From: Flavobacteriia bacterium
GTDB lineage: Bacteria; Bacteroidota; Bacteroidia; Flavobacteriales_D; Crocinitomicaceae
Assembly (NCBI GenBank): GCA_016178305.1
Contig: JACOTM010000070.1
Span: forward strand, 1-64,000
Direction of reading: 5' to 3'
Length of the DNA: 64,000 nucleotides
The notes beneath the pieces were generated by a model, which saw only the letters and a list, made by a program, of their open reading frames with translations, did no database searches and was not told where the DNA came from. This document shows positions 1 to 64,000 of the stretch, in pieces (position 1 is the stretch's first letter; the number at the start of each line of letters is the position of its first letter). The translations under genes were made by a program, and so were the position numbers.

Positions 1-78
1 AATGTATAACTTTGTCCATGTGTTGCGGTATTTTTTTCTTTGCAGAACAAATATCACCTTTTTGGTGAAGCAACCGAC

Positions 79-125
79 ACCATAACATGATTGTTTATCA
101 ACATGTTATGGTTGTTTTAGTTTTT
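79..125 (+). terminator. Rho-independent terminator-like hairpin of a gene upstream of the window
   Basis: Perfect 11-bp inverted repeat ACCATAACATG (79-89) / CATGTTATGGT (102-112), followed by a T-rich tract. Confidence 0.6.
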
Positions 126-366
126 AACTGCGATTTTTGGGGATTATCATAAATAAAGGGATTTAAAAAATAACATTTAGCTAAAATGATAGTGTTAGAA
201 TAAATGATTAATAACTACGATTGGTCTTGATTTGAAATCCTTTTTTAGATTTGGAATAAATGAAATTAACGAATCATTTTTCAAAAAAAATATAATTGTT
301 TTTAGGTCGAAGCTTTTATTAATCAATTCATCTAATTATATTCGCACCCTTAAAGAATTTTTGAAA

Positions 367-2571
367 ATGGCAATAATTGGTAAAATTAGAGAAAAATCAA
401 TACTTTTAGTCGTAATTATCGGACTAGCATTATTAGCATTTATTCTTGGAAACTATGAAAAAATGTCTGGAGAATCAGAAGATGTTTTTGGTTTAGGGAC
501 GATTTATGGTGAAAAAGTTAATGATAAAAAGTTTTCTGAAGAAGCAGATAAATTTATTCAGCAAGATGCTCAACAGGCTCAGCAAGCTCAAAGAGAATAT
601 ACTGAAAAAGAAAAAGATGCATCAGAAGATAAAGCTTGGAACAATATCGTTCAAACAACGGTATTGCAAAAAGAATATGATGCATTAGGATTAGATGTAA
701 GCGAAGCAGAATTTGACGCGTATTTGTATGGTCGTGATGGTTTTACTGTTCTGCCAGAAATATTAAGAGATTTTTCGGATGCTACTGGTCGTTTAGATGA
801 GAAAAAGTTAGAAACAACTATTTCAAAAATGCAGACATCTGCGAATGCTGAAGATAAAAAGAGATGGGATGATATTAAAACATCTTTTAAAGAAAGACGT
901 AAACAAGAAAAATATTTTTCGATTATTAAGCAAGGCGTTTATGTAACAAAATTAGAAGCGAAAGAAGAGTATAAAGCTCAAAAAGAAATTAAAAATATTT
1001 CGTATGTTTTTAATAAATATTTTGACATCAAAGATGCAAGTGTAAAAGTAACGGAAGAGGAATTGCATGCATATTTTGAAGAACATAAAAATGAGAAAAA
1101 ATTCCAAAATATCTCAGATAGTAGAGAAGTGAAATACTTTGATATTATGGTTAGTCCTTCAAGAAAAGATTCTTCAGAATTCAATAACAGATTAGATTCA
1201 ATTAAAAAAGGATTTGGTACAGCTGTCAATGATTCATTGTATGTAATGAAAAACAGTGAATTAAAGTTTTACACTAAAAAACACAATGCGACTTTTAAAC
1301 CAGAAGATGATGCAAAAGCTCAAAAAGGGATGACGTATCCAAAATATATGGATACTGTATTTAAAACAGCTTCAGTAGGCCAAATTGTTGGTCCTTATCA
1401 AGACAATGGAAGCACACGTATTGCAAAAGTTATCGACTTTAATACGAAATTATGTAAGGTTAGACATATTTTAATTGCAGCTCAAAAAGGGGAAGACAAA
1501 AAAATTGCTGCAGCTCAAAAGAAAGCAGACAGTATCGTAAACTTATTAAATAAAGATAATTTTGCAGAATATGTAATGAGATTCTCAGAAGATCCAGGTT
1601 CAAAAGATAAAGGTGGAGTTTATGAAGACTTTTTAGATTATGAAATGGTTCCTGAGTTTTCTGCATTTGCAACAGATAAAGCAATTGGAACAATTGGAAC
1701 AGTGAAAACTGACTTTGGAATTCACATCATCGAAGTAATGGATCGTAAAACGGTTAAATTTCCGGTATTAGCTTTAATTCAACAAACGTTGGTGCCAAGT
1801 GAAAATACAATCGACAAAACAGAAAGCGATGTTTATAATATCTTATATAAACTAGATTCTAAAATTAGCGCAGAATCAGATTTAGGAAAAAAAATAACAT
1901 TGTTTGATACAATTGTTTCAAAAGCAGGTTATATGTCCCGACCTTTAAGAATAGAAACAAATAAACCAATGATTTATGGTTTCAATACGAAACCTGCAGA
2001 GGATAAAATATTAAAATTAGCATACAGTGAAAATGCAGAGGTAGGAACGTTATGTTCTAACCCTATAAAAGATAAAAATAGATATGTAATTGCTATTTTA
2101 GCATCAATTCGCGTAAAAGGTATTGCAGAATACAATGATGTAAAAGATTTAGTAAAATCGGAATTAATCAAAGAAACGAAAGCAAAAAGATACATTGCAG
2201 CGATGATGAATAAATCTTTAGGATCAATAGCTAAAAAGAATGGTTCACAAATAATGAAAGCAGATGTTACTTTTGCAAATCCTCAAATTACAGGTGCTGG
2301 ATACGAACCAGAGGTAGTTGGAGCGATTTTTTCACAATTGAAAGATGGTCAAAAAACATTACCTTTAAAAGGAGAAGCTGGGGTTTATGTTATTAAATTG
2401 AACAAAACCGTGAAAGCGCCAACAACAGCTAATTACAATGTTGAAAAAGAACAATTGCTAAATACAATCAAAGGAAGTATAATGAACCAAGCATTACAAG
2501 CCTTAATGAAAAAAGCAGATGTTATCGATAATCGTCGCTTTGTGAATGCAGGCATTCGAAGAGAAGCATAA
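367..2571 (+). CDS. Peptidylprolyl isomerase, SurA/PpiD-like, N-terminal TM anchor plus parvulin domain
   Basis: N-terminus MAIIGKIREKSILLVVIIGLALLAFILGN; rotamase motif KVRHILIAAQKG...FAEYVMRFSEDPGSKDKGG. ATG at 367 is preferred over the 232 ORF start. Confidence 0.88.
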   Translation: MAIIGKIREKSILLVVIIGLALLAFILGNYEKMSGESEDVFGLGTIYGEKVNDKKFSEEADKFIQQDAQQAQQAQREYTEKEKDASEDKAWNNIVQTTVLQKEYDALGLDVSEAEFDAYLYGRDGFTVLPEILRDFSDATGRLDEKKLETTISKMQTSANAEDKKRWDDIKTSFKERRKQEKYFSIIKQGVYVTKLEAKEEYKAQKEIKNISYVFNKYFDIKDASVKVTEEELHAYFEEHKNEKKFQNISDSREVKYFDIMVSPSRKDSSEFNNRLDSIKKGFGTAVNDSLYVMKNSELKFYTKKHNATFKPEDDAKAQKGMTYPKYMDTVFKTASVGQIVGPYQDNGSTRIAKVIDFNTKLCKVRHILIAAQKGEDKKIAAAQKKADSIVNLLNKDNFAEYVMRFSEDPGSKDKGGVYEDFLDYEMVPEFSAFATDKAIGTIGTVKTDFGIHIIEVMDRKTVKFPVLALIQQTLVPSENTIDKTESDVYNILYKLDSKISAESDLGKKITLFDTIVSKAGYMSRPLRIETNKPMIYGFNTKPAEDKILKLAYSENAEVGTLCSNPIKDKNRYVIAILASIRVKGIAEYNDVKDLVKSELIKETKAKRYIAAMMNKSLGSIAKKNGSQIMKADVTFANPQITGAGYEPEVVGAIFSQLKDGQKTLPLKGEAGVYVIKLNKTVKAPTTANYNVEKEQLLNTIKGSIMNQALQALMKKADVIDNRRFVNAGIRREA

Positions 2572-2587
2572 AAAATAGTATTATAGG

Positions 2588-2618
2588 AAAGCCTCAACAT
2601 ACAGTTGAGGCTTTTTTT
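2588..2618 (+). terminator. Rho-independent terminator
   Basis: AAAGCCTCAAC-ATACA-GTTGAGGCTTTTTTT. Confidence 0.9.
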
Positions 2619-2748
2619 GTTTACATTTTTATCTAATCGAGGAATTCGATGAAAATTTTAAACGCTGTTTTTAATATCAATTATCAATTGTTCATTAATT
2701 TATTTGGAAACAAGAAAAAACAATATAGTTTCCAGTTATCTTTATAAA

Positions 2749-3750
2749 ATGACAAATATTTTTTTATTTTTTATAGCATTAACTTTTGCTTTAGTTGGTT
2801 GTTCTTCTAATTCTGTTGAAGATCAACAACTGAATAATAAAAAAATGAATCCTTCAATTTTTAATTTAAATACTTTATTGACCGAAGATGAAAACGATGT
2901 ATCTTTTCCCATTTGGTTTAACGACTCCATTATTCGTTTAAAAAAAATTCATAAGATTACGCGTAAAACATTTTTATTAAATAGTATTCATATCACTCCT
3001 TTAAAGCAATTGAATCAAAAAATTCCACGCGAAATGAGAGAATATTATTTTAATACAAAAGGTAGTATTGTTCAATTAAATGTACATTATTATTACGATG
3101 ATAGAGAAATTGGTTCTATACTTTTTAGTTATACTGGTGAAAAAGATGCTTTTGGATATTCTCAAGTAAAACGGAAAACAATTGTAACGAAAACGACCAA
3201 ACGAATAGCTGAAACGCATGAATTATTTGATCCAGAAGTGCGTGAATTGGATTTCAAAATGCACATTAAACGCAAAGGAAAAAAGAAATATTTAGCCTAC
3301 CAGGACATGGAAACGGGTTCATTTTTATATTATATGTTAAACTCTGAATATTGGGGAGTTTTGTCCATAGATTCTATTTTACAACCAAAAGAACAAGATT
3401 TAATTGCTTGGGGAAATCCAAAATTCCCATCTAAAAAATATCAAATAGCAAATAAAGTGAATGAAAGCAACGTTAAAGAATATATCTACAACGAGCATCA
3501 GCATACATTACCTGCATATTGGTTGAAAAAAGAATATCCATTTGATTATAAACGCTCCTTTATTTTCAATCAAGCCGGAAACTGTAAAGGCTATATCGAT
3601 TCAACTTTTGCAGATGGTTTATATATAACCCGAATGATATCAACAATTTATTTTAACGCTAAAAAATTGCCCACAAAAATTATTCATAAAAAAGAAAACC
3701 CATCAACGGATAAAAAATATTTTTCAATCGAAGCTTATTTTTATGAATGA
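2749..3750 (+). CDS. Hypothetical lipoprotein
   Basis: Lipobox-like N-terminus MTNIFLFFIALTFALVGCSSNS; ATG at 2749 inside the ORF. Confidence 0.7.
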   Translation: MTNIFLFFIALTFALVGCSSNSVEDQQLNNKKMNPSIFNLNTLLTEDENDVSFPIWFNDSIIRLKKIHKITRKTFLLNSIHITPLKQLNQKIPREMREYYFNTKGSIVQLNVHYYYDDREIGSILFSYTGEKDAFGYSQVKRKTIVTKTTKRIAETHELFDPEVRELDFKMHIKRKGKKKYLAYQDMETGSFLYYMLNSEYWGVLSIDSILQPKEQDLIAWGNPKFPSKKYQIANKVNESNVKEYIYNEHQHTLPAYWLKKEYPFDYKRSFIFNQAGNCKGYIDSTFADGLYITRMISTIYFNAKKLPTKIIHKKENPSTDKKYFSIEAYFYE

Positions 3751-3791
3751 AATTTTTATAAAAACTTAATTAATAACTGATAAATAAAAAC

Positions 3792-6700
3792 ATGAAACAA
3801 CTAAATTTAATCGTATTCCTATTTTCGTTAATAGCTTTCACGAAAATAAATGCCCAAAAAATAGATACCGTTTCGTTGAATCAAAAAGTTTATTACGAAT
3901 ATCCATTTAAACAAAATTTACGTCCTTTTGATAGTTATTTCTTTATTTTTTCAATTAAACAATTGAAATTATTAGTTCTTGAATATTCAAAGAAAAAAGC
4001 GAATTCAACAGAAGAGCCAGCGCTCAATACGAAACAATCACGATTAGCAAAACATATTTATCGAAAACAAATACGAAAATATAAGCGCATATTTAAGAAA
4101 GAAGGTAAATTTTTTGACTCTCAACTGAAAGAAGCAATCATTAAAAATCCATACCCATTTTTGGAATCGTCTTATTCTTTTGAGAAAGATATTACGCCTT
4201 GTCTTGATAAAATTCCAGATGGGGAATATGTGCAGTTTTTTGAAGAATTTCCAATAATAATGCCGAATGGAACGTGTAAATTTGAAAATAATCGAGTTGC
4301 GGGAATCTTTCATATTAAAAACAATATGTTAGATGGAGAAGCTGTTTGGTTTAATTTCAAAGGAGACACTTTAAAACATGGAAAATATAACAATGGACTA
4401 AAAGAAGGTTTATGGAAAAATGAATTTCGAAAAGTAAAGCAAAATTTAAAAGAAGAAGGGAAAACTAGTTATGTTAAAAATGGTTATCCTTTAATTGATA
4501 CAACTATTGAAATAATTACTTATAAAAATGGAATGCGTAATGGGTTTTATAGTTTTAATAATGGTTGCAGATTTCCAACTTTAGAAGGGAATTATACAAA
4601 TAATGAGGAAACGGAAACATGGATAGAAAGGAAACCAGAACATTATATTGATGAAAATTATATTCGCCAAACTAAAAAAGAAAATAAAGTCATCACGGCT
4701 GAATATACACTTGATAAAAGTAAAACGGTTATTAAACAACCACTTGTAAGGTATATGCTGATTTCAGGACAATATTTATATCTTGAAGGGTATAATTTTG
4801 AGTCTAATTTTGAGCCCATAAATGTTACGAAAAATTTATATGAAATTCAACTAACTAAAATTGCAACTGAAACGAATTACGAAGATTCAGAAGGTGAATT
4901 TTCAGAAGATGTTTACATGGATGAAAATATAGATGAGGAATATCCTGAAGATGAATATTCAGAAGAAGAATATGAAATTGAAGAAGAAAATTTATTAGAG
5001 GAAGATTTCAATTATCAAAAATTTATTTTTGATCCAATATCAAAAAAATATCTCAAAAGAGGAAAAGTGATTGATAGCTTGGGTCTTGTTTTCAATTACA
5101 AAGGAATATATGAAAAACATTATCCAAATGGACAATTAATGTTTCGATATGAATTTAAAGAAGGAAAATTATTAAAAGAAGATACTCTTTTTTGGGACAA
5201 TGGAAAACCGTATGATGTCATAAATTTCCTTCCAGATTCTAATCAATATCTTCAAACAATTTTTGATTACGATGGCAAAATCTATCATGAAATTCTTTTT
5301 GATTCTTTAGGAGATTTTTTACGAATGAAATTTCAGCCTCAGTTGTATAAAACTTTCGAAAAAGAGGGGTTAAGCGTACGTGAATATCCTAACCGAGAAT
5401 TTTTTGAATATGATAAAATGGATTCTATTTCTTATTTTACGGAAAAAGATTCTGTTATTTTATGGAAATCTTGGAGCACTGTTGATACTTCCAAATTATA
5501 CGCAAGAATTTATTATCCCCAAACACGGACTTTAAAAAATTATGGTTATGCTGTCAATGGCCGAGTAAATTTAGAACAAGAAGCTGTTTTTAGTGAACAA
5601 TTTAATAATTGGACAGGATATTTGAATTTGTCCTTCAATGAATTTACGAATAAAACGACTCAAACAGCTAGTTATTATAACAATTACAACATGGTTATAG
5701 ATACAATTCCTATTCGAAATGTGAATGATTATGATAATAATTTTGATATTGTGTCAGATGAAATTTTATACCATCATAGTATTCCTTATTCAGGAAAAGT
5801 AAATGTTAAATTTAATTCAAAAACACCTGTTTTCAACTCAAAAAAAGGAATCAATTTTCAAATACCAAGGGAGTTATTTTTCCGCGAGAATTTAGAAAAA
5901 GATTATAACAATTATAAAAAATACGGGAAGTCTAAATACAGTTATTTGTATGCTTTAATGGATATTAGTGAAATAGAATCTGCAAATTTTAGTAGCATTC
6001 AATATTTGTTTTTTGGATTTTTAGGTGAATTTATTTCTCAACCGAATCTTGATGACGAATATTATGATGATTCAGAAGAACTCGATGATGAACGAAAAGA
6101 GCCCAAAGAAAAAAATCTGCCTGTTTTTTCAAAAAATCTGATCGGAAAATTCAAAAATGGGAAACCTGAGGGATTGTGGATTATCAAAGATCAATTTGGA
6201 AATACAATGTATGAAATTCCGTTTTTAAATGGTGAGATAGATGGTGTTTTAAAAATGTATTCCGATATTCTTCCCTTAAAAGATGATTATTATGTAGAAG
6301 AAAGTTGGGAAGAAACACCCAAACATAAAAAACATTATTTAGAATCAATAACAACGTATAAAAAAGGGTTACGCCAAGGAGAAGCATTGAGATACAATTG
6401 GAAAGGGGAGCTGATTCAAAAAGAAAATTATAAAGATGATTTGCTAAATGGTCCGGCAATCGAACGTAATAATCTAGCATATACGTCTAGTAATTACGAA
6501 GAAAATGCGTTAGATGGATATGTTGAAACGTATTTAACCATGAAAGATAGAGATACCACATTGCTTTATAGTTTAAATTTCCAAAATGGAATGCTGCAAG
6601 GCGAATCTAAGTCTTTTCATTTGAATGGTAAAATATCAAAAAGAGGCTTTTTCTTGAATGGGCAGCCAATTGATGATTATGAAGCGTTTGATTCTTTAGG

Positions 6701-7631
6701 AATGAAATACCATTATGTAAAATTTCAGTATTCTTTTCCAATTGAAGAAAAAATTTGGGAAGAAAGTGAACTGAGTGTCCGTTATTTATTTGATTGGAAA
6801 GATTCGATTTATTTCAGACCATCAGACATTACATCTTCTCAATCTTTAGACAAAGTTATGGCTGAACATGGAATTGGAATGGAGTATTTCAATAGACCAT
6901 ATTATGGCAGACCAAGTTTAGTTAGTAAAAGTAAGGTTAAATATCAATTAACAAAATACTACCCCAATGATACCATTGCGCGGGATGGATTTATGAAATT
7001 TGGTAAAAAAATAGGTCCTTGGGTTTTTTACAATTATTACGGACAATTGCTTTATAAAGTGAATTATTTCGATACCTTAATAAAACTCAATGATTCAATT
7101 TCATTTATTTCATCTGGAATTTATTCAGAGTACGATACATTAGGAAATATTATTTCTAAAAGTTACATCGTTGAAAAATATGAAAAATACGATTGTTCCC
7201 ATAGCGATCATTATGAAATCAGACAATTTTATACTTTTTGGGAAAAAGAAAATAGCAAACAAATTAATGGCTATGTAAAACATCATTACGATAATGGAAC
7301 GTTGCAAAGTGAAGGACAAATGAAAGATGGCCTACCTGTTGGGATTTGGAAATTTTATGACCCTTATGGCAAGTTGAATCAAGTAGGTTTGTATATCAAT
7401 GGAAAACGAGATGGAAGATGGCTCGGAGGAGATTTATCTAAAACCAAATATTTGGGTGATATTTGCTTAAATCCGAATTTACCTGATTTAGAAGAAACAA
7501 TAAAAATGCGTGAAAAACAATTGGATATTACCATTACGAATTATCATTTAGGAAAAGCAATGAACAAAGAATTTTACGATGTAGATTGGTCAGAAATCGA
7601 AAAAGAAGACGTAATTGAGGAAGGAGAATAA
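3792..7631 (+). CDS. Very large secreted YwqK/MORN-like repeat protein (paralogue 1)
   Basis: Signal peptide; repeated YxNGxLxxxGxxxxGxxxGxWxxYxxxG units; acidic low-complexity segment. Confidence 0.8.
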   Translation: MKQLNLIVFLFSLIAFTKINAQKIDTVSLNQKVYYEYPFKQNLRPFDSYFFIFSIKQLKLLVLEYSKKKANSTEEPALNTKQSRLAKHIYRKQIRKYKRIFKKEGKFFDSQLKEAIIKNPYPFLESSYSFEKDITPCLDKIPDGEYVQFFEEFPIIMPNGTCKFENNRVAGIFHIKNNMLDGEAVWFNFKGDTLKHGKYNNGLKEGLWKNEFRKVKQNLKEEGKTSYVKNGYPLIDTTIEIITYKNGMRNGFYSFNNGCRFPTLEGNYTNNEETETWIERKPEHYIDENYIRQTKKENKVITAEYTLDKSKTVIKQPLVRYMLISGQYLYLEGYNFESNFEPINVTKNLYEIQLTKIATETNYEDSEGEFSEDVYMDENIDEEYPEDEYSEEEYEIEEENLLEEDFNYQKFIFDPISKKYLKRGKVIDSLGLVFNYKGIYEKHYPNGQLMFRYEFKEGKLLKEDTLFWDNGKPYDVINFLPDSNQYLQTIFDYDGKIYHEILFDSLGDFLRMKFQPQLYKTFEKEGLSVREYPNREFFEYDKMDSISYFTEKDSVILWKSWSTVDTSKLYARIYYPQTRTLKNYGYAVNGRVNLEQEAVFSEQFNNWTGYLNLSFNEFTNKTTQTASYYNNYNMVIDTIPIRNVNDYDNNFDIVSDEILYHHSIPYSGKVNVKFNSKTPVFNSKKGINFQIPRELFFRENLEKDYNNYKKYGKSKYSYLYALMDISEIESANFSSIQYLFFGFLGEFISQPNLDDEYYDDSEELDDERKEPKEKNLPVFSKNLIGKFKNGKPEGLWIIKDQFGNTMYEIPFLNGEIDGVLKMYSDILPLKDDYYVEESWEETPKHKKHYLESITTYKKGLRQGEALRYNWKGELIQKENYKDDLLNGPAIERNNLAYTSSNYEENALDGYVETYLTMKDRDTTLLYSLNFQNGMLQGESKSFHLNGKISKRGFFLNGQPIDDYEAFDSLGMKYHYVKFQYSFPIEEKIWEESELSVRYLFDWKDSIYFRPSDITSSQSLDKVMAEHGIGMEYFNRPYYGRPSLVSKSKVKYQLTKYYPNDTIARDGFMKFGKKIGPWVFYNYYGQLLYKVNYFDTLIKLNDSISFISSGIYSEYDTLGNIISKSYIVEKYEKYDCSHSDHYEIRQFYTFWEKENSKQINGYVKHHYDNGTLQSEGQMKDGLPVGIWKFYDPYGKLNQVGLYINGKRDGRWLGGDLSKTKYLGDICLNPNLPDLEETIKMREKQLDITITNYHLGKAMNKEFYDVDWSEIEKEDVIEEGE

Positions 7632-7763
7632 TAAGTAACTATCTAAATTTAAAGAGTGATTTTGAATTATTATCTCCTTAGTTTTTAATTTGTTACAATT
7701 TTTACTTATATTTATCTTGAGCGAAGAGTTTTTTATGCTAAAAATTAACTCTATTTACAACAA

Positions 7764-8294
7764 ATGAAATTTAGAATTGAAGAAAAGATTCATGAGCTTA
7801 TTGATGGCTATTTTACCTTAATTATTAAATATTCTGTAGTTTTTTGTCTCGCTTGGATGCTTGGTATCTTGATTGTTTATACCTATCCTTGTATGGTTTG
7901 GAATGGCGACAAATATCCCCCGGCTTTGATTTTTGTCAATAATTATGATGTCGTAAATTGGATTCTTGCAATTGCTGCAATCTTGTACTATTCCAAACGA
8001 AAATTCAAACATTATCAATTAGGTTTAATTATTGAAATGAATTTTGAAAACAATAATTTTATTCAGCTTGAAATAATCAATACTCTAAATGGTAAATTAC
8101 ATGGTATAACACTTACGAAAGAAGATTTTAAGTTAATTAAAGAAGATAAAAACAGTAGTTTTTTTGGCAAACAAAGTGTTTATCATTTTTATAGAAAAGG
8201 GAAACTATTAACGAATTTAAACATAGAAATGACTGCTTGGAAGAGACATTCGGATGTAAAGAATATGCTTGCTAAATTAGATAGTTTTCTATAA
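7764..8294 (+). CDS. Hypothetical membrane protein (two predicted TM segments)
   Basis: ORF with hydrophobic segments near the N-terminus, between paralogues 1 and 2. Confidence 0.6.
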   Translation: MKFRIEEKIHELIDGYFTLIIKYSVVFCLAWMLGILIVYTYPCMVWNGDKYPPALIFVNNYDVVNWILAIAAILYYSKRKFKHYQLGLIIEMNFENNNFIQLEIINTLNGKLHGITLTKEDFKLIKEDKNSSFFGKQSVYHFYRKGKLLTNLNIEMTAWKRHSDVKNMLAKLDSFL

Positions 8295-8376
8295 CTTTAC
8301 TGGAATTAAAATATTTTGAATAGTATTGCTAATCGTTTTTTATACTTTAAGAAAGTTGTCATATAATCTATCATCT

Positions 8377-11300
8377 GTGAATTATAAAAATTATTTAATC
8401 TTTTTTATACTATTTTTTCAGTTATCTCCTTCATTCGCCCAAAAAGTGGATACGGTAACTTACAACCAAGAAAAGTATTTTGTTTATCCTTATAAAAAAG
8501 AATTTTCACCCCATGACGATTTATTATATGCTTTAAAAAAAAGAAAGTTTGTAAAATCATTTTATAAATTAACAGTTGGAGATCATAACTTCTCAAAAAC
8601 AAAAATAGTAAATATAAAGCACCATTTAAGGTGCGATAAGAGACTTTATTCTCAATTTTTTAGCACAAGATATAGTGGGTTTAGATATAAAAAAGCAATT
8701 CGAAAAAATTACGATCCTTTTTTAAATGTTACATATAATTTGTTTTTTGATTTAACACCTAATTTAGACACCTTACCAGACGGTATTTATATTCAATATT
8801 TTAATGATTTCATTTGTGGAGATTCAAAAGGAAAAATTCATATAGTAAAAAATAAGGTAGCTGGTATTTTTCAAATACAAAATAATTTATTGAATGGAAA
8901 AGCAATGTGGTTCAATATTCATGGAGACACACTGAAAAAAGGTAATTTTAAAAATGGATTAAAAGAAGGGAAATGGTATTTAGAAACACATAAAATTTCA
9001 TATAATTTTAGTCAACGTGAACGGTATGAAATTATTAAAAATAACGTTTATAAAATTGATACAACGATTGAGAAAATAACATATTTCAATGGATCTAAAA
9101 ATGGAAGTTATAGCTGTACGAAAATAGTAAATATCAATTCTGAAAATGTTTTTTATCAAGAAGGGTTTTATCGAAATGAGAAGAGTGTAGGAACTTGGAT
9201 TGAAAAGGAAAGTAAAAGATCTTATAGTAAAACATCAAATCAGATTCATGTCTTGTTTGATAAATACAATTTGACTTTAACAAAAAAATATGTCATCAAT
9301 GAATCTGATTCAATTTCAAAAAATTATTTGATTCGACCAAATTTAATTATTCCTAGTTTTTCTTATGATACAAATTATAATTTTTTTCCACATATCAGGT
9401 TTCCAAATTCTTTAAGACAATACTATGAGATAAATTATTCCACAAAAGAATGGAATGAAATTGGACGAGATTATGGATGTGGTTATGCAGATGTAACTAT
9501 TCAAAAATGGATGCAAAATGAAATTATTGATAAAAATGAAAATTCATTCAAGCATTTCAGTTCCATCGTAGATAAGTATGGAATCAAAATAAAATTTAAA
9601 GATGATTTAGAAAATTATTATCCCAATGGACAATTAATGTATAAAATACATTTTAACTCAGATAATACAATTCAAGAAGATACTATTTTCTGGGATAATG
9701 GAAAACCATTCGACATACTAACAAATAATAAAGATTATAATAATTATCGTCGTGAAATATATGATTATGATGGTAAAATTTATTATGATGTTATTTATAA
9801 TTATAAAGGAGAAGTACTTCAAATAAAGCATTCTCCTTTTCAAGAACGTACGTTATTAATTGACAATGTAATTGGAAAATATGAGTATGATTATATTCAT
9901 TATAATTGTTTGGTAGATTTTGATTTATTTCAAAAAGATTCAGTATTAATTTCAAAAAACTGGTTTTTACATGATTCTACTGCCTCATTTGTCAAATATT
10001 TTTTGAAAAATGAGCAAAAATTATTTCAAATCAATTATTCCATTACAGGTAAAATTATTGATAAAAAAGAACTGTTTTTTGATATAGCTAACTCTCATAT
10101 TATTTTGACAGAGTTAATTTTTTTCGATGATTTTTGTTTCGAGCAAAAAAGAATTTTAGAAAAAGACTCTATGAATATTTTAACAATTCTAAATGATGAA
10201 AATTTTTCTGATGAATTTATTTTCAAAAACCCAATAAGTAGAAAACTTTATAAAAACAATGAGTTATTTACAGGTGAAATAGAAATGCATTTTGGTAAAA
10301 GATATAAAAAAATAGAGAAAGAGAATAAAATTATTTATCGTTTTCCGCTACACATCAATGAAATAAAACATTTTAAAAAATATTCTCAAAATTCTCAGTA
10401 TCGTAAAAAATTATTGATAGACTATAACCAGTCTTTTTTGTTAGAAAATATAGAAATGCATGAGGCGATTAATAGACTTTTTTCACCTAATTTTTATTTA
10501 ATTGAAATAGGTAATTATTATGATCGAAAAGGAAATCAAAAATTTAAATTTTTAAATGGAGAAGCAACTGGAAAATGGCAAATTAAAACGATTCGTAAAG
10601 AGAAATATATTATTGATTATCGAAACAATCAAATAAATGGACAAGTGATTTATAAGTTAAATAAGAACCTATTTTTTTATAAAACAATTGCAGTTGAAAA
10701 TTATAAAAACGATACATTGAATGGTGAAAATTGGAAAGTATTTTTAAAAGAGAAAATAAAATCATTTTATATAAACGGTCAAAAAGAAGGAGATGAAATC
10801 GAGGTATTTAAAAATTATGTGTTTAAAAAAACTTATAAAAATGATTTATTAAATGGTCCAATGACTGTTTATGAAAAAAATGAGAAAACAAAAGATTCTA
10901 TTTTAAGATATAATGCATTTTTTGAAAATGGAGTTTTGAGTGGTGATGCGATATTTTTAATGCCAGACCAAACCATAAAATTTGAACTCAAAAATCATGT
11001 TTTTAAACAGTACGATACAAATCACCTATTACTAAATGAAGTAATTCTTGATGATAATAGGGTTAAAGAAGAAAATCATTTTTTGAATGGTTTTCTTGAT
11101 GTTAAATATCAGTTTGATTTGAAAGATTTTATTTTCTTTAGGCCTTCTGTTTTTTATGATATTGATTTCTTTTCAATTATTGAGGGTTCATGGAAATCAT
11201 TAGAAGAAAATTATTTATACGGAACAGATTATGAGTTTGATAATAATTTAGTAAATAAAAATTTTCATAATTATAAGATGATTAAATATTATCCAAATAA

Positions 11301-11931
11301 TAATATTGCAAGAGAAGGAGATATTGTTTCGAAAAATAAAGTAGGATTGTGGAAGTATTACGCCTATGAAGGGAAGAAATTATATGAAATTCTTTTTCAG
11401 GATAGTTTAGTTATTATAAATGATTCAATTAAGTTTAATTCATCAGGGATTTTATATCTTTTTGATACAAAAGATGAAATTCTGAGTAAAAGTTTTATAA
11501 TTGAAAATTCTGAAAAATTTGATTGTGCAAATAATGATTATTATGCAATTCGACAATATCACACATTTTGGGAACAAACTGGAAGTAATCGAATCAATGG
11601 ATATGTGAAAAATTATTATGATAATGGAGTAATTCAAAGTGAAGGAATTATGAAAGATGGACTTCCTAGTGGCGTTTGGAAATATTATGACCCTTATGGA
11701 AAATTAAATCAAGTAGGAACGTATATTTTTGGGAAAAAAGAAGGAAGATGGATTACAGGAGATTTAGGGAAAATAAAATACTTAGGTGATATTTGTCTTA
11801 ATCCTAATTTACCAGACTTAGAAAAAATAATTGCTGAAAAAATGAATAACTTAGATATACAAGTTGCTGTATATTTTCATGGAATAGTGTTAAATGCCGC
11901 TAATTACGAATTAAATAATATAAAAAATTAA
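8377..11931 (+). CDS. Very large secreted YwqK/MORN-like repeat protein (paralogue 2)
   Basis: ORF 8326-11931. A GTG at 8377 gives a compact signal peptide MNYKNYLIFFILFFQLSPSFAQ; start uncertain. Conserved C-terminal block KYLGDICLNPNLPDLE shared with paralogue 1. Confidence 0.78.
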   Translation: MNYKNYLIFFILFFQLSPSFAQKVDTVTYNQEKYFVYPYKKEFSPHDDLLYALKKRKFVKSFYKLTVGDHNFSKTKIVNIKHHLRCDKRLYSQFFSTRYSGFRYKKAIRKNYDPFLNVTYNLFFDLTPNLDTLPDGIYIQYFNDFICGDSKGKIHIVKNKVAGIFQIQNNLLNGKAMWFNIHGDTLKKGNFKNGLKEGKWYLETHKISYNFSQRERYEIIKNNVYKIDTTIEKITYFNGSKNGSYSCTKIVNINSENVFYQEGFYRNEKSVGTWIEKESKRSYSKTSNQIHVLFDKYNLTLTKKYVINESDSISKNYLIRPNLIIPSFSYDTNYNFFPHIRFPNSLRQYYEINYSTKEWNEIGRDYGCGYADVTIQKWMQNEIIDKNENSFKHFSSIVDKYGIKIKFKDDLENYYPNGQLMYKIHFNSDNTIQEDTIFWDNGKPFDILTNNKDYNNYRREIYDYDGKIYYDVIYNYKGEVLQIKHSPFQERTLLIDNVIGKYEYDYIHYNCLVDFDLFQKDSVLISKNWFLHDSTASFVKYFLKNEQKLFQINYSITGKIIDKKELFFDIANSHIILTELIFFDDFCFEQKRILEKDSMNILTILNDENFSDEFIFKNPISRKLYKNNELFTGEIEMHFGKRYKKIEKENKIIYRFPLHINEIKHFKKYSQNSQYRKKLLIDYNQSFLLENIEMHEAINRLFSPNFYLIEIGNYYDRKGNQKFKFLNGEATGKWQIKTIRKEKYIIDYRNNQINGQVIYKLNKNLFFYKTIAVENYKNDTLNGENWKVFLKEKIKSFYINGQKEGDEIEVFKNYVFKKTYKNDLLNGPMTVYEKNEKTKDSILRYNAFFENGVLSGDAIFLMPDQTIKFELKNHVFKQYDTNHLLLNEVILDDNRVKEENHFLNGFLDVKYQFDLKDFIFFRPSVFYDIDFFSIIEGSWKSLEENYLYGTDYEFDNNLVNKNFHNYKMIKYYPNNNIAREGDIVSKNKVGLWKYYAYEGKKLYEILFQDSLVIINDSIKFNSSGILYLFDTKDEILSKSFIIENSEKFDCANNDYYAIRQYHTFWEQTGSNRINGYVKNYYDNGVIQSEGIMKDGLPSGVWKYYDPYGKLNQVGTYIFGKKEGRWITGDLGKIKYLGDICLNPNLPDLEKIIAEKMNNLDIQVAVYFHGIVLNAANYELNNIKN
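8425..8494 (+). repeat. 70-bp perfect direct repeat, copy A (second copy at 11996-12065)
   Basis: Identical nucleotides encoding SPSFAQKVDTVTYNQEKYFVYPY in paralogues 2 and 3. Confidence 0.95.
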
Positions 11932-11938
11932 TTAAAAC

Positions 11939-14900
11939 ATGTTAATATCAATATTGAAATTTAAAGTATTACTGATTTTAATTGTCTTGAATATTTCTCC
12001 TTCATTCGCCCAAAAAGTGGATACGGTAACTTACAACCAAGAAAAGTATTTTGTTTATCCTTATACCAAGTCAATTGAGGTAAATAAACTGATTTATCGT
12101 GGAATGAAGAAAAATCAGTTTGTGAAAGCTTTTATTCAATGTGAACATTTGAAAAGTAAATTTGATTTAAAAGATGAAATTCTGGTTAAGGAGTATAAAC
12201 GAAAAGCAAAAAAACTTCGAAACAGGTATATCAAAAAAAATTATTATGAATATGGCTGTGGACGTGGTCGCAAAAAAGAAAGTAAAATAAAGAAATTTTT
12301 TAAAATTTATCATAAAGGATTTCGTTTTAAAAATGCTGTTCGAAAAAATCATTTTGCTTTTTATGATCCCAATTTTTCATTTGACACAGAAATAACGCCA
12401 TGTTTAGATCAAATTCCTGATGGGAAATATATTCAGTACTTTGAACCTTTTTTGATCGGAGATAAACATGGAAATGTACAACTCGTAAATAAACGTGTTG
12501 CAACTATTTTTTATATTAAAAATAATTTTTTAGAAGGTAATTTGATTTGTTTAAATATTGATGGAGATACGCTGATGAAGGGTGTTTATAAAACGGGAAT
12601 TAAAGAAGGTGAATGGAAATTAACACAATTGCTCAACAAAATTTATGATTCAAAAATCGAAAATAAATACCTGATAAAACATAACACGTTAAAGCTTGAT
12701 ACGAGTTTTGTTACACAGAATTATTTGCACGATATTTTACAGGGAGCGTATGAAGAAAAAAGTACACGTTTAGTTGATATTCGAGGTTTTTATACAAATG
12801 GTCAAAAAAGTGGTACTTGGATTGAAAAAGCAGCAGTATCTTTTTACGATACGGTTAATCATATATATTTAAAAGATTATACCCGCCAAATTACAAGACT
12901 AGTTTGTACATTTGATTCTCTCAATCATCCTGTAAAATTTTACCCTATTCGTTACCATTCAATGTCATCTACTATGTTTAATCAATATAGCAATGATGAT
13001 ACTTATGATTTATTTAATTATTACAATATTTTATCTAGTAACTTACAATTTTCTTATAGACTAAAAAATAATAGCGAATATGAATATAAAATTAAAAATG
13101 CTTATTATGATATTGCAACTAAACAGCAAATAAGTTACATAAATTTTAGGGACAGTTTTAAATTAATCCCTAAATATACAGGAGTTTATAAAAAATATTA
13201 CCCCAATGGACAATTGTTTCATCAATGTAACTTTATAGATGGATTAAATACGCTAGAAGATACTGTTTTTTGGGATAATGGAAAACCGTTTGATGTTGTA
13301 AGCTATTTGCCAGAAAATCAAATATATGAAAGGAAAATATTTTACAAGGACGGTAGTGTAAGTGAGATATATCACTACACATCGAAAGGAGAATTTGTAA
13401 AAAAAGTATATGATGGATATTATAATGAAATAGTAATCATTGATAAATTGAAAGCAGTAAGTCGAAAAAATACGGCCTTTTACGAATATAAATGGGAGGG
13501 AGGAATTAACCAAAATCTGGACACTGTAATTTTAGAAAAAAAGTGGTCTAAAAAAGAAAAGAAAATGCTTTTTTTTAAATACTATTTACCGCGAGAACGT
13601 ACATTAATATGTCAATATTTTCAGGAAGATGGGTTTGAATATCAAAAAATTAAATATTCATTTAACGATACTTATACGATTTATAAAAAAAGTCAAATGC
13701 TTGTTTTAGATGATTTTAAATTATTAACCGATTCTGAAGGTAAATTTTTTAATTATAATGCTATTAATTTATCAAAGGATAATATTTCATTGGAAGATAG
13801 ACTTGCTAAGAAAGTAGCCTCTCGAGGTGTAGAGAATATTTTATATGTCAATACGCTTTTTTCAGAGGAAGTTTTAGAAAAAACAAGATTAAAAAATGAC
13901 AGCTTATACAATGGTCCTATTGAAATTACATTTAGAGGAAAAAAATTTAAGAAAATTAATGCTTACAAGTATATTTTACCCTTTGGAAGCATGGATAATT
14001 ACACCAATCAAACACAGCATTTCAACGAGGTAGATTGTTCTAAAAGTTTTTCCTTTTTCTGCTCTTTTTTGATAGATTATACCAGAGTTAGTAAACCAAA
14101 TGACAATTTCCCTTATTTTAACAAAGTCAGAGGGGCATTTAAAAATGGTAATCCAGAAGGTATTTGGGAAATATTTGATAATAAAGGAAATTTAATTGCA
14201 AAATTGAATTTTAAAGATGGAAAATTAGACGGACCAATTTATAAATACGAATTTGATAAAAAATCTTTTCCTTATTTGAAGCGGAACACTCTTCCTAAAA
14301 CACATTCTTTCAAGTATTACTATTACATGTTGTATGAGAAAAATTATACAAATGGTAAACTTGAAGGAGGTACAACAAATTACAATATAAATGGGTTTCC
14401 AGTATTCAACGTAAGTTACCATAATGGATTGAAACAAGGAGAGTATTTTGAGAAATTTGGGACTACACGACTCCTAGCACATTATCAAAATGATACCTTG
14501 CAAGGAAAACGAAATTTATTTTATTTGAATTCAAATAAAGATTCGATTTATTTATTAAAATCAAATTTTTTAAAAGGAAAATTGGATGGAGAAGCATTGT
14601 TGTATCACGCTAATGGAAAAATAGCAAAACAAAGTTACTTTAAAGATGGAATCATAGAAGGTAAATATCAAGCTTTTGATACACTTGGAAATTTATACCA
14701 TGAAATATTAACCTTGAATAAAAAATTAATTTCTGAAAAAAGATGGAAAAATGGAACTTTAATTGAAATTAATAATTTTAAAGAAAATGAAAGTCAGGTC
14801 TATTTGGTGAAAAAATTTATTACAGAACATGTTGAATATTTATTGGAAGATTATTTTGATGAAACAGACACATCAGTATCTGTAGAAAAAAATTTGCTTG

Positions 14901-15622
14901 ATTATGTGAAGATAAACTATTATTCAAATGGGAAAATTTCAAGTCAAGGAAGTTATCATTTAGGAGAAAAATTTGGTTTGTGGAATTATTTTAATTTGGA
15001 TGGAAAATTAGTTTACTCCATTGACCACTATTTAAAATCAGAGAAAAAAGAATTAGAAATAAAAGAGTCTATTTTTACTCAAATTGAAGGAATTTTAACG
15101 GAATATGATGCAAACGGCGAAAAATTATGTGTAAAAGCAATCATAAATTCTTATGCACATTATGATTGTCCGGACAATTTTTATTACAATGTTTATCCGT
15201 ATTATTTTACGAGCGATTCAATTAATAAACCTTACCTAAATAGTATATTTTCAAGTTATTATGTAAATGGAGTGAAGCAAAGTGAAGGAGAAATAGTTGA
15301 TGGTTTACCAAATGGTTATTGGTTTTTTTATGATCCTTATGGTAAATTGTATGAATATGGTAAATATATTTCTGGCCTTAAACAAGGAAGATGGCTTCAA
15401 GGTGATATCGGTAAAATAAAATATTTGGGAAATATTTGTTTTAAAGATGAAATGGATTACAAAGATTTTGAAGCTGAAGTTGGTATGAAGTTAGAATTTA
15501 AATCTATTTTTTACACAAATGGAACGGCTATAAAAAGTAAATTTTATAAATTGGATTGGGAAAAACAGATTCTTATAGAGGAGGATTTAATGTCTCGGGG
15601 TGGAGGAACACCTAGTTTTTAA
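11939..15622 (+). CDS. Very large secreted YwqK/MORN-like repeat protein (paralogue 3)
   Basis: Signal peptide ending ISPSFAQ; same repeat type and C-terminal block (GRWLQGDIGKIKYLGNICF). Confidence 0.8.
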   Translation: MLISILKFKVLLILIVLNISPSFAQKVDTVTYNQEKYFVYPYTKSIEVNKLIYRGMKKNQFVKAFIQCEHLKSKFDLKDEILVKEYKRKAKKLRNRYIKKNYYEYGCGRGRKKESKIKKFFKIYHKGFRFKNAVRKNHFAFYDPNFSFDTEITPCLDQIPDGKYIQYFEPFLIGDKHGNVQLVNKRVATIFYIKNNFLEGNLICLNIDGDTLMKGVYKTGIKEGEWKLTQLLNKIYDSKIENKYLIKHNTLKLDTSFVTQNYLHDILQGAYEEKSTRLVDIRGFYTNGQKSGTWIEKAAVSFYDTVNHIYLKDYTRQITRLVCTFDSLNHPVKFYPIRYHSMSSTMFNQYSNDDTYDLFNYYNILSSNLQFSYRLKNNSEYEYKIKNAYYDIATKQQISYINFRDSFKLIPKYTGVYKKYYPNGQLFHQCNFIDGLNTLEDTVFWDNGKPFDVVSYLPENQIYERKIFYKDGSVSEIYHYTSKGEFVKKVYDGYYNEIVIIDKLKAVSRKNTAFYEYKWEGGINQNLDTVILEKKWSKKEKKMLFFKYYLPRERTLICQYFQEDGFEYQKIKYSFNDTYTIYKKSQMLVLDDFKLLTDSEGKFFNYNAINLSKDNISLEDRLAKKVASRGVENILYVNTLFSEEVLEKTRLKNDSLYNGPIEITFRGKKFKKINAYKYILPFGSMDNYTNQTQHFNEVDCSKSFSFFCSFLIDYTRVSKPNDNFPYFNKVRGAFKNGNPEGIWEIFDNKGNLIAKLNFKDGKLDGPIYKYEFDKKSFPYLKRNTLPKTHSFKYYYYMLYEKNYTNGKLEGGTTNYNINGFPVFNVSYHNGLKQGEYFEKFGTTRLLAHYQNDTLQGKRNLFYLNSNKDSIYLLKSNFLKGKLDGEALLYHANGKIAKQSYFKDGIIEGKYQAFDTLGNLYHEILTLNKKLISEKRWKNGTLIEINNFKENESQVYLVKKFITEHVEYLLEDYFDETDTSVSVEKNLLDYVKINYYSNGKISSQGSYHLGEKFGLWNYFNLDGKLVYSIDHYLKSEKKELEIKESIFTQIEGILTEYDANGEKLCVKAIINSYAHYDCPDNFYYNVYPYYFTSDSINKPYLNSIFSSYYVNGVKQSEGEIVDGLPNGYWFFYDPYGKLYEYGKYISGLKQGRWLQGDIGKIKYLGNICFKDEMDYKDFEAEVGMKLEFKSIFYTNGTAIKSKFYKLDWEKQILIEEDLMSRGGGTPSF
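11996..12065 (+). repeat. 70-bp perfect direct repeat, copy B (first copy at 8425-8494)
   Basis: Identical to 8425-8494 by direct reading. Confidence 0.95.
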
Positions 15623-15722
15623 TTATTTACAAAATTTCTCAAACGTAGTATTTTTTGATAAAGCTAAATAAAACCACAAGATAGGAGGTTTTTAATCTAG
15701 TTTTAAACTAATTTTATATTTT

Positions 15723-15754
15723 CAGGCAACATATTTCTTTCTCATGCATATTAG
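15723..15754 (+). promoter_or_regulatory. Putative ECF sigma-dependent promoter of the TSP3-like gene
   Basis: CAGGCAACATATTTCTTTCTCATGCATATTAG; 24/32 ungapped match to 18023-18054 upstream of the ECF sigma gene. Confidence 0.55.
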
Positions 15755-15798
15755 TAATTGAGAAGCTTCTATAATTATTAATTTTTAAAAAATGAATT

Positions 15799-16752
15799 AT
15801 GAAAAAGAAATATTTGGTGTTAACTAGTTTAGCAACTTTTTTGATGACTATCAATAGTTATGCTCAAGATGGTAATACAGCTTCAGGTGGTTTTGCTGAT
15901 GCGAATGGAAATGGCGTTCCTGATTTATTTGAAACAGATACGGATGGAGATGGAATACCAGATGTTTTGGATAATGATGCGAATGGTGACGGTACAGTAG
16001 ATTATATCTTTACTGATGCCAACAATAATGGAATACCAGATGAATATGAAGGTGATTCTGATGGTGACGGGAATCCTGATTTTGTTTTTGATTACGTTGA
16101 TAATAATAATGATGGAGTTCCTGACGATTGGGGCGATGGTACTTTTGGAACAGATGCTAATAATAATGGTATTCCAGATGAATGGGAAGGTGCTACTGAT
16201 TCAACGTTGGTAGATGGAACTACTGATTGGAGTATTGATTCTAATGGTGATGGAATTCCTGATATTTATGAAAATGGATATACAACTGATACGCTTCCTG
16301 GAGATGTGATTTTTGAAGGTTTTACAGATGCAAATGGAAATGGATATCCTGACGAATGGGAAGCTGATGCAGATGGTGACGGAATTCCTGATTATGAAGA
16401 GTCTATTGGAGATACTAATAATAATGGGATTCCAGATTTCTTAGAAATTGATACAGATGGTGATGGAATTCCTGATATTTTTGAAAATAATGAAGAGAAT
16501 AGCGGTATGATTTGTTATCCAAACAACATAGAAAATTTTGTTAATGTTCAGTGCAGCGTTGTAACAGATGGAATTGGAAGTATTGAAATTTATGATATGA
16601 AAACAGGACTTTTAATAAATACGTCATCGGTTGAATTAGTAAAAGGTGTAAATACAAAACAAATAGACACGACTAATTTTGAAAAAGGTTATTACATTGT
16701 TTGTTTAAATGATGGAACAAAGATAATTAAGAAAACGAAAATTGTCAAATAA
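15799..16752 (+). CDS. Thrombospondin type 3-like Ca2+-binding repeat protein with T9SS C-terminal sorting domain
   Basis: Many D(A/T)NxNGxPDxxE / DxDGDGIPD repeats; signal peptide; C-terminal sorting-type domain ending GYYIVCLNDGTKIIKKTKIVK. Confidence 0.85.
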   Translation: MKKKYLVLTSLATFLMTINSYAQDGNTASGGFADANGNGVPDLFETDTDGDGIPDVLDNDANGDGTVDYIFTDANNNGIPDEYEGDSDGDGNPDFVFDYVDNNNDGVPDDWGDGTFGTDANNNGIPDEWEGATDSTLVDGTTDWSIDSNGDGIPDIYENGYTTDTLPGDVIFEGFTDANGNGYPDEWEADADGDGIPDYEESIGDTNNNGIPDFLEIDTDGDGIPDIFENNEENSGMICYPNNIENFVNVQCSVVTDGIGSIEIYDMKTGLLINTSSVELVKGVNTKQIDTTNFEKGYYIVCLNDGTKIIKKTKIVK

Positions 16753-16760
16753 ATGAATTT

Positions 16761-16798
16761 AGAAGTCCGAAAGGTGTATTAAACTTTCGGACTTCTTT
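16761..16798 (+). terminator. Rho-independent terminator-like hairpin
   Basis: Perfect 13-bp stem AGAAGTCCGAAAG / CTTTCGGACTTCT. Confidence 0.8.
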
Positions 16799-16853
16799 AT
16801 AAAATGGAGACTATCCCATAAAGTGGATAAATATTTAAAATTCAAAAACATTT

Positions 16854-16932
16854 CTTCTTAATCAACTCTTTTTGATAGACTCAAGTCATCTCGCTAAACC
16901 TACGGGAAACGCCTTATTCTTTCAAGTTTAAT
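16854..16932. repeat. Dispersed intergenic repeat, copy 1 (related copy at 55744-55823)
   Basis: Shared core AGACTCAAGTCATC-n-CGCTAAA-n-CTA with further flanking similarity. Confidence 0.6.
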
Positions 16933-17125
16933 CAAAATCTGAGCGTAAAATTTAATCGAACACCTCTCTTTGATAACGGTATGTTCTTGAATTTTGCTTT
17001 GACACACAGTTAGTGATGCCAAATAATCTTTTGACCTAAACAAGCAACTATTGGTTTTTGCAATTGTATCTTCTTTGTAAATAATTTAATGTTAACAGTT
17101 TTTTTATAACAAAATTTTAAAAAAT

Positions 17126-17920
17126 ATGATAAGAAAATCTTTAAAATTTTTCCAGACAGCTGAACGTGTCTCTTCAAGTGATCCATCAGATTCATTTGTA
17201 TTCCAACGTTCTTTATTAGCTTATGTTTATGCTTCTCAACAAATTCAGGGTCATGTTTTAGAAATAGGAACGGGGAGTGGCTATGGGATTCATAATATTA
17301 CTGAAAAAGCGACTCATTTTGTAACAATTGATAAAAATTCAATTGATAAATCATTATTTTCAGGGAAAAAGAATTGTAGTTTTATTCAAATGAAAGTGCC
17401 ACCATTCAAAGGTATAAATTCAAATTCTTTTGATTATATTATTTGTTTTCAAGTTTTAGAGCATATTAAAAAAGATCAATTTTTTATTCAAGAAATAAAA
17501 AGAGTATTAAAACCAAATGGAATAATTATTCTAACAACTCCAAATAAAAAGATGAGTTTAAGTAGAAATCCATGGCACATCCGAGAATATACATGTAACG
17601 AATTAACAGAATTAATCAATCGTGAGCTTCAAGTGGTTCAGTCTTTAGGAGTATTTGGCAATGATAGAATTACATCTTATTATGAGAAAAATAAAAAAGC
17701 GGTCAATAAATATAGAAAGTATGATGTATTCAATTTAGAACATCGTTTGCCTAGATGGTTACTTCAAAAGCCTTATGACATTTTAAATCGTATTAATAGG
17801 AAACAGCTTTTAAAGAAAAATAGATCTATTCTAGAGCAAATATCTTTAGATGATTATTATATAGATAATGCAAATGATAATTGTTATGACTTGTTGTATT
17901 TCGCAAAAAAATCAAGTTAA
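17126..17920 (+). CDS. Class I SAM-dependent methyltransferase
   Basis: Motif I VLEIGTGSGYGIHNI; FDYIICFQVLEHIKKDQFFIQEIKRVLKPNGIIILTTPN. Confidence 0.85.
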   Translation: MIRKSLKFFQTAERVSSSDPSDSFVFQRSLLAYVYASQQIQGHVLEIGTGSGYGIHNITEKATHFVTIDKNSIDKSLFSGKKNCSFIQMKVPPFKGINSNSFDYIICFQVLEHIKKDQFFIQEIKRVLKPNGIIILTTPNKKMSLSRNPWHIREYTCNELTELINRELQVVQSLGVFGNDRITSYYEKNKKAVNKYRKYDVFNLEHRLPRWLLQKPYDILNRINRKQLLKKNRSILEQISLDDYYIDNANDNCYDLLYFAKKSS

Positions 17921-17965
17921 AGAAAGACTTTTTAATCGAACACAGGTTTTTAATTCAATATTTTC

Positions 17966-18018
17966 AAAATTTCATTTATATCCATCACATTGAATCGATA
18001 TAAATGAAATTTTTTGTT
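17966..18018 (+). terminator. Strong terminator-like hairpin
   Basis: 17-bp perfect stem AAAATTTCATTTATATC (17966-17982) / GATATAAATGAAATTTT (17997-18013), then T-rich. Confidence 0.8.
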
Positions 18019-18022
18019 TTTA

Positions 18023-18054
18023 CAGGCAACATTTTTCAAACTCAATCATAATAC
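18023..18054 (+). promoter_or_regulatory. Putative ECF sigma autoregulatory promoter
   Basis: CAGGCAACATTTTTCAAACTCAATCATAATAC: GGCAAC and CATA boxes separated by 16 bp, matching 15723-15754. Confidence 0.55.
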
Positions 18055-18197
18055 CTATAAACCAATTCAAATTTAAAATTGTTTATGAGATTTTTTCAGT
18101 TAAAAGTCAAAGATTAATTAAAAAAATGATTCAATAAAGCCATTGGGTTTTTATAAATTATTGAAGTATATTATTTTCATTTCTAAGTATTTATAAA

Positions 18198-18758
18198 TTG
18201 TTTGGAAGACAAAAGACATATCATGATAAAAAATCAGAAATTTCAAAAGAGAATTTTGAAAATATTTTCAATACCTATAAATCATTTGTTTTAGCTATAG
18301 CAATGAGATATTTGAGATGCAAAGATGATGCAAATGATGTTGTTCAAGAAACTTTTTTGAATGTTTATCTGAATTATTCTAAATATGACACAGAAAAACC
18401 AATTATTCCATGGATTAAAAAAATCGCAATAAATACTTCTTTGCTTTACATTCGGAAAAATTATAGACTCCAATTATTTGAAAATGAGTTTGATGTCATA
18501 CCAGAAGTACATCCATTTTCAAATGATTTTGATGAAATAATTTTTCCTGTAGAACAAATGATTTCAATACTTCAAAATTTGCCGGATGGATATAGAGTTG
18601 TTTTTAGTTTATATGCAATTGAAGGTTTAAATCACAAAGAAATTGCAGAATACTTAGAAATTAGTGAATCAACCTCCCGAACTCAATTATTCAAAGCTAG
18701 AAAAATGCTAAAAAAAATAGTAGAAACAAAAATGATTTTATTCCATGAAAGAGCATAA
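18198..18758 (+). CDS. RNA polymerase ECF-type sigma-70 factor
   Basis: CKDDANDVVQETFLNVYLNYSKYD...PWIKKIAINTSLLYIRKN; region 4 LNHKEIAEYLEISESTSRTQLFKARKMLKK. TTG start. Confidence 0.88.
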   Translation: MFGRQKTYHDKKSEISKENFENIFNTYKSFVLAIAMRYLRCKDDANDVVQETFLNVYLNYSKYDTEKPIIPWIKKIAINTSLLYIRKNYRLQLFENEFDVIPEVHPFSNDFDEIIFPVEQMISILQNLPDGYRVVFSLYAIEGLNHKEIAEYLEISESTSRTQLFKARKMLKKIVETKMILFHERA

Positions 18759-20163
18759 TAATATCGACAATTTATTTCATAACAGTTTGAAAGATTATCT
18801 TCCTGATGCTTCGCATTTAGATTTTTCTCAAATGAATGAATTATTAAATTCCAAACTTTCTAAACAAATGACAATTGATAAAACAGAAGTTTTTCATTCT
18901 CATACAAATTTTGGAAATAAAATGTTTTTTTGGAAATTAGTAGGTTTAGTTTCGGTAATAACTACGATTACTATAATTTTTTCAGAAAAACCAGCGTCAG
19001 ATAAATGCTATGGGAAAAATATAGAACAGAATGATTATAAGAAAGAAAATATTAAACCATCAAAAATGAACTTAGAGTCATTGCCAATTGAAAAACAAAT
19101 TAATATAGCAAAAAGTGTAGCCAAAACTTTAATTCATAATGAAATTAAATCAAAGGTAAGTCAATCTAAAAATTTACCCCCAAGATTTAATAATAATATT
19201 TTAACATTTGCAAACACACAGGAGAAAAACACAGAAAGAAAAATAGAATTAAGCGATTCAACACTATGTTTTGAAGCAATTGCTAGTACTAATTTTACTT
19301 TAAAATATTTGAAAATCAATCAAATGGTGTTAGAATCGTTAACGAAATTTCGAGTGGATTCGTCATTAATGTTAGGAATTAATTCAGATTTTAAAATTTT
19401 AAGTAGTTCTAAATCAATAGCTAATATTCCAACACATCAAATTAAATTTAATTTTGGAATATCCAAAGTTCCAGTTACCCAAAAAGAAATTTTAAATTAT
19501 CCAAATTATACGAACAACCCATTTAATTTTTTTACAAACATGAAAATGGATTCCATTCAAATTAAACAAGAAAATCAATATTCTTTGGAATACCAGCATA
19601 TTTATAAAACGAATTTAATTATCGGTTTTGGATTAAGCTATTGCAATGGAGGATGGAGCAGTTCTAGTAAAGGAATTATTTATACTCTAGCTGATTATAA
19701 TGGTGATGGCATAGCAGATGTTGATGCCAATGGAAATTATATTGAATTGCAAAACACGATTCAATACGGAACTACGAAAAGTACTTTTAGATCTATTGGT
19801 TCAAACTTACATTTAGGATATTGCTTTAATAAGAATAAACAATGGATGTTAAACGCATTTTGTGGCATAAATAATGCGCAAGTAATAGCAAAAAACACAT
19901 TTAAATATCAAGATACTTCACAAAAAGACATGGTAAGTAAGTATTCAAAATTTATTATTTCTCCTTTCATTGGATTTGATGTGGTCTATCGTAAAAGTAA
20001 TTTTGGATTTAGCATTGGAGGATTGCTTTCTCAAAGAAATACAATTGCAACATTAATAAAGGCAACTGAATTTTATAACAATGCTTCATTTGGAGGAACT
20101 GTAGGAATATTTTACTACTTACCAGAAAATTTTCTAGACTTAAAGAAAGATTCAAAAGATTAA
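18745..20163 (+). CDS. Membrane protein with single N-terminal TM and outer-membrane-barrel-like C-terminal domain; putative anti-sigma factor
   Basis: Overlaps the sigma gene by 14 nt; TM segment FFWKLVGLVSVITTITIIFS; C-terminal part with NLHLGYCFNKNKQW.../GFDVVYRKSNFGFSIGGLL; contains DYNGDGIADVDANGNY. Confidence 0.65.
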   Translation: MKEHNNIDNLFHNSLKDYLPDASHLDFSQMNELLNSKLSKQMTIDKTEVFHSHTNFGNKMFFWKLVGLVSVITTITIIFSEKPASDKCYGKNIEQNDYKKENIKPSKMNLESLPIEKQINIAKSVAKTLIHNEIKSKVSQSKNLPPRFNNNILTFANTQEKNTERKIELSDSTLCFEAIASTNFTLKYLKINQMVLESLTKFRVDSSLMLGINSDFKILSSSKSIANIPTHQIKFNFGISKVPVTQKEILNYPNYTNNPFNFFTNMKMDSIQIKQENQYSLEYQHIYKTNLIIGFGLSYCNGGWSSSSKGIIYTLADYNGDGIADVDANGNYIELQNTIQYGTTKSTFRSIGSNLHLGYCFNKNKQWMLNAFCGINNAQVIAKNTFKYQDTSQKDMVSKYSKFIISPFIGFDVVYRKSNFGFSIGGLLSQRNTIATLIKATEFYNNASFGGTVGIFYYLPENFLDLKKDSKD

Positions 20164-20224
20164 TTGAATTTTAGCAAGAAGTGTGAAAGCTGTTATTTCT
20201 GATTCATTCGTAGCTAAAAAAATG

Positions 20225-20232
20225 TAAATTTG
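20225..20232 (+). promoter_or_regulatory. Bacteroidota -7 box (TAnnTTTG)
   Basis: TAAATTTG directly upstream of ATG 20234; supports ATG 20255 as the real start. Confidence 0.45.
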
Positions 20233-20254
20233 TATGAATTCAAAATACAAACGT

Positions 20255-21655
20255 ATGTTCATACAAAAATATAAAGCAATTGATAGTACACAACATCTTG
20301 TTATCGTTGGTACAAAAAAATCTTTAGCAAATGAAATGAAAACTTTACCAACAGTTTTGGTTGAGTTCTTAAAGCACTTTTTAAAAAGTGAAAAAAAAAC
20401 AGATTATATCAAAACTTCGGATTCAATTTGTTATTTCATTAAAGGAGAACAAGATAGTGAAAAATTAAGAGTTGCTGGAGCTTCTGTTCAAAATTTAATT
20501 GGAAAAGAAGCTGTAAGTATTCAACTTATCGGAGAAGAATCTGAAGTATTGAATGTAGCAGAAGGTATTGCCTATGCTAATTATCAATTTATTAAATATT
20601 TTAAAGATTCAACAAAAAAGACGAATCAATTGAAAGCAATCTATGTGAGCGATAAAGTTGACAAGAAAAAAATTGAAGAACTAAATAACGTTATAAAAGC
20701 TGTTTATTGGGCAAGAGACATGGTTAATGAACCTGTTTCTTATTTGAATGCAACGAAATTAAGCGAGGAAATAGAACTTTTAGGAAAAGAAGCGAATTTT
20801 ACAGTTCAAGTTTTAGAAAAAACAAAAATTGAAACCTTGAAAATGGGTGGTTTATTGGCTGTAAATAAAGGTTCAATTGACCCACCAACTTTTACAATTG
20901 TTGAATACAAGCCTAAAAAAGCAACAAATAAAAAGCCAATTGTGTTGGTTGGAAAAGGAGTTGTGTATGATACAGGAGGATTGAGTTTAAAACCAACTCC
21001 AGGTTCAATGGATTGCATGAAAAGTGATATGGCAGGAGCTGCTTGTGTAATCGGAGCCGTTTATGCAGCCGCCTTGAACGATATTAAAACACATATTATT
21101 GCTCTAATTCCAGCAACTGATAATCGTCCAGGATTAAATGCTTATGCACCCGGAGACATTGTGACGATGTATGATGGAACAACCGTAGAAGTATTAAATA
21201 CAGATGCAGAAGGAAGAATGATTTTGGCAGATGCTTTGGCTTATTCGAAAAAATTCGATCCTGAATTGGTAATAGATGCAGCAACACTAACCGGAGCAGC
21301 TTTGAGAGCTATTGGACATCATGCTTCAATTGTAATGGGAAATGCATCGGATAAACAGTTTAGTCAATTGGAAAAATCTGGAAATGAAGAATTTGAACGT
21401 GTTGTACGTTTTCCTTTCTGGGACGAATATTATGAAGAAACAAAATCTTCAATTGCAGATTTGAAGAATTTAGGAGGGGCAAATGCAGGAATGATTACAG
21501 CTGGAAAATTTTTAGAACATTTTGTGAAAGCACCTTATATTCACATGGATATAGCAGGTCCAGCTTGGTTGGATGCTCCAATGGATTATAAAGGAAAAGG
21601 CGGAACAGGATCAGGAGTTCGTTTATTACATAACTTTGTGAAAAATTACAAATAA
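20255..21655 (+). CDS. pepA: Leucyl aminopeptidase, M17 family
   Basis: Signature NTDAEGRMILADALAY; VGKGVVYDTGGLSLKPTPGSMDCMKSDMAGAA. ORF starts at 20234. Confidence 0.93.
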   Translation: MFIQKYKAIDSTQHLVIVGTKKSLANEMKTLPTVLVEFLKHFLKSEKKTDYIKTSDSICYFIKGEQDSEKLRVAGASVQNLIGKEAVSIQLIGEESEVLNVAEGIAYANYQFIKYFKDSTKKTNQLKAIYVSDKVDKKKIEELNNVIKAVYWARDMVNEPVSYLNATKLSEEIELLGKEANFTVQVLEKTKIETLKMGGLLAVNKGSIDPPTFTIVEYKPKKATNKKPIVLVGKGVVYDTGGLSLKPTPGSMDCMKSDMAGAACVIGAVYAAALNDIKTHIIALIPATDNRPGLNAYAPGDIVTMYDGTTVEVLNTDAEGRMILADALAYSKKFDPELVIDAATLTGAALRAIGHHASIVMGNASDKQFSQLEKSGNEEFERVVRFPFWDEYYEETKSSIADLKNLGGANAGMITAGKFLEHFVKAPYIHMDIAGPAWLDAPMDYKGKGGTGSGVRLLHNFVKNYK

Positions 21656-22755
21656 TGGAAAAGGAGAAAGAAAAAGATCATTCACATATAACACCAATTC
21701 GAGTAGGAATTTCTATTGGAGACATCAATGGTATTGGTCCTGAAGTTGTGATTAAAGCTTTGAATGATTCTCAGCTATTAATTGATTGTACACCTATTAT
21801 TTACGCTTCAACAAAAACGATTTCGTATCATAAAAAAGCAATAAAACAGCATGATTTTATGTATCAGTCTTGTCGCACAGCAGATGAAGCACACCATAAG
21901 AAAGTGAATGTTGTCAATGTGTGGAATGAAGAAATTCAATTTGAATTAGGAAAAGCAACAGAAATAGGAGGTAAATTTGCTTTTTTATCTTTAGAGCGTG
22001 CAACCAAAGATTTAGCAGAAGGGAAAATAGATGTTTTAGTGACAGCCCCAATTTCTAAAGAAGCAATGAAAAAATCAGGATTTCAATTTCCAGGACATAC
22101 TGAATTTTTAGCAGATATGGCTGGAATTGATGAGGCTTTGATGATGATGGTGAGCGAGACCTTGAGAGTAGCATTGGTTACTACACATATTCCAATCAAT
22201 GAAGTTAGCACTGCATTAACAATAGATAAAATTTATAGAAAGATTCTAGAAGTTGAAAAAAGTTTAAAAAATGATTTTGGGATTCAACGACCTAAAATTG
22301 CTGTTTTGGGATTAAATCCACATGCTGGCGAAAATGGAAAAATGGGAACAGAAGATTTAGAAATAATCGTTCCTGCAATTACAAAAGCAAAAGAAGAAAA
22401 TAAAGTAATAGCAGTTGGACCGTTTCCGGCAGATGGTTTTTTTGGATCAGCAGCGATGGGGCAGTATGATGCTGTTTTAGCGATGTATCATGATCAAGGA
22501 TTGATTCCATTTAAGACCATTGCTTTTGAAAATGGAGTCAATTTCACAGCAGGATTACCGGTAGTAAGAACATCTCCTGATCATGGAACAGCTTTCGATA
22601 TTGTAGGTCAAAATATAGCATCCCCTCAATCGATGCGAAGCGCTATTTATTTAGCGATAGATATTTTTAGAAAGCAAAAATTAAGAAAAGAAATAACAGC
22701 GAATCCATTAAAATTTCAAGCACCTGAGAAGAAAAAAGCAGGAGCTTTAGATTAG
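21655..22755 (+). CDS. pdxA: 4-hydroxythreonine-4-phosphate dehydrogenase
   Basis: RVGISIGDINGIGPEVVIKAL; GLNPHAGENGKMGTEDLEIIVPAI; AMYHDQGLIPFKTIAFENGVNFTAGLPVVRTSPDHGTAFDI. 1-nt overlap with pepA (TAATG). Confidence 0.96.
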   Translation: MEKEKEKDHSHITPIRVGISIGDINGIGPEVVIKALNDSQLLIDCTPIIYASTKTISYHKKAIKQHDFMYQSCRTADEAHHKKVNVVNVWNEEIQFELGKATEIGGKFAFLSLERATKDLAEGKIDVLVTAPISKEAMKKSGFQFPGHTEFLADMAGIDEALMMMVSETLRVALVTTHIPINEVSTALTIDKIYRKILEVEKSLKNDFGIQRPKIAVLGLNPHAGENGKMGTEDLEIIVPAITKAKEENKVIAVGPFPADGFFGSAAMGQYDAVLAMYHDQGLIPFKTIAFENGVNFTAGLPVVRTSPDHGTAFDIVGQNIASPQSMRSAIYLAIDIFRKQKLRKEITANPLKFQAPEKKKAGALD

Positions 22756-22836
22756 GAAATAAGTAGAATAAAGACCTTCGCAAATAAAAAAATGTTAAAA
22801 AGTTAATAGATATTAACAATTTTCAGTTAAAAATGT

Positions 22837-22844
22837 TAACTTTG
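22837..22844 (+). promoter_or_regulatory. Bacteroidota -7 box upstream of the DUF177-rpmF-plsX-fabH operon
   Basis: TAACTTTG followed by CAGTCCG, 23 nt before the DUF177 ATG. Confidence 0.6.
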
Positions 22845-22867
22845 CAGTCCGATTTTAGGAAATAAGT

Positions 22868-23464
22868 ATGTCGAAACACGAATATATAATACCATTTGTT
22901 GGTTTAAAGATTGGTTTTCATGTATTTGAATTCGAAATATCGGATGCGTTCTTTGATGAAATAGAATATTCAATAATACACAGTGGAAATGTCCACGTTC
23001 GTTTAGAGTTGGAGAAAAAAGAAACAATGTTGGTTGGGCATTATCAAATTGAAGGATTGGTGAAAACTGGTTGTGATAGATGTAATGATCCAATTGAAGT
23101 TGAAATTGACGGTGAATACCAAATGATATATAAATTTGGAGGAGAAGCTACAGATGATGAAACGTTGATTGTTTTAGATTTCGAAGCATACGAGTTGGAT
23201 GTAAAAATGAATATCTATGAATTAATTTCGGTTTCATTACCAGTAAGGGTAGTACATGAAGCGGGAGAATGTAATCCAGAAATGTTGGCATTGTTAGAAC
23301 AATATGTAATCAATGTTAATGATGAGGAAGATGATGATGACTTTGACGACGATGACGAATTTGATGAAGACGACGATGAGGAGGATTTGGAAGATGAAGA
23401 CGGAGACGGCAATGATAATGACGATATCGATCCACGATGGTCGATATTGAAAAATTTGAATTAA
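22868..23464 (+). CDS. DUF177/YceD family protein with Asp/Glu-rich C-terminal tail
   Basis: Position before rpmF; VKTGCDRCNDPIEVEIDGEYQMIYKF...; acidic tail EEDDDDFDDDDEFDEDDDEEDLEDEDGDG. Confidence 0.85.
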   Translation: MSKHEYIIPFVGLKIGFHVFEFEISDAFFDEIEYSIIHSGNVHVRLELEKKETMLVGHYQIEGLVKTGCDRCNDPIEVEIDGEYQMIYKFGGEATDDETLIVLDFEAYELDVKMNIYELISVSLPVRVVHEAGECNPEMLALLEQYVINVNDEEDDDDFDDDDEFDEDDDEEDLEDEDGDGNDNDDIDPRWSILKNLN

Positions 23465-23484
23465 AAAGCAATAAATAGAGTAAA

Positions 23485-23676
23485 ATGGCACATCCAAAAA
23501 GAAGAATCTCTACAACAAGAAGAGATAAAAGAAGAACGCATTTTAAAGCAGTAGCTGATAATATTGCGACTTGCCCAACAACAGGACAACCACATTTGTT
23601 TCACCATGCACACTGGCATGAAGGGAAACTTTATTACAAAGGTAGAGTTGTTGCAGAAAAAGAAGTTGCAGTTTAA
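23485..23676 (+). CDS. rpmF: 50S ribosomal protein L32
   Basis: [44 protein letters not shown]. Confidence 0.97.
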
Positions 23677-23706
23677 TTAACTGTTAATTGAAAAAAATTC
23701 TTCTTG

Positions 23707-24645
23707 ATGAAGATAGGAATAGATATTTTTGGTGGTGATTTTGCTCCGGATGCTAACGTGTCTGGCGCAATCCTTGCCCAAAAAGAACTTCCTGGAGATA
23801 CTACAATTGTCTTAATTGGTGACCAAGATATAATCTTGAGTTGCCTTTCTAAGTTTGGAGGAAATCCATCTGATTTTGAGATTGTACATGCCCCGGATAC
23901 TATTACGATGCATGACCATCCAACACGAGCGATTCCACAAAAGCCAAAAAGCACAATTGCAGTAGGTTTTGATTTATTGGCCTCCAAAAAAATTGATGCA
24001 TTTGCAAGTACTGGAAATACGGGTGCTATGTTGGTTGGTTCAATCTATAAAATCAATACTATTCCAGGAATTATTCGACCATGTATTACGTCAACTTTAC
24101 CAACAATAATTGGATCAAATTCGATTTTATTAGATGTTGGATCAAATGCTGACTGTAAGCCAGATGTCTTATATCAATTTGCAATATTAGGTTCCCTTTA
24201 TGCTAAAAATGTATATGGAATTGAAAAACCAAAAGTTGCCTTGTTAAGCATCGGTGAAGAAGAATCAAAAGGAAATTTATTAACAATAGCGACTTACAAG
24301 CTATTAGCAGAATCCGATGAGGTTAATTTTGTTGGAAATGTTGAAGGTCGTGATTTGTTTTTAGGTAAAGCAGATGTTATTGTATGTGATGGTTTTACAG
24401 GAAATATTGTCTTGAAAGAAGCTGAGGGTATTTTTTACTTGATGAAAAAACGAGGCATTAAAGATGAATATTTTGATCGTTTCAATTATGAGAATTATGG
24501 GGGTACACCCATATTAGGAGTTAAAGGAAATGTGATTATTGGGCATGGAATTTCCAACGATGTAGCTGTTAAAAATATGATAAAACACGCTTTTGAAGTT
24601 GCTAAATCAGGTTTAGCAGTAAAAGTTAATGAAGCATTTAATTAA
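23707..24645 (+). CDS. plsX: Phosphate acyltransferase
   Basis: MKIGIDIFGGDFAPDANVSGAILA...FASTGNTGAMLVGS; between rpmF and fabH. Confidence 0.95.
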   Translation: MKIGIDIFGGDFAPDANVSGAILAQKELPGDTTIVLIGDQDIILSCLSKFGGNPSDFEIVHAPDTITMHDHPTRAIPQKPKSTIAVGFDLLASKKIDAFASTGNTGAMLVGSIYKINTIPGIIRPCITSTLPTIIGSNSILLDVGSNADCKPDVLYQFAILGSLYAKNVYGIEKPKVALLSIGEEESKGNLLTIATYKLLAESDEVNFVGNVEGRDLFLGKADVIVCDGFTGNIVLKEAEGIFYLMKKRGIKDEYFDRFNYENYGGTPILGVKGNVIIGHGISNDVAVKNMIKHAFEVAKSGLAVKVNEAFN

Positions 24646-24648
24646 ACT

Positions 24649-25638
24649 ATGGGAAAAATAACTGCAGCAATAACAGGAGTAAACGGATATGTTCCCGAAT
24701 ATGTGTTGTCGAATGAAGACCTAGCTAAAATGGTCGATACAACAGATGAATGGATTACAACACGTACGGGTATTAAAGAAAGAAGAATCATGAAGGATGG
24801 CGCTTCTTCGGATATGGCAGTAGAAGCGATAAATGGTTTATTGACAAAGATGAATCTTGATCCATTGGAGATTGATTTAGTAATTGTTGGTACGGTAACA
24901 CCAGATCATCCTTTCCCTAGTACTTCAAATATAATTTGCGATAAAGTTGGAATGAAAAACGCATGGGGCTTCGATTTAATCGCAGCTTGTTCGGGTTTTA
25001 TTTATGCTTTGTCAACGGGTGCTCAATTTATTGAAACTGGAAAATATAAAAAAGTAATCGTAGTTGGTGTGGACAAAATGTCTTCGATTATTGATTATGA
25101 AGATAGAACAACCTGTATCATTTTTGGAGATGGATGCGGGGCTGTATTATTAGAACCAAACGAAGAAGGATTGGGTGTTCAAGATTTTATTTTAAGAGCT
25201 GATGGTTCTGGAAGAGAATTTTTGATTCAACCAGCTGGAGGTTCAGCAAATCCTCCAACTATTGAAACAGTTGAAAATAAAATGCACTTTGTAAAGCAAG
25301 AAGGAAAATCAGTTTTCAAATTTGCAGTAACAAATATGGCTGAAGTTTCAGCTGAAATTATGGAAAAAAATAATTTAACAAGTGAAGATGTTGATTGGTT
25401 AGTTCCACATCAAGCGAACTTGAGAATTATTGATGCAACAGCAAACAGAATGGGCTTACCAGCTGAAAAAGTAATGATTAACATTGAAAAATATGGGAAT
25501 ACTACAGCTGGAACGTTACCACTTTGTTTATGGGATTATGAGAAACAATTGAAAAAAGGGGACACTTTAATTCTTTCCGCATTTGGTGGTGGATTTACAT
25601 GGGGAGCTGTTTACCTAAAATGGGCTTATAACGCATAA
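24649..25638 (+). CDS. fabH: Beta-ketoacyl-ACP synthase III
   Basis: [15 protein letters not shown]; active-site [32 protein letters not shown]. Confidence 0.96.
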
Positions 25639-25670
25639 TATTAATTAAGAACAAACTAAAAATCGAAAAT

Positions 25671-26150
25671 ATGAATTTAACTGAAATACAAGATTTAATC
25701 AAATTTGTAGCAAAATCAGGAGTTAACGAAGTTGAAATCGAACAAAAAGATTTTAAAATCATTATCAAAGCTGAACAAAAAGGAAAAGATCAACCTGTAT
25801 ATATTCAGGCTACAGCTCCAGTTGCTTTACCCCAAGCAGCACCAGTTGCTCCAGCAGCAGCGCCAGTTGCTCCAGCAGCACCAGTCGCTCCAGTTGCTGA
25901 TGATTCAAAATATATTATTGTAAAATCTCCTATGATTGGTACTTTCTACCGTTCTGCAGGACCAGATAAGGATGCTTTCGTAAATGTTGGAGCATCTATT
26001 TCAGCTGGTACAACTTTATGTATCATCGAAGCGATGAAATTATTCAACGAAATTGAATCAGAAGTTTCTGGTAAAATCGTAAAAGTATTAGTTGATGATG
26101 CTTCTCCAGTTGAATATGATCAACCTTTATTTTTGGTAGATCCAGCATAA
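25671..26150 (+). CDS. accB: Acetyl-CoA carboxylase biotin carboxyl carrier protein
   Basis: Ala/Pro linker and biotinylation motif IIEAMKLFNEIE. Confidence 0.96.
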   Translation: MNLTEIQDLIKFVAKSGVNEVEIEQKDFKIIIKAEQKGKDQPVYIQATAPVALPQAAPVAPAAAPVAPAAPVAPVADDSKYIIVKSPMIGTFYRSAGPDKDAFVNVGASISAGTTLCIIEAMKLFNEIESEVSGKIVKVLVDDASPVEYDQPLFLVDPA

Positions 26151-26169
26151 TTTAGGATTTAAATATTTA

Positions 26170-26214
26170 TTAGGGATTGAAAATCAGAAGCTATTTCAGA
26201 TTTTTAATCCCTAA
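26170..26214 (+). promoter_or_regulatory. Hairpin between accB and accC
   Basis: TTAGGGATTGAAAATC / GATTTTTAATCCCTAA imperfect stem with a perfect 9-bp outer arm. Confidence 0.4.
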
Positions 26215-26240
26215 TTCTGTAATTAATAAATACTTATAAA

Positions 26241-27581
26241 ATGTTTAAAAAAATATTAATCGCAAATAGAGGTGAAATTGCTTTACGTGTTATTCGTACT
26301 TGTAAAGAGATGGGAATCAAAACAGTTGCTGTTTATTCAACCGCAGATAAAGATAGTTTACCTGTACGTTTTGCAGATGAAGCTGTTTGTATTGGTCCAG
26401 CTGTAAGTTCAAAATCGTATTTATCGATTCCAAATATTATTGCAGCAGCAGAAATTACAAATGCAGATGCAATTCATCCTGGTTACGGTTTCCTTTCTGA
26501 AAATGAAAAATTTTCAAAAGTATGTCAAGAATCAGGAATTAAATTTATTGGAGCTTTACCTGAGCAAATTGCAAGTATGGGTGATAAGGCAACTGCAAAA
26601 GCTACAATGATTGCTGCAGGAGTTCCTTGTGTACCTGGCTCTGTTGGTTTATTGGAAAGTGTTGAAGATGCTAAAGCGCAAGCTAAAAAAATCGTTTATC
26701 CTGTAATCATGAAAGCAACTGCAGGTGGTGGTGGTAAAGGAATGCGAATTGTTTGGAAAGAAGAGGATTTAGAAGCTGCTTGGGATTCTGCTCGAAAAGA
26801 ATCTGCGGCTGCGTTTGGTAATGATGGTTTGTATATGGAGAAATACATTGAAGAACCTCGCCATATCGAAATTCAAATTGCTGGAGATCAATACGGAAAT
26901 GCTTGTCATTTATCTGAAAGAGATTGTTCTATTCAAAGACGTCATCAAAAATTGGTGGAAGAAACACCTTCTCCTTTTATGACAGATGAATTAAGAAATA
27001 AAATGGGTGAAGCTGCTATAAAAGCAGCAAAAGCAGTTAGATATGAAGGAGTTGGTACAGTTGAGTTTTTAGTTGATAAAAACCGTGATTTCTACTTCAT
27101 GGAAATGAATACACGTATCCAAGTGGAGCATACAATTACGGAAGAAGTAATTGACTATGACTTGATTAAAGAACAAATTAAATTGGCAGCGGGAGATAAA
27201 ATCTCTGGAAAAAATTATTTTCCACATTTACACGCAATTCAATGCCGTATCAATGCGGAAGATCCTGATCATGATTTCAGACCTTCTCCAGGAAAAATTA
27301 CAAGTTATCACTCTCCAGGTGGTCATGGTGTTCGTGTAGATTCTCATGCACATGCAGGATATACGATTCCACCAAATTATGATTCCATGATTGGTAAATT
27401 AATTACTGTTGCTCAAACAAGAGAAGAAGCAATTCTTAAAATGAAAAGAGCATTGGAAGAATATATCATTGAAGGAATTAAAACAACAATTCCTTTCCAT
27501 ATAAAATTAATGGATGATCCAAAGTTTAGAGAAGGAAACTTTACTACAGCTTTCATGGATACCTTTGAATATAAGTCGTAA
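26241..27581 (+). CDS. accC: Acetyl-CoA carboxylase biotin carboxylase subunit
   Basis: [56 protein letters not shown]. Confidence 0.97.
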
Positions 27582-27760
27582 GATTTTTAGTAACTGTCTA
27601 AAATTATTTGATAAAAAGATTTTATTGGATTTTTTACTCAAAAAAGGCAAGATTTTCAGTAATAATGGATCTTTATTTCTTAAAAACTTAACGCGTTTTG
27701 AGAGGAAAAGACTTAAAATATTGAAATCATAATAAATTTTGAAAATAAACGTAGCGAAAT

Positions 27761-28264
27761 TTATTTTTTCGCGGTATCACATTTCTTTTTGCATGCTGCA
27801 TCACAAGCTCCTTTTTCTTTTTCGCATTTAGCCATACAAGCAGCATCACAATTTTTCATTTTTGCGGCACATTCTGCAGGCGTGTTGCAATCTTCACTTT
27901 TTGGACAAATTTTCATGTCTGCACAACAACTCTTAGTTGAATCACAAGAACCGTTCATGTTTTTTGAACAAGCATTCATGTCTTTGTGACATGCTTGCCC
28001 TTCCATACATTCTTTTTTGATCATCATGCATTTTTCTTCGTTCATTCCTTTTGAACATTGTCCTGACCCGCATTTTGATGGGCACATCATCGTACCAATT
28101 AATCCAATGACAAAAACGATTGTACTGAAAGTAATAGCTAGATAAGAAGCTAGTTTTGAGAACTTTCCTAAACCTTCTTTTTTAGAATAGCCTAATAAAA
28201 ATAAACCCCCTAAAAGTGTTATCAAAGCTAATAAGCACATGATAATTGTTGAAAATAACATCAT
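27761..28264 (-). CDS. Small membrane protein with Cys-rich C-terminal tail
   Basis: Two TM segments, then a tail of about 107 aa with 19 Cys (MMCPSKCGSGQCSKG...CDAACKKKCDTAKK). Confidence 0.7.
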   Translation of the reverse strand: MMLFSTIIMCLLALITLLGGLFLLGYSKKEGLGKFSKLASYLAITFSTIVFVIGLIGTMMCPSKCGSGQCSKGMNEEKCMMIKKECMEGQACHKDMNACSKNMNGSCDSTKSCCADMKICPKSEDCNTPAECAAKMKNCDAACMAKCEKEKGACDAACKKKCDTAKK

Positions 28265-28393
28265 AGTAAAAAATATTTGGTTTTACATTAATCGATTACC
28301 AAGATACAACTAAAATAGAATACACAAAAACCGTTTATCAAATAATTCCCAAAGAAATAATTGTAATTCTCAAGTTAAAAATTTTTTCAAAAA

Positions 28394-28424
28394 CCGATAG
28401 ATTTGATTCCTTTACCGATATTAT
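28394..28424 (+). promoter_or_regulatory. Paired CCGATA direct repeat (21-bp spacing) upstream of the sulfatase gene
   Basis: CCGATA at 28394 and 28415 within TTTACCGATATTAT; same arrangement at 30104/30125. Confidence 0.55.
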
Positions 28425-28473
28425 GCTTGAATTTCATTCTATTTTCAGTTATTTGTTTCAAATACAGCAGAAA

Positions 28474-30081
28474 ATGAAAAAAATAATCGTTGGAGTTTTT
28501 GGATTAATGTACACATTTATTATCCAAGCTCAAAAAAATACAATTCTAATAATTGCAGATGATATTAGTCCTGATTACTTTGGAATGTATAATGAATCAA
28601 GTGATACAGCAAACACACCCAATATTCGAAAATTATTGGAAAAAGGAGTGTTATTTACTAAAGCTTGGGCTAGTCCATTATGTTCCATCACACGTTCAGA
28701 AATGTTAACTGGAAAATATCCTTTTCGAACGAATATTGGTGCGGTAATAACAGGACCAACTTCTCCTCAAATAGATACTGCTGAAATGAGTTTGGCTAAA
28801 TTATTGAAATTTTATGCTCCACAAAAATACAATACTGCTTGTGTTGGAAAATGGCATTTAACTTTAGGTGTACAAGCAAAATATACCTACCCAAATATTT
28901 TAGGATTTGATTATTATTCAGGTAATTTTAACGGTGCTATCCCTGATTTTTACAATTACACTAAAGTCACCAATGGAATTGCTTCTACAGTTACAAATTA
29001 CGCAACAACTGAAACCGTTAATGATGCGATCAATTGGTTGGATACAATGGATAATACAAAGCCTTATTTCTTATGGCTGGCTTTCAATGCTCCTCATACA
29101 CCTCTTCATGTTCCTCCTTCCAATTTAGTTGATATCACTGGTTTAACGGGTACAACACAAGATATTAATGTGAATGGAGCAAATTATTTGAAAGCAGATT
29201 TAGAAGCAATGGATACTGAAATAGGTCGTTTGTTTACTTATTTAATTACTAATAATTTAATGGATAGTACAACTATTATATTTATGGGAGATAATGGAAA
29301 TGCGACTCAAACATCACAAAATCCAATTAAAACAAAATCGAAAGATACTGTTTATGATTATGGTGTCAGAGTTCCTTTAATTGTTTCTGGACCATCTGTT
29401 GTTAACCCAAATAGATCAAGTGATGCTTTGATAAATATTCCAGATTTATTCGCAACTATTTTAGAATTAAGTGACTATTCCAATTGGTTGGCTGCTGTCC
29501 CTGTGAATAAATTACCTATAGATGGTAGAAGTTTAATGCCAATCATTCAAAATACATCTCAAATAGTACACGATTGGGTATTTACACAAAAATTCACCAC
29601 TCCTATGGATTCTAGTGATGGAGTTTCTATTCGGAATCAAGATTACCATTTAATTCGATTTGATTATGGAGGAGAAGAATTTTACAATCAAACTTTAGAT
29701 CATTTTGAAATTAATAATTTACTGGATTCAACGATGTCTTCCACAGAGATTCTAAATTATAATCTCTTATGTGATTCTTTACATAGTTTGGTCAACACAC
29801 AAAGTTGCTCAATTAACGGTATTCTAAATGTTGAAAATAAACTTGTATTCAATCTTATACCCAATCCAACAGTAAATGAATTCATGATTGAATCAAATTT
29901 AAATGAAGCTTATAATCTTCAAATTTATAATTCACTCGGCTTGTTGGTTCAAGAAATGAAAGTGGAAGCTGATCAAAAAACAGTTCAATCAGTAAATTTA
30001 TTATCAGGAACATATATGGTTAAATTAATTTCAAAAAGTGGTGTTCAAATTTCAAGTAAAATTTTGATTTTGAATGACTAA
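28474..30081 (+). CDS. Secreted sulfatase (type I arylsulfatase fold) with T9SS sorting domain
   Basis: NTILIIADDISPDYFGMY; CSITRSEMLTGKYPFRTN; GKWHLTLG; FMGDNGNA; C-terminal LIPNPTVNEFMIES... Confidence 0.85.
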   Translation: MKKIIVGVFGLMYTFIIQAQKNTILIIADDISPDYFGMYNESSDTANTPNIRKLLEKGVLFTKAWASPLCSITRSEMLTGKYPFRTNIGAVITGPTSPQIDTAEMSLAKLLKFYAPQKYNTACVGKWHLTLGVQAKYTYPNILGFDYYSGNFNGAIPDFYNYTKVTNGIASTVTNYATTETVNDAINWLDTMDNTKPYFLWLAFNAPHTPLHVPPSNLVDITGLTGTTQDINVNGANYLKADLEAMDTEIGRLFTYLITNNLMDSTTIIFMGDNGNATQTSQNPIKTKSKDTVYDYGVRVPLIVSGPSVVNPNRSSDALINIPDLFATILELSDYSNWLAAVPVNKLPIDGRSLMPIIQNTSQIVHDWVFTQKFTTPMDSSDGVSIRNQDYHLIRFDYGGEEFYNQTLDHFEINNLLDSTMSSTEILNYNLLCDSLHSLVNTQSCSINGILNVENKLVFNLIPNPTVNEFMIESNLNEAYNLQIYNSLGLLVQEMKVEADQKTVQSVNLLSGTYMVKLISKSGVQISSKILILND

Positions 30082-30103
30082 AAGTGATAATATACATCAA
30101 ACT

Positions 30104-30134
30104 CCGATACAAATTTGACGTTTACCGATATTAT
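30104..30134 (+). promoter_or_regulatory. Paired CCGATA direct repeat (21-bp spacing) upstream of the arylsulfotransferase gene
   Basis: CCGATA at 30104 and 30125 within TTTACCGATATTAT, 51 nt before the ATG. Confidence 0.55.
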
Positions 30135-30185
30135 TTTAATGGAATTAATTTAATTTATTCTTTTGTTACATCAAACTTTTAAACT

Positions 30186-31874
30186 ATGAAAATGATAAAT
30201 ATTACTCAAAAAATGATTTTTGCATTCACGCTTTTATTTTCAACAATTGCAAATGCTCAACAATGGGGAAATTATACGTTGTATGCTGCTCAAAATGGAA
30301 CAAATGCAACGTTAATTGATACAAATGGAACAACCTATCATTCGTGGACATTTGCAACTCAAACAGCATATTCAACTTATTTACTACAAGGTGGGATTAT
30401 TTTACGCTCTGTTAAAAAATCCGGTGTGTCTTTTCAAGGTGGTCCAATTGCGGGTGAATTTCAAAAAGTGGATTGGGATGGAAATATATTATGGGATTAC
30501 AGTTATTCAACAACGACACATTGTTCTCATCATGATATCGAAGCTATGCCGAATGGAAATGTAATAATTATTGCTTATGATAAAAAAACTTCATCTGAAG
30601 TTGCTGCTGCTGGAGGTACATACAATGGTGAGATGTGGCCGGAAAGTATAATTGAAATTAAGCAAACTGGTGCTACTACTGGTGATATCGTTTGGGAATG
30701 GCATCTTTGGGATCATTTAGTTCAAAATGTAGATAATACAAAAGCAAATTACAGTGCCTCTATTGTAAATAATTCAGGTTTATACAATATCAATTACAAT
30801 AAAACCAAAGATTTTATGCACATGAATGGTATTGATTACGACCCAATTAAAGATCAAATTACATTTAGTTCTCATTATCTGGATGAAATGTATATTATTG
30901 ATCACAGTACTACAAGCTTGGAAGCAGCGTCACATGCCGGAGGTAATTCTGGAAAAGGTGGAGATTTTATATATAGATATGGAAATCCTTCGGTTTATGA
31001 AGCGACTGGTAACACCGTAATTGATGTAGTCCACGATGCACATTTTATTCCTGAAGGTGTTCCAAATTCAGGTTATTTAGTAGGATTTATTAATAAAGGC
31101 ATTTCTTCTTCTCAATCTTCTGTTGATCAAGTTGACGTTCCTAGAAATGGTTATAATTATGACCTAACTTTGGGAGAAGCTTATGCCCCATCTACATATA
31201 CACTCAGACATGCTTGTAACGGATATACAAGTAATCAAGGTAACTCTCAACAATTACCTAATGGGAATATGTTGGTTTGTATGGCTTTTTTAGGGTCAAT
31301 GTATGAAGTCGATCCTCAGGGAAATACAATTTGGACAATTACTCCTGGTGGGACGTTAGTACATGCTTATCGTTATGATGAATGTTATGTAAGTAATGTA
31401 GCATCTGAATTACCTGTTGTTACAGCTGGTAGCTCTACATTAACTTCAACTATTGCTTCAACTTATCAATGGTATTATAATGGAGAGCAATTAGTAGGAG
31501 AAACAAATCAAACTTATACTCCTTCTGTTTCTGGAATTTATTTAGTAAGAACAACAGATGCCAATGGGTGTGTTTTTTATTATTCTGAAGGCGTTTATTT
31601 TGAATATATTAACACAAGTGGTGTTCAGGAATTACAAAAAAATGTAGCATTTTCTGTGTATCCAAACCCAACAAGTGGAATGCTTGAAATTTATGATACA
31701 AAGCTGAAACAAAATAACACCATCGTTAAAGTTTTAGATTCATCTGGAAAAGTGTTATTTGAAACTGAAAATTCAACAACAATCGATCTTTCTTCTTATG
31801 AAAATGGTTTGTATTTAATTACGATTTCAAATTCGGAAGGAAGTCAAACAAAAAGAGTTTCATTGATTAAATAA
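30186..31874 (+). CDS. Aryl-sulfate sulfotransferase family protein with T9SS sorting domain
   Basis: HCSHHDIEAMPNGNVIII; WPESIIEIKQTGATTGDIVWEWHLWDHLVQ; HACNGYTSNQGNSQQLPNGNMLVC; C-terminal VYPNPTSGMLEIYD. Confidence 0.8.
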   Translation: MKMINITQKMIFAFTLLFSTIANAQQWGNYTLYAAQNGTNATLIDTNGTTYHSWTFATQTAYSTYLLQGGIILRSVKKSGVSFQGGPIAGEFQKVDWDGNILWDYSYSTTTHCSHHDIEAMPNGNVIIIAYDKKTSSEVAAAGGTYNGEMWPESIIEIKQTGATTGDIVWEWHLWDHLVQNVDNTKANYSASIVNNSGLYNINYNKTKDFMHMNGIDYDPIKDQITFSSHYLDEMYIIDHSTTSLEAASHAGGNSGKGGDFIYRYGNPSVYEATGNTVIDVVHDAHFIPEGVPNSGYLVGFINKGISSSQSSVDQVDVPRNGYNYDLTLGEAYAPSTYTLRHACNGYTSNQGNSQQLPNGNMLVCMAFLGSMYEVDPQGNTIWTITPGGTLVHAYRYDECYVSNVASELPVVTAGSSTLTSTIASTYQWYYNGEQLVGETNQTYTPSVSGIYLVRTTDANGCVFYYSEGVYFEYINTSGVQELQKNVAFSVYPNPTSGMLEIYDTKLKQNNTIVKVLDSSGKVLFETENSTTIDLSSYENGLYLITISNSEGSQTKRVSLIK

Positions 31875-31924
31875 AAACTATAATTATTGTTGATTATCTA
31901 TTTATATTTTAAATAATTACTAGT

Positions 31925-32932
31925 ATGAAAAAATATTATATTATTTTATTTTTTTTCAGTTTTTCTTTCATGACATTTGCAAAAAAAGTAAAATTTGCTG
32001 TTGACATGACGGATCAAATTGTAAATACAACAGGTGTTCATATTGCAGGAGATTTTCAAACGATAGCAGGTTTTGCTGGTGGAGATTGGGTTTCAAATTC
32101 AACACTATTGTCTCAAGAGCTAAACAATCCAAATATTTATAGTATCGTCGTTGATTTACCTGCTTTTGCTAAATATGAGTATAAATTTATAAATGGTGAT
32201 CAGTTTTATGAAACAGAATTTGTACCCATTGAGTCAAGAGTTGGTTATAATTTCAATGATAACAGATGGTTATATGTAGATTCTTTAAGTAATGATACAA
32301 CTTTTGTAGGAGCTATTCGATTTTCACAAAATACTCCAATTGGGATGAATTTAATTCGTTTTAAAGTTAATTTGTCGAATGAAATTGTTGCATCAAATGG
32401 TATTCATCTGGAAGGTAATTTTCAGGGATGGAACACGATTTCTACCAGAATGTATAGCTTTCAGGATCAGGTATATGAGTACATTGCTTATCAAGATACT
32501 TTCATTACAGATTGTACTTATAAATTTATAAATGGTAATACTATGAATGATGAGGAAATAATTCCGTCAGCTTGTTCTGTTTTTGGAAATAGGTCGGTCA
32601 TTTACGATAAAGATACAGTTCTTGCAACCGTTTGTTTTTCGGCGTGCGAAAACTGTATAAATACCAGTAATTTATCAGAGTTAAAATCAATTTCCAGTTC
32701 TACAATTTATCCGAATCCTTTTGAAACTTCTGCATTATTGGTTTTCAATGATTCTGAATTAGAACATCAAATTCAAATTTATAACAGCGCTGGAATTTGT
32801 GTAAGAACGTATTCTTCAATAAAAACAGAATCTGTTTCCATTGAAAAAGGCAACTTGGATAGCGGAATCTATTTTATTTCAATAAATTCTTCTGCTAAAA
32901 ATACGCACACTCAAAAATTGAGTATTCAATAA
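31925..32932 (+). CDS. Secreted protein with two carbohydrate-binding/early-set-like modules and T9SS sorting domain
   Basis: Internal duplication VKFAVDMTDQIVNTTGVHIAGDFQ... / IRFKVNLSNEIVASNGIHLEGNFQGW...; YKFINGD/YKFINGN; C-terminal IYPNPFETSALLVF. Confidence 0.7.
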   Translation: MKKYYIILFFFSFSFMTFAKKVKFAVDMTDQIVNTTGVHIAGDFQTIAGFAGGDWVSNSTLLSQELNNPNIYSIVVDLPAFAKYEYKFINGDQFYETEFVPIESRVGYNFNDNRWLYVDSLSNDTTFVGAIRFSQNTPIGMNLIRFKVNLSNEIVASNGIHLEGNFQGWNTISTRMYSFQDQVYEYIAYQDTFITDCTYKFINGNTMNDEEIIPSACSVFGNRSVIYDKDTVLATVCFSACENCINTSNLSELKSISSSTIYPNPFETSALLVFNDSELEHQIQIYNSAGICVRTYSSIKTESVSIEKGNLDSGIYFISINSSAKNTHTQKLSIQ

Positions 32933-32938
32933 TAAAAT

Positions 32939-35233
32939 ATGTTATTAAAGAAATTTTTCCCCGTCTTATTTTTAGTTTTTTCTTTTCAAGGAAATTCGCA
33001 AAGTAGTTTCTATCAACTAGATGTTGTGCAAAAAATAGAACTGTTTTTTAGCCAACCTAATTGGGATTATCAATTAGATACATCAAAAATTGGACTGGAA
33101 GGATACGTGATGGCTGATTCAATGCGCATAAATGGAGTTTTATTTGATAGCATTGGCGTGAAATATAAAGGAAATAGTTCGTATAATTCGACCTATGATA
33201 AAAACCCGTTACACATTGCTTTAGATGAATATAAAAGTCAAAATTATCAAGGTTATAAAGATGTTAAATTAGGAAATGGTTATGGAGATCCTTCTATGAT
33301 TCGTGAAGTTTTATCATATTCAATTTTAGGAAATTACATGGATTGTCCTAAAGCAAATTTTGCTCAAGTTTACATCAATGGTATTTATAACGGCATTTAT
33401 TCAAATGATGAAGGAATTAATAAGAAATTTTGTGCAGAACATTTTTATTCATCAACAAACACGTTTGTAAAATGCAATCCAACGGTAAATCCAAGTCCAA
33501 CAACTAAAAGTAATTTGAAGTACATCCCTTCCGCAGATAGTACAGGATATTATAATTTTTACGAAATGAAATCTACTTCTGGATGGAGTGAATTAATAGA
33601 TTTGTGCAATGATGTTACAAATTCAAATTCAACTCTTGCAGATAAATTAGATTTGGATCGTGTTATCTGGATGCTGGCTTTCAATAATGTGTTAGTTAAT
33701 TTAGATAGTTATTCGGGTGTTTTTGCTCAAAATTATTATTTATATAAGGATAACACCGCAAGATTTAATCCAATTATTTGGGATTTAAACATGTCATTGG
33801 GAGGCTTTCCATACTTAGGGAGTGGAGCAACAAGTATGAATTCTTTATCTGTAACAAATATGCAACAGTTAATACCTTCAATACATGCTGGCGATCCTAA
33901 TTGGCCATTGATGAATGTTATCTTAAACAATGCGCGTTATAAAAAAATGTATATCGCACACATGAAGACAATTACGGAAGAGTTTTTTGCTTCTAACGAA
34001 TATGTGAATGAAGCCAATATATTGCAAAATATAATAGATACAGCAGTTCAAATAGATACAAATACCTTCTTTTCTTACAATCAATTTCAAAATGGTTTAA
34101 GTTTAAACATTGTTAATGGAAGTTATACAGTGCCAGGAATTAGTAATTTGATGGATGCACGTGTTAATTATCTAAATGCAACTGCGGAATTTAATTATTT
34201 AGCACCGACTATTTCGGCAATCCAAAGTGATGTATTAAATCCAACAATAAATAGCTCTTTTATAATGAATGCTACGGTAACCAATGCTTTAACCAATGCT
34301 GTTTTTTTTGGTTATCGAACAAGTTTTCAGCAAAAATTTATAAAAATACAAATGTATGATGATGGCTTGCATAGTGATGGTGCGGCGAATGATAATGTTT
34401 ATGGTGTATCGTTAACAATGTTATCAAGTGAAATGCAATATTATATTTATGCTGAAAACAACGAGGCAGGTAAATTTTCTCTACAACGTGCAGAGCATAC
34501 ATATTACACGATTACAGCAAATGTTCAAACAGCAACAATAGGACAAATTGTGCTAAATGAATTTTTGGCATCTAATCAAACAGATACAATAGATCATGCA
34601 AATCAATATGATGATTGGATTGAGTTATATAATACAACAAACACACCTTTAAGTTTATCGGGACTTTATTTAACAGATGATACGTTGGATTTATATAAGT
34701 ATGTTTTTCCTTCAACAGCGATAATTCCCGCATATAGTCATTTAATTATTTGGGCGGATCAAGAGAATTCTACAACAGATGAACTTCACTGTAATTTTAA
34801 ACTTTCAGCAGCAGGTGATTTTTTAGCATTGGTTGGACAAAATACCATTTATGATTCCATACGATTTTCGATTCAAAATATAGATGTTTCTGTAGGAAGA
34901 TGTCCAGATGGAATAGGGAATTTTGTACCTCAAGATTTTACGACGTTTAACGCTTCAAACTGTGTCTTAGCTTCAGTAAATTCGTTGACTCAAACAGATT
35001 TTCAATTGTTTCCAAATCCAACGTCTTCTAATTTTAAAATAGCAAGTTCTTCTTTTGATTATAGTATAAAAGTATTGAATCAATTTGGGGAAGAAATTAA
35101 TGTTGAATATAATGAATCGACAGGCGAACGCATTTATCAGATAAATAATTTGAATTCAGGAATTTATACTGTTCAGATTCAAATTAAAAATGAACAAATT
35201 CAAGTGAAAAAATTAGTTGTTATTCGGGAGTAA
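32939..35233 (+). CDS. CotH kinase family protein with lamin-tail-like domain and T9SS sorting domain
   Basis: VKYKGNSSYNSTYDKNPLHIAL; GYGDPSMIREVLSYSIL; YINGIYNGIYSNDEGINKKF; NPIIWDLNMSLGGF; LTD-like IVLNEFLASNQTDTIDHANQYDDWIELYNTTNTPLSL. Confidence 0.85.
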   Translation: MLLKKFFPVLFLVFSFQGNSQSSFYQLDVVQKIELFFSQPNWDYQLDTSKIGLEGYVMADSMRINGVLFDSIGVKYKGNSSYNSTYDKNPLHIALDEYKSQNYQGYKDVKLGNGYGDPSMIREVLSYSILGNYMDCPKANFAQVYINGIYNGIYSNDEGINKKFCAEHFYSSTNTFVKCNPTVNPSPTTKSNLKYIPSADSTGYYNFYEMKSTSGWSELIDLCNDVTNSNSTLADKLDLDRVIWMLAFNNVLVNLDSYSGVFAQNYYLYKDNTARFNPIIWDLNMSLGGFPYLGSGATSMNSLSVTNMQQLIPSIHAGDPNWPLMNVILNNARYKKMYIAHMKTITEEFFASNEYVNEANILQNIIDTAVQIDTNTFFSYNQFQNGLSLNIVNGSYTVPGISNLMDARVNYLNATAEFNYLAPTISAIQSDVLNPTINSSFIMNATVTNALTNAVFFGYRTSFQQKFIKIQMYDDGLHSDGAANDNVYGVSLTMLSSEMQYYIYAENNEAGKFSLQRAEHTYYTITANVQTATIGQIVLNEFLASNQTDTIDHANQYDDWIELYNTTNTPLSLSGLYLTDDTLDLYKYVFPSTAIIPAYSHLIIWADQENSTTDELHCNFKLSAAGDFLALVGQNTIYDSIRFSIQNIDVSVGRCPDGIGNFVPQDFTTFNASNCVLASVNSLTQTDFQLFPNPTSSNFKIASSSFDYSIKVLNQFGEEINVEYNESTGERIYQINNLNSGIYTVQIQIKNEQIQVKKLVVIRE

Positions 35234-35509
35234 AACAGCCGAAATTTTGGTGCGTTTGAGAGCCGTTAAGTTAATATCGGCATTATTCCAGAAAAACATA
35301 CTGGTAAATTCAAAGTGAAAATGGTATAATACTTAAAATTAGAGTTGTAATTGCTGACAAACAAATAAAGACTAGGAATAAATTAATGATTAATTTATAA
35401 AAGATTATTTTCATTTTATAAATTTTTCTAAAAATAAGTTAAATAACACGAAAGTAAACTAAATTACATCCTTTCTCAATATATTCGTATAAACTTAATA
35501 ATTGAAAAA

Positions 35510-36304
35510 ATGAGGACAAATCACGAAATAGATTACAAAATAATTGGAAGTGAAATGCAATGTGTGGAAATTGAATTAGATCCACAAGAAACGGTTATTG
35601 CTGAACCAGGGGCATTTATGTATATGGATGACGGTATTCAAATGGAAACGATTTTTGGAGATGGATCTACGCAACAAAATTCTGGTTTTATGAGTAAATT
35701 GTTCAGTGCCGGGAAAAGATTATTAACAGGAGAAAGTATGTTTATGACTGCTTATACGCATACAACTTATGGAAAGGCTAGAGTTGCATTTGCATCACCT
35801 TATCCTGGGAAAATTATACCGATTGATTTATCTGAAATGGGTGGAAAGTTAATCTGTCAAAAAGATGCGTTTTTATGTGCTGCAAAAGGAGTTTCTGTTG
35901 GCATTGAATTTCAAAAGAAATTAGGAACAGGTTTATTTGGTGGAGAAGGGTTCATTATGCAAAAGTTAGAAGGTGATGGAATGGCTTTTTGTCACGCAGG
36001 TGGGCACATCATTGAACGTGTTTTAAATCCAGGAGAAACTTTAAGAGTGGACACGGGTTGTATCGTTGCCTATACACAAGAAATAGATTACGACATACAA
36101 TTTGTTGGTGGAATAAAAAATACATTGTTTGGAGGTGAAGGAATTTTCTTCGCAACGTTAAGAGGTCCAGGAAAAATATGGTTACAAACTTTACCAATAT
36201 CTCGCTTGGCTTCGAGAGTGTTATCTTATGGAACAACCACTCGTAAAGACGAAGGAAGTATCTTAGGAGGTCTAGGGAATATTTTTGATGGTGATGGGGT
36301 ATAA
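35510..36304 (+). CDS. TIGR00266/AIM24 family protein
   Basis: [40 protein letters not shown]...[22 protein letters not shown]. Confidence 0.88.
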
Positions 36305-36329
36305 AAGAAATTAGCGGTGCTCTCTTTGA

Positions 36330-36371
36330 GAAGTTAGAAATTTAGATTATGATACTTTAATTTCTAACTTC
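36330..36371. terminator. Bidirectional terminator-like hairpin between convergent genes
   Basis: 13-bp stem GAAGTTAGAAATT / AATTTCTAACTTC. Confidence 0.65.
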
Positions 36372-36384
36372 CGTTATTTTTTTA

Positions 36385-36843
36385 TCACCATTCTCTCCAT
36401 TCCTCAGTGATGTCTTCGTCTCTTGAGTTAAAACCTTTGAAACTCCCTGAAAGAATGATGATTTCAGCGATATCCTCTCGTTGTTCAGTTTCAATTAGTT
36501 CTTCTCCACATTTTTCATTTATGTCATTTAATAATTTAACGGTTTTCTCTACCAAAAGCATGGCTTCTTTTTTAGACTCTGCTTTTTCAATATGAATAAT
36601 GTAATCATCTATAATATGCATACATTTTTCAACATCTTTTTTATCATAAGATGTCACACCTGGCTCAATGAAATTAATCATGTTTTCTTTTAATCTCGTG
36701 TAGATTTCTTCGATTTCTGTGTTTTTAATAGTTACCATTGCTTTATTTTTTACGTAGTTTTTATTTTTTGATTTACAAGAAAACCCTAAAATGATAATTA
36801 ATATTATAGATAATATGGATAAACTTGAAATTTTGTATTTCAT
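36385..36843 (-). CDS. Hypothetical lipoprotein
   Basis: MKYKISSLSILSIILIIILGFSCKSKN lipobox-like N-terminus. Confidence 0.65.
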   Translation of the reverse strand: MKYKISSLSILSIILIIILGFSCKSKNKNYVKNKAMVTIKNTEIEEIYTRLKENMINFIEPGVTSYDKKDVEKCMHIIDDYIIHIEKAESKKEAMLLVEKTVKLLNDINEKCGEELIETEQREDIAEIIILSGSFKGFNSRDEDITEEWREW

Positions 36844-36927
36844 AATTGATTGTTTTATATATTATTTTTCGGAGTAGAATTTAAAACTTTAACTTAGTTT
36901 CTCAAATTCGAAGCTAAATTTCTAACC

Positions 36928-37437
36928 TTATACCAAAGCGTTGAATGCCATTATTTTCTTGTCAGTTGGTTCCGAATATTCTATTTCTTTAAAGTAATTG
37001 TCGCCCCAATCTACTTGAATAAAGTTAAATTGAGGAGCTAAAGTCGTTTTTAATCCCATGCATTTCAAGGTCTTATCTATAGGTTTTCTTTTCGAAAAAC
37101 TTACAATTAAATCTTTTCCTTTACCATTTGTTTTGTCTGCAATTTCTTGGAATTCATTTATTGGGTTAAGATCCAGTAAAATACAGCTATGATAGAGTTT
37201 TGTCAACTGTACAATATTGTCACGAAAATCCTGTCTAACCCCTTCAATCACATTGGCATAAAGTCCCCTTTCTATAAATTGTTTGTTTTTCTTTTGAACT
37301 GCTAACACTGCACACTCAGACATAAAACGGACAAGAGAATACAGTATTATCTGAGATTTTCCAATTTCTCTTTCGATTTGATCTCGTGATTGACTGCTTG
37401 AGTTAATATATTTTTTAATTATTTTTTCTGTCTTCAT
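36928..37437 (-). CDS. Hypothetical protein
   Basis: 169-aa ORF; no recognised family. Confidence 0.55.
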   Translation of the reverse strand: MKTEKIIKKYINSSSQSRDQIEREIGKSQIILYSLVRFMSECAVLAVQKKNKQFIERGLYANVIEGVRQDFRDNIVQLTKLYHSCILLDLNPINEFQEIADKTNGKGKDLIVSFSKRKPIDKTLKCMGLKTTLAPQFNFIQVDWGDNYFKEIEYSEPTDKKIMAFNALV

Positions 37438-37663
37438 TTTGTTCTTTTGGTTTACGGTTAACTATTAAACGTCAATTCTTATAGATAATTTTAATAAGGT
37501 ATTAACTTTTTTTCTATCCACAGGAATTCGCTTCCAAATTTTACTTTAACTTATTGTGATTTACTTTAATATACTATCTTGATTTTTAAAATAAAGAAAT
37601 TCAACATACATAGTGTGTATTTCATTATCTTGTTTTAATTGATAATATGAAAATTCAATATAA

Positions 37664-37750
37664 TTCTGACTAACGTTTTGAGGCTATAAGTAGCGGCGCT
37701 CTGGAAATAGTGCATGATCTCAAGCCGTTGTTTGCACCTCTGTTACTAGC
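37664..37750. repeat. attC-like folded element 1
   Basis: TTCTGACTAACGTTTTGAGG...CGGC...GCCG...CACCTCTGTTACTAG: TAAC/GTTA ends and GAGG/CCTC arms. Confidence 0.4.
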
Positions 37751-37862
37751 TGATTTTGACACCCTGCTTATACGGATTTCCCATGTGTAGTGTTACTCGA
37801 ATTCATTTTTTTATTACGATATTTTTCTTGAATTTTTAATAATTTAAAAAATGATGAATTAA

Positions 37863-38300
37863 TTAACAATTCTCAACTGTTAAATATACTTCTTGAAATT
37901 CGTGCTTCATGAACTCTAAAGCCCCAATACATTCTGAAACCACTAATAAATCTATTGTCAATCTGGAGAGTTGGTCTATCTGCCCTTTACTAATCGAATC
38001 TTTAAGAAATGGATACAACATTTTATTCTTCAATTTTTCCAACACAGTAATTAGCTTGTAAATATTTACGATGTTAGGATTAAACTCTTCATCTCCTTCT
38101 AGTACGGCTACACTTTCTTTTCCATAACAAGATTTTAAAATAGCTATATCTTCTAAAGTAAAATTCTCAGTATAATGAAAATAACTATTTCCCCAATCAA
38201 TCAAAATATTTCCAAGTTGATAACAGCCAATTGAAGTTGTAAATTTATTTTCATTTTCTGTTCCATTAATTATTGGAATAATCTCTATAAAGTCAGCCAT
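37863..38300 (-). CDS. Hypothetical protein
   Basis: 145-aa ORF; no recognised family. Confidence 0.55.
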   Translation of the reverse strand: MADFIEIIPIINGTENENKFTTSIGCYQLGNILIDWGNSYFHYTENFTLEDIAILKSCYGKESVAVLEGDEEFNPNIVNIYKLITVLEKLKNKMLYPFLKDSISKGQIDQLSRLTIDLLVVSECIGALEFMKHEFQEVYLTVENC

Positions 38301-38502
38301 GAGTATTTATTTTTATAATTTACATTTCTTAATTTAAATATATTCAAAATCATTGTTTCAACAACTTTTGAGTTTATTTTTTTGTCTTAAGTACTTCTTC
38401 TTTTTATCAATTTTAATCGAAGAAAGATTTTCAATATTTATCTTCGTATGGTTTTTTATTTTTTGAATTATTGATATAAATCCAACTATATGCTGATTTA
38501 CT

Positions 38503-39210
38503 TTAAATTTTCAAATTCGGGATAAAATTTGAATTTCCATTCCATTCTCCAAATTCCGAAATAGGCTTAAATCGTAAAGTAGTGAATTCATAATGAAAAT
38601 CTTTGCGAATGCTTTCTTTTATTGCATCTGAATGTCTGTTTGGTTGTGGTATATTACTATGCCCCTGAACCATATCGGTCATTTCTTTCTGTGTTTTCCA
38701 AATTGAAAAAGTCGAAATTGTATTTGGAAATCTTATTGATGCTAATGATAATGTTGTTCCATTGTGATCACGAACTAATTTTTCTACAAGTCGTCCCCAT
38801 TTTATAAATCTTGGTATTTGAAAGAACTTCATTCGAGCAATTGTTACAGCTACTACGGGTAATTCGCAACTATTATTTTGATGAATTTCATCAGTTAATA
38901 TTAATTCAGATAGTTCACCCCATTGTCGTAAAAAGATTAACCTTGTATGCCAACCATTAGAAAGAATTTTCCCTATTTTATTATTCTCTAAAAAGTTATT
39001 AATATCTGATTCATTTTCCCATTGAGCAAAAATTACTATTTTATTGAATAACATACGCTTTTTAGAAATAATCGGAGATCCTAATATCATAAATGTCATA
39101 CGTTCAGCGTGGATTAAGCCAGGAATTTTTTGTGAATTAAGAGATGAAAAAATAACTCTTAAAGTTGAAATGTAAGAGGTTTTTACTAAATGATATGTGA
39201 ATACACTCAT
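38503..39210 (-). CDS. Spheroidene monooxygenase-like (CrtA/heme-dependent monooxygenase-like) protein
   Basis: VAVTIARMKFFQIPRFIKWGRLVEKLVRDHNGTTLSLASIRFPNTISTFSIWKTQKEMTDMVQG...HSDAIKESIRKDFHYEFTTLRFKPI. Confidence 0.5.
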   Translation of the reverse strand: MSVFTYHLVKTSYISTLRVIFSSLNSQKIPGLIHAERMTFMILGSPIISKKRMLFNKIVIFAQWENESDINNFLENNKIGKILSNGWHTRLIFLRQWGELSELILTDEIHQNNSCELPVVAVTIARMKFFQIPRFIKWGRLVEKLVRDHNGTTLSLASIRFPNTISTFSIWKTQKEMTDMVQGHSNIPQPNRHSDAIKESIRKDFHYEFTTLRFKPISEFGEWNGNSNFIPNLKI

Positions 39211-39331
39211 ATTATTTATATCAAATTATAAACTTTGTTGATAATTTTTGAATTTAGTTTTTTTATGAATTTAATTCTAAAATAATAATTTTTTTTTAAA
39301 ATGAATATTTTTAAAATGTGTTTTTTTGTAT

Positions 39332-39777
39332 TTATTTTATTTTTTCTATTTCGTCGTTGGTTAAATGCGCAGGAGGTAAAATAATTCCTGCTTGAGTAGG
39401 TTCTCCAATTTCAGTAAAAAATTATCTAAGCCCGCAGGTATTACTGTACATAATAAATGCGCTGTTTTGTCGCTCTTGTTTTTAAAGCAATGAACTCCTC
39501 CACCAAATGGGATATTGATAAGTGAACCTTTTTTTGTAATATATTTTCCTTTTTCCGTTTTAAATTCAACCTCGCCATCTACAACATAAAACATTTCTTG
39601 CATATCAACATGAGAATGAGGCGAAGGACCACCACCCGGTGGCACAAGCATGTCTATGACAGCATAGTTTCCACCGGTCTGATGTCCCGAAACAATGATT
39701 CTATAACTATTTCCTGCTACGGAAATGCTTTGGCCTTGCTCTTTCTCAATTGTACTTATGTTTTGATTTGCATTCAT
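39332..39777 (-). pseudogene. Cupin-domain protein with C-terminal 1-nt frameshift in a T-tract
   Basis: In-frame ORF 39361-39777 ends LLKLENLLKQELFYLLRI; with one extra T the sequence reads NFFTEIGEPTQAGIILPPAHLTNDEIEKIK and stops at 39332. Confidence 0.75.
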
Positions 39778-39785
39778 TATTTAGA

Positions 39786-40139
39786 CTAAAACTGTTTTTC
39801 TAATTCGTAATATTGAATGTTCTCCATAAACGGGTGAAAAGGCAAAGTGGAATTATATTGCTTTGCTTCCTCAAGGGTCACATCTTTAAAAATTAAAACA
39901 GAGCCGTCAAATGCTGATTTAATGAAGAAATTTTCTAATATTCCTTTTTCTTTCCATTCACCAATTTTAGCAACTTCTGCTTGTCTCTTAGTTTCAAAGT
40001 CCTGTACTTTTTCTGGGTGTACAGTTACCACTACCATTATTCTTTTCATATTTTCTGATTTTTTAGTTTTTGAATTTGATTGTGAAAAAGATAAAAGCAA
40101 TATTGAAATTGCCATAAGTGTAAATATTGCGTTTTTCAT
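39786..40139 (-). CDS. Small secreted YCII/ABM-like (dimeric alpha-beta barrel) protein
   Basis: MVVVTVHPEKVQDFETKRQAEVAKIGEWKEKGILENFFIKSAFDGSVLIFKDVTLEEAKQYNSTLPFHPFM. Confidence 0.6.
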   Translation of the reverse strand: MKNAIFTLMAISILLLSFSQSNSKTKKSENMKRIMVVVTVHPEKVQDFETKRQAEVAKIGEWKEKGILENFFIKSAFDGSVLIFKDVTLEEAKQYNSTLPFHPFMENIQYYELEKQF

Positions 40140-40158
40140 TCTAAATAATTTTATTAAA

Positions 40159-40166
40159 CAAAGGTA
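40159..40166 (-). promoter_or_regulatory. Bacteroidota -7 box for the 39786-40139 gene
   Basis: TACCTTTG on the minus strand, 19 nt upstream of the ATG. Confidence 0.45.
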
Positions 40167-40208
40167 TTAATAAGTACTTTTAAAACACTATTTTTATTGA
40201 AAATACCA

Positions 40209-40224
40209 GTATCTTTTAGGATAC
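40209..40224. promoter_or_regulatory. Candidate operator: inverted repeat directly upstream of the HxlR-type regulator
   Basis: GTATC-TTTTAG-GATAC in the divergent intergenic region. Confidence 0.4.
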
Positions 40225-40233
40225 CTTTTTATA

Positions 40234-40572
40234 ATGACAATGAAAAATAAGCAGAAGCAAATACAACTACGTGATGTGGATGACGTAATTGAAATTATTG
40301 GTGGTCGCTGGCGTGGAGCAATTTTAGCAAGTCTTTGTGATAAAGAAAAACGTTTTAACGAATTGAAAAGAGATTTAGGAAGTATTACTGCGCGAACATT
40401 GACAAACGAATTAAAGTATCTTGAAATGAACAAACTTATCAGTCGTGAAGTTGGTACAACAAGTGTTAGTTCTGTTGTATACAGTCTTACTAAACATGGC
40501 AAGTCGTTAGATCCATTAATTCAGTCGATTGTTTCTTGGGGTCAAAAACACAGGAAGATTGTCTTGGGGTAA
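40234..40572 (+). CDS. HxlR-family winged-helix transcriptional regulator
   Basis: DVIEIIGGRWRGAILASLCDKEKRFNELKRDLGSITARTLTNELKYLEMNKLISREV. Confidence 0.88.
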   Translation: MTMKNKQKQIQLRDVDDVIEIIGGRWRGAILASLCDKEKRFNELKRDLGSITARTLTNELKYLEMNKLISREVGTTSVSSVVYSLTKHGKSLDPLIQSIVSWGQKHRKIVLG

Positions 40573-40608
40573 TTTTTGTTCGTCTATTTGTGTAGTGTCG
40601 TCAATGGG

Positions 40609-40694
40609 TTCTGACTAACGTTTCGGTGCTTGGCGATGTGACTGTAAGCGATATGTACGTTTCCGCCATATAGCCAAACACCTGTTATAAGATG
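40609..40694. repeat. attC-like folded element 2
   Basis: TTCTGACTAACGTTTCGGTGCTTGGC (from 40609) pairs with GCCAAACACCTGTTATAAG; first 15 nt identical to element 1. Confidence 0.45.
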
Positions 40695-40768
40695 CCGCTT
40701 TCGGGTGTAACCTACAAAGTTTTTTTGTCAAGGTTAGTTTGTTATTAGGTATTATGTTAGATTGATTT

Positions 40769-41074
40769 TTATCCAATACTTAATTTCAATTGTCGTCCAA
40801 ATCCTTCTCTGAAAATTCTCATTAAAGTTGAAAGTCTAATGTCACTTGCATTATTTTCGATTCTAGAAATATAATTTTTTGTAGTACCACATTTAACAGC
40901 TAATTGCTCTTGTGTCATACCTAATTCTTTTCTCAATTCATGCATCATAACACCAATTTTGAATGCTTCAAAACCTTCTTCGAATTCATCTCTTTTATTA
41001 GAGCCGATTACTCCGTATTCTTGATTGATTAAATCGTCAAGTGAAGTTAATTTAGTATTTATTTTCTTGCTCAT
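40769..41074 (-). CDS. XRE-family helix-turn-helix antitoxin (HigA-like)
   Basis: MMHELRKELGMTQEQLAVKCGTTKNYISRIENNASDIRLSTLMRIFREGFGRQL. Confidence 0.85.
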   Translation of the reverse strand: MSKKINTKLTSLDDLINQEYGVIGSNKRDEFEEGFEAFKIGVMMHELRKELGMTQEQLAVKCGTTKNYISRIENNASDIRLSTLMRIFREGFGRQLKLSIG

Positions 41075-41079
41075 AATAT

Positions 41080-41439
41080 TTATTTTTTACTTGTTTTTAA
41101 TTCTTCAAAATATTGGAATTTTAATTTTTCAGCTAGTTCAATTTCCTTCTTTGGTGTTTTTTGAGTTTTCTTTTGAAAACCGTTTAATATCACTATAAGC
41201 TTCCCTTTGTCGAAAAAACTAAAAATTCTAAATATATCTGAACCTACTTCAACTCTAACTTCATATAATCCAGTTGTCCCAGTTAAATGTTTAAAGTATT
41301 TTTCAGGAACTCAATCTATTGTTTCAATTAATTTAAATGTCCATATTACTTTTTTCTGAACTTCAGGTTTTAATTTTTTATAGAAATCTAAAAAATGAGT
41401 TTCATAAAAATAAGTTTCACGAATTTTAATTTCTGTCAT
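41080..41439 (-). pseudogene. RelE/HigB-type (Gp49-like) toxin with in-frame TGA
   Basis: MTEIKIRETYFYETHFLDFYKKLKPEVQKKVIWTFKLIETID*VPEKYFKHLTGTTGLYEVRVEVGSDIFRIFSFFDKGKLIVILNGFQKKTQKTPKKEIELAEKLKFQYFEELKTSKK; TGA is the complement of 41311-41313; 5 bp upstream of the antitoxin ATG. Confidence 0.85.
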
Positions 41440-41607
41440 TTAACAAAGTTACCTAATTAGGATATATTTTCAAAATTTAAATTGATTTTTTTGACAATTA
41501 AATTGTAAAAGAATGATAAATGTAAAACTTTCCGATTTCCCCCAAGCCCGAAGCGAGAATGTCAAGCGGTTTCTTACAACTCTCATATAACCGAAAACAC
41601 ATCAACA

Positions 41608-42255
41608 TTACATTTTCAAAAATAAATTTCCTTTTCCAAAAATTCCAGCTTTTTGAATTTGATGCCATTCTTTGGTCGAAGGTGTTAGAGTGATGTAATT
41701 CATGGAAATATCTTTTTTTGATGTTTGAATTTTAATAGCTTCAAATAATTTAGTATTGATTTCATAATCAAAATGTTTTACTTCTAATGTTTGGTCTTTA
41801 AAAATAAATTGACTTGGAGTATAACTATCATTTTCAAAAAAATTAATCATGTAATTTGTTGCACTTATTTTTTTTAATATATGTTTAGAATGTAAACCAA
41901 TGATTTGTTCTTTGTGTTTTACACCGAAATGATAACGGTCTTCATTTAAAACACAAGGAATAGAATCATTTTCAAGAATACCAAACAAATATCCGTTTCT
42001 AACAGTATATTTGGAAGATTCACGTATTGTTTCTTTTAATATCGAACTATAAATAGTTGAAATTGCCCAAACTCCTTCTGAATTAAATTCATAATAAGTG
42101 TCAGAAGTTGGAGAAGAATAAATCCCAAAAAACAGAGGGTCAACCGTATAAACGGATTTCTCTTCTAGTGGTTGAGCTACTGAAAAACTAAATGATTCTT
42201 GCGCAAACGAACTAGAAATACAAATGATAAAAATTAGTAAAAATATCTGCTTCAT
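41608..42255 (-). CDS. Hypothetical secreted protein
   Basis: Signal peptide MKQIFLLIFIICISSSFAQ. Confidence 0.65.
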   Translation of the reverse strand: MKQIFLLIFIICISSSFAQESFSFSVAQPLEEKSVYTVDPLFFGIYSSPTSDTYYEFNSEGVWAISTIYSSILKETIRESSKYTVRNGYLFGILENDSIPCVLNEDRYHFGVKHKEQIIGLHSKHILKKISATNYMINFFENDSYTPSQFIFKDQTLEVKHFDYEINTKLFEAIKIQTSKKDISMNYITLTPSTKEWHQIQKAGIFGKGNLFLKM

Positions 42256-42339
42256 TTTTCTTAAATTAGGGCAAAATCAATAAAAAAAGTGTTGTTTATC
42301 TAAATTATTTCATTAAATTAATATAAAAAATTGAATTTT

Positions 42340-44067
42340 ATGCAAAAAAGATGGCTTATCCAAACACCAATTGAAAAGAATAAAGTTGAAGAATTACGGT
42401 CTATTTTAAAAGTCGATAGAGTTGTAGCTGAAATATTACTACAAAGAGAAATTAAAACATTTGATGAAGCACAATCTTTTTTTCGTCCTCAATTAAGTGA
42501 TTTACACAATCCATTTTTAATGAAAGATATGGATTTGGCAGTTGAAAGGGTCAATCAAGCCATAAAGAACAATGAAAAAATATTATTATTTGGAGATTAT
42601 GATGTGGATGGAACAACCGCAGTAGCTTTGATGTATTCTTTTTTAAAAGAATATTATCAAAATGTAGATTATTATATTCCAGATCGTTATAATGAAGGGT
42701 ATGGAATAAGTTTAATGGGAATTGATTTTGCAAAAACAAATGGTTTTTCGTTAATAATTTCATTGGATTGCGGTATAAAATCCAATGATAAAATTGCGTA
42801 TGCAAAAACTAAAGAAATTGATTTTATTGTATGTGACCATCATAATCCTGGAACTGAATTGCCAACTGGAATTATTTTAGATCCTAAGCGAAAAGATTGT
42901 TTATATCCTTATAAAGAATTATCAGGATGTGGCGTTGGTTTTAAATTGTTACAAGGATTAATTCTTAAAAATGCTTGGGATGAGTCAAAATTATTTGCGT
43001 ATTTAGACTTATTAGCGATTAGTATCGGTGCGGATATCGTTCCAATAACAGGAGAAAATCGTATTTTATGTTATTATGGATTAAAGCAATTAAATGAATT
43101 TCCGCGTGCAGCATTTCAAGAATTGTTAAAAGTGGCTAAAAAAGAATTTCCTGTAACACTAACCAATGTTGTTTTTATTATAGCTCCACGAATTAATGCC
43201 GCAGGAAGATTAAGGTCTGGAAAACATGCCGTTGAATTAATGATTTCATCGAATTTAGAAGAAATTGAAACATTGGCAAATGAGATTAATAATGATAATC
43301 TTGAACGAAGAGAATTAGATCAACAAATTACAGCCGAAGCATTGTACCAAATAGAAAACGATATTGATTTTTTTACTAAAAAAGCAACAGTAGTTTTTCA
43401 AAATGATTGGCATAAAGGGGTTGTTGGAATCGTTGCTTCTAGGTTGATTGAAAAACATTTTAAACCCACAATTGTATTAACAGAATCAAATGGTAAAATC
43501 ACTGGCTCTGCACGGACGGTGAACGATTTTGATATTCATGAAGCATTGATTGAATGTGAATATTTATTAGAACAATTTGGAGGCCATAAGCATGCTGCAG
43601 GATTAACCATGTCTCTTGATAATTTAGAAAAATTCAAACAAAAATTTAATGAAGTTGTTGCTCAAAGAATTTCATTGAATGATTTATCACCTGAAGAAGA
43701 AGTTGATATAGAAATTACGTTTGATGAAATATTTCAGGCAGAAGAAAATCGGATGAAAATACCTCGTTTAAAAAGAATCTTAGGACAACTTGAACCACAT
43801 GGCCCAGGAAATATGAAGCCAGTTTTTCTCTCAACAAATGTTTATGCAACAGATATTCGAATTTTAAAAGAAGAACATCTTAAATTAACGATGACACAAC
43901 CAAATGGAAATGTGAAAATAGATGGTATTGGATTTAATATGGCTGGGTATAACGATATTGTTGCATCAGGCTTACCTTTTGATATTATTTATCATCTAGA
44001 AATAAATAAATGGAATGATAAAGAAACTTTACAGTTAATAATTAAAGATATTCGTTCAACAATATAA
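42340..44067 (+). CDS. recJ: Single-stranded-DNA-specific exonuclease RecJ
   Basis: ILLFGDYDVDGTTAVALMYSFL; IVCDHHNPG; RINAAGRLRSG; QFGGHKHAAGLTM. Confidence 0.95.
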   Translation: MQKRWLIQTPIEKNKVEELRSILKVDRVVAEILLQREIKTFDEAQSFFRPQLSDLHNPFLMKDMDLAVERVNQAIKNNEKILLFGDYDVDGTTAVALMYSFLKEYYQNVDYYIPDRYNEGYGISLMGIDFAKTNGFSLIISLDCGIKSNDKIAYAKTKEIDFIVCDHHNPGTELPTGIILDPKRKDCLYPYKELSGCGVGFKLLQGLILKNAWDESKLFAYLDLLAISIGADIVPITGENRILCYYGLKQLNEFPRAAFQELLKVAKKEFPVTLTNVVFIIAPRINAAGRLRSGKHAVELMISSNLEEIETLANEINNDNLERRELDQQITAEALYQIENDIDFFTKKATVVFQNDWHKGVVGIVASRLIEKHFKPTIVLTESNGKITGSARTVNDFDIHEALIECEYLLEQFGGHKHAAGLTMSLDNLEKFKQKFNEVVAQRISLNDLSPEEEVDIEITFDEIFQAEENRMKIPRLKRILGQLEPHGPGNMKPVFLSTNVYATDIRILKEEHLKLTMTQPNGNVKIDGIGFNMAGYNDIVASGLPFDIIYHLEINKWNDKETLQLIIKDIRSTI

Positions 44068-44277
44068 AAAGTAACTGTCAAAATTTAGACAATTTCTAAA
44101 ATCTAAGTGTAAAAATGGGGATAAAACTAAGGTTAAATAATTTAAAATATCAATATGAAAAAGTAAGAGGAATACAATCAGCATTTTATACTATATTAAA
44201 AAATATTGCGTAAACTTGTTAAATAACGAATTTTATAGTTATTTTTCTAAAAATAATGTGTACTTATTAAATGGATA

Positions 44278-46260
44278 ATGAATAAAATAATAATAATATT
44301 ATTACTTTTTTTTGCACAGAATTTTTATTCTCAAACTAGGGAAATAGATTCACTTTATAATTCTTTAAAAACCTCGAAAAGAGATACGGTAAAGGTTCAG
44401 ATATTAAACCAACTATCACAGAAACTTGGTTCGATTAATCCAGATATTTCGTTAAGATATGCTCAAAAAGCTAGAGCATTGGCAGAAGTTTTGAATTTTA
44501 AAAATGGTGAAATTCGCGCTTACTCAAATATCGGATTGGTTTATTATGGAAGAGGAGATTTTCCGAATGCTTTAAATTGTTTTTTATATGCTGAAAAGTT
44601 ATTAGATAAGTACCCAAATGATTATTTATTAAGTGATATTTATAACAATATTGCACTCGTTTATGTTCAAGTCAATAAAGTTGAAATTGCATTTGATTAT
44701 TTTAATAAAACGATAAAACTGGATAAAAAAGCAAATAATAGTAAGGGTTTAGGTGATGCATACAATAATCTTGGTTCTATTTATGGATTGAAAAAACAAC
44801 TTCTTGAAGCAAAAAAATATTTTGAACTTTCATTAAAGTATCGATTAATTGCAAATGATAAAGATAATTTACCATTGACTTTATCTAACCTTAGTTCTGT
44901 TAATATTTTTCAAAATAATTTTTCTACCGCTGTTCGTCAAATCAATCAAGCCTTGTTGATTTATGAAAAAAATGATGACATTATTGGTGTTTCGATGATT
45001 TATAATAAAATAGGGGATTTAAAAACACATCAAAAAAAATATAAAGATGCTATTGTTTATTATCAAAAAAGCTTAAAATTATCCAAACAATATGCTATGC
45101 AACGGTATATGCAACATAGTTATGAAGAATTGGCTTTGTTGTATGAAAAATTGGAAGATTATAAAAAAGCAAACTTTTATTACAAAGTAAATGCAAAAAT
45201 TAAAGATCGAATTTTTAATTCTGAAAATGCGAAACATTTAAGTGAATTGCAGGCAAAATATGAATCCGAAAAAAAACAACGAGAAATTTTAAAACGAAAC
45301 TCTGAAATTGAACGTAAAAACTTTCAAATAAATATTTTTAGAATCGGATTCATAATTATCATTTTTCTAGTCATATATATCGTTTATTCATTAAGAGATA
45401 AATCTAAAATCAATAAAATTATCATAAAACAAAAACAAGATGTCGAATACCAAAATCAAATAATTGAAGAGAAAAACTTACTTGTTTCGACGCAAAATAA
45501 GGATATTAAAGACAGTATTAAGTATGCTAAAAGAATTCAAAAAGCCATATTGCCACCAAAAGAATTTTGGAATAAAATACTGCCAGATTCTTTTGTAATT
45601 TATAGACCGAAAGACATTTTAAGCGGTGATTTTAATTGGATTGCGGAAACAAATTCTCATATTTTCATAGCCGCAGCCGATTGTACAGGACATGGTGTAC
45701 CAGGAGCTTTGATTTCGATAGTTAATTATAATTTATTAAATAAAGCAGTTTTAGAAAAAGGATTAGCAAATACAGGTGAAATTTTGGATGCAGTTAATGA
45801 ATGGTTAACAGATAGCTTACATCAAAAAGTTGAAAACAGTACAGTGAAAGATGGAATGGACATTAGTTTAATTTCGATTAATAAAGAAAATGGGGAAATT
45901 TATTTTAGTGGTGCATACAATTCGTTGTTTGTAGTAACGGGAAATCAAATTGTTCAATATAAAGGAAATAAATTTCCAGTGGGATCTTTCTTGGATGAAC
46001 AATTGAATCATTTCTCTACAAATAAGGTGCAGGTAGAAAAAGGATCAATGTTGTATTTATTTACCGATGGTTATCCTGATCAGTTTGGCGGGGCAAAAGG
46101 AAAAAAATTTAAATACAAAAATTTAAAAGAAAATTTACTGAAAATCAGCTCGTTTGATTTAGAATTTCAACGAAATTATTTGTTAAATTCTTTTAATGAA
46201 TGGAAAGGTGATATGGAACAAGTAGATGATGTGTTATTTATTGGCGTAAAAATAAATTAG
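44278..46260 (+). CDS. TPR-repeat membrane protein with SpoIIE/PP2C-type phosphatase domain
   Basis: TPR units; TM segment; IQKAILPPKEFW...YRPKDILSGDFNWIAE...AADCTGHGVPGALISIVNY...LYLFTDGYPDQFGG. Confidence 0.9.
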   Translation: MNKIIIILLLFFAQNFYSQTREIDSLYNSLKTSKRDTVKVQILNQLSQKLGSINPDISLRYAQKARALAEVLNFKNGEIRAYSNIGLVYYGRGDFPNALNCFLYAEKLLDKYPNDYLLSDIYNNIALVYVQVNKVEIAFDYFNKTIKLDKKANNSKGLGDAYNNLGSIYGLKKQLLEAKKYFELSLKYRLIANDKDNLPLTLSNLSSVNIFQNNFSTAVRQINQALLIYEKNDDIIGVSMIYNKIGDLKTHQKKYKDAIVYYQKSLKLSKQYAMQRYMQHSYEELALLYEKLEDYKKANFYYKVNAKIKDRIFNSENAKHLSELQAKYESEKKQREILKRNSEIERKNFQINIFRIGFIIIIFLVIYIVYSLRDKSKINKIIIKQKQDVEYQNQIIEEKNLLVSTQNKDIKDSIKYAKRIQKAILPPKEFWNKILPDSFVIYRPKDILSGDFNWIAETNSHIFIAAADCTGHGVPGALISIVNYNLLNKAVLEKGLANTGEILDAVNEWLTDSLHQKVENSTVKDGMDISLISINKENGEIYFSGAYNSLFVVTGNQIVQYKGNKFPVGSFLDEQLNHFSTNKVQVEKGSMLYLFTDGYPDQFGGAKGKKFKYKNLKENLLKISSFDLEFQRNYLLNSFNEWKGDMEQVDDVLFIGVKIN

Positions 46261-46383
46261 GAGAAAGGAAAAAAGATCTCTAACTTTGTTCAATAAGTGA
46301 AAAATAATTCAATGACATATTATTATTATCTGACTCTTTTAGAGAGAACCAGATAGTTGTGTCATATTCTTAATAGATTTTAC

Positions 46384-46416
46384 AAGCTCGGTTCTTTTGA
46401 ATCGGGCTTTTTTTTT
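46384..46416 (+). terminator. Terminator-like hairpin with poly-T
   Basis: AAGCTCGGTTC-TTTT-GAATCGGGCTTTTTTTTT (G-U wobbles). Confidence 0.7.
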
Positions 46417-46435
46417 ACCCTATAATTTAAATGAA

Positions 46436-47169
46436 ATGAAACAATTGTATGAAAATTACACAAAAGAAGATTTAGATGTTTGGAAAATTTTGTTCGAACG
46501 GCAAATTGAAAATTTAAAAAATAAAGCGAGTAAAGATTATTTACAAGCATTGGATGAAATGCAGTCGGTGTTAAATGCCTCGAAACTACCTAATTTTGAA
46601 GAAATAAATCAATGGTTTACAAACAAAACGGGTTGGAGTATTGTGTGTGTACCTGGTTTAATTCCTGTGGATGATTTTTTTGAATTATTAGCAGAGAAAA
46701 AATTTCCATCATCAACGTGGTTAAGATCGATGGAAAAATTAGACTATTTGGAAGAACCAGATATGTTTCATGACGTATTTGGACACATTCCATTATTATC
46801 TCAAAATGAATATTCTGACTTTATTCACCAGTTTGGAAAATTAGGAAAATCAATGATTCTTCAAGAAGAAAAGTTACAAATGCTTCAGCGATTGTATTGG
46901 TTTACCATTGAATTTGGCTTGATTCGAGAAACAAGCAATTGAAAATTTATGGCGCTGGTATTCTTTCTTCTTTTGGAGAATCTATTTCAGCTATTCAAAA
47001 TGATTTGGAAAGAATTGATTTTGAAATGTGTACGATATTAAACACCTCTTTTTGTACTTCTGAAATGCAATCAAAATACTTTATCATAGAAGGATTAAAA
47101 GAATTAAATCAATCAATAGAATTATTAACTATTAAATGGCATGAACATGAATTGGAAAATTGTAAATAA
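46436..47169 (+). pseudogene. phhA: Phenylalanine-4-hydroxylase, split by a 1-nt frameshift near 46930
   Basis: FHDVFGHIPLLSQNEYSDF and FTIEFGLIRE in the first ORF; the second ORF continues LKIYGAGILSSFGESI. Confidence 0.82.
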
Positions 47170-47380
47170 TAGATTGGTAAAAGAATATCATTTTAAAAAT
47201 CAAACAGAATTAGCGATATTTTTTTTAAAAGTTGCAAAATTGGCTGATTCCATGAATCATCACCCTGATGTAAGTGTTTTTCAATGTTCAAAATTAAAGT
47301 TGGAATTATTTACACATACAGTAAACAAAATAAGTGATTTAGATCAAAAGTTAGCTAAATCAATAGACTTGATCAATTAA
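47147..47380 (+). CDS. phhB: Pterin-4a-carbinolamine dehydratase
   Basis: FLKVAKLADSMNHHPDVSVFQCSKLKLELFTHTVNKISDLDQKLAKSID; adjacent to phenylalanine hydroxylase. Confidence 0.88.
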   Translation: MNWKIVNNRLVKEYHFKNQTELAIFFLKVAKLADSMNHHPDVSVFQCSKLKLELFTHTVNKISDLDQKLAKSIDLIN

Positions 47381-47389
47381 CACAAATGA

Positions 47390-47423
47390 ACTTTGTTCAG
47401 CGATTTGATTCGCTGAACAAAGT
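47390..47423. terminator. Hairpin between convergent genes
   Basis: 13-bp perfect stem ACTTTGTTCAGCG / CGCTGAACAAAGT. Confidence 0.6.
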
Positions 47424-47472
47424 CTTATCATATCATCCTGTATCAGCTCACAACACAGAAAGCCGCAGCATC

Positions 47473-47507
47473 GCTGAGTTTGTCGAAAGTTAGCTGAGTT
47501 TGTCGAA
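47473..47507. repeat. Two direct copies of GCTGAGTTTGTCGAA, 20-bp period
   Basis: 47473-47487 and 47493-47507. Confidence 0.85.
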
Positions 47508-47508
47508 G

Positions 47509-48156
47509 CTATCCTCTTCTTCTTTCCAAAAGCACCATCATCATCAGTCCTAAAAGAATTCTTTCGCTATCTCCTTCTTTTAAATTTTCCAGTTTTTCTA
47601 ATTTAAATTTTCGACCGAAAAAAGATTTTTCTTTGGATAATCGAGCGACAGTTTTTCCGGAATTATCTAATATTCCATATTTTGGATTGAAAGCATATCC
47701 GGTAAATATTCCTACGATTGGAATTTCGCTCATTAAAGTGTCCATTACTTTTGCCCATGGATTTTCTTCTTTGATCGTAAATTCTTTACTTTTTTCAGTG
47801 TCAAATACATCGTAATGTGCTTTCCAAAGAGATTTCATTCCTTTTCTTCCAACACTACCAACAAGTTGATTGTTATTGTTTAAGAATTCATAACTCGCGC
47901 TAAAATCGATGATTTTGTTTGCATTAATGGTGTATTTTAAGTTTGTTTTATGTTCATCCGCATAAACCATAATTGCTTCTTTTAAGCGAAACATTTTTTG
48001 ACGAACATAGGCTACAATTTGCCCATTAGCATCTTTTGCAATAAAATCATTGGACAAAGTACCTAATTTAAATTCAAATGTTAGAGGAAAATTAAATTCC
48101 TTAAAATCAGCATTCTTAGTAATAGTGCTGTCTAGTAATTGTTCTTCGATTATCAT
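47509..48156 (-). CDS. LURP-one/tubby-C-terminal-like (phospholipid scramblase-like) protein
   Basis: VAYVRQKMFRLKEAIMVYAD...YTINANKIIDFSASYEF...KPKYGILDNSGKTVARLSKEKSFFGRKFKLEKL pattern. Confidence 0.6.
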   Translation of the reverse strand: MIIEEQLLDSTITKNADFKEFNFPLTFEFKLGTLSNDFIAKDANGQIVAYVRQKMFRLKEAIMVYADEHKTNLKYTINANKIIDFSASYEFLNNNNQLVGSVGRKGMKSLWKAHYDVFDTEKSKEFTIKEENPWAKVMDTLMSEIPIVGIFTGYAFNPKYGILDNSGKTVARLSKEKSFFGRKFKLEKLENLKEGDSERILLGLMMMVLLERRRG

Positions 48157-48243
48157 GTTAGTTATTTATTTTGTGCTAAGATAGAAAAATAAAAATCCTG
48201 CCTAAAATATAGACAGGATTTCTTATTAAAAAATTTATATATT

Positions 48244-49449
48244 TTATTTACTTTCAGACATTTCTCGAGTAAAAGCTGGAATTCCAGTTACATCCATCCC
48301 TGTAATTAATAAATGTATATCATGTGTTCCTTCATAAGTCACAACTGATTCTAAGTTTGCCATGTGTCTCATCATTGAATATTCGCTGGTAATACCCATT
48401 GCACCATGAATTTGACGAGCTTCTCTAGCGATGTTTAAAGCAATTTCACAATTGTTGCGTTTTGCCATTGAAATTTGAGCAGAAGTAGCTTTGCCAGCAT
48501 TTCTTAATTGCCCTAAACGGAAAGTTAGCAATTGAGCTTTTGTGATTTCCGTAATCATTTCAGCTAATTTTTTTTGTTGTAATTGAAAAGATCCAATTGG
48601 TACACCAAATTGTGTTCTTTCTTTGCAGTATCTCAAAGCTTGATCGTAGCAATCCATTGCAGCACCTAAAGCACCCCACGCAATACCAAAGCGAGCAGAA
48701 TCCAAACAACTTAAAGGAGCACCTAAACCAGTTCTTCCAGGTAATATGTTTTTCTTAGGAACTTTAACATTTACAAAGATTAATTCACCAGTTGATGAAG
48801 CTCTTAAAGATAATTTTCCATGCATTTCTGGAGTTGAAAATCCTTCCATACCTCTTTCAACGACGATTCCGTGAATTCTACCAGTTTCATCTTTTGCCCA
48901 AACAACAGCGATATCAGCAAAGGGAGCATTTGAAATCCACATTTTAGCACCATTCAAAATCACATTTTCACCATCACCAGCATCTTTGAAATTCGTAATC
49001 ATTCCACCAGGATTTGATCCATGATCTGGTTCGGTTAAACCGAAACATCCCATAAATTCACCTGTAGCTAATTTTGGAAGGTATTTTTGTTTTTGCTCCT
49101 CAGAACCATATTTCCAAATAGGGTACATTACTAAAGAACTTTGAACGGAAGCAGTTGAGCGTAAACCAGAATCACAACGTTCTAATTCTTGCATAATCAA
49201 ACCATAAGAAATTTGATCTAAACCAGGACCTCCGTATTCTTCTGGAATGTAAGGGCCAAAAGCTCCAATTTCTCCTAAACCTTTCAATAAATGTTTTGGA
49301 AAAGTTGCTTTTTCATAATGCTCATCGATAATTGGAGAAACTTCTTTTTTTACCCAAGCACGAGCAGCATCGCGAATCATTATGTGCTCTTCTGTCAATA
49401 AATCATCTAGATTATAATAATCTGGATGTACGTATAAATCTGTTGCCAT
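48244..49449 (-). CDS. Acyl-CoA dehydrogenase, glutaryl-CoA dehydrogenase-like
   Basis: GCFGLTEPDHGSNPGGM; RQIHGAMGITSEYSMMRHMANLESVVTYEGTHDIH. ORF starts at 49476; ATG 49449 preferred. Confidence 0.9.
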   Translation of the reverse strand: MATDLYVHPDYYNLDDLLTEEHIMIRDAARAWVKKEVSPIIDEHYEKATFPKHLLKGLGEIGAFGPYIPEEYGGPGLDQISYGLIMQELERCDSGLRSTASVQSSLVMYPIWKYGSEEQKQKYLPKLATGEFMGCFGLTEPDHGSNPGGMITNFKDAGDGENVILNGAKMWISNAPFADIAVVWAKDETGRIHGIVVERGMEGFSTPEMHGKLSLRASSTGELIFVNVKVPKKNILPGRTGLGAPLSCLDSARFGIAWGALGAAMDCYDQALRYCKERTQFGVPIGSFQLQQKKLAEMITEITKAQLLTFRLGQLRNAGKATSAQISMAKRNNCEIALNIAREARQIHGAMGITSEYSMMRHMANLESVVTYEGTHDIHLLITGMDVTGIPAFTREMSESK

Positions 49450-49473
49450 TTTAAGTTTTTCTATTTTACTTTG

Positions 49474-49481
49474 CAAAATTA
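49474..49481 (-). promoter_or_regulatory. Bacteroidota -7 box for the acyl-CoA dehydrogenase gene
   Basis: TAATTTTG on the minus strand, 24 nt upstream of the ATG. Confidence 0.45.
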
Positions 49482-49561
49482 ATTAATTTTTTCGCTCTAA
49501 GATAATTTTTTGTTATTTTACAGTTTATAATTGTTAAATCTTTTTACACAATAAGCATATT

Positions 49562-50275
49562 TTGTTAAATTTTATACATCAGATAGTCGGTAATCATTCA
49601 GATTTAGTTATTCCATCTCACTTATTGGAAAGAGAAATCAATGTTACAAACTTGTTGATTCCTACAATAATTATTTCTTTTTCGCTTATAACGCTATCAA
49701 AATATCGAAATAGTAGAGTTGTCTTGATTTTATCTAAACTTATTCTGAGTTCCAAAAATTTAGAACATACGATAAAAGAAGAATTAAGAATAAATTCGGT
49801 AAGTTCGATTGCATTAATAATAAATTATATAGTCGTTTTAAATATTTGTTTACTGTTGTCTTTCCTACATTATTTTCATCTTTCTTTTCATCTTTCTTTA
49901 TTAATCTCTGTTTCTGTGACATTGGTTTTAATCATTTTACAAATAGTTGGATTATGGATGATAGGATTTATTTCAAATGAAACGAAAACATTGACTGTTC
50001 CTATCATTGAGACGGTGATAATTTATGAAACATTTGGATTTTTATTATTTTTTACAGCCTTGTGTTGGTTATTAAATCCTGAATTATCAGACCTTTTTTT
50101 AAAAATATTTATTTCAATCTTATCAATAACATTTTTAATACGTTTTTTCAAATGTTCTTTAGCAGTTTTAAAGAGAGGTGTGTCGTGGTATTATATTATT
50201 TTATATCTTTGCACCCTTGAAATTCTTCCGCTATTTATTACGTATATTTATGTTCAGGAGAATTTTAATTATTAA
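49562..50275 (+). CDS. DUF4271-like integral membrane protein
   Basis: Multiple TM segments; directly upstream of the hemD-like gene. Confidence 0.6.
   Translation: MLNFIHQIVGNHSDLVIPSHLLEREINVTNLLIPTIIISFSLITLSKYRNSRVVLILSKLILSSKNLEHTIKEELRINSVSSIALIINYIVVLNICLLLSFLHYFHLSFHLSLLISVSVTLVLIILQIVGLWMIGFISNETKTLTVPIIETVIIYETFGFLLFFTALCWLLNPELSDLFLKIFISILSITFLIRFFKCSLAVLKRGVSWYYIILYLCTLEILPLFITYIYVQENFNY
50204..50211 (+). promoter_or_regulatory. Bacteroidota -7 box within the 3' end of the upstream CDS, for the hemD-like gene
   Basis: TATCTTTG followed by CACCC. Confidence 0.5.
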
Positions 50276-50307
50276 TTTGATTGTTAATGTTTTAACTTAC
50301 TGAAAAA

Positions 50308-51057
50308 TTGGCTATTAAAACAATATTGGTGTCGCAACCAAAACCAGAAGGAGATAAATCGCCATATTATGATTTGGCAGATAAATATAAATTAAAAATT
50401 GATTTTCGTCCTTTTATTAAGGTGGAAGGAATTGGAGCACAGGAATTTAGAACTCAACGAGTGAATGTTCCTGAGCATACTGCTATTATCATGACTTCAA
50501 AAGCAGCAATCGACCATTTTTTTAGAATTTGTGATGAAATCAGATTCGAAGTGCCAGATACTATGAAATATTTTTGTATTTCAGAGGCGGTGGCTTATTA
50601 CCTTCAAAAGTACGTGAGCTTTAGAAAAAGAAAAATATTTTTTGGAAAACAGACGATTGAAGAATTAGTAGAATTAATGAAAAAGCATAAGAGTGAAAAA
50701 TTCTTATTGCCATGCACGGATATTTTACGCGATAAAATTCCAGAAACATTAGAACAACACAATATCAATTTCACAAAAGCAACTTTGTATAGAACAGTTG
50801 CTGCAGATTTGTCCGATTTAGAAGATGTTTATTACGATATGTTGGTGTTTTTTAGTCCTGGAGGAATTGAATCATTATTTAAAAACTTTCCAGATTTTAA
50901 ACAAAATATGACAACAATTGCTGCTTTTGGTCCAACAACAGCAAATGCAGTGATTAAAAATAATTTGAGATTGGATGTGCACGCTCCTCAACCAAATGCT
51001 CCGTCAATGACTGCTGCTATTGAAATGTTTGTGAAAGACCAATTAAAAAAGAAATAA
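50308..51057 (+). CDS. hemD: Uroporphyrinogen-III synthase family protein
   Basis: IKTILVSQPKPEGDKSPYYDLADKY...AIIMTSKAAIDHFF...LVFFSPGGIESLFKNFPDF...IAAFGPTTANAVIKNNLRLDVHAPQPNAPSM. Confidence 0.88.
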   Translation: MAIKTILVSQPKPEGDKSPYYDLADKYKLKIDFRPFIKVEGIGAQEFRTQRVNVPEHTAIIMTSKAAIDHFFRICDEIRFEVPDTMKYFCISEAVAYYLQKYVSFRKRKIFFGKQTIEELVELMKKHKSEKFLLPCTDILRDKIPETLEQHNINFTKATLYRTVAADLSDLEDVYYDMLVFFSPGGIESLFKNFPDFKQNMTTIAAFGPTTANAVIKNNLRLDVHAPQPNAPSMTAAIEMFVKDQLKKK

Positions 51058-51077
51058 ATTAGTTTGACTATAAGAAA

Positions 51078-51111
51078 AGAGGGTACTTGAAAAGTCAAGA
51101 CCCTCTTTTTG
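51078..51111 (+). terminator. Rho-independent terminator
   Basis: AGAGGGTACTTGA-AAAG-TCAAGACCCTCTTTTT (one bulge). Confidence 0.85.
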
Positions 51112-51261
51112 TTTTATTAGCAGAACGATTATAACCACATTGAACGAACATAGGAGTTTCTAAAAATTATCCACCTTCCAACGTTCATAATTAAAGTACT
51201 TCCTCTCTCTACTATTTAATTTTCATCGCCATATTTGTTGTCATATATAATTTTAGAAGAA

Positions 51262-52224
51262 ATGAAATGGATTTATTTATTTATTACGCTTTTATCTGTT
51301 GCTATCTCTTGTGTTCCAGCTAAAAAATACAATGATTTAGTAGCACGCGAAAAACAATGTAGTGATGAATTGGAAAAATATAAATCAAGTTCTTTAGATT
51401 TTGAAGGTAAATTCAAAGATATTGAAGCGAAACATGCTGTATTATCGAAAGAAGTTGCCAATTTAAAAGCAGATACAAACGATTTAGGAAATAAATACAG
51501 AATTTTACAAACGCAATATGATAAAATTGTAGATCAAAATGAAGTCTTAGAAACGAAATATGATAAATTAAGACTTTCAGGCGCAAAAGAAACGTCGCTT
51601 TTACAATCAGACATTGAAGCCAAAAATTTAGAATTACAGCGTAAAGAAGACGCTTTGGATAATTTAGAAAAAGAATTAAATGGAAAATTAAAACTTTTAG
51701 CTGATCGTGAACAACGTGTAAACGAATTGGAAGAAATGATTAAGCGTAAAGATGATGCTGTGATGGCTCTGAAAACAAAAGTAGCCAATGCCCTTAAAGG
51801 TTTTGAAAATAAAGGATTAACAGTTGTACATAAAAATGGAAAAATCTATGTGAGTTTAGAAGCTAAATTGTTATTTAAAACGGGAAGTACAGCAGTTGAA
51901 GAAGAAGGAAAAAAAGCATTAATTGAATTAGCCAAAGTTTTGGAGCATGAAAAAGATATTGAAATTATTGTTGAAGGACACACCGATACTGATAAATTAG
52001 CAAGTCCAGCAAGTCCAAAAAATAATTGGGAATTATCTGTTTTACGCTCAACTTCTGTGGTAGATATTATGATTGCCAATTCCAAAATGAATCCAGCTCA
52101 ACTAATGGCCGCTGGCCGCTCTGAGTTTCATCCTGTGGACTCACAAGATAAGGCGAAAAATAGAAGAATTGAAATTATTATTTCTCCAAATTTGAACGAA
52201 TTATTTGAGATTATTAATAAATAA
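51262..52224 (+). CDS. OmpA-family lipoprotein with coiled coil
   Basis: Lipobox-like MKWIYLFITLLSVAISCVPAKKYNDL; EIIVEGHTDTDKL...NWELSVLRSTSVVDIMI...NRRIEIIISP. Confidence 0.88.
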   Translation: MKWIYLFITLLSVAISCVPAKKYNDLVAREKQCSDELEKYKSSSLDFEGKFKDIEAKHAVLSKEVANLKADTNDLGNKYRILQTQYDKIVDQNEVLETKYDKLRLSGAKETSLLQSDIEAKNLELQRKEDALDNLEKELNGKLKLLADREQRVNELEEMIKRKDDAVMALKTKVANALKGFENKGLTVVHKNGKIYVSLEAKLLFKTGSTAVEEEGKKALIELAKVLEHEKDIEIIVEGHTDTDKLASPASPKNNWELSVLRSTSVVDIMIANSKMNPAQLMAAGRSEFHPVDSQDKAKNRRIEIIISPNLNELFEIINK

Positions 52225-52281
52225 AAACCATCGAACTCAGATTTATAGGCTTTTAAATATTTTAAACTTTAATTTAAGGAG

Positions 52282-54096
52282 ATGGCTTTATCTGAAGAGG
52301 ATATTCGATTAAAATTACAATTGCTTCCTCAAAAACCAGGAATTTATCAATACTTTGGTGCCGAAGGAATTATTATTTACGTTGGAAAAGCAAAGAATCT
52401 TAAAAATAGAGTAACTTCTTATTTCAATAAAAATTTAGAAAATGGGAAAACACGTATTCTTGTCAAAAGGATATGTGATATTCAATACATTGTTGTTGAT
52501 ACCGAATATGATGCTTTATTGCTGGAAAATAGTTTAATAAAAAAATACCAACCTAAATATAATATTCAACTAAAAGACGATAAAACTTATCCGTGGATTT
52601 GCATTAAAAAAGAACCTTTTCCTCGGGTGTTTTCTACAAGAAGATTGGTAAGAGATGGTTCAAAATATTTTGGGCCTTATCCGAGTGTTAAGGTGCTAAA
52701 TACTTTATTGTCTTTGTTGAAAGAATTGTATCCTTTACGAAATTGTGCACTTGATTTAGCCAAACAAAAAATTCAAGAAAAACGTTATAAAGTTTGTTTG
52801 GAGTACCACATTGGAAATTGTAAAGGTCCTTGTGTTGGCAACCAAACTGAAGATCAATATCAGGTTTACATCAACCAAATTGAAAATATTGTTAAAGGAA
52901 ATCTCAATAGTGTTATTGGAATTTTGAAAACGTTGATGCTGGATTATGCGAATAATTTTCAATATGAAATGGCACATGAAATCAAACAAAAAATCGAAGT
53001 TGTCGAACAATATAAAGCAAAATCTACAATTGTCTCACCTACTATTCATGAGGTAGATGTTATTACTTTAGTAGATGATGATAAAACAGCTTTTGTCAAT
53101 TACTTGGTTATTTGCAATGGATCTATTATTCATGGATATACCGCAGAAGTTAAGAAGAAATTGGATGAAACTCCGAGTGAAATTATTGGTTTTGTTTTAC
53201 CTGAATTAAGAGAAAGATTTGCCAGTATTTCAAAAGAAGTCTTATTAGAACAGGAAATTGAGTTAAAAATTGATGGAATACACTTTTTTGTTCCGCAAAA
53301 AGGAGATAAAAAACAATTGGTTGATTTATCTGTCCGTAATGCTAAATTTTATAAATTAGAAAAGCTTAAAAAAGAAAAAATTGTTCACCCAGAAAGACAT
53401 ACTGAGCGTATTTTAGAGCAAATTAAAAAGGACTTTCGTTTAAAAGATTTACCAATTCACATTGAATGTTTTGATAATTCTAATATTCAAGGAACAAATC
53501 CAGTTTCAGCTTGTGTTGTTTTTAAAAATGGAAAGCCAAGCAAGCAAGATTATCGTCATTTTAATGTAAAAACAGTTGAAGGCCCAAATGATTTTGCAAC
53601 GATGGAAGAAGCTGTTTATAGAAGGTATAAGCGAATGCTAGATGAAAAACAAACCTTGCCTCAATTGATTGTAATTGATGGAGGAAAAGGGCAATTAAGT
53701 TCAGCTTTAACCGCTTTAGAAAAATTAGAATTAAGAGGAAAAATCGCTATTGTAGGTATTGCCAAACGTTTGGAAGAAATTTTTTTTCCAGGAGATAGTT
53801 TGCCGATATATTTAGACAAACGCAGTGAAAGTTTAAAAGTAATTCAGTTTTTAAGAAACGAAGCGCATCGATTTGGAATCACCCATCACCGCAATCGTAG
53901 AAGCAAAACGGCAATTGTATCAGAAATCACTCAAATAGAAGGTATTGGACCCAAAACACAAGAAATTTTAATGAAAGCTTTTAAAACTATTTCAAAAATT
54001 AAAACTTTGGAATTGCATTCGTTGGAAACAGAAATTGGAAAAGCGAAAGCAAAAATTGTTTGGAATTATTTCCATAATGGGGATGAAATCAGTTAA
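52282..54096 (+). CDS. uvrC: Excinuclease ABC subunit C
   Basis: PQKPGIYQYFGAEGIIIYVGKAKNLKNRVTSYF; HIECFDNSNIQGTNPVSACVVFKNGKPSKQDYRHFNVK; IEGIGPKTQEILM. Confidence 0.97.
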   Translation: MALSEEDIRLKLQLLPQKPGIYQYFGAEGIIIYVGKAKNLKNRVTSYFNKNLENGKTRILVKRICDIQYIVVDTEYDALLLENSLIKKYQPKYNIQLKDDKTYPWICIKKEPFPRVFSTRRLVRDGSKYFGPYPSVKVLNTLLSLLKELYPLRNCALDLAKQKIQEKRYKVCLEYHIGNCKGPCVGNQTEDQYQVYINQIENIVKGNLNSVIGILKTLMLDYANNFQYEMAHEIKQKIEVVEQYKAKSTIVSPTIHEVDVITLVDDDKTAFVNYLVICNGSIIHGYTAEVKKKLDETPSEIIGFVLPELRERFASISKEVLLEQEIELKIDGIHFFVPQKGDKKQLVDLSVRNAKFYKLEKLKKEKIVHPERHTERILEQIKKDFRLKDLPIHIECFDNSNIQGTNPVSACVVFKNGKPSKQDYRHFNVKTVEGPNDFATMEEAVYRRYKRMLDEKQTLPQLIVIDGGKGQLSSALTALEKLELRGKIAIVGIAKRLEEIFFPGDSLPIYLDKRSESLKVIQFLRNEAHRFGITHHRNRRSKTAIVSEITQIEGIGPKTQEILMKAFKTISKIKTLELHSLETEIGKAKAKIVWNYFHNGDEIS

Positions 54097-55670
54097 TCTC
54101 TTGTCTTTTTGAATTGAGAAGGGGTTAATCCAGTTGTTTTTTTGAATGTTGCATTGAATGAAGAGATTGATGAGTAACCAACCATTTTGGCAATTCCGTC
54201 AATACTGTAATGATCATATTCTTGGGAAGCCAGTAATTTTAATGAAGCATTAATCCGAATTGCATTGATCCAAGTACTATAATTTTCTTTGTAATGTTGA
54301 TTAATTGCTTCAGATAGATATGTCCGGTTTGTACCTAATTTTTTGGCTAATTTTTCAAGTGTTAAATTTGATTTTTCATACCATTTTTTATCATAAATGA
54401 GTTTTTCAAGTTCAAAAATTAATTGTAAACTTACATCTTTGATTTCTGTTTCATGCAGTTCAGGTTTGACTCTCTGGATGTCTGCTTTTGCGAATCTTAA
54501 ATTCTGTTGAACCAATACTTTATTTTTGGTTCGAATTTGAAGTAAAAGCAGTGTAATTCCAATGAACGCAAGTGTTATAATCGATAATGAAACGATTAAT
54601 ATATGTTTTTCTCTTTGTTGAATGGCAACAATTTTTTGAATACGAATTTTTTCTTTTTTGGCTTCTTTAATTTTATATTCTAAATCATAAACAGCAATAC
54701 CTTCCCTAATTTTTTCTACTGCAACAAGTTTGGATAAACTATCTGCTTCATAGAGTAAATGGTAAGCTGTTTGATAATCATTTTTCATTACTGCACGGTA
54801 ACTTTGAGAATAATCAATTTCTTTTCGAATATCCAACATGTTGTAATGGATACTAATATCTTTTGCTTTTTGCAGATAAAAATTCGATTTTTCAAGATTT
54901 CCATTTTCAAAATGAATGGAAGCTAAGATGATTAAAACACGATATTCATCCATAAAATTATAGACTTTAACTTGCTTTACTTTTTCCAAAGCTTCGTTGC
55001 AAAACATCAAAGCTTGTTTGGTGTCGCTATTCAATAATGCGGAATAAGCTAAATTTGTTCGTAATACAATTTCCCCTTCTTCAACACCTTCTTTTTCTAA
55101 TTTTAATGCTAATTTATAATAAGTTAAAGCTTTATTTTTATGAATTGAAGCAAGATAAAAACCTTGATTGATAAATGCTTTTTTTAAATCTCCTTTTGAA
55201 GTTGTTTGCCGCAATAATTCAATCGATTTTAGGTTGTTTTTGATGGCTAAATCGAGCTTTTTGACATTGTAAAGTAAGCGGGCATAAACAGTGTAGTAAA
55301 TTCCTTGAATGTATTTATCTTGTTTTTTAATTTGTTCATTCAGTTGTTGCAGCATTATGAATGACTTTTCTGTATTTGCCCTTCGAATAATTGTGGCTAT
55401 ATAGGCCAACTCATTTAATAGATGCAAGCGATTTGATTTTAATTTTCGCTGAATAATTTCATAATTTTTATCTATTTGATTTCTATCAGGAATTGGAGCG
55501 TAATAATTTACAAAAACACTTATTTCTTTCGGTGGATCTTGTTTAATTTGTGTACAAAAACGAATTGGATTGGAATTCCCAAATAAGTTATTATGGACCA
55601 TTATAAGAATGATAACAATGTAGAATCTTACTGTTTTTTGTAAAGAAATAATCATAAAGTGTACTTTCAT
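54093..55670 (-). CDS. TPR-containing membrane-anchored AraC-family transcriptional regulator
   Basis: TPR region; TM IVSLSIITLAFIGITLLLLQI; C-terminal HTH YDHYSIDGIAKMVGYSSISSFNATFKKTTGLTPSQFKK. Confidence 0.88.
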   Translation of the reverse strand: MKVHFMIISLQKTVRFYIVIILIMVHNNLFGNSNPIRFCTQIKQDPPKEISVFVNYYAPIPDRNQIDKNYEIIQRKLKSNRLHLLNELAYIATIIRRANTEKSFIMLQQLNEQIKKQDKYIQGIYYTVYARLLYNVKKLDLAIKNNLKSIELLRQTTSKGDLKKAFINQGFYLASIHKNKALTYYKLALKLEKEGVEEGEIVLRTNLAYSALLNSDTKQALMFCNEALEKVKQVKVYNFMDEYRVLIILASIHFENGNLEKSNFYLQKAKDISIHYNMLDIRKEIDYSQSYRAVMKNDYQTAYHLLYEADSLSKLVAVEKIREGIAVYDLEYKIKEAKKEKIRIQKIVAIQQREKHILIVSLSIITLAFIGITLLLLQIRTKNKVLVQQNLRFAKADIQRVKPELHETEIKDVSLQLIFELEKLIYDKKWYEKSNLTLEKLAKKLGTNRTYLSEAINQHYKENYSTWINAIRINASLKLLASQEYDHYSIDGIAKMVGYSSISSFNATFKKTTGLTPSQFKKTRD

Positions 55671-55743
55671 TCAAAGAAATCGCTTTTATTGGTGAAATGT
55701 ACAAAAAGCTTTTCAATTAATTTCAAAAAGCCTTCGTTGTGTT

Positions 55744-55823
55744 TTCTTAATTTAGCTCCTTCTGACAGACTCAAGTCATCGCGCTAAATCTATGAAAATA
55801 CACCTCGTTCTTTTCAAATTTAA
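55744..55823. repeat. Dispersed intergenic repeat, copy 2 (related to 16854-16932)
   Basis: AGACTCAAGTCATC-n-CGCTAAA-n-CTA core. Confidence 0.6.
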
Positions 55824-56122
55824 TAATATTTGTTCATCAATTAATGTTAGATAAATTCTAAGAAAGTAGATAATTTTATTTTGAAAGCGTAGCATAAAAT
55901 ATTCTCCTTGGAATGTAAAAAAGTTCATATTTTCTCCAATTGCTTTTGTGATTCATTTATTTGTGTTAAAAAACTGTATTAGAACTTAATAACTTAACTT
56001 TTTTGTCTTCTTAATTGTTCAATTTGGCAATATAATAATTGAAATTTCGAAATAAAGAATCCAATTTTGCTTTCAAATTCATTTAAAAATTCTCGTATAA
56101 ATATTTTTTAATAAGTAAGCCA

Positions 56123-58057
56123 ATGAAAAATAAAATATTAATTGTCTGCATTTTAACTTTATCCTTTTTCAAAACGGATGCTCAAATACCTTGTAAGGAA
56201 ATTGTTGGTTATTATCCAAATTGGCAATGGTATGATCGAAGTAAATTAGTTAATCCTTTAACAATTAATTATTCCAAATATTCGATTCTAAATTATTGTT
56301 TTTTTAGTCCTCAATTGGATGGCTCAATTCTATCAACAGATTCTTGGGCGGATGAAAATTTATTATTAGGTCAGCCTAATTGGACAACAGGAGGTTACTT
56401 TCCCAATACTTCAATTGTTGATTTAGCACACAATCACAATACGAAAATTATTCCTTCAATTGGTGGTTGGACATTATCTGGAAACTTTCCAATAATTGCA
56501 GCTGATCCTGTAAAAAGAGTTGCGTTTGCACAAGCTTGTGTCAATCTAATTCAAACGTATAATTTTGATGGAATCGATATTGATTGGGAGTATCCAGGTT
56601 ATGCCGATCATGGAGGAAGTGCACAAGATAAAAATAATTATACTTTATTGTTACAAGCGATTCGTACAGCAATTGATAATTATGGAATCGCACATAATAA
56701 AACGATGTTATTAACTGCTGCTGTTGGTGCTGCTGAAGATCGAATGGATGATGTGGATTGGACTGCTGTTTCAGGAATTTTAGACATCATTAATTTAATG
56801 ACTTATGATTTTTTTGGCTCATGGGATGTCACTTCAAATCACAACGCTCCTTTGTATGCCCCAACGCAAGGAGACCCCACATTTAATTGCGATTATGCAA
56901 TTAATAAACTGATTTCTGTTTACAATGTTTCTCCACAAAAAATAACACTTGGAGTTCCTTTTTATGGTCGCTCCTCTAAAACGACTGGAACTCCAAGTTT
57001 ATTTGGTTCAAATGCAGGAAGTGTTGACGGTGTAACGTTTATAGAAGATGAGGGTTCTCCTGAATATTACAACATTGTAAAAAATATGGGTTTATTCACA
57101 GAGCATTGGGATAATACGGCTAAAGTTCCATACTTAACTGGAAATGGTAGTTTAAACACCTTTGTTTCCTATGATAATGAACAATCAATTGGCTTAAAAG
57201 CAAAATATATCGTAGATCATAATTTACGAGGAGCAATCATTTGGGAAATTACGGGTGATTATCTGGAAACAGCTCCTAATTCTGGAGTTATTGCAAATAC
57301 ACCGCTAGTAGATACATTAAATCATGTTTTTTGTAATTATAATTCGGGAGTTGTTGTTCCCGGTACACCCTCGATTATCTGGAATAATCCTTCGAATATT
57401 ATTTATGGAACAGCTTTAAATAGTGTGCAATTAAACGCATTAGCTAATGTAACTGGTACATTTGTTTATACTCCTAATTCAGGAACGATTTTACCCGTTG
57501 GAAGCCATACTTTGAGTGTTTTATTTACACCTTTAGATAATGTAAATTACACAACTGTTTCGGCAACTGTGCAAATTGATGTCACTAAAGCAAGTCCTGT
57601 ACTTATTTGGAACAATCCAGCAAATATTTCATTTGGAACAGCATTAACAAGTACACAGTTAAATGCAATCTCTTCTGTTTCAGGATCATTTGTTTATTCA
57701 CCTGTAGCGGGTACAATTCTCCCAGTAGGTATTCACTCTTTAAATGTAAACTTTATGCCAAATGATAATTTAAATTACTTGAATTCAAATGCTTCAGTAG
57801 AAATAAATGTTGTGACAAATTCAGAGTTAGAGTTGATAGAAAATCATATCAATAATATTATTTTATATCCAAATCCAGCAAACAGTAGTTTGTTATTTAC
57901 AGAAGAATTAACGGCTGTTGAAGTTTTTTCAATCCACGGAAAAAAGATTTTTGAAACGATAGAGAAAGCAAACTCTATTTCTACCGCAGAATTATCAGAT
58001 GGAGTTTATTATTTAGTGTCCAAACAAGGATTTTTTAAATTTACAGTAAAACATTAA
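56123..58057 (+). CDS. GH18 chitinase with two Ig-like repeats and T9SS sorting domain
   Basis: GH18 catalytic motif FDGIDIDWEYPG; two repeats (P)xxxWNNPxNIxxGTALxSxQLNA...GTILPVG; C-terminal LYPNPANSSLLF. Confidence 0.92.
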   Translation: MKNKILIVCILTLSFFKTDAQIPCKEIVGYYPNWQWYDRSKLVNPLTINYSKYSILNYCFFSPQLDGSILSTDSWADENLLLGQPNWTTGGYFPNTSIVDLAHNHNTKIIPSIGGWTLSGNFPIIAADPVKRVAFAQACVNLIQTYNFDGIDIDWEYPGYADHGGSAQDKNNYTLLLQAIRTAIDNYGIAHNKTMLLTAAVGAAEDRMDDVDWTAVSGILDIINLMTYDFFGSWDVTSNHNAPLYAPTQGDPTFNCDYAINKLISVYNVSPQKITLGVPFYGRSSKTTGTPSLFGSNAGSVDGVTFIEDEGSPEYYNIVKNMGLFTEHWDNTAKVPYLTGNGSLNTFVSYDNEQSIGLKAKYIVDHNLRGAIIWEITGDYLETAPNSGVIANTPLVDTLNHVFCNYNSGVVVPGTPSIIWNNPSNIIYGTALNSVQLNALANVTGTFVYTPNSGTILPVGSHTLSVLFTPLDNVNYTTVSATVQIDVTKASPVLIWNNPANISFGTALTSTQLNAISSVSGSFVYSPVAGTILPVGIHSLNVNFMPNDNLNYLNSNASVEINVVTNSELELIENHINNIILYPNPANSSLLFTEELTAVEVFSIHGKKIFETIEKANSISTAELSDGVYYLVSKQGFFKFTVKH

Positions 58058-58593
58058 AAATCTAAGAAATTTCTAACTTGAGTGTAAAATTTTAATCGCA
58101 CGGAGTTAAAAGTATAAATTTTTTGATTTTTCAAAAGCGCAGAATTTACTTTTCGGATCTCCACTTCTTAGCAATAGAGTTGGTGCGTTTAAAATTTTAA
58201 CATTATTTTAAAAAGATGATTTTTAATAAACGCGTTTAGTGAAAAACATATTTAGTTGTAATGAATAACTTTAGTTTTAACTTTTATAGATAAATACCGA
58301 AAATAGGTGGATAAAAGAATAAATTTGAAAGATAAAAAAATATACGTAATTCTACGTAAGCTAAAAGTGTTCAAAATTTGTAAAAAATTGTTAATTAAAT
58401 ATTTAGGAATTAATATTAATTTTTATAACTTCATAAAATAATACTAAAAATAGAACGTTTTAATTCAAACTCATTCTTATAAAAAGAATAAAACTACAAC
58501 TCAACTAAAACAAATTTTTGCTGAAAAAAAATTGACGTTTTAGACCTGTTTTCAAGTTTAAAACGATTATAAACAAACTAAAACTGTGGAATT

Positions 58594-58707
58594 ATGGCAA
58601 TTTTATTAGCAACAACAATCGCATTTATTACTATAACTGCTTGGATGTACGTTCGTGGAAAAGAAATTGATCGCGAAATTTACAACGAACAAGACAGTAA
58701 TTATTAA
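58594..58707 (+). CDS. 37-aa single-TM small membrane protein
   Basis: MAILLATTIAFITITAWMYVRGKEIDREIYNEQDSNY; below the ORF-track length cutoff. Confidence 0.5.
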   Translation: MAILLATTIAFITITAWMYVRGKEIDREIYNEQDSNY

Positions 58708-59837
58708 AGAAATAATTCGGAGGCGATATAATCGGCTCTCAATTTCCCTTCTTTTGTAAGTGTAATTTGTTCCTTTTTTTGAACAATCCACGCTGTATTG
58801 ATAAATTCATTGAGCTTTTCTGAAAAGCTTTTTGGAGCTTGGATGATTTTAAATAGTTTTGATAAATCAACGCCTATTTTCATCCTTAATCCCGTCAATA
58901 AATATTCATTGAATTTGTCTTTAGCACTTAATGTTTCTGTTTCAAACCAAACAGACTGATTTTGTATGGCTTTTATATAGTTGATATTGTTCGCAATATT
59001 CCAGCTTCGTGTATTGCCATTGTATGAATGAGCAGAAGGTCCAACACCCAAATAATAAGTTCCTTTCCAATAACTTGAATTGTGTTTTGATTCAAGGTTT
59101 ATTTTTGAAAAATTTGAAATTTCATATTGAAAAATTTGAGCCTTTTCTAATTTTTCAATTAATAATTCAAATTGTTCACTTTGTTGTTCTTCATTAGCAA
59201 CACTTATTTTTGATTGATCCACCCATTTTTTTAAAGCAGTTTTTCCTTCAACGGTTAAACAATAAGCTGAAATGTGTTGAACATTTAAATCAATCGCTGT
59301 TTGAACAGTTTGTTCCCATTCTGCTAAACTTAAGTTAGGGAGACCATAAATTAGATCAATGCTAATATTATCATAGCCAATTTGTTGCGCTAATTGAATA
59401 CAATTGAATGATTCTTCAGCTGTATGTGCCCGATTCATCCATTTTAAATCTTCTTCCCGAAATGATTGTAATCCTATACTTAATCTATTAATTCCAACTG
59501 CTTTAAAATCTTTTAATTTTTCAATCGATAAATCATCCGGATTTGCTTCCAAAGTGATTTCAGGATTTGGAATTATTTCAAAATTTTCCTTGATGAGGTT
59601 TAAAATGGTAAGAATTTCTTTTTTATTCAATAGACTTGGGGTACCACCTCCAAAATAGATGGTTTCAATAGTAGGGTTTGAAGAATCTACATTTAAATAA
59701 GGTTTCCTTAAAATTATTTCCGAACAAATCGCCGCTATCATTTTTGTTCGATAGACGTGATATGTTGTGCTGAAATGAAAATCACAATAGGTACATTTTT
59801 TCTTGCAAAAAGGAATATGAATATAAATACCAGCCAT
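58704..59837 (-). CDS. hemW: Radical SAM coproporphyrinogen III oxidase-like / heme chaperone HemW
   Basis: MAGIYIHIPFCKKKCTYCDFHFSTT; IYFGGGTPSLL; RLSIGLQSFREEDLKWMNRAHTAEE. Confidence 0.93.
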   Translation of the reverse strand: MAGIYIHIPFCKKKCTYCDFHFSTTYHVYRTKMIAAICSEIILRKPYLNVDSSNPTIETIYFGGGTPSLLNKKEILTILNLIKENFEIIPNPEITLEANPDDLSIEKLKDFKAVGINRLSIGLQSFREEDLKWMNRAHTAEESFNCIQLAQQIGYDNISIDLIYGLPNLSLAEWEQTVQTAIDLNVQHISAYCLTVEGKTALKKWVDQSKISVANEEQQSEQFELLIEKLEKAQIFQYEISNFSKINLESKHNSSYWKGTYYLGVGPSAHSYNGNTRSWNIANNINYIKAIQNQSVWFETETLSAKDKFNEYLLTGLRMKIGVDLSKLFKIIQAPKSFSEKLNEFINTAWIVQKKEQITLTKEGKLRADYIASELFL

Positions 59838-60006
59838 TTGACAAAGGTAGGAGTTTCTTAGGATGTTATCCCCCTTTTGGAATTATTATTTTAACGCTAT
59901 GTAAAAGTACTGAAAAACAAAAAAAGGATAAAAAATATGTTAATTGATACCTAGAAATCTAAATATTTATTGTACATTAATACTATAAATATCAAAACAC
60001 TGTGCC

Positions 60007-60357
60007 ATGAATTTCAATGAAAATAAAAAGTCGTTAAGTGATGAACTTGATCAGTTTATGAATATTTTGAATGAATTGATTCCTCATTACGAAAAATTAA
60101 TTCAGAAAAAAGAACTTGATTCTGAAGAAATTAAAGAATTAGGAGATGTAGAATATTTTTTGCTTGAAGTTAATGCTAAAATAAATGAAATTAAAAGTAA
60201 ATTGGATCAACATTTATTTGGGCATTCTTTAGATTTATATTACAAATATAAAGAGAAAGCAAAGGAGGGAGATTTATATGCGATTCAAAAAGTAAACAGA
60301 ATGCGTGATTTATTTACGAATACTTTGAAAGGAGAAGCGTTGGTGAATTGGAATTAA
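60007..60357 (+). CDS. Hypothetical coiled-coil protein
   Basis: 116-aa charged helical ORF. Confidence 0.55.
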   Translation: MNFNENKKSLSDELDQFMNILNELIPHYEKLIQKKELDSEEIKELGDVEYFLLEVNAKINEIKSKLDQHLFGHSLDLYYKYKEKAKEGDLYAIQKVNRMRDLFTNTLKGEALVNWN

Positions 60358-60377
60358 TGAAATTTTGGATTTAAATG

Positions 60378-61634
60378 TTATGCTTCATCAATCTCATTAT
60401 CGCGAAAAGCTGAAGGTATTAAGTCTGGAATTACTTTGAGTATTAATGGTAATAACAGTGCGCCACCTGGTAACATGAATATTGCAAGCGAAGGCATCGA
60501 TTTTATTATGTCCATAAATTGTGTTTTTACAACTTCTTTTTCTTCCTTCGTTAAATCTTCTGTAGCTGATTTTTTGATTAAGAAAATTAATTCTTTACTT
60601 TGTTTTAATTCAACTCCAATTTTATCTTTATTTCTTCCTAATATCTTTAACCAATGCCGAGATAAATTACTGTATATTTTTTCATAAGAAGAACTAGACT
60701 GTAAAAAAGAAACTTTTTCGTGATTTTCAACCACAAATTTTTCAACCAATAAAATCGATTCATTTAATGATTGCACGGAAATCTCTAAAAAATCACAAAG
60801 TTCAGTTAAATATGTTTTTTCTTTTAATTCCGTTTGATTTTTTGAATAAATGGTTAAAATTGCCAAGTCTAATATAAATTGTTTAAACATCCAATTGGAC
60901 ATAACAATAGGTGTAAAATCTGAGGTAGCAGCGCCTTTTTTAAATTTTGTTTGAACAAAATTCTTGTTTTTATCGGGCAAATTAGCACTTGCTAAAAAGA
61001 TTTTAAACATTGCTTTTTCTGAATCCTGAATAAAACCATCTGAGGACGCTGCCATGGAAATTGCAATCAAGGCATTTTGAGCCAATTCATTGTAATTCGA
61101 AAATGTTTGTTGATTCTTACTTTTTAAAAAATCATGATAAAGAATCACATCCAAATAAACAAAAACATTACTCAATGAATTAATCCAAATTCGATTGTCT
61201 AATAATTTGACTTTGATATCTACTCGTTTTGCTAATATATCTTCAAGTTTTTCTTCATTTGATTCTTTGAGAAAAAAAGTAAATATTTTTGTGATAGAGT
61301 ATGAGTTGTGTTTGCCATAAAATTCCAACATGGAGTGTATGAAATCTTCTTTGCTTTGTTTCGTTTTTTTTGTATAATATTGATACACAAAATAATGTGA
61401 CTCAAATAAAAGAAATTTCAGCCTCTCTTCGGAAGTCCAAGAAGATGTTTCAATTTTTGTTGCAAATAAAAGCTTTGAAGGATAACCAAAGTTGATACCT
61501 GATTGCCCTAAAAATAAATGAATAAAATGTTCTTCATTTACACCTTTTGGTCGTGTAAATGAAGTATTTATTTCCTTTTTTTCTTCTAAATAAAAAAATT
61601 TATTTATCCATCCTTTTGAACCAGGTTGTAACAT
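60378..61634 (-). CDS. LETM1/TerB-like domain protein
   Basis: TerB-like ALIAISMAASSDGFIQDSEKAMFKIF; LETM1-like FMDIIKSMPSLAIFMLPGGALLLPLILKVIPDLIPSAF. Confidence 0.7.
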   Translation of the reverse strand: MLQPGSKGWINKFFYLEEKKEINTSFTRPKGVNEEHFIHLFLGQSGINFGYPSKLLFATKIETSSWTSEERLKFLLFESHYFVYQYYTKKTKQSKEDFIHSMLEFYGKHNSYSITKIFTFFLKESNEEKLEDILAKRVDIKVKLLDNRIWINSLSNVFVYLDVILYHDFLKSKNQQTFSNYNELAQNALIAISMAASSDGFIQDSEKAMFKIFLASANLPDKNKNFVQTKFKKGAATSDFTPIVMSNWMFKQFILDLAILTIYSKNQTELKEKTYLTELCDFLEISVQSLNESILLVEKFVVENHEKVSFLQSSSSYEKIYSNLSRHWLKILGRNKDKIGVELKQSKELIFLIKKSATEDLTKEEKEVVKTQFMDIIKSMPSLAIFMLPGGALLLPLILKVIPDLIPSAFRDNEIDEA

Positions 61635-61776
61635 CTTATTCTGAATTTATACCTTTTTAATTATATCTAAAATCGCATGGAATAATTCCGGTAAAACGTT
61701 GATTCAACTCGAATACTATTCCAGTAGTAACAAATGTTTATCGGCATTAGTATTACAAATTTAAAAATAATACTGG

Positions 61777-64000
61777 TTAACGACGAATCGAATTGTAGTT
61801 GTTAACCTGAATTGTAGTGTTCATATTTCTCATACGATATGGTTTGTTCACAGTATTTAAAAGATAATATTTGAGTTTATTGTTTTTGCTCAATTTTTTA
61901 AAGTCTTTCAATTGTATTACTCCTGAATATTCAATTTTATACCATCCTTCTTGGATTATTTTTTGATTAATCTTTGGTTTACTTTGTTTCCATAATACTA
62001 ATTCATTTTTCATTTTTTGAATATTCTCCAGCGAATATGAAAGTAGTGGTAATTTATGAAACTGTTCTGTGGAGTTTAAATAAAATTCAATCGTACAATT
62101 AATTTTGACCGTCTCCGTATTCTTTTTTAATGGAAGTTCTTTACCAATATTGATATACGTTGCGCTTCTTTCCGAGAGACTTGGTTTGATGTTTTTATAA
62201 TGGCAAATTTCATCATAAATAGCCATAGATGTATATGCTTTATAATAATTAAGGGGTAAAAAACGCTCGTTAAAATAAACATAAGAGGACATTTTATTGT
62301 ACAATTTTAATTCTTCAAGCATTCGCTTTTTTTCTTTTTCATTTGGGGATAAAGAAAGTTTTAAATCTTTGTGAATATGATACAATTGATTATTCGCCAA
62401 ATAATAGTTTTTGTCAACAATGGCTTTGTTTTGCATGTCGATACTATTAAACGGTAAGGTTCGTTTGCATTCAAAATTTTCTTTATAACTCAATTCTTTT
62501 CCAATGAATGGAACTTGGCTAGGTAACTTTAATTTATATGTTGTTCGTAAGTAATTTATAATCGTTGGAGCAATATCCAATTGAGTGGAAACCGAGTTAA
62601 TTTGCTTGGCTTTTTTTAATAGTGGAGAATAAATTATTAAAGGAATTTTGTATTTTTCTAATTCATCATACAAACAAAACTGATTGCCATGATCTCCAAA
62701 TATAATATAAATCGTGTTTTCGAAATCAGGTTTTTTTTTTGCCTCTTTAAAATACGATTGTATAGCATTATCGGTATAACTATAAGTTGAAAATTGACGG
62801 GCATATTTTAAAACATCGCTTTGATTTTTTGTTGGATTTTGAATTGATTTTATTTTTCGTTCTACAATTTTAGTATATTTATCCTGATCTGGAATAATAA
62901 ATGGATCATGTGTGCTAATTGTTAAAAAAACATCTAAACGAGGCTTATTTTGTGTTTTTTGTCGTTCATAATCCAACCAAGATTTTTCAAATAATTTTTG
63001 ATCTGGATAACCCCAAGCACTCTTTTCGCCTTTTTCCTTTATACGAAATTTATTCTCCCAATTTTTTACTAAGTAATCTGTATGGTGATAATTCATGAAA
63101 CCATTCATATTGCAATAACTTAAATCTACACCACAATAAAATCTTGAATAATATTCCTTTTTTAATAAGGACATTAATGACCAGTGCAAAGGATGATCCA
63201 TTAATAACATCATGTTTCCTTCAGGAGCATTTGGTACTGAACTTAATGTTGCCGGTAATACATTATGCGTACGCTCACAAGTGGTTAAAAAATTTGGAAA
63301 ATATAAACTGTGTGGAATTAATGAATCTAAAAAAGGCATTAAATGTCCCGTGTTGTCAGCTCTTTTGCCAACCATACTTGTAGATAAACTTTCAACTATA
63401 AGAATTACAATATTGGGTGGACCTTTTTCATTTTTTTTAAAATAATTCGCAAATTCGCTTTTTTCTGGAAGTGTGTGAAATAACGGAAATTCGGGCAACT
63501 CACTTTTTGAAGCAAATATATTCTCATTTATTTTTTGAAAATCACTGATTTTATAAACCGCATTCTGTTGTTGTTTTGTGCTGAAATGCATTAAAGTGGC
63601 TTTAATGAAAACAGATAATTTATTATTTACAACTAAGTTTTCACTGACGTTAGGACTTATATATTCTATATTCGAGGACAAAAAAAGACCAACAACCAAT
63701 AGCATTAAATATATTCGAACACTAAATAAATTATATTGAATTCTCTTAAAAATTTTAACAAGAATAAAATAAAGAAAAATAATGGTTGCAATTCCTAAAA
63801 TGAGTTTGAAATCCACATGTTCCCCTGAGCCAATTATTAATTTCAATTCTGAAAAATTCAGGTAATAAATAGAATCACGTAAAAGTTCATTTGTTTGAAT
63901 AAAAAAAAAAAAAAAAAATATATTTGCAACGATGGAAATTATTGCAATTATGTGAAAAATGAAAAGTCTTTTTTTTTGAATTATAAACGAAAAAAAGAGC
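61777..64000 (-). CDS. LTA synthase/alkaline-phosphatase-superfamily sulfatase-like membrane protein, 5' end outside the window
   Basis: NIVILIVESLSTSMVGKRADNTGHLMPFLDSL; YIIFGDHGNQ. Frame stays open from 63846 to the window edge (LFFSFIIQKKRLFIFHIIAIISIVANIFFFFFFIQTNELLRDSIYYLNFSELKLIIGSG). Confidence 0.85.
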   Translation of the reverse strand, partial: LFFSFIIQKKRLFIFHIIAIISIVANIFFFFFFIQTNELLRDSIYYLNFSELKLIIGSGEHVDFKLILGIATIIFLYFILVKIFKRIQYNLFSVRIYLMLLVVGLFLSSNIEYISPNVSENLVVNNKLSVFIKATLMHFSTKQQQNAVYKISDFQKINENIFASKSELPEFPLFHTLPEKSEFANYFKKNEKGPPNIVILIVESLSTSMVGKRADNTGHLMPFLDSLIPHSLYFPNFLTTCERTHNVLPATLSSVPNAPEGNMMLLMDHPLHWSLMSLLKKEYYSRFYCGVDLSYCNMNGFMNYHHTDYLVKNWENKFRIKEKGEKSAWGYPDQKLFEKSWLDYERQKTQNKPRLDVFLTISTHDPFIIPDQDKYTKIVERKIKSIQNPTKNQSDVLKYARQFSTYSYTDNAIQSYFKEAKKKPDFENTIYIIFGDHGNQFCLYDELEKYKIPLIIYSPLLKKAKQINSVSTQLDIAPTIINYLRTTYKLKLPSQVPFIGKELSYKENFECKRTLPFNSIDMQNKAIVDKNYYLANNQLYHIHKDLKLSLSPNEKEKKRMLEELKLYNKMSSYVYFNERFLPLNYYKAYTSMAIYDEICHYKNIKPSLSERSATYINIGKELPLKKNTETVKINCTIEFYLNSTEQFHKLPLLSYSLENIQKMKNELVLWKQSKPKINQKIIQEGWYKIEYSGVIQLKDFKKLSKNNKLKYYLLNTVNKPYRMRNMNTTIQVNNYNSIRR
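63901..63918. repeat. A18 mononucleotide tract within a coding region
   Basis: 18 consecutive A on the plus strand; encodes Phe x6 on the minus strand. Confidence 0.9.

Follow-up and report, generated by a model that had tools for sequence, protein, structure and literature searches.

A probable self-activating ECF sigma factor/Dma-like pair with a very small T9SS/TSP3 regulon in a freshwater Bacteroidota bacterium

A freshwater Bacteroidota bacterium carries what is probably a self-activating pair of an ECF sigma factor and a Dma-like protein, with very few genes in its T9SS/TSP3 regulon. The window (the whole 64,000-nt stretch of DNA analyzed) corresponds to contig C82 of genome G000 (3.6 Mb, 124 contigs), and contains the sigma gene, an overlapping partner gene and a gene for a secreted protein with TSP3-type calcium repeats (Table 1). 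Taken as a whole, the following explanation is considered likely: the sigma factor recognizes a shared promoter element, drives the pair and the TSP3 gene, and is restrained and released by its Dma-like partner.

Table 1. Features of the sigma/partner region, in window coordinates.
Feature	Position	Strand	Basis or detail
Predicted ECF promoter of TSP3 gene	15723..15754	+	CAGGCAAC (-35), N16, CATATTAG (-10)
Secreted TSP3-repeat protein, 317 aa, T9SS type A C-terminal sorting domain	15799..16752	+	Profile matches
Predicted autoregulatory ECF promoter	18023..18054	+	CAGGCAAC, N16, CATAATAC
ECF sigma factor, 186 aa, TTG start	18198..18758	+	Sigma70_r2 2.5e-14, Sigma70_r4_2 6.3e-15
Dma-like candidate anti-sigma	18745..20163	+	Helices 7-46, TM helix 58-79, disordered 80-224, eight-stranded barrel 231-459 (AlphaFold)
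Codons for DYNGDGIADVDANG (residues 317-330)	19693..19734	+	Loop between strands 291-315 and 335-362, inferred outward-facing (AlphaFold)

Results

Genes of the window

All three ORFs of the original prediction were re-found. The TSP3 gene product matched PF02412 at 27.3 bits (cut-off 25), PF18962 at 32.2 (27) and TIGR04183 at 28.9 (23). As both the TSP3 repeats and the sorting domain exceed curated cut-offs, the product was classed as T9SS type A cargo with TSP3 repeats, and its start is signal-peptide-like (judged by eye). The sigma product has sigma regions 2 and 4 only, as expected of an ECF sigma factor, and its nearest named relative was found in a Fluviicola MAG. The TTG start is also present in the orthologous ORFs, and the sigma and partner genes overlap by 14 nt. 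Elsewhere in the window, three large ORFs (3792-15622, 1201-1279 aa) gave MORN_2 matches, above cut-off in the third only. An Rfam search of the window gave no match.

Two similar sites, rare in the genome

The site before the TSP3 gene and the site before the sigma gene are identical at 24 of 32 nucleotides. GGCAAC (15725-15730 and 18025-18030) is followed after a 16-nt spacer by CATA (15747-15750 and 18047-18050) in both, and every element of the site pair as originally described was recovered, from coordinates and identity to spacer length. When the window was searched with the earlier pattern (up to 3 mismatches), these two sites were the only matches, and 100 shuffles gave none. A genome-wide scan with that pattern, which had been proposed as a check, returned at the same threshold two sites only, both in the window.

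Exact searches of the whole 3.6-Mb genome for AGGCAAC-N16-CATAWWA also gave 2 matches only, at the TSP3 and sigma genes. The shorter AGGCAAC-N16-CATA gave 3 genomic matches and 0 control matches; the third genomic match lies within a histidine-kinase-like ORF and was set aside. At 2 mismatches the longer pattern matched 111 times in the genome vs. 142 times for the reversed control, which is background level, so a weaker regulon is not visible and only the exact class stands out. The likeness of the two sites could in principle be chance, or mark operators of an unrelated regulator, but the absence of shuffle matches, together with the phylogenetic footprint and the tracking of the sigma factor by the sites described below, makes this very improbable.

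Sites at sigma orthologs and across the family

The closest relatives of the sigma factor (58-60% identity) were found in two genomes, G091 and G098 (locus L005 and G098 were treated as one genome), and the three sigma factors form a clade with support of 98/99. Both orthologs have CAGGCAAC-N16-CATAtWAG upstream, at -270 and -259, with diverged spacers; the GGCAAC-N16-CATA element is kept at the sigma orthologs of these two further genomes. The pattern came from the two window sites and was then refined on the orthologs, so none of these sites tests it independently.

The control set comprised 240 family genomes, searched for exact AGGCAAC-N16-CATAWWA. Of the 25 matches, the three sigma carriers account for 2, 3 and 3, and the remaining 237 genomes for 17. 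Six of the 8 carrier matches precede genes, and the other 2 represent a coding-region site common to G091 and G098. None of the 17 non-carrier matches was upstream of a gene, with 16 falling within ORFs (at least 100 aa) and the last having no downstream gene. At least 2 sites were present in only 4/240 genomes, 3 of them sigma carriers (1.8e-6), a figure to be read with G000 not an independent case, since its own two sites defined the pattern, and with G091 and G098 counted as little more than one observation, since they are mutually close (CotH proteins 93% identical). The coding-region site (AGGCAAC-N16-CATAATA, L048 and L082) lies within an ORF on the opposite strand, and its conservation may reflect coding constraint. 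This site and a further one at L044, also within an ORF, were set aside.

Paralogous sigma/partner pairs

Paralogous sigma genes (~40-50% identity) with a similar partner were found across the family. Such a second ECF/Dma-like pair was seen at L093 (G000:C24:90000-100000), L012, L013 and L051-L075, often after a small lipoprotein gene, with GGCAAC- or AGCAAC-type upstream elements and GTAAYTA-like -10s at 17-18 nt in most of those scanned. Among 23 paralogs scanned upstream, most had CAGGCAAC or a close variant and, after 17-18 nt, GTAAYTA or a sequence near to it such as GTATTTA. For two of them no site was listed, and at L069 GGCAAC was present but not a -10 of this type. In the window itself, AAGCAACTATTGGTTTTTGCAATTGTATCTT (17042-17073) lies at -84 of a methyltransferase gene (17126) and is 2 mismatches from the paralog-class promoter.

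It was considered whether the window sites belong to the paralogous C24 ECF sigma factor, or to several ECFs with a common GGCAAC -35, since most paralog upstream elements carry CAGGCAAC or a one-base variant and the classes have similar recognition helices in region 4. Assignment to the paralogs is nevertheless unlikely, as their sites mostly have a GTAAYTA-type -10 and spacers of 17-18 nt, and in genomes that have the paralog but lack the window sigma factor no gene is preceded by an exact CATAWWA site.

Predicted T9SS/TSP3 targets in relatives

In G091 and G098, a further site lies before a CotH/lamin-tail/TSP3/T9SS type B gene, and PorP/SprF comes next. G098 has an extra site, with CATAACA, before a WG-repeat gene and then a T9SS type B gene. 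TSP3_bac matches were limited to 1 ORF in G098, 2 in G091 and 2 in G000, to which PF02412 adds 2, 1 and 4 ORFs, respectively; the CotH target is the sole TSP3_bac gene of one relative and one of two in the other. Because TSP3 genes are this rare (three to six ORFs per genome), it is informative, and unlikely to be coincidence, that TSP3 T9SS genes recur as targets. The window TSP3 gene and the CotH gene are not orthologs, and no site was found upstream of the CotH-TSP3 gene of G000 itself.

CotH orthologs were present in 19/21 genomes searched. Upstream of those in the same genus as G098 but without a sigma ortholog, the exact site was found in 0/12 scanned, with one 2-mismatch match. At L176 (the CotH ortholog of G095, a genome where a sigma ortholog was not found), TAGGCAACTTATTGCGAAAAATGAAGTATTATTG lies at -37 with 2 mismatches to both promoter classes, a level reached by 0.3-0.5% of simulated upstreams. 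From these scans, CotH genes appear to lack the promoter where the sigma factor is absent, with L176 as one weak exception. Paralog-class promoter matches (1-2 mismatches) were seen at the CotH gene in L178 (G000), L180 (G009) and L181 (G005), and the CotH gene of G004 gave no such match. Sequence comparison suggests that the CotH target may change hands between sigma pairs.

The original prediction held that the sigma factor drives itself, its partner and the TSP3 gene. The comparisons favor it: the putative promoter is found again at the sigma orthologs and before another T9SS TSP3 gene, and it tracks the sigma factor. For autoregulation and for control of the TSP3 gene the comparative support is good, though it falls short of proof.

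The partner protein

The partner product could be placed in no Pfam or NCBIfam family, a PDB sequence profile gave weak matches only, and no Pfam match to a FecR domain was obtained up to E 0.1. A homolog was found in L005 (E 8e-25). Structural modeling had been suggested for this protein, described beforehand as an anti-sigma-like partner with a TM segment and a barrel-like C-terminus, and AlphaFold gave a TM helix and an eight-stranded barrel in agreement. Core strands were mostly at pLDDT 88-97, the N-terminal helices of the partner models were of low confidence, and a Foldseek search matched OmpA (9fzd, E 6.8e-9). The model of an orthologous partner has the same layout, but a short loop between the matching strands. 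A TM helix, a long disordered tether and a C-terminal outer-membrane barrel, the Dma-type layout, are thus seen in the models of both proteins, and the window partner is encoded beside a sigma factor. It is probably Dma-like by layout and a candidate anti-sigma, with sigma binding predicted. Surface sensing by the partner is plausible, judging from the modeled architecture.

Candidate signals

A calcium-sensing circuit had also been raised, from the DYNGDGIADVDANG segment of the partner. The segment is present, its DxNxDGxxD motif would face outward in the modeled loop, and among 118 ORFs (window and selected loci) the partner is the only bearer of the motif besides large TSP3-repeat proteins. 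When seven partners were compared, however, the motif was found in the window protein only (0/2 orthologs, 0/4 paralogs searched). With the loop missing in both orthologs, calcium sensing lacks comparative support; a conserved calcium sensor was rejected, and sensing of calcium by the pair through this TSP3-like barrel loop is improbable. A shade less probable again is that sensor and cargo read one ligand, as might be supposed from an outer-membrane anti-sigma and its secreted target carrying the same calcium motif.

Alternatively, the partner may answer barrel assembly or T9SS cargo flux and not a ligand, with the TSP3 protein as output or secretion reporter. Conservation of the barrel and overall layout but not of the loop is consistent with this, as are the targets in two relatives, which are T9SS cargo with PorP/SprF, and the effect of the P. 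gingivalis CTD protein PorA on PorXY-SigP signaling (PMC7712824). Loss of Bacteroides Dma2, on the other hand, alters vesiculation and PUL expression (PMC13088901), and assembly or flux is put forward tentatively, as a serious possibility somewhat short of an even chance.

Discussion

In the proposed circuit, the sigma factor would recognize CAGGCAAC-N16-CATAWWA and transcribe its own operon (sigma and partner) and the TSP3 gene. The cytoplasmic N-terminus of the partner is predicted to hold the sigma factor, one helix would cross the inner membrane, the disordered tether would span the periplasm, and the OmpA-like barrel would sit in the outer membrane. Some event there would presumably free the sigma factor, so that the pair activates itself by positive feedback and more T9SS-exported surface protein is made. 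If true, the Dma-like sigma/anti-sigma layout would be found in T9SS bacteria as well, and with a defined promoter and a very small predicted regulon, two reporters would suffice to test what signal such proteins respond to. A literature search joining TSP3, T9SS and sigma factor found nothing.

Dma was first described in a PNAS 2024 paper, as cited in PMC12596196. As in Bacteroides Dma (PMC13088901), the sigma gene is beside that of a partner with an N-terminal domain, TM helix, disordered tether and C-terminal barrel, a layout as in Dma2. The likeness seen here is one of layout, and the pair differs in belonging to Flavobacteriales and in its predicted target, a T9SS TSP3 protein vs. vesiculation or PUL genes. 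PorXY-SigP of Porphyromonas gingivalis similarly ties an ECF sigma factor to T9SS genes (PMC4800418, PMC7712824), but SigP is switched on through a two-component system and its targets are T9SS machinery genes, whereas here the partner is an adjacent membrane protein and the predicted targets are cargo genes. FecIR-type cell-surface signaling shares an ECF sigma factor, a membrane-linked regulator and outer-membrane input; unlike in FecIR, no FecR domain was found in the partner here, and both membrane domains are predicted to lie in a single protein.
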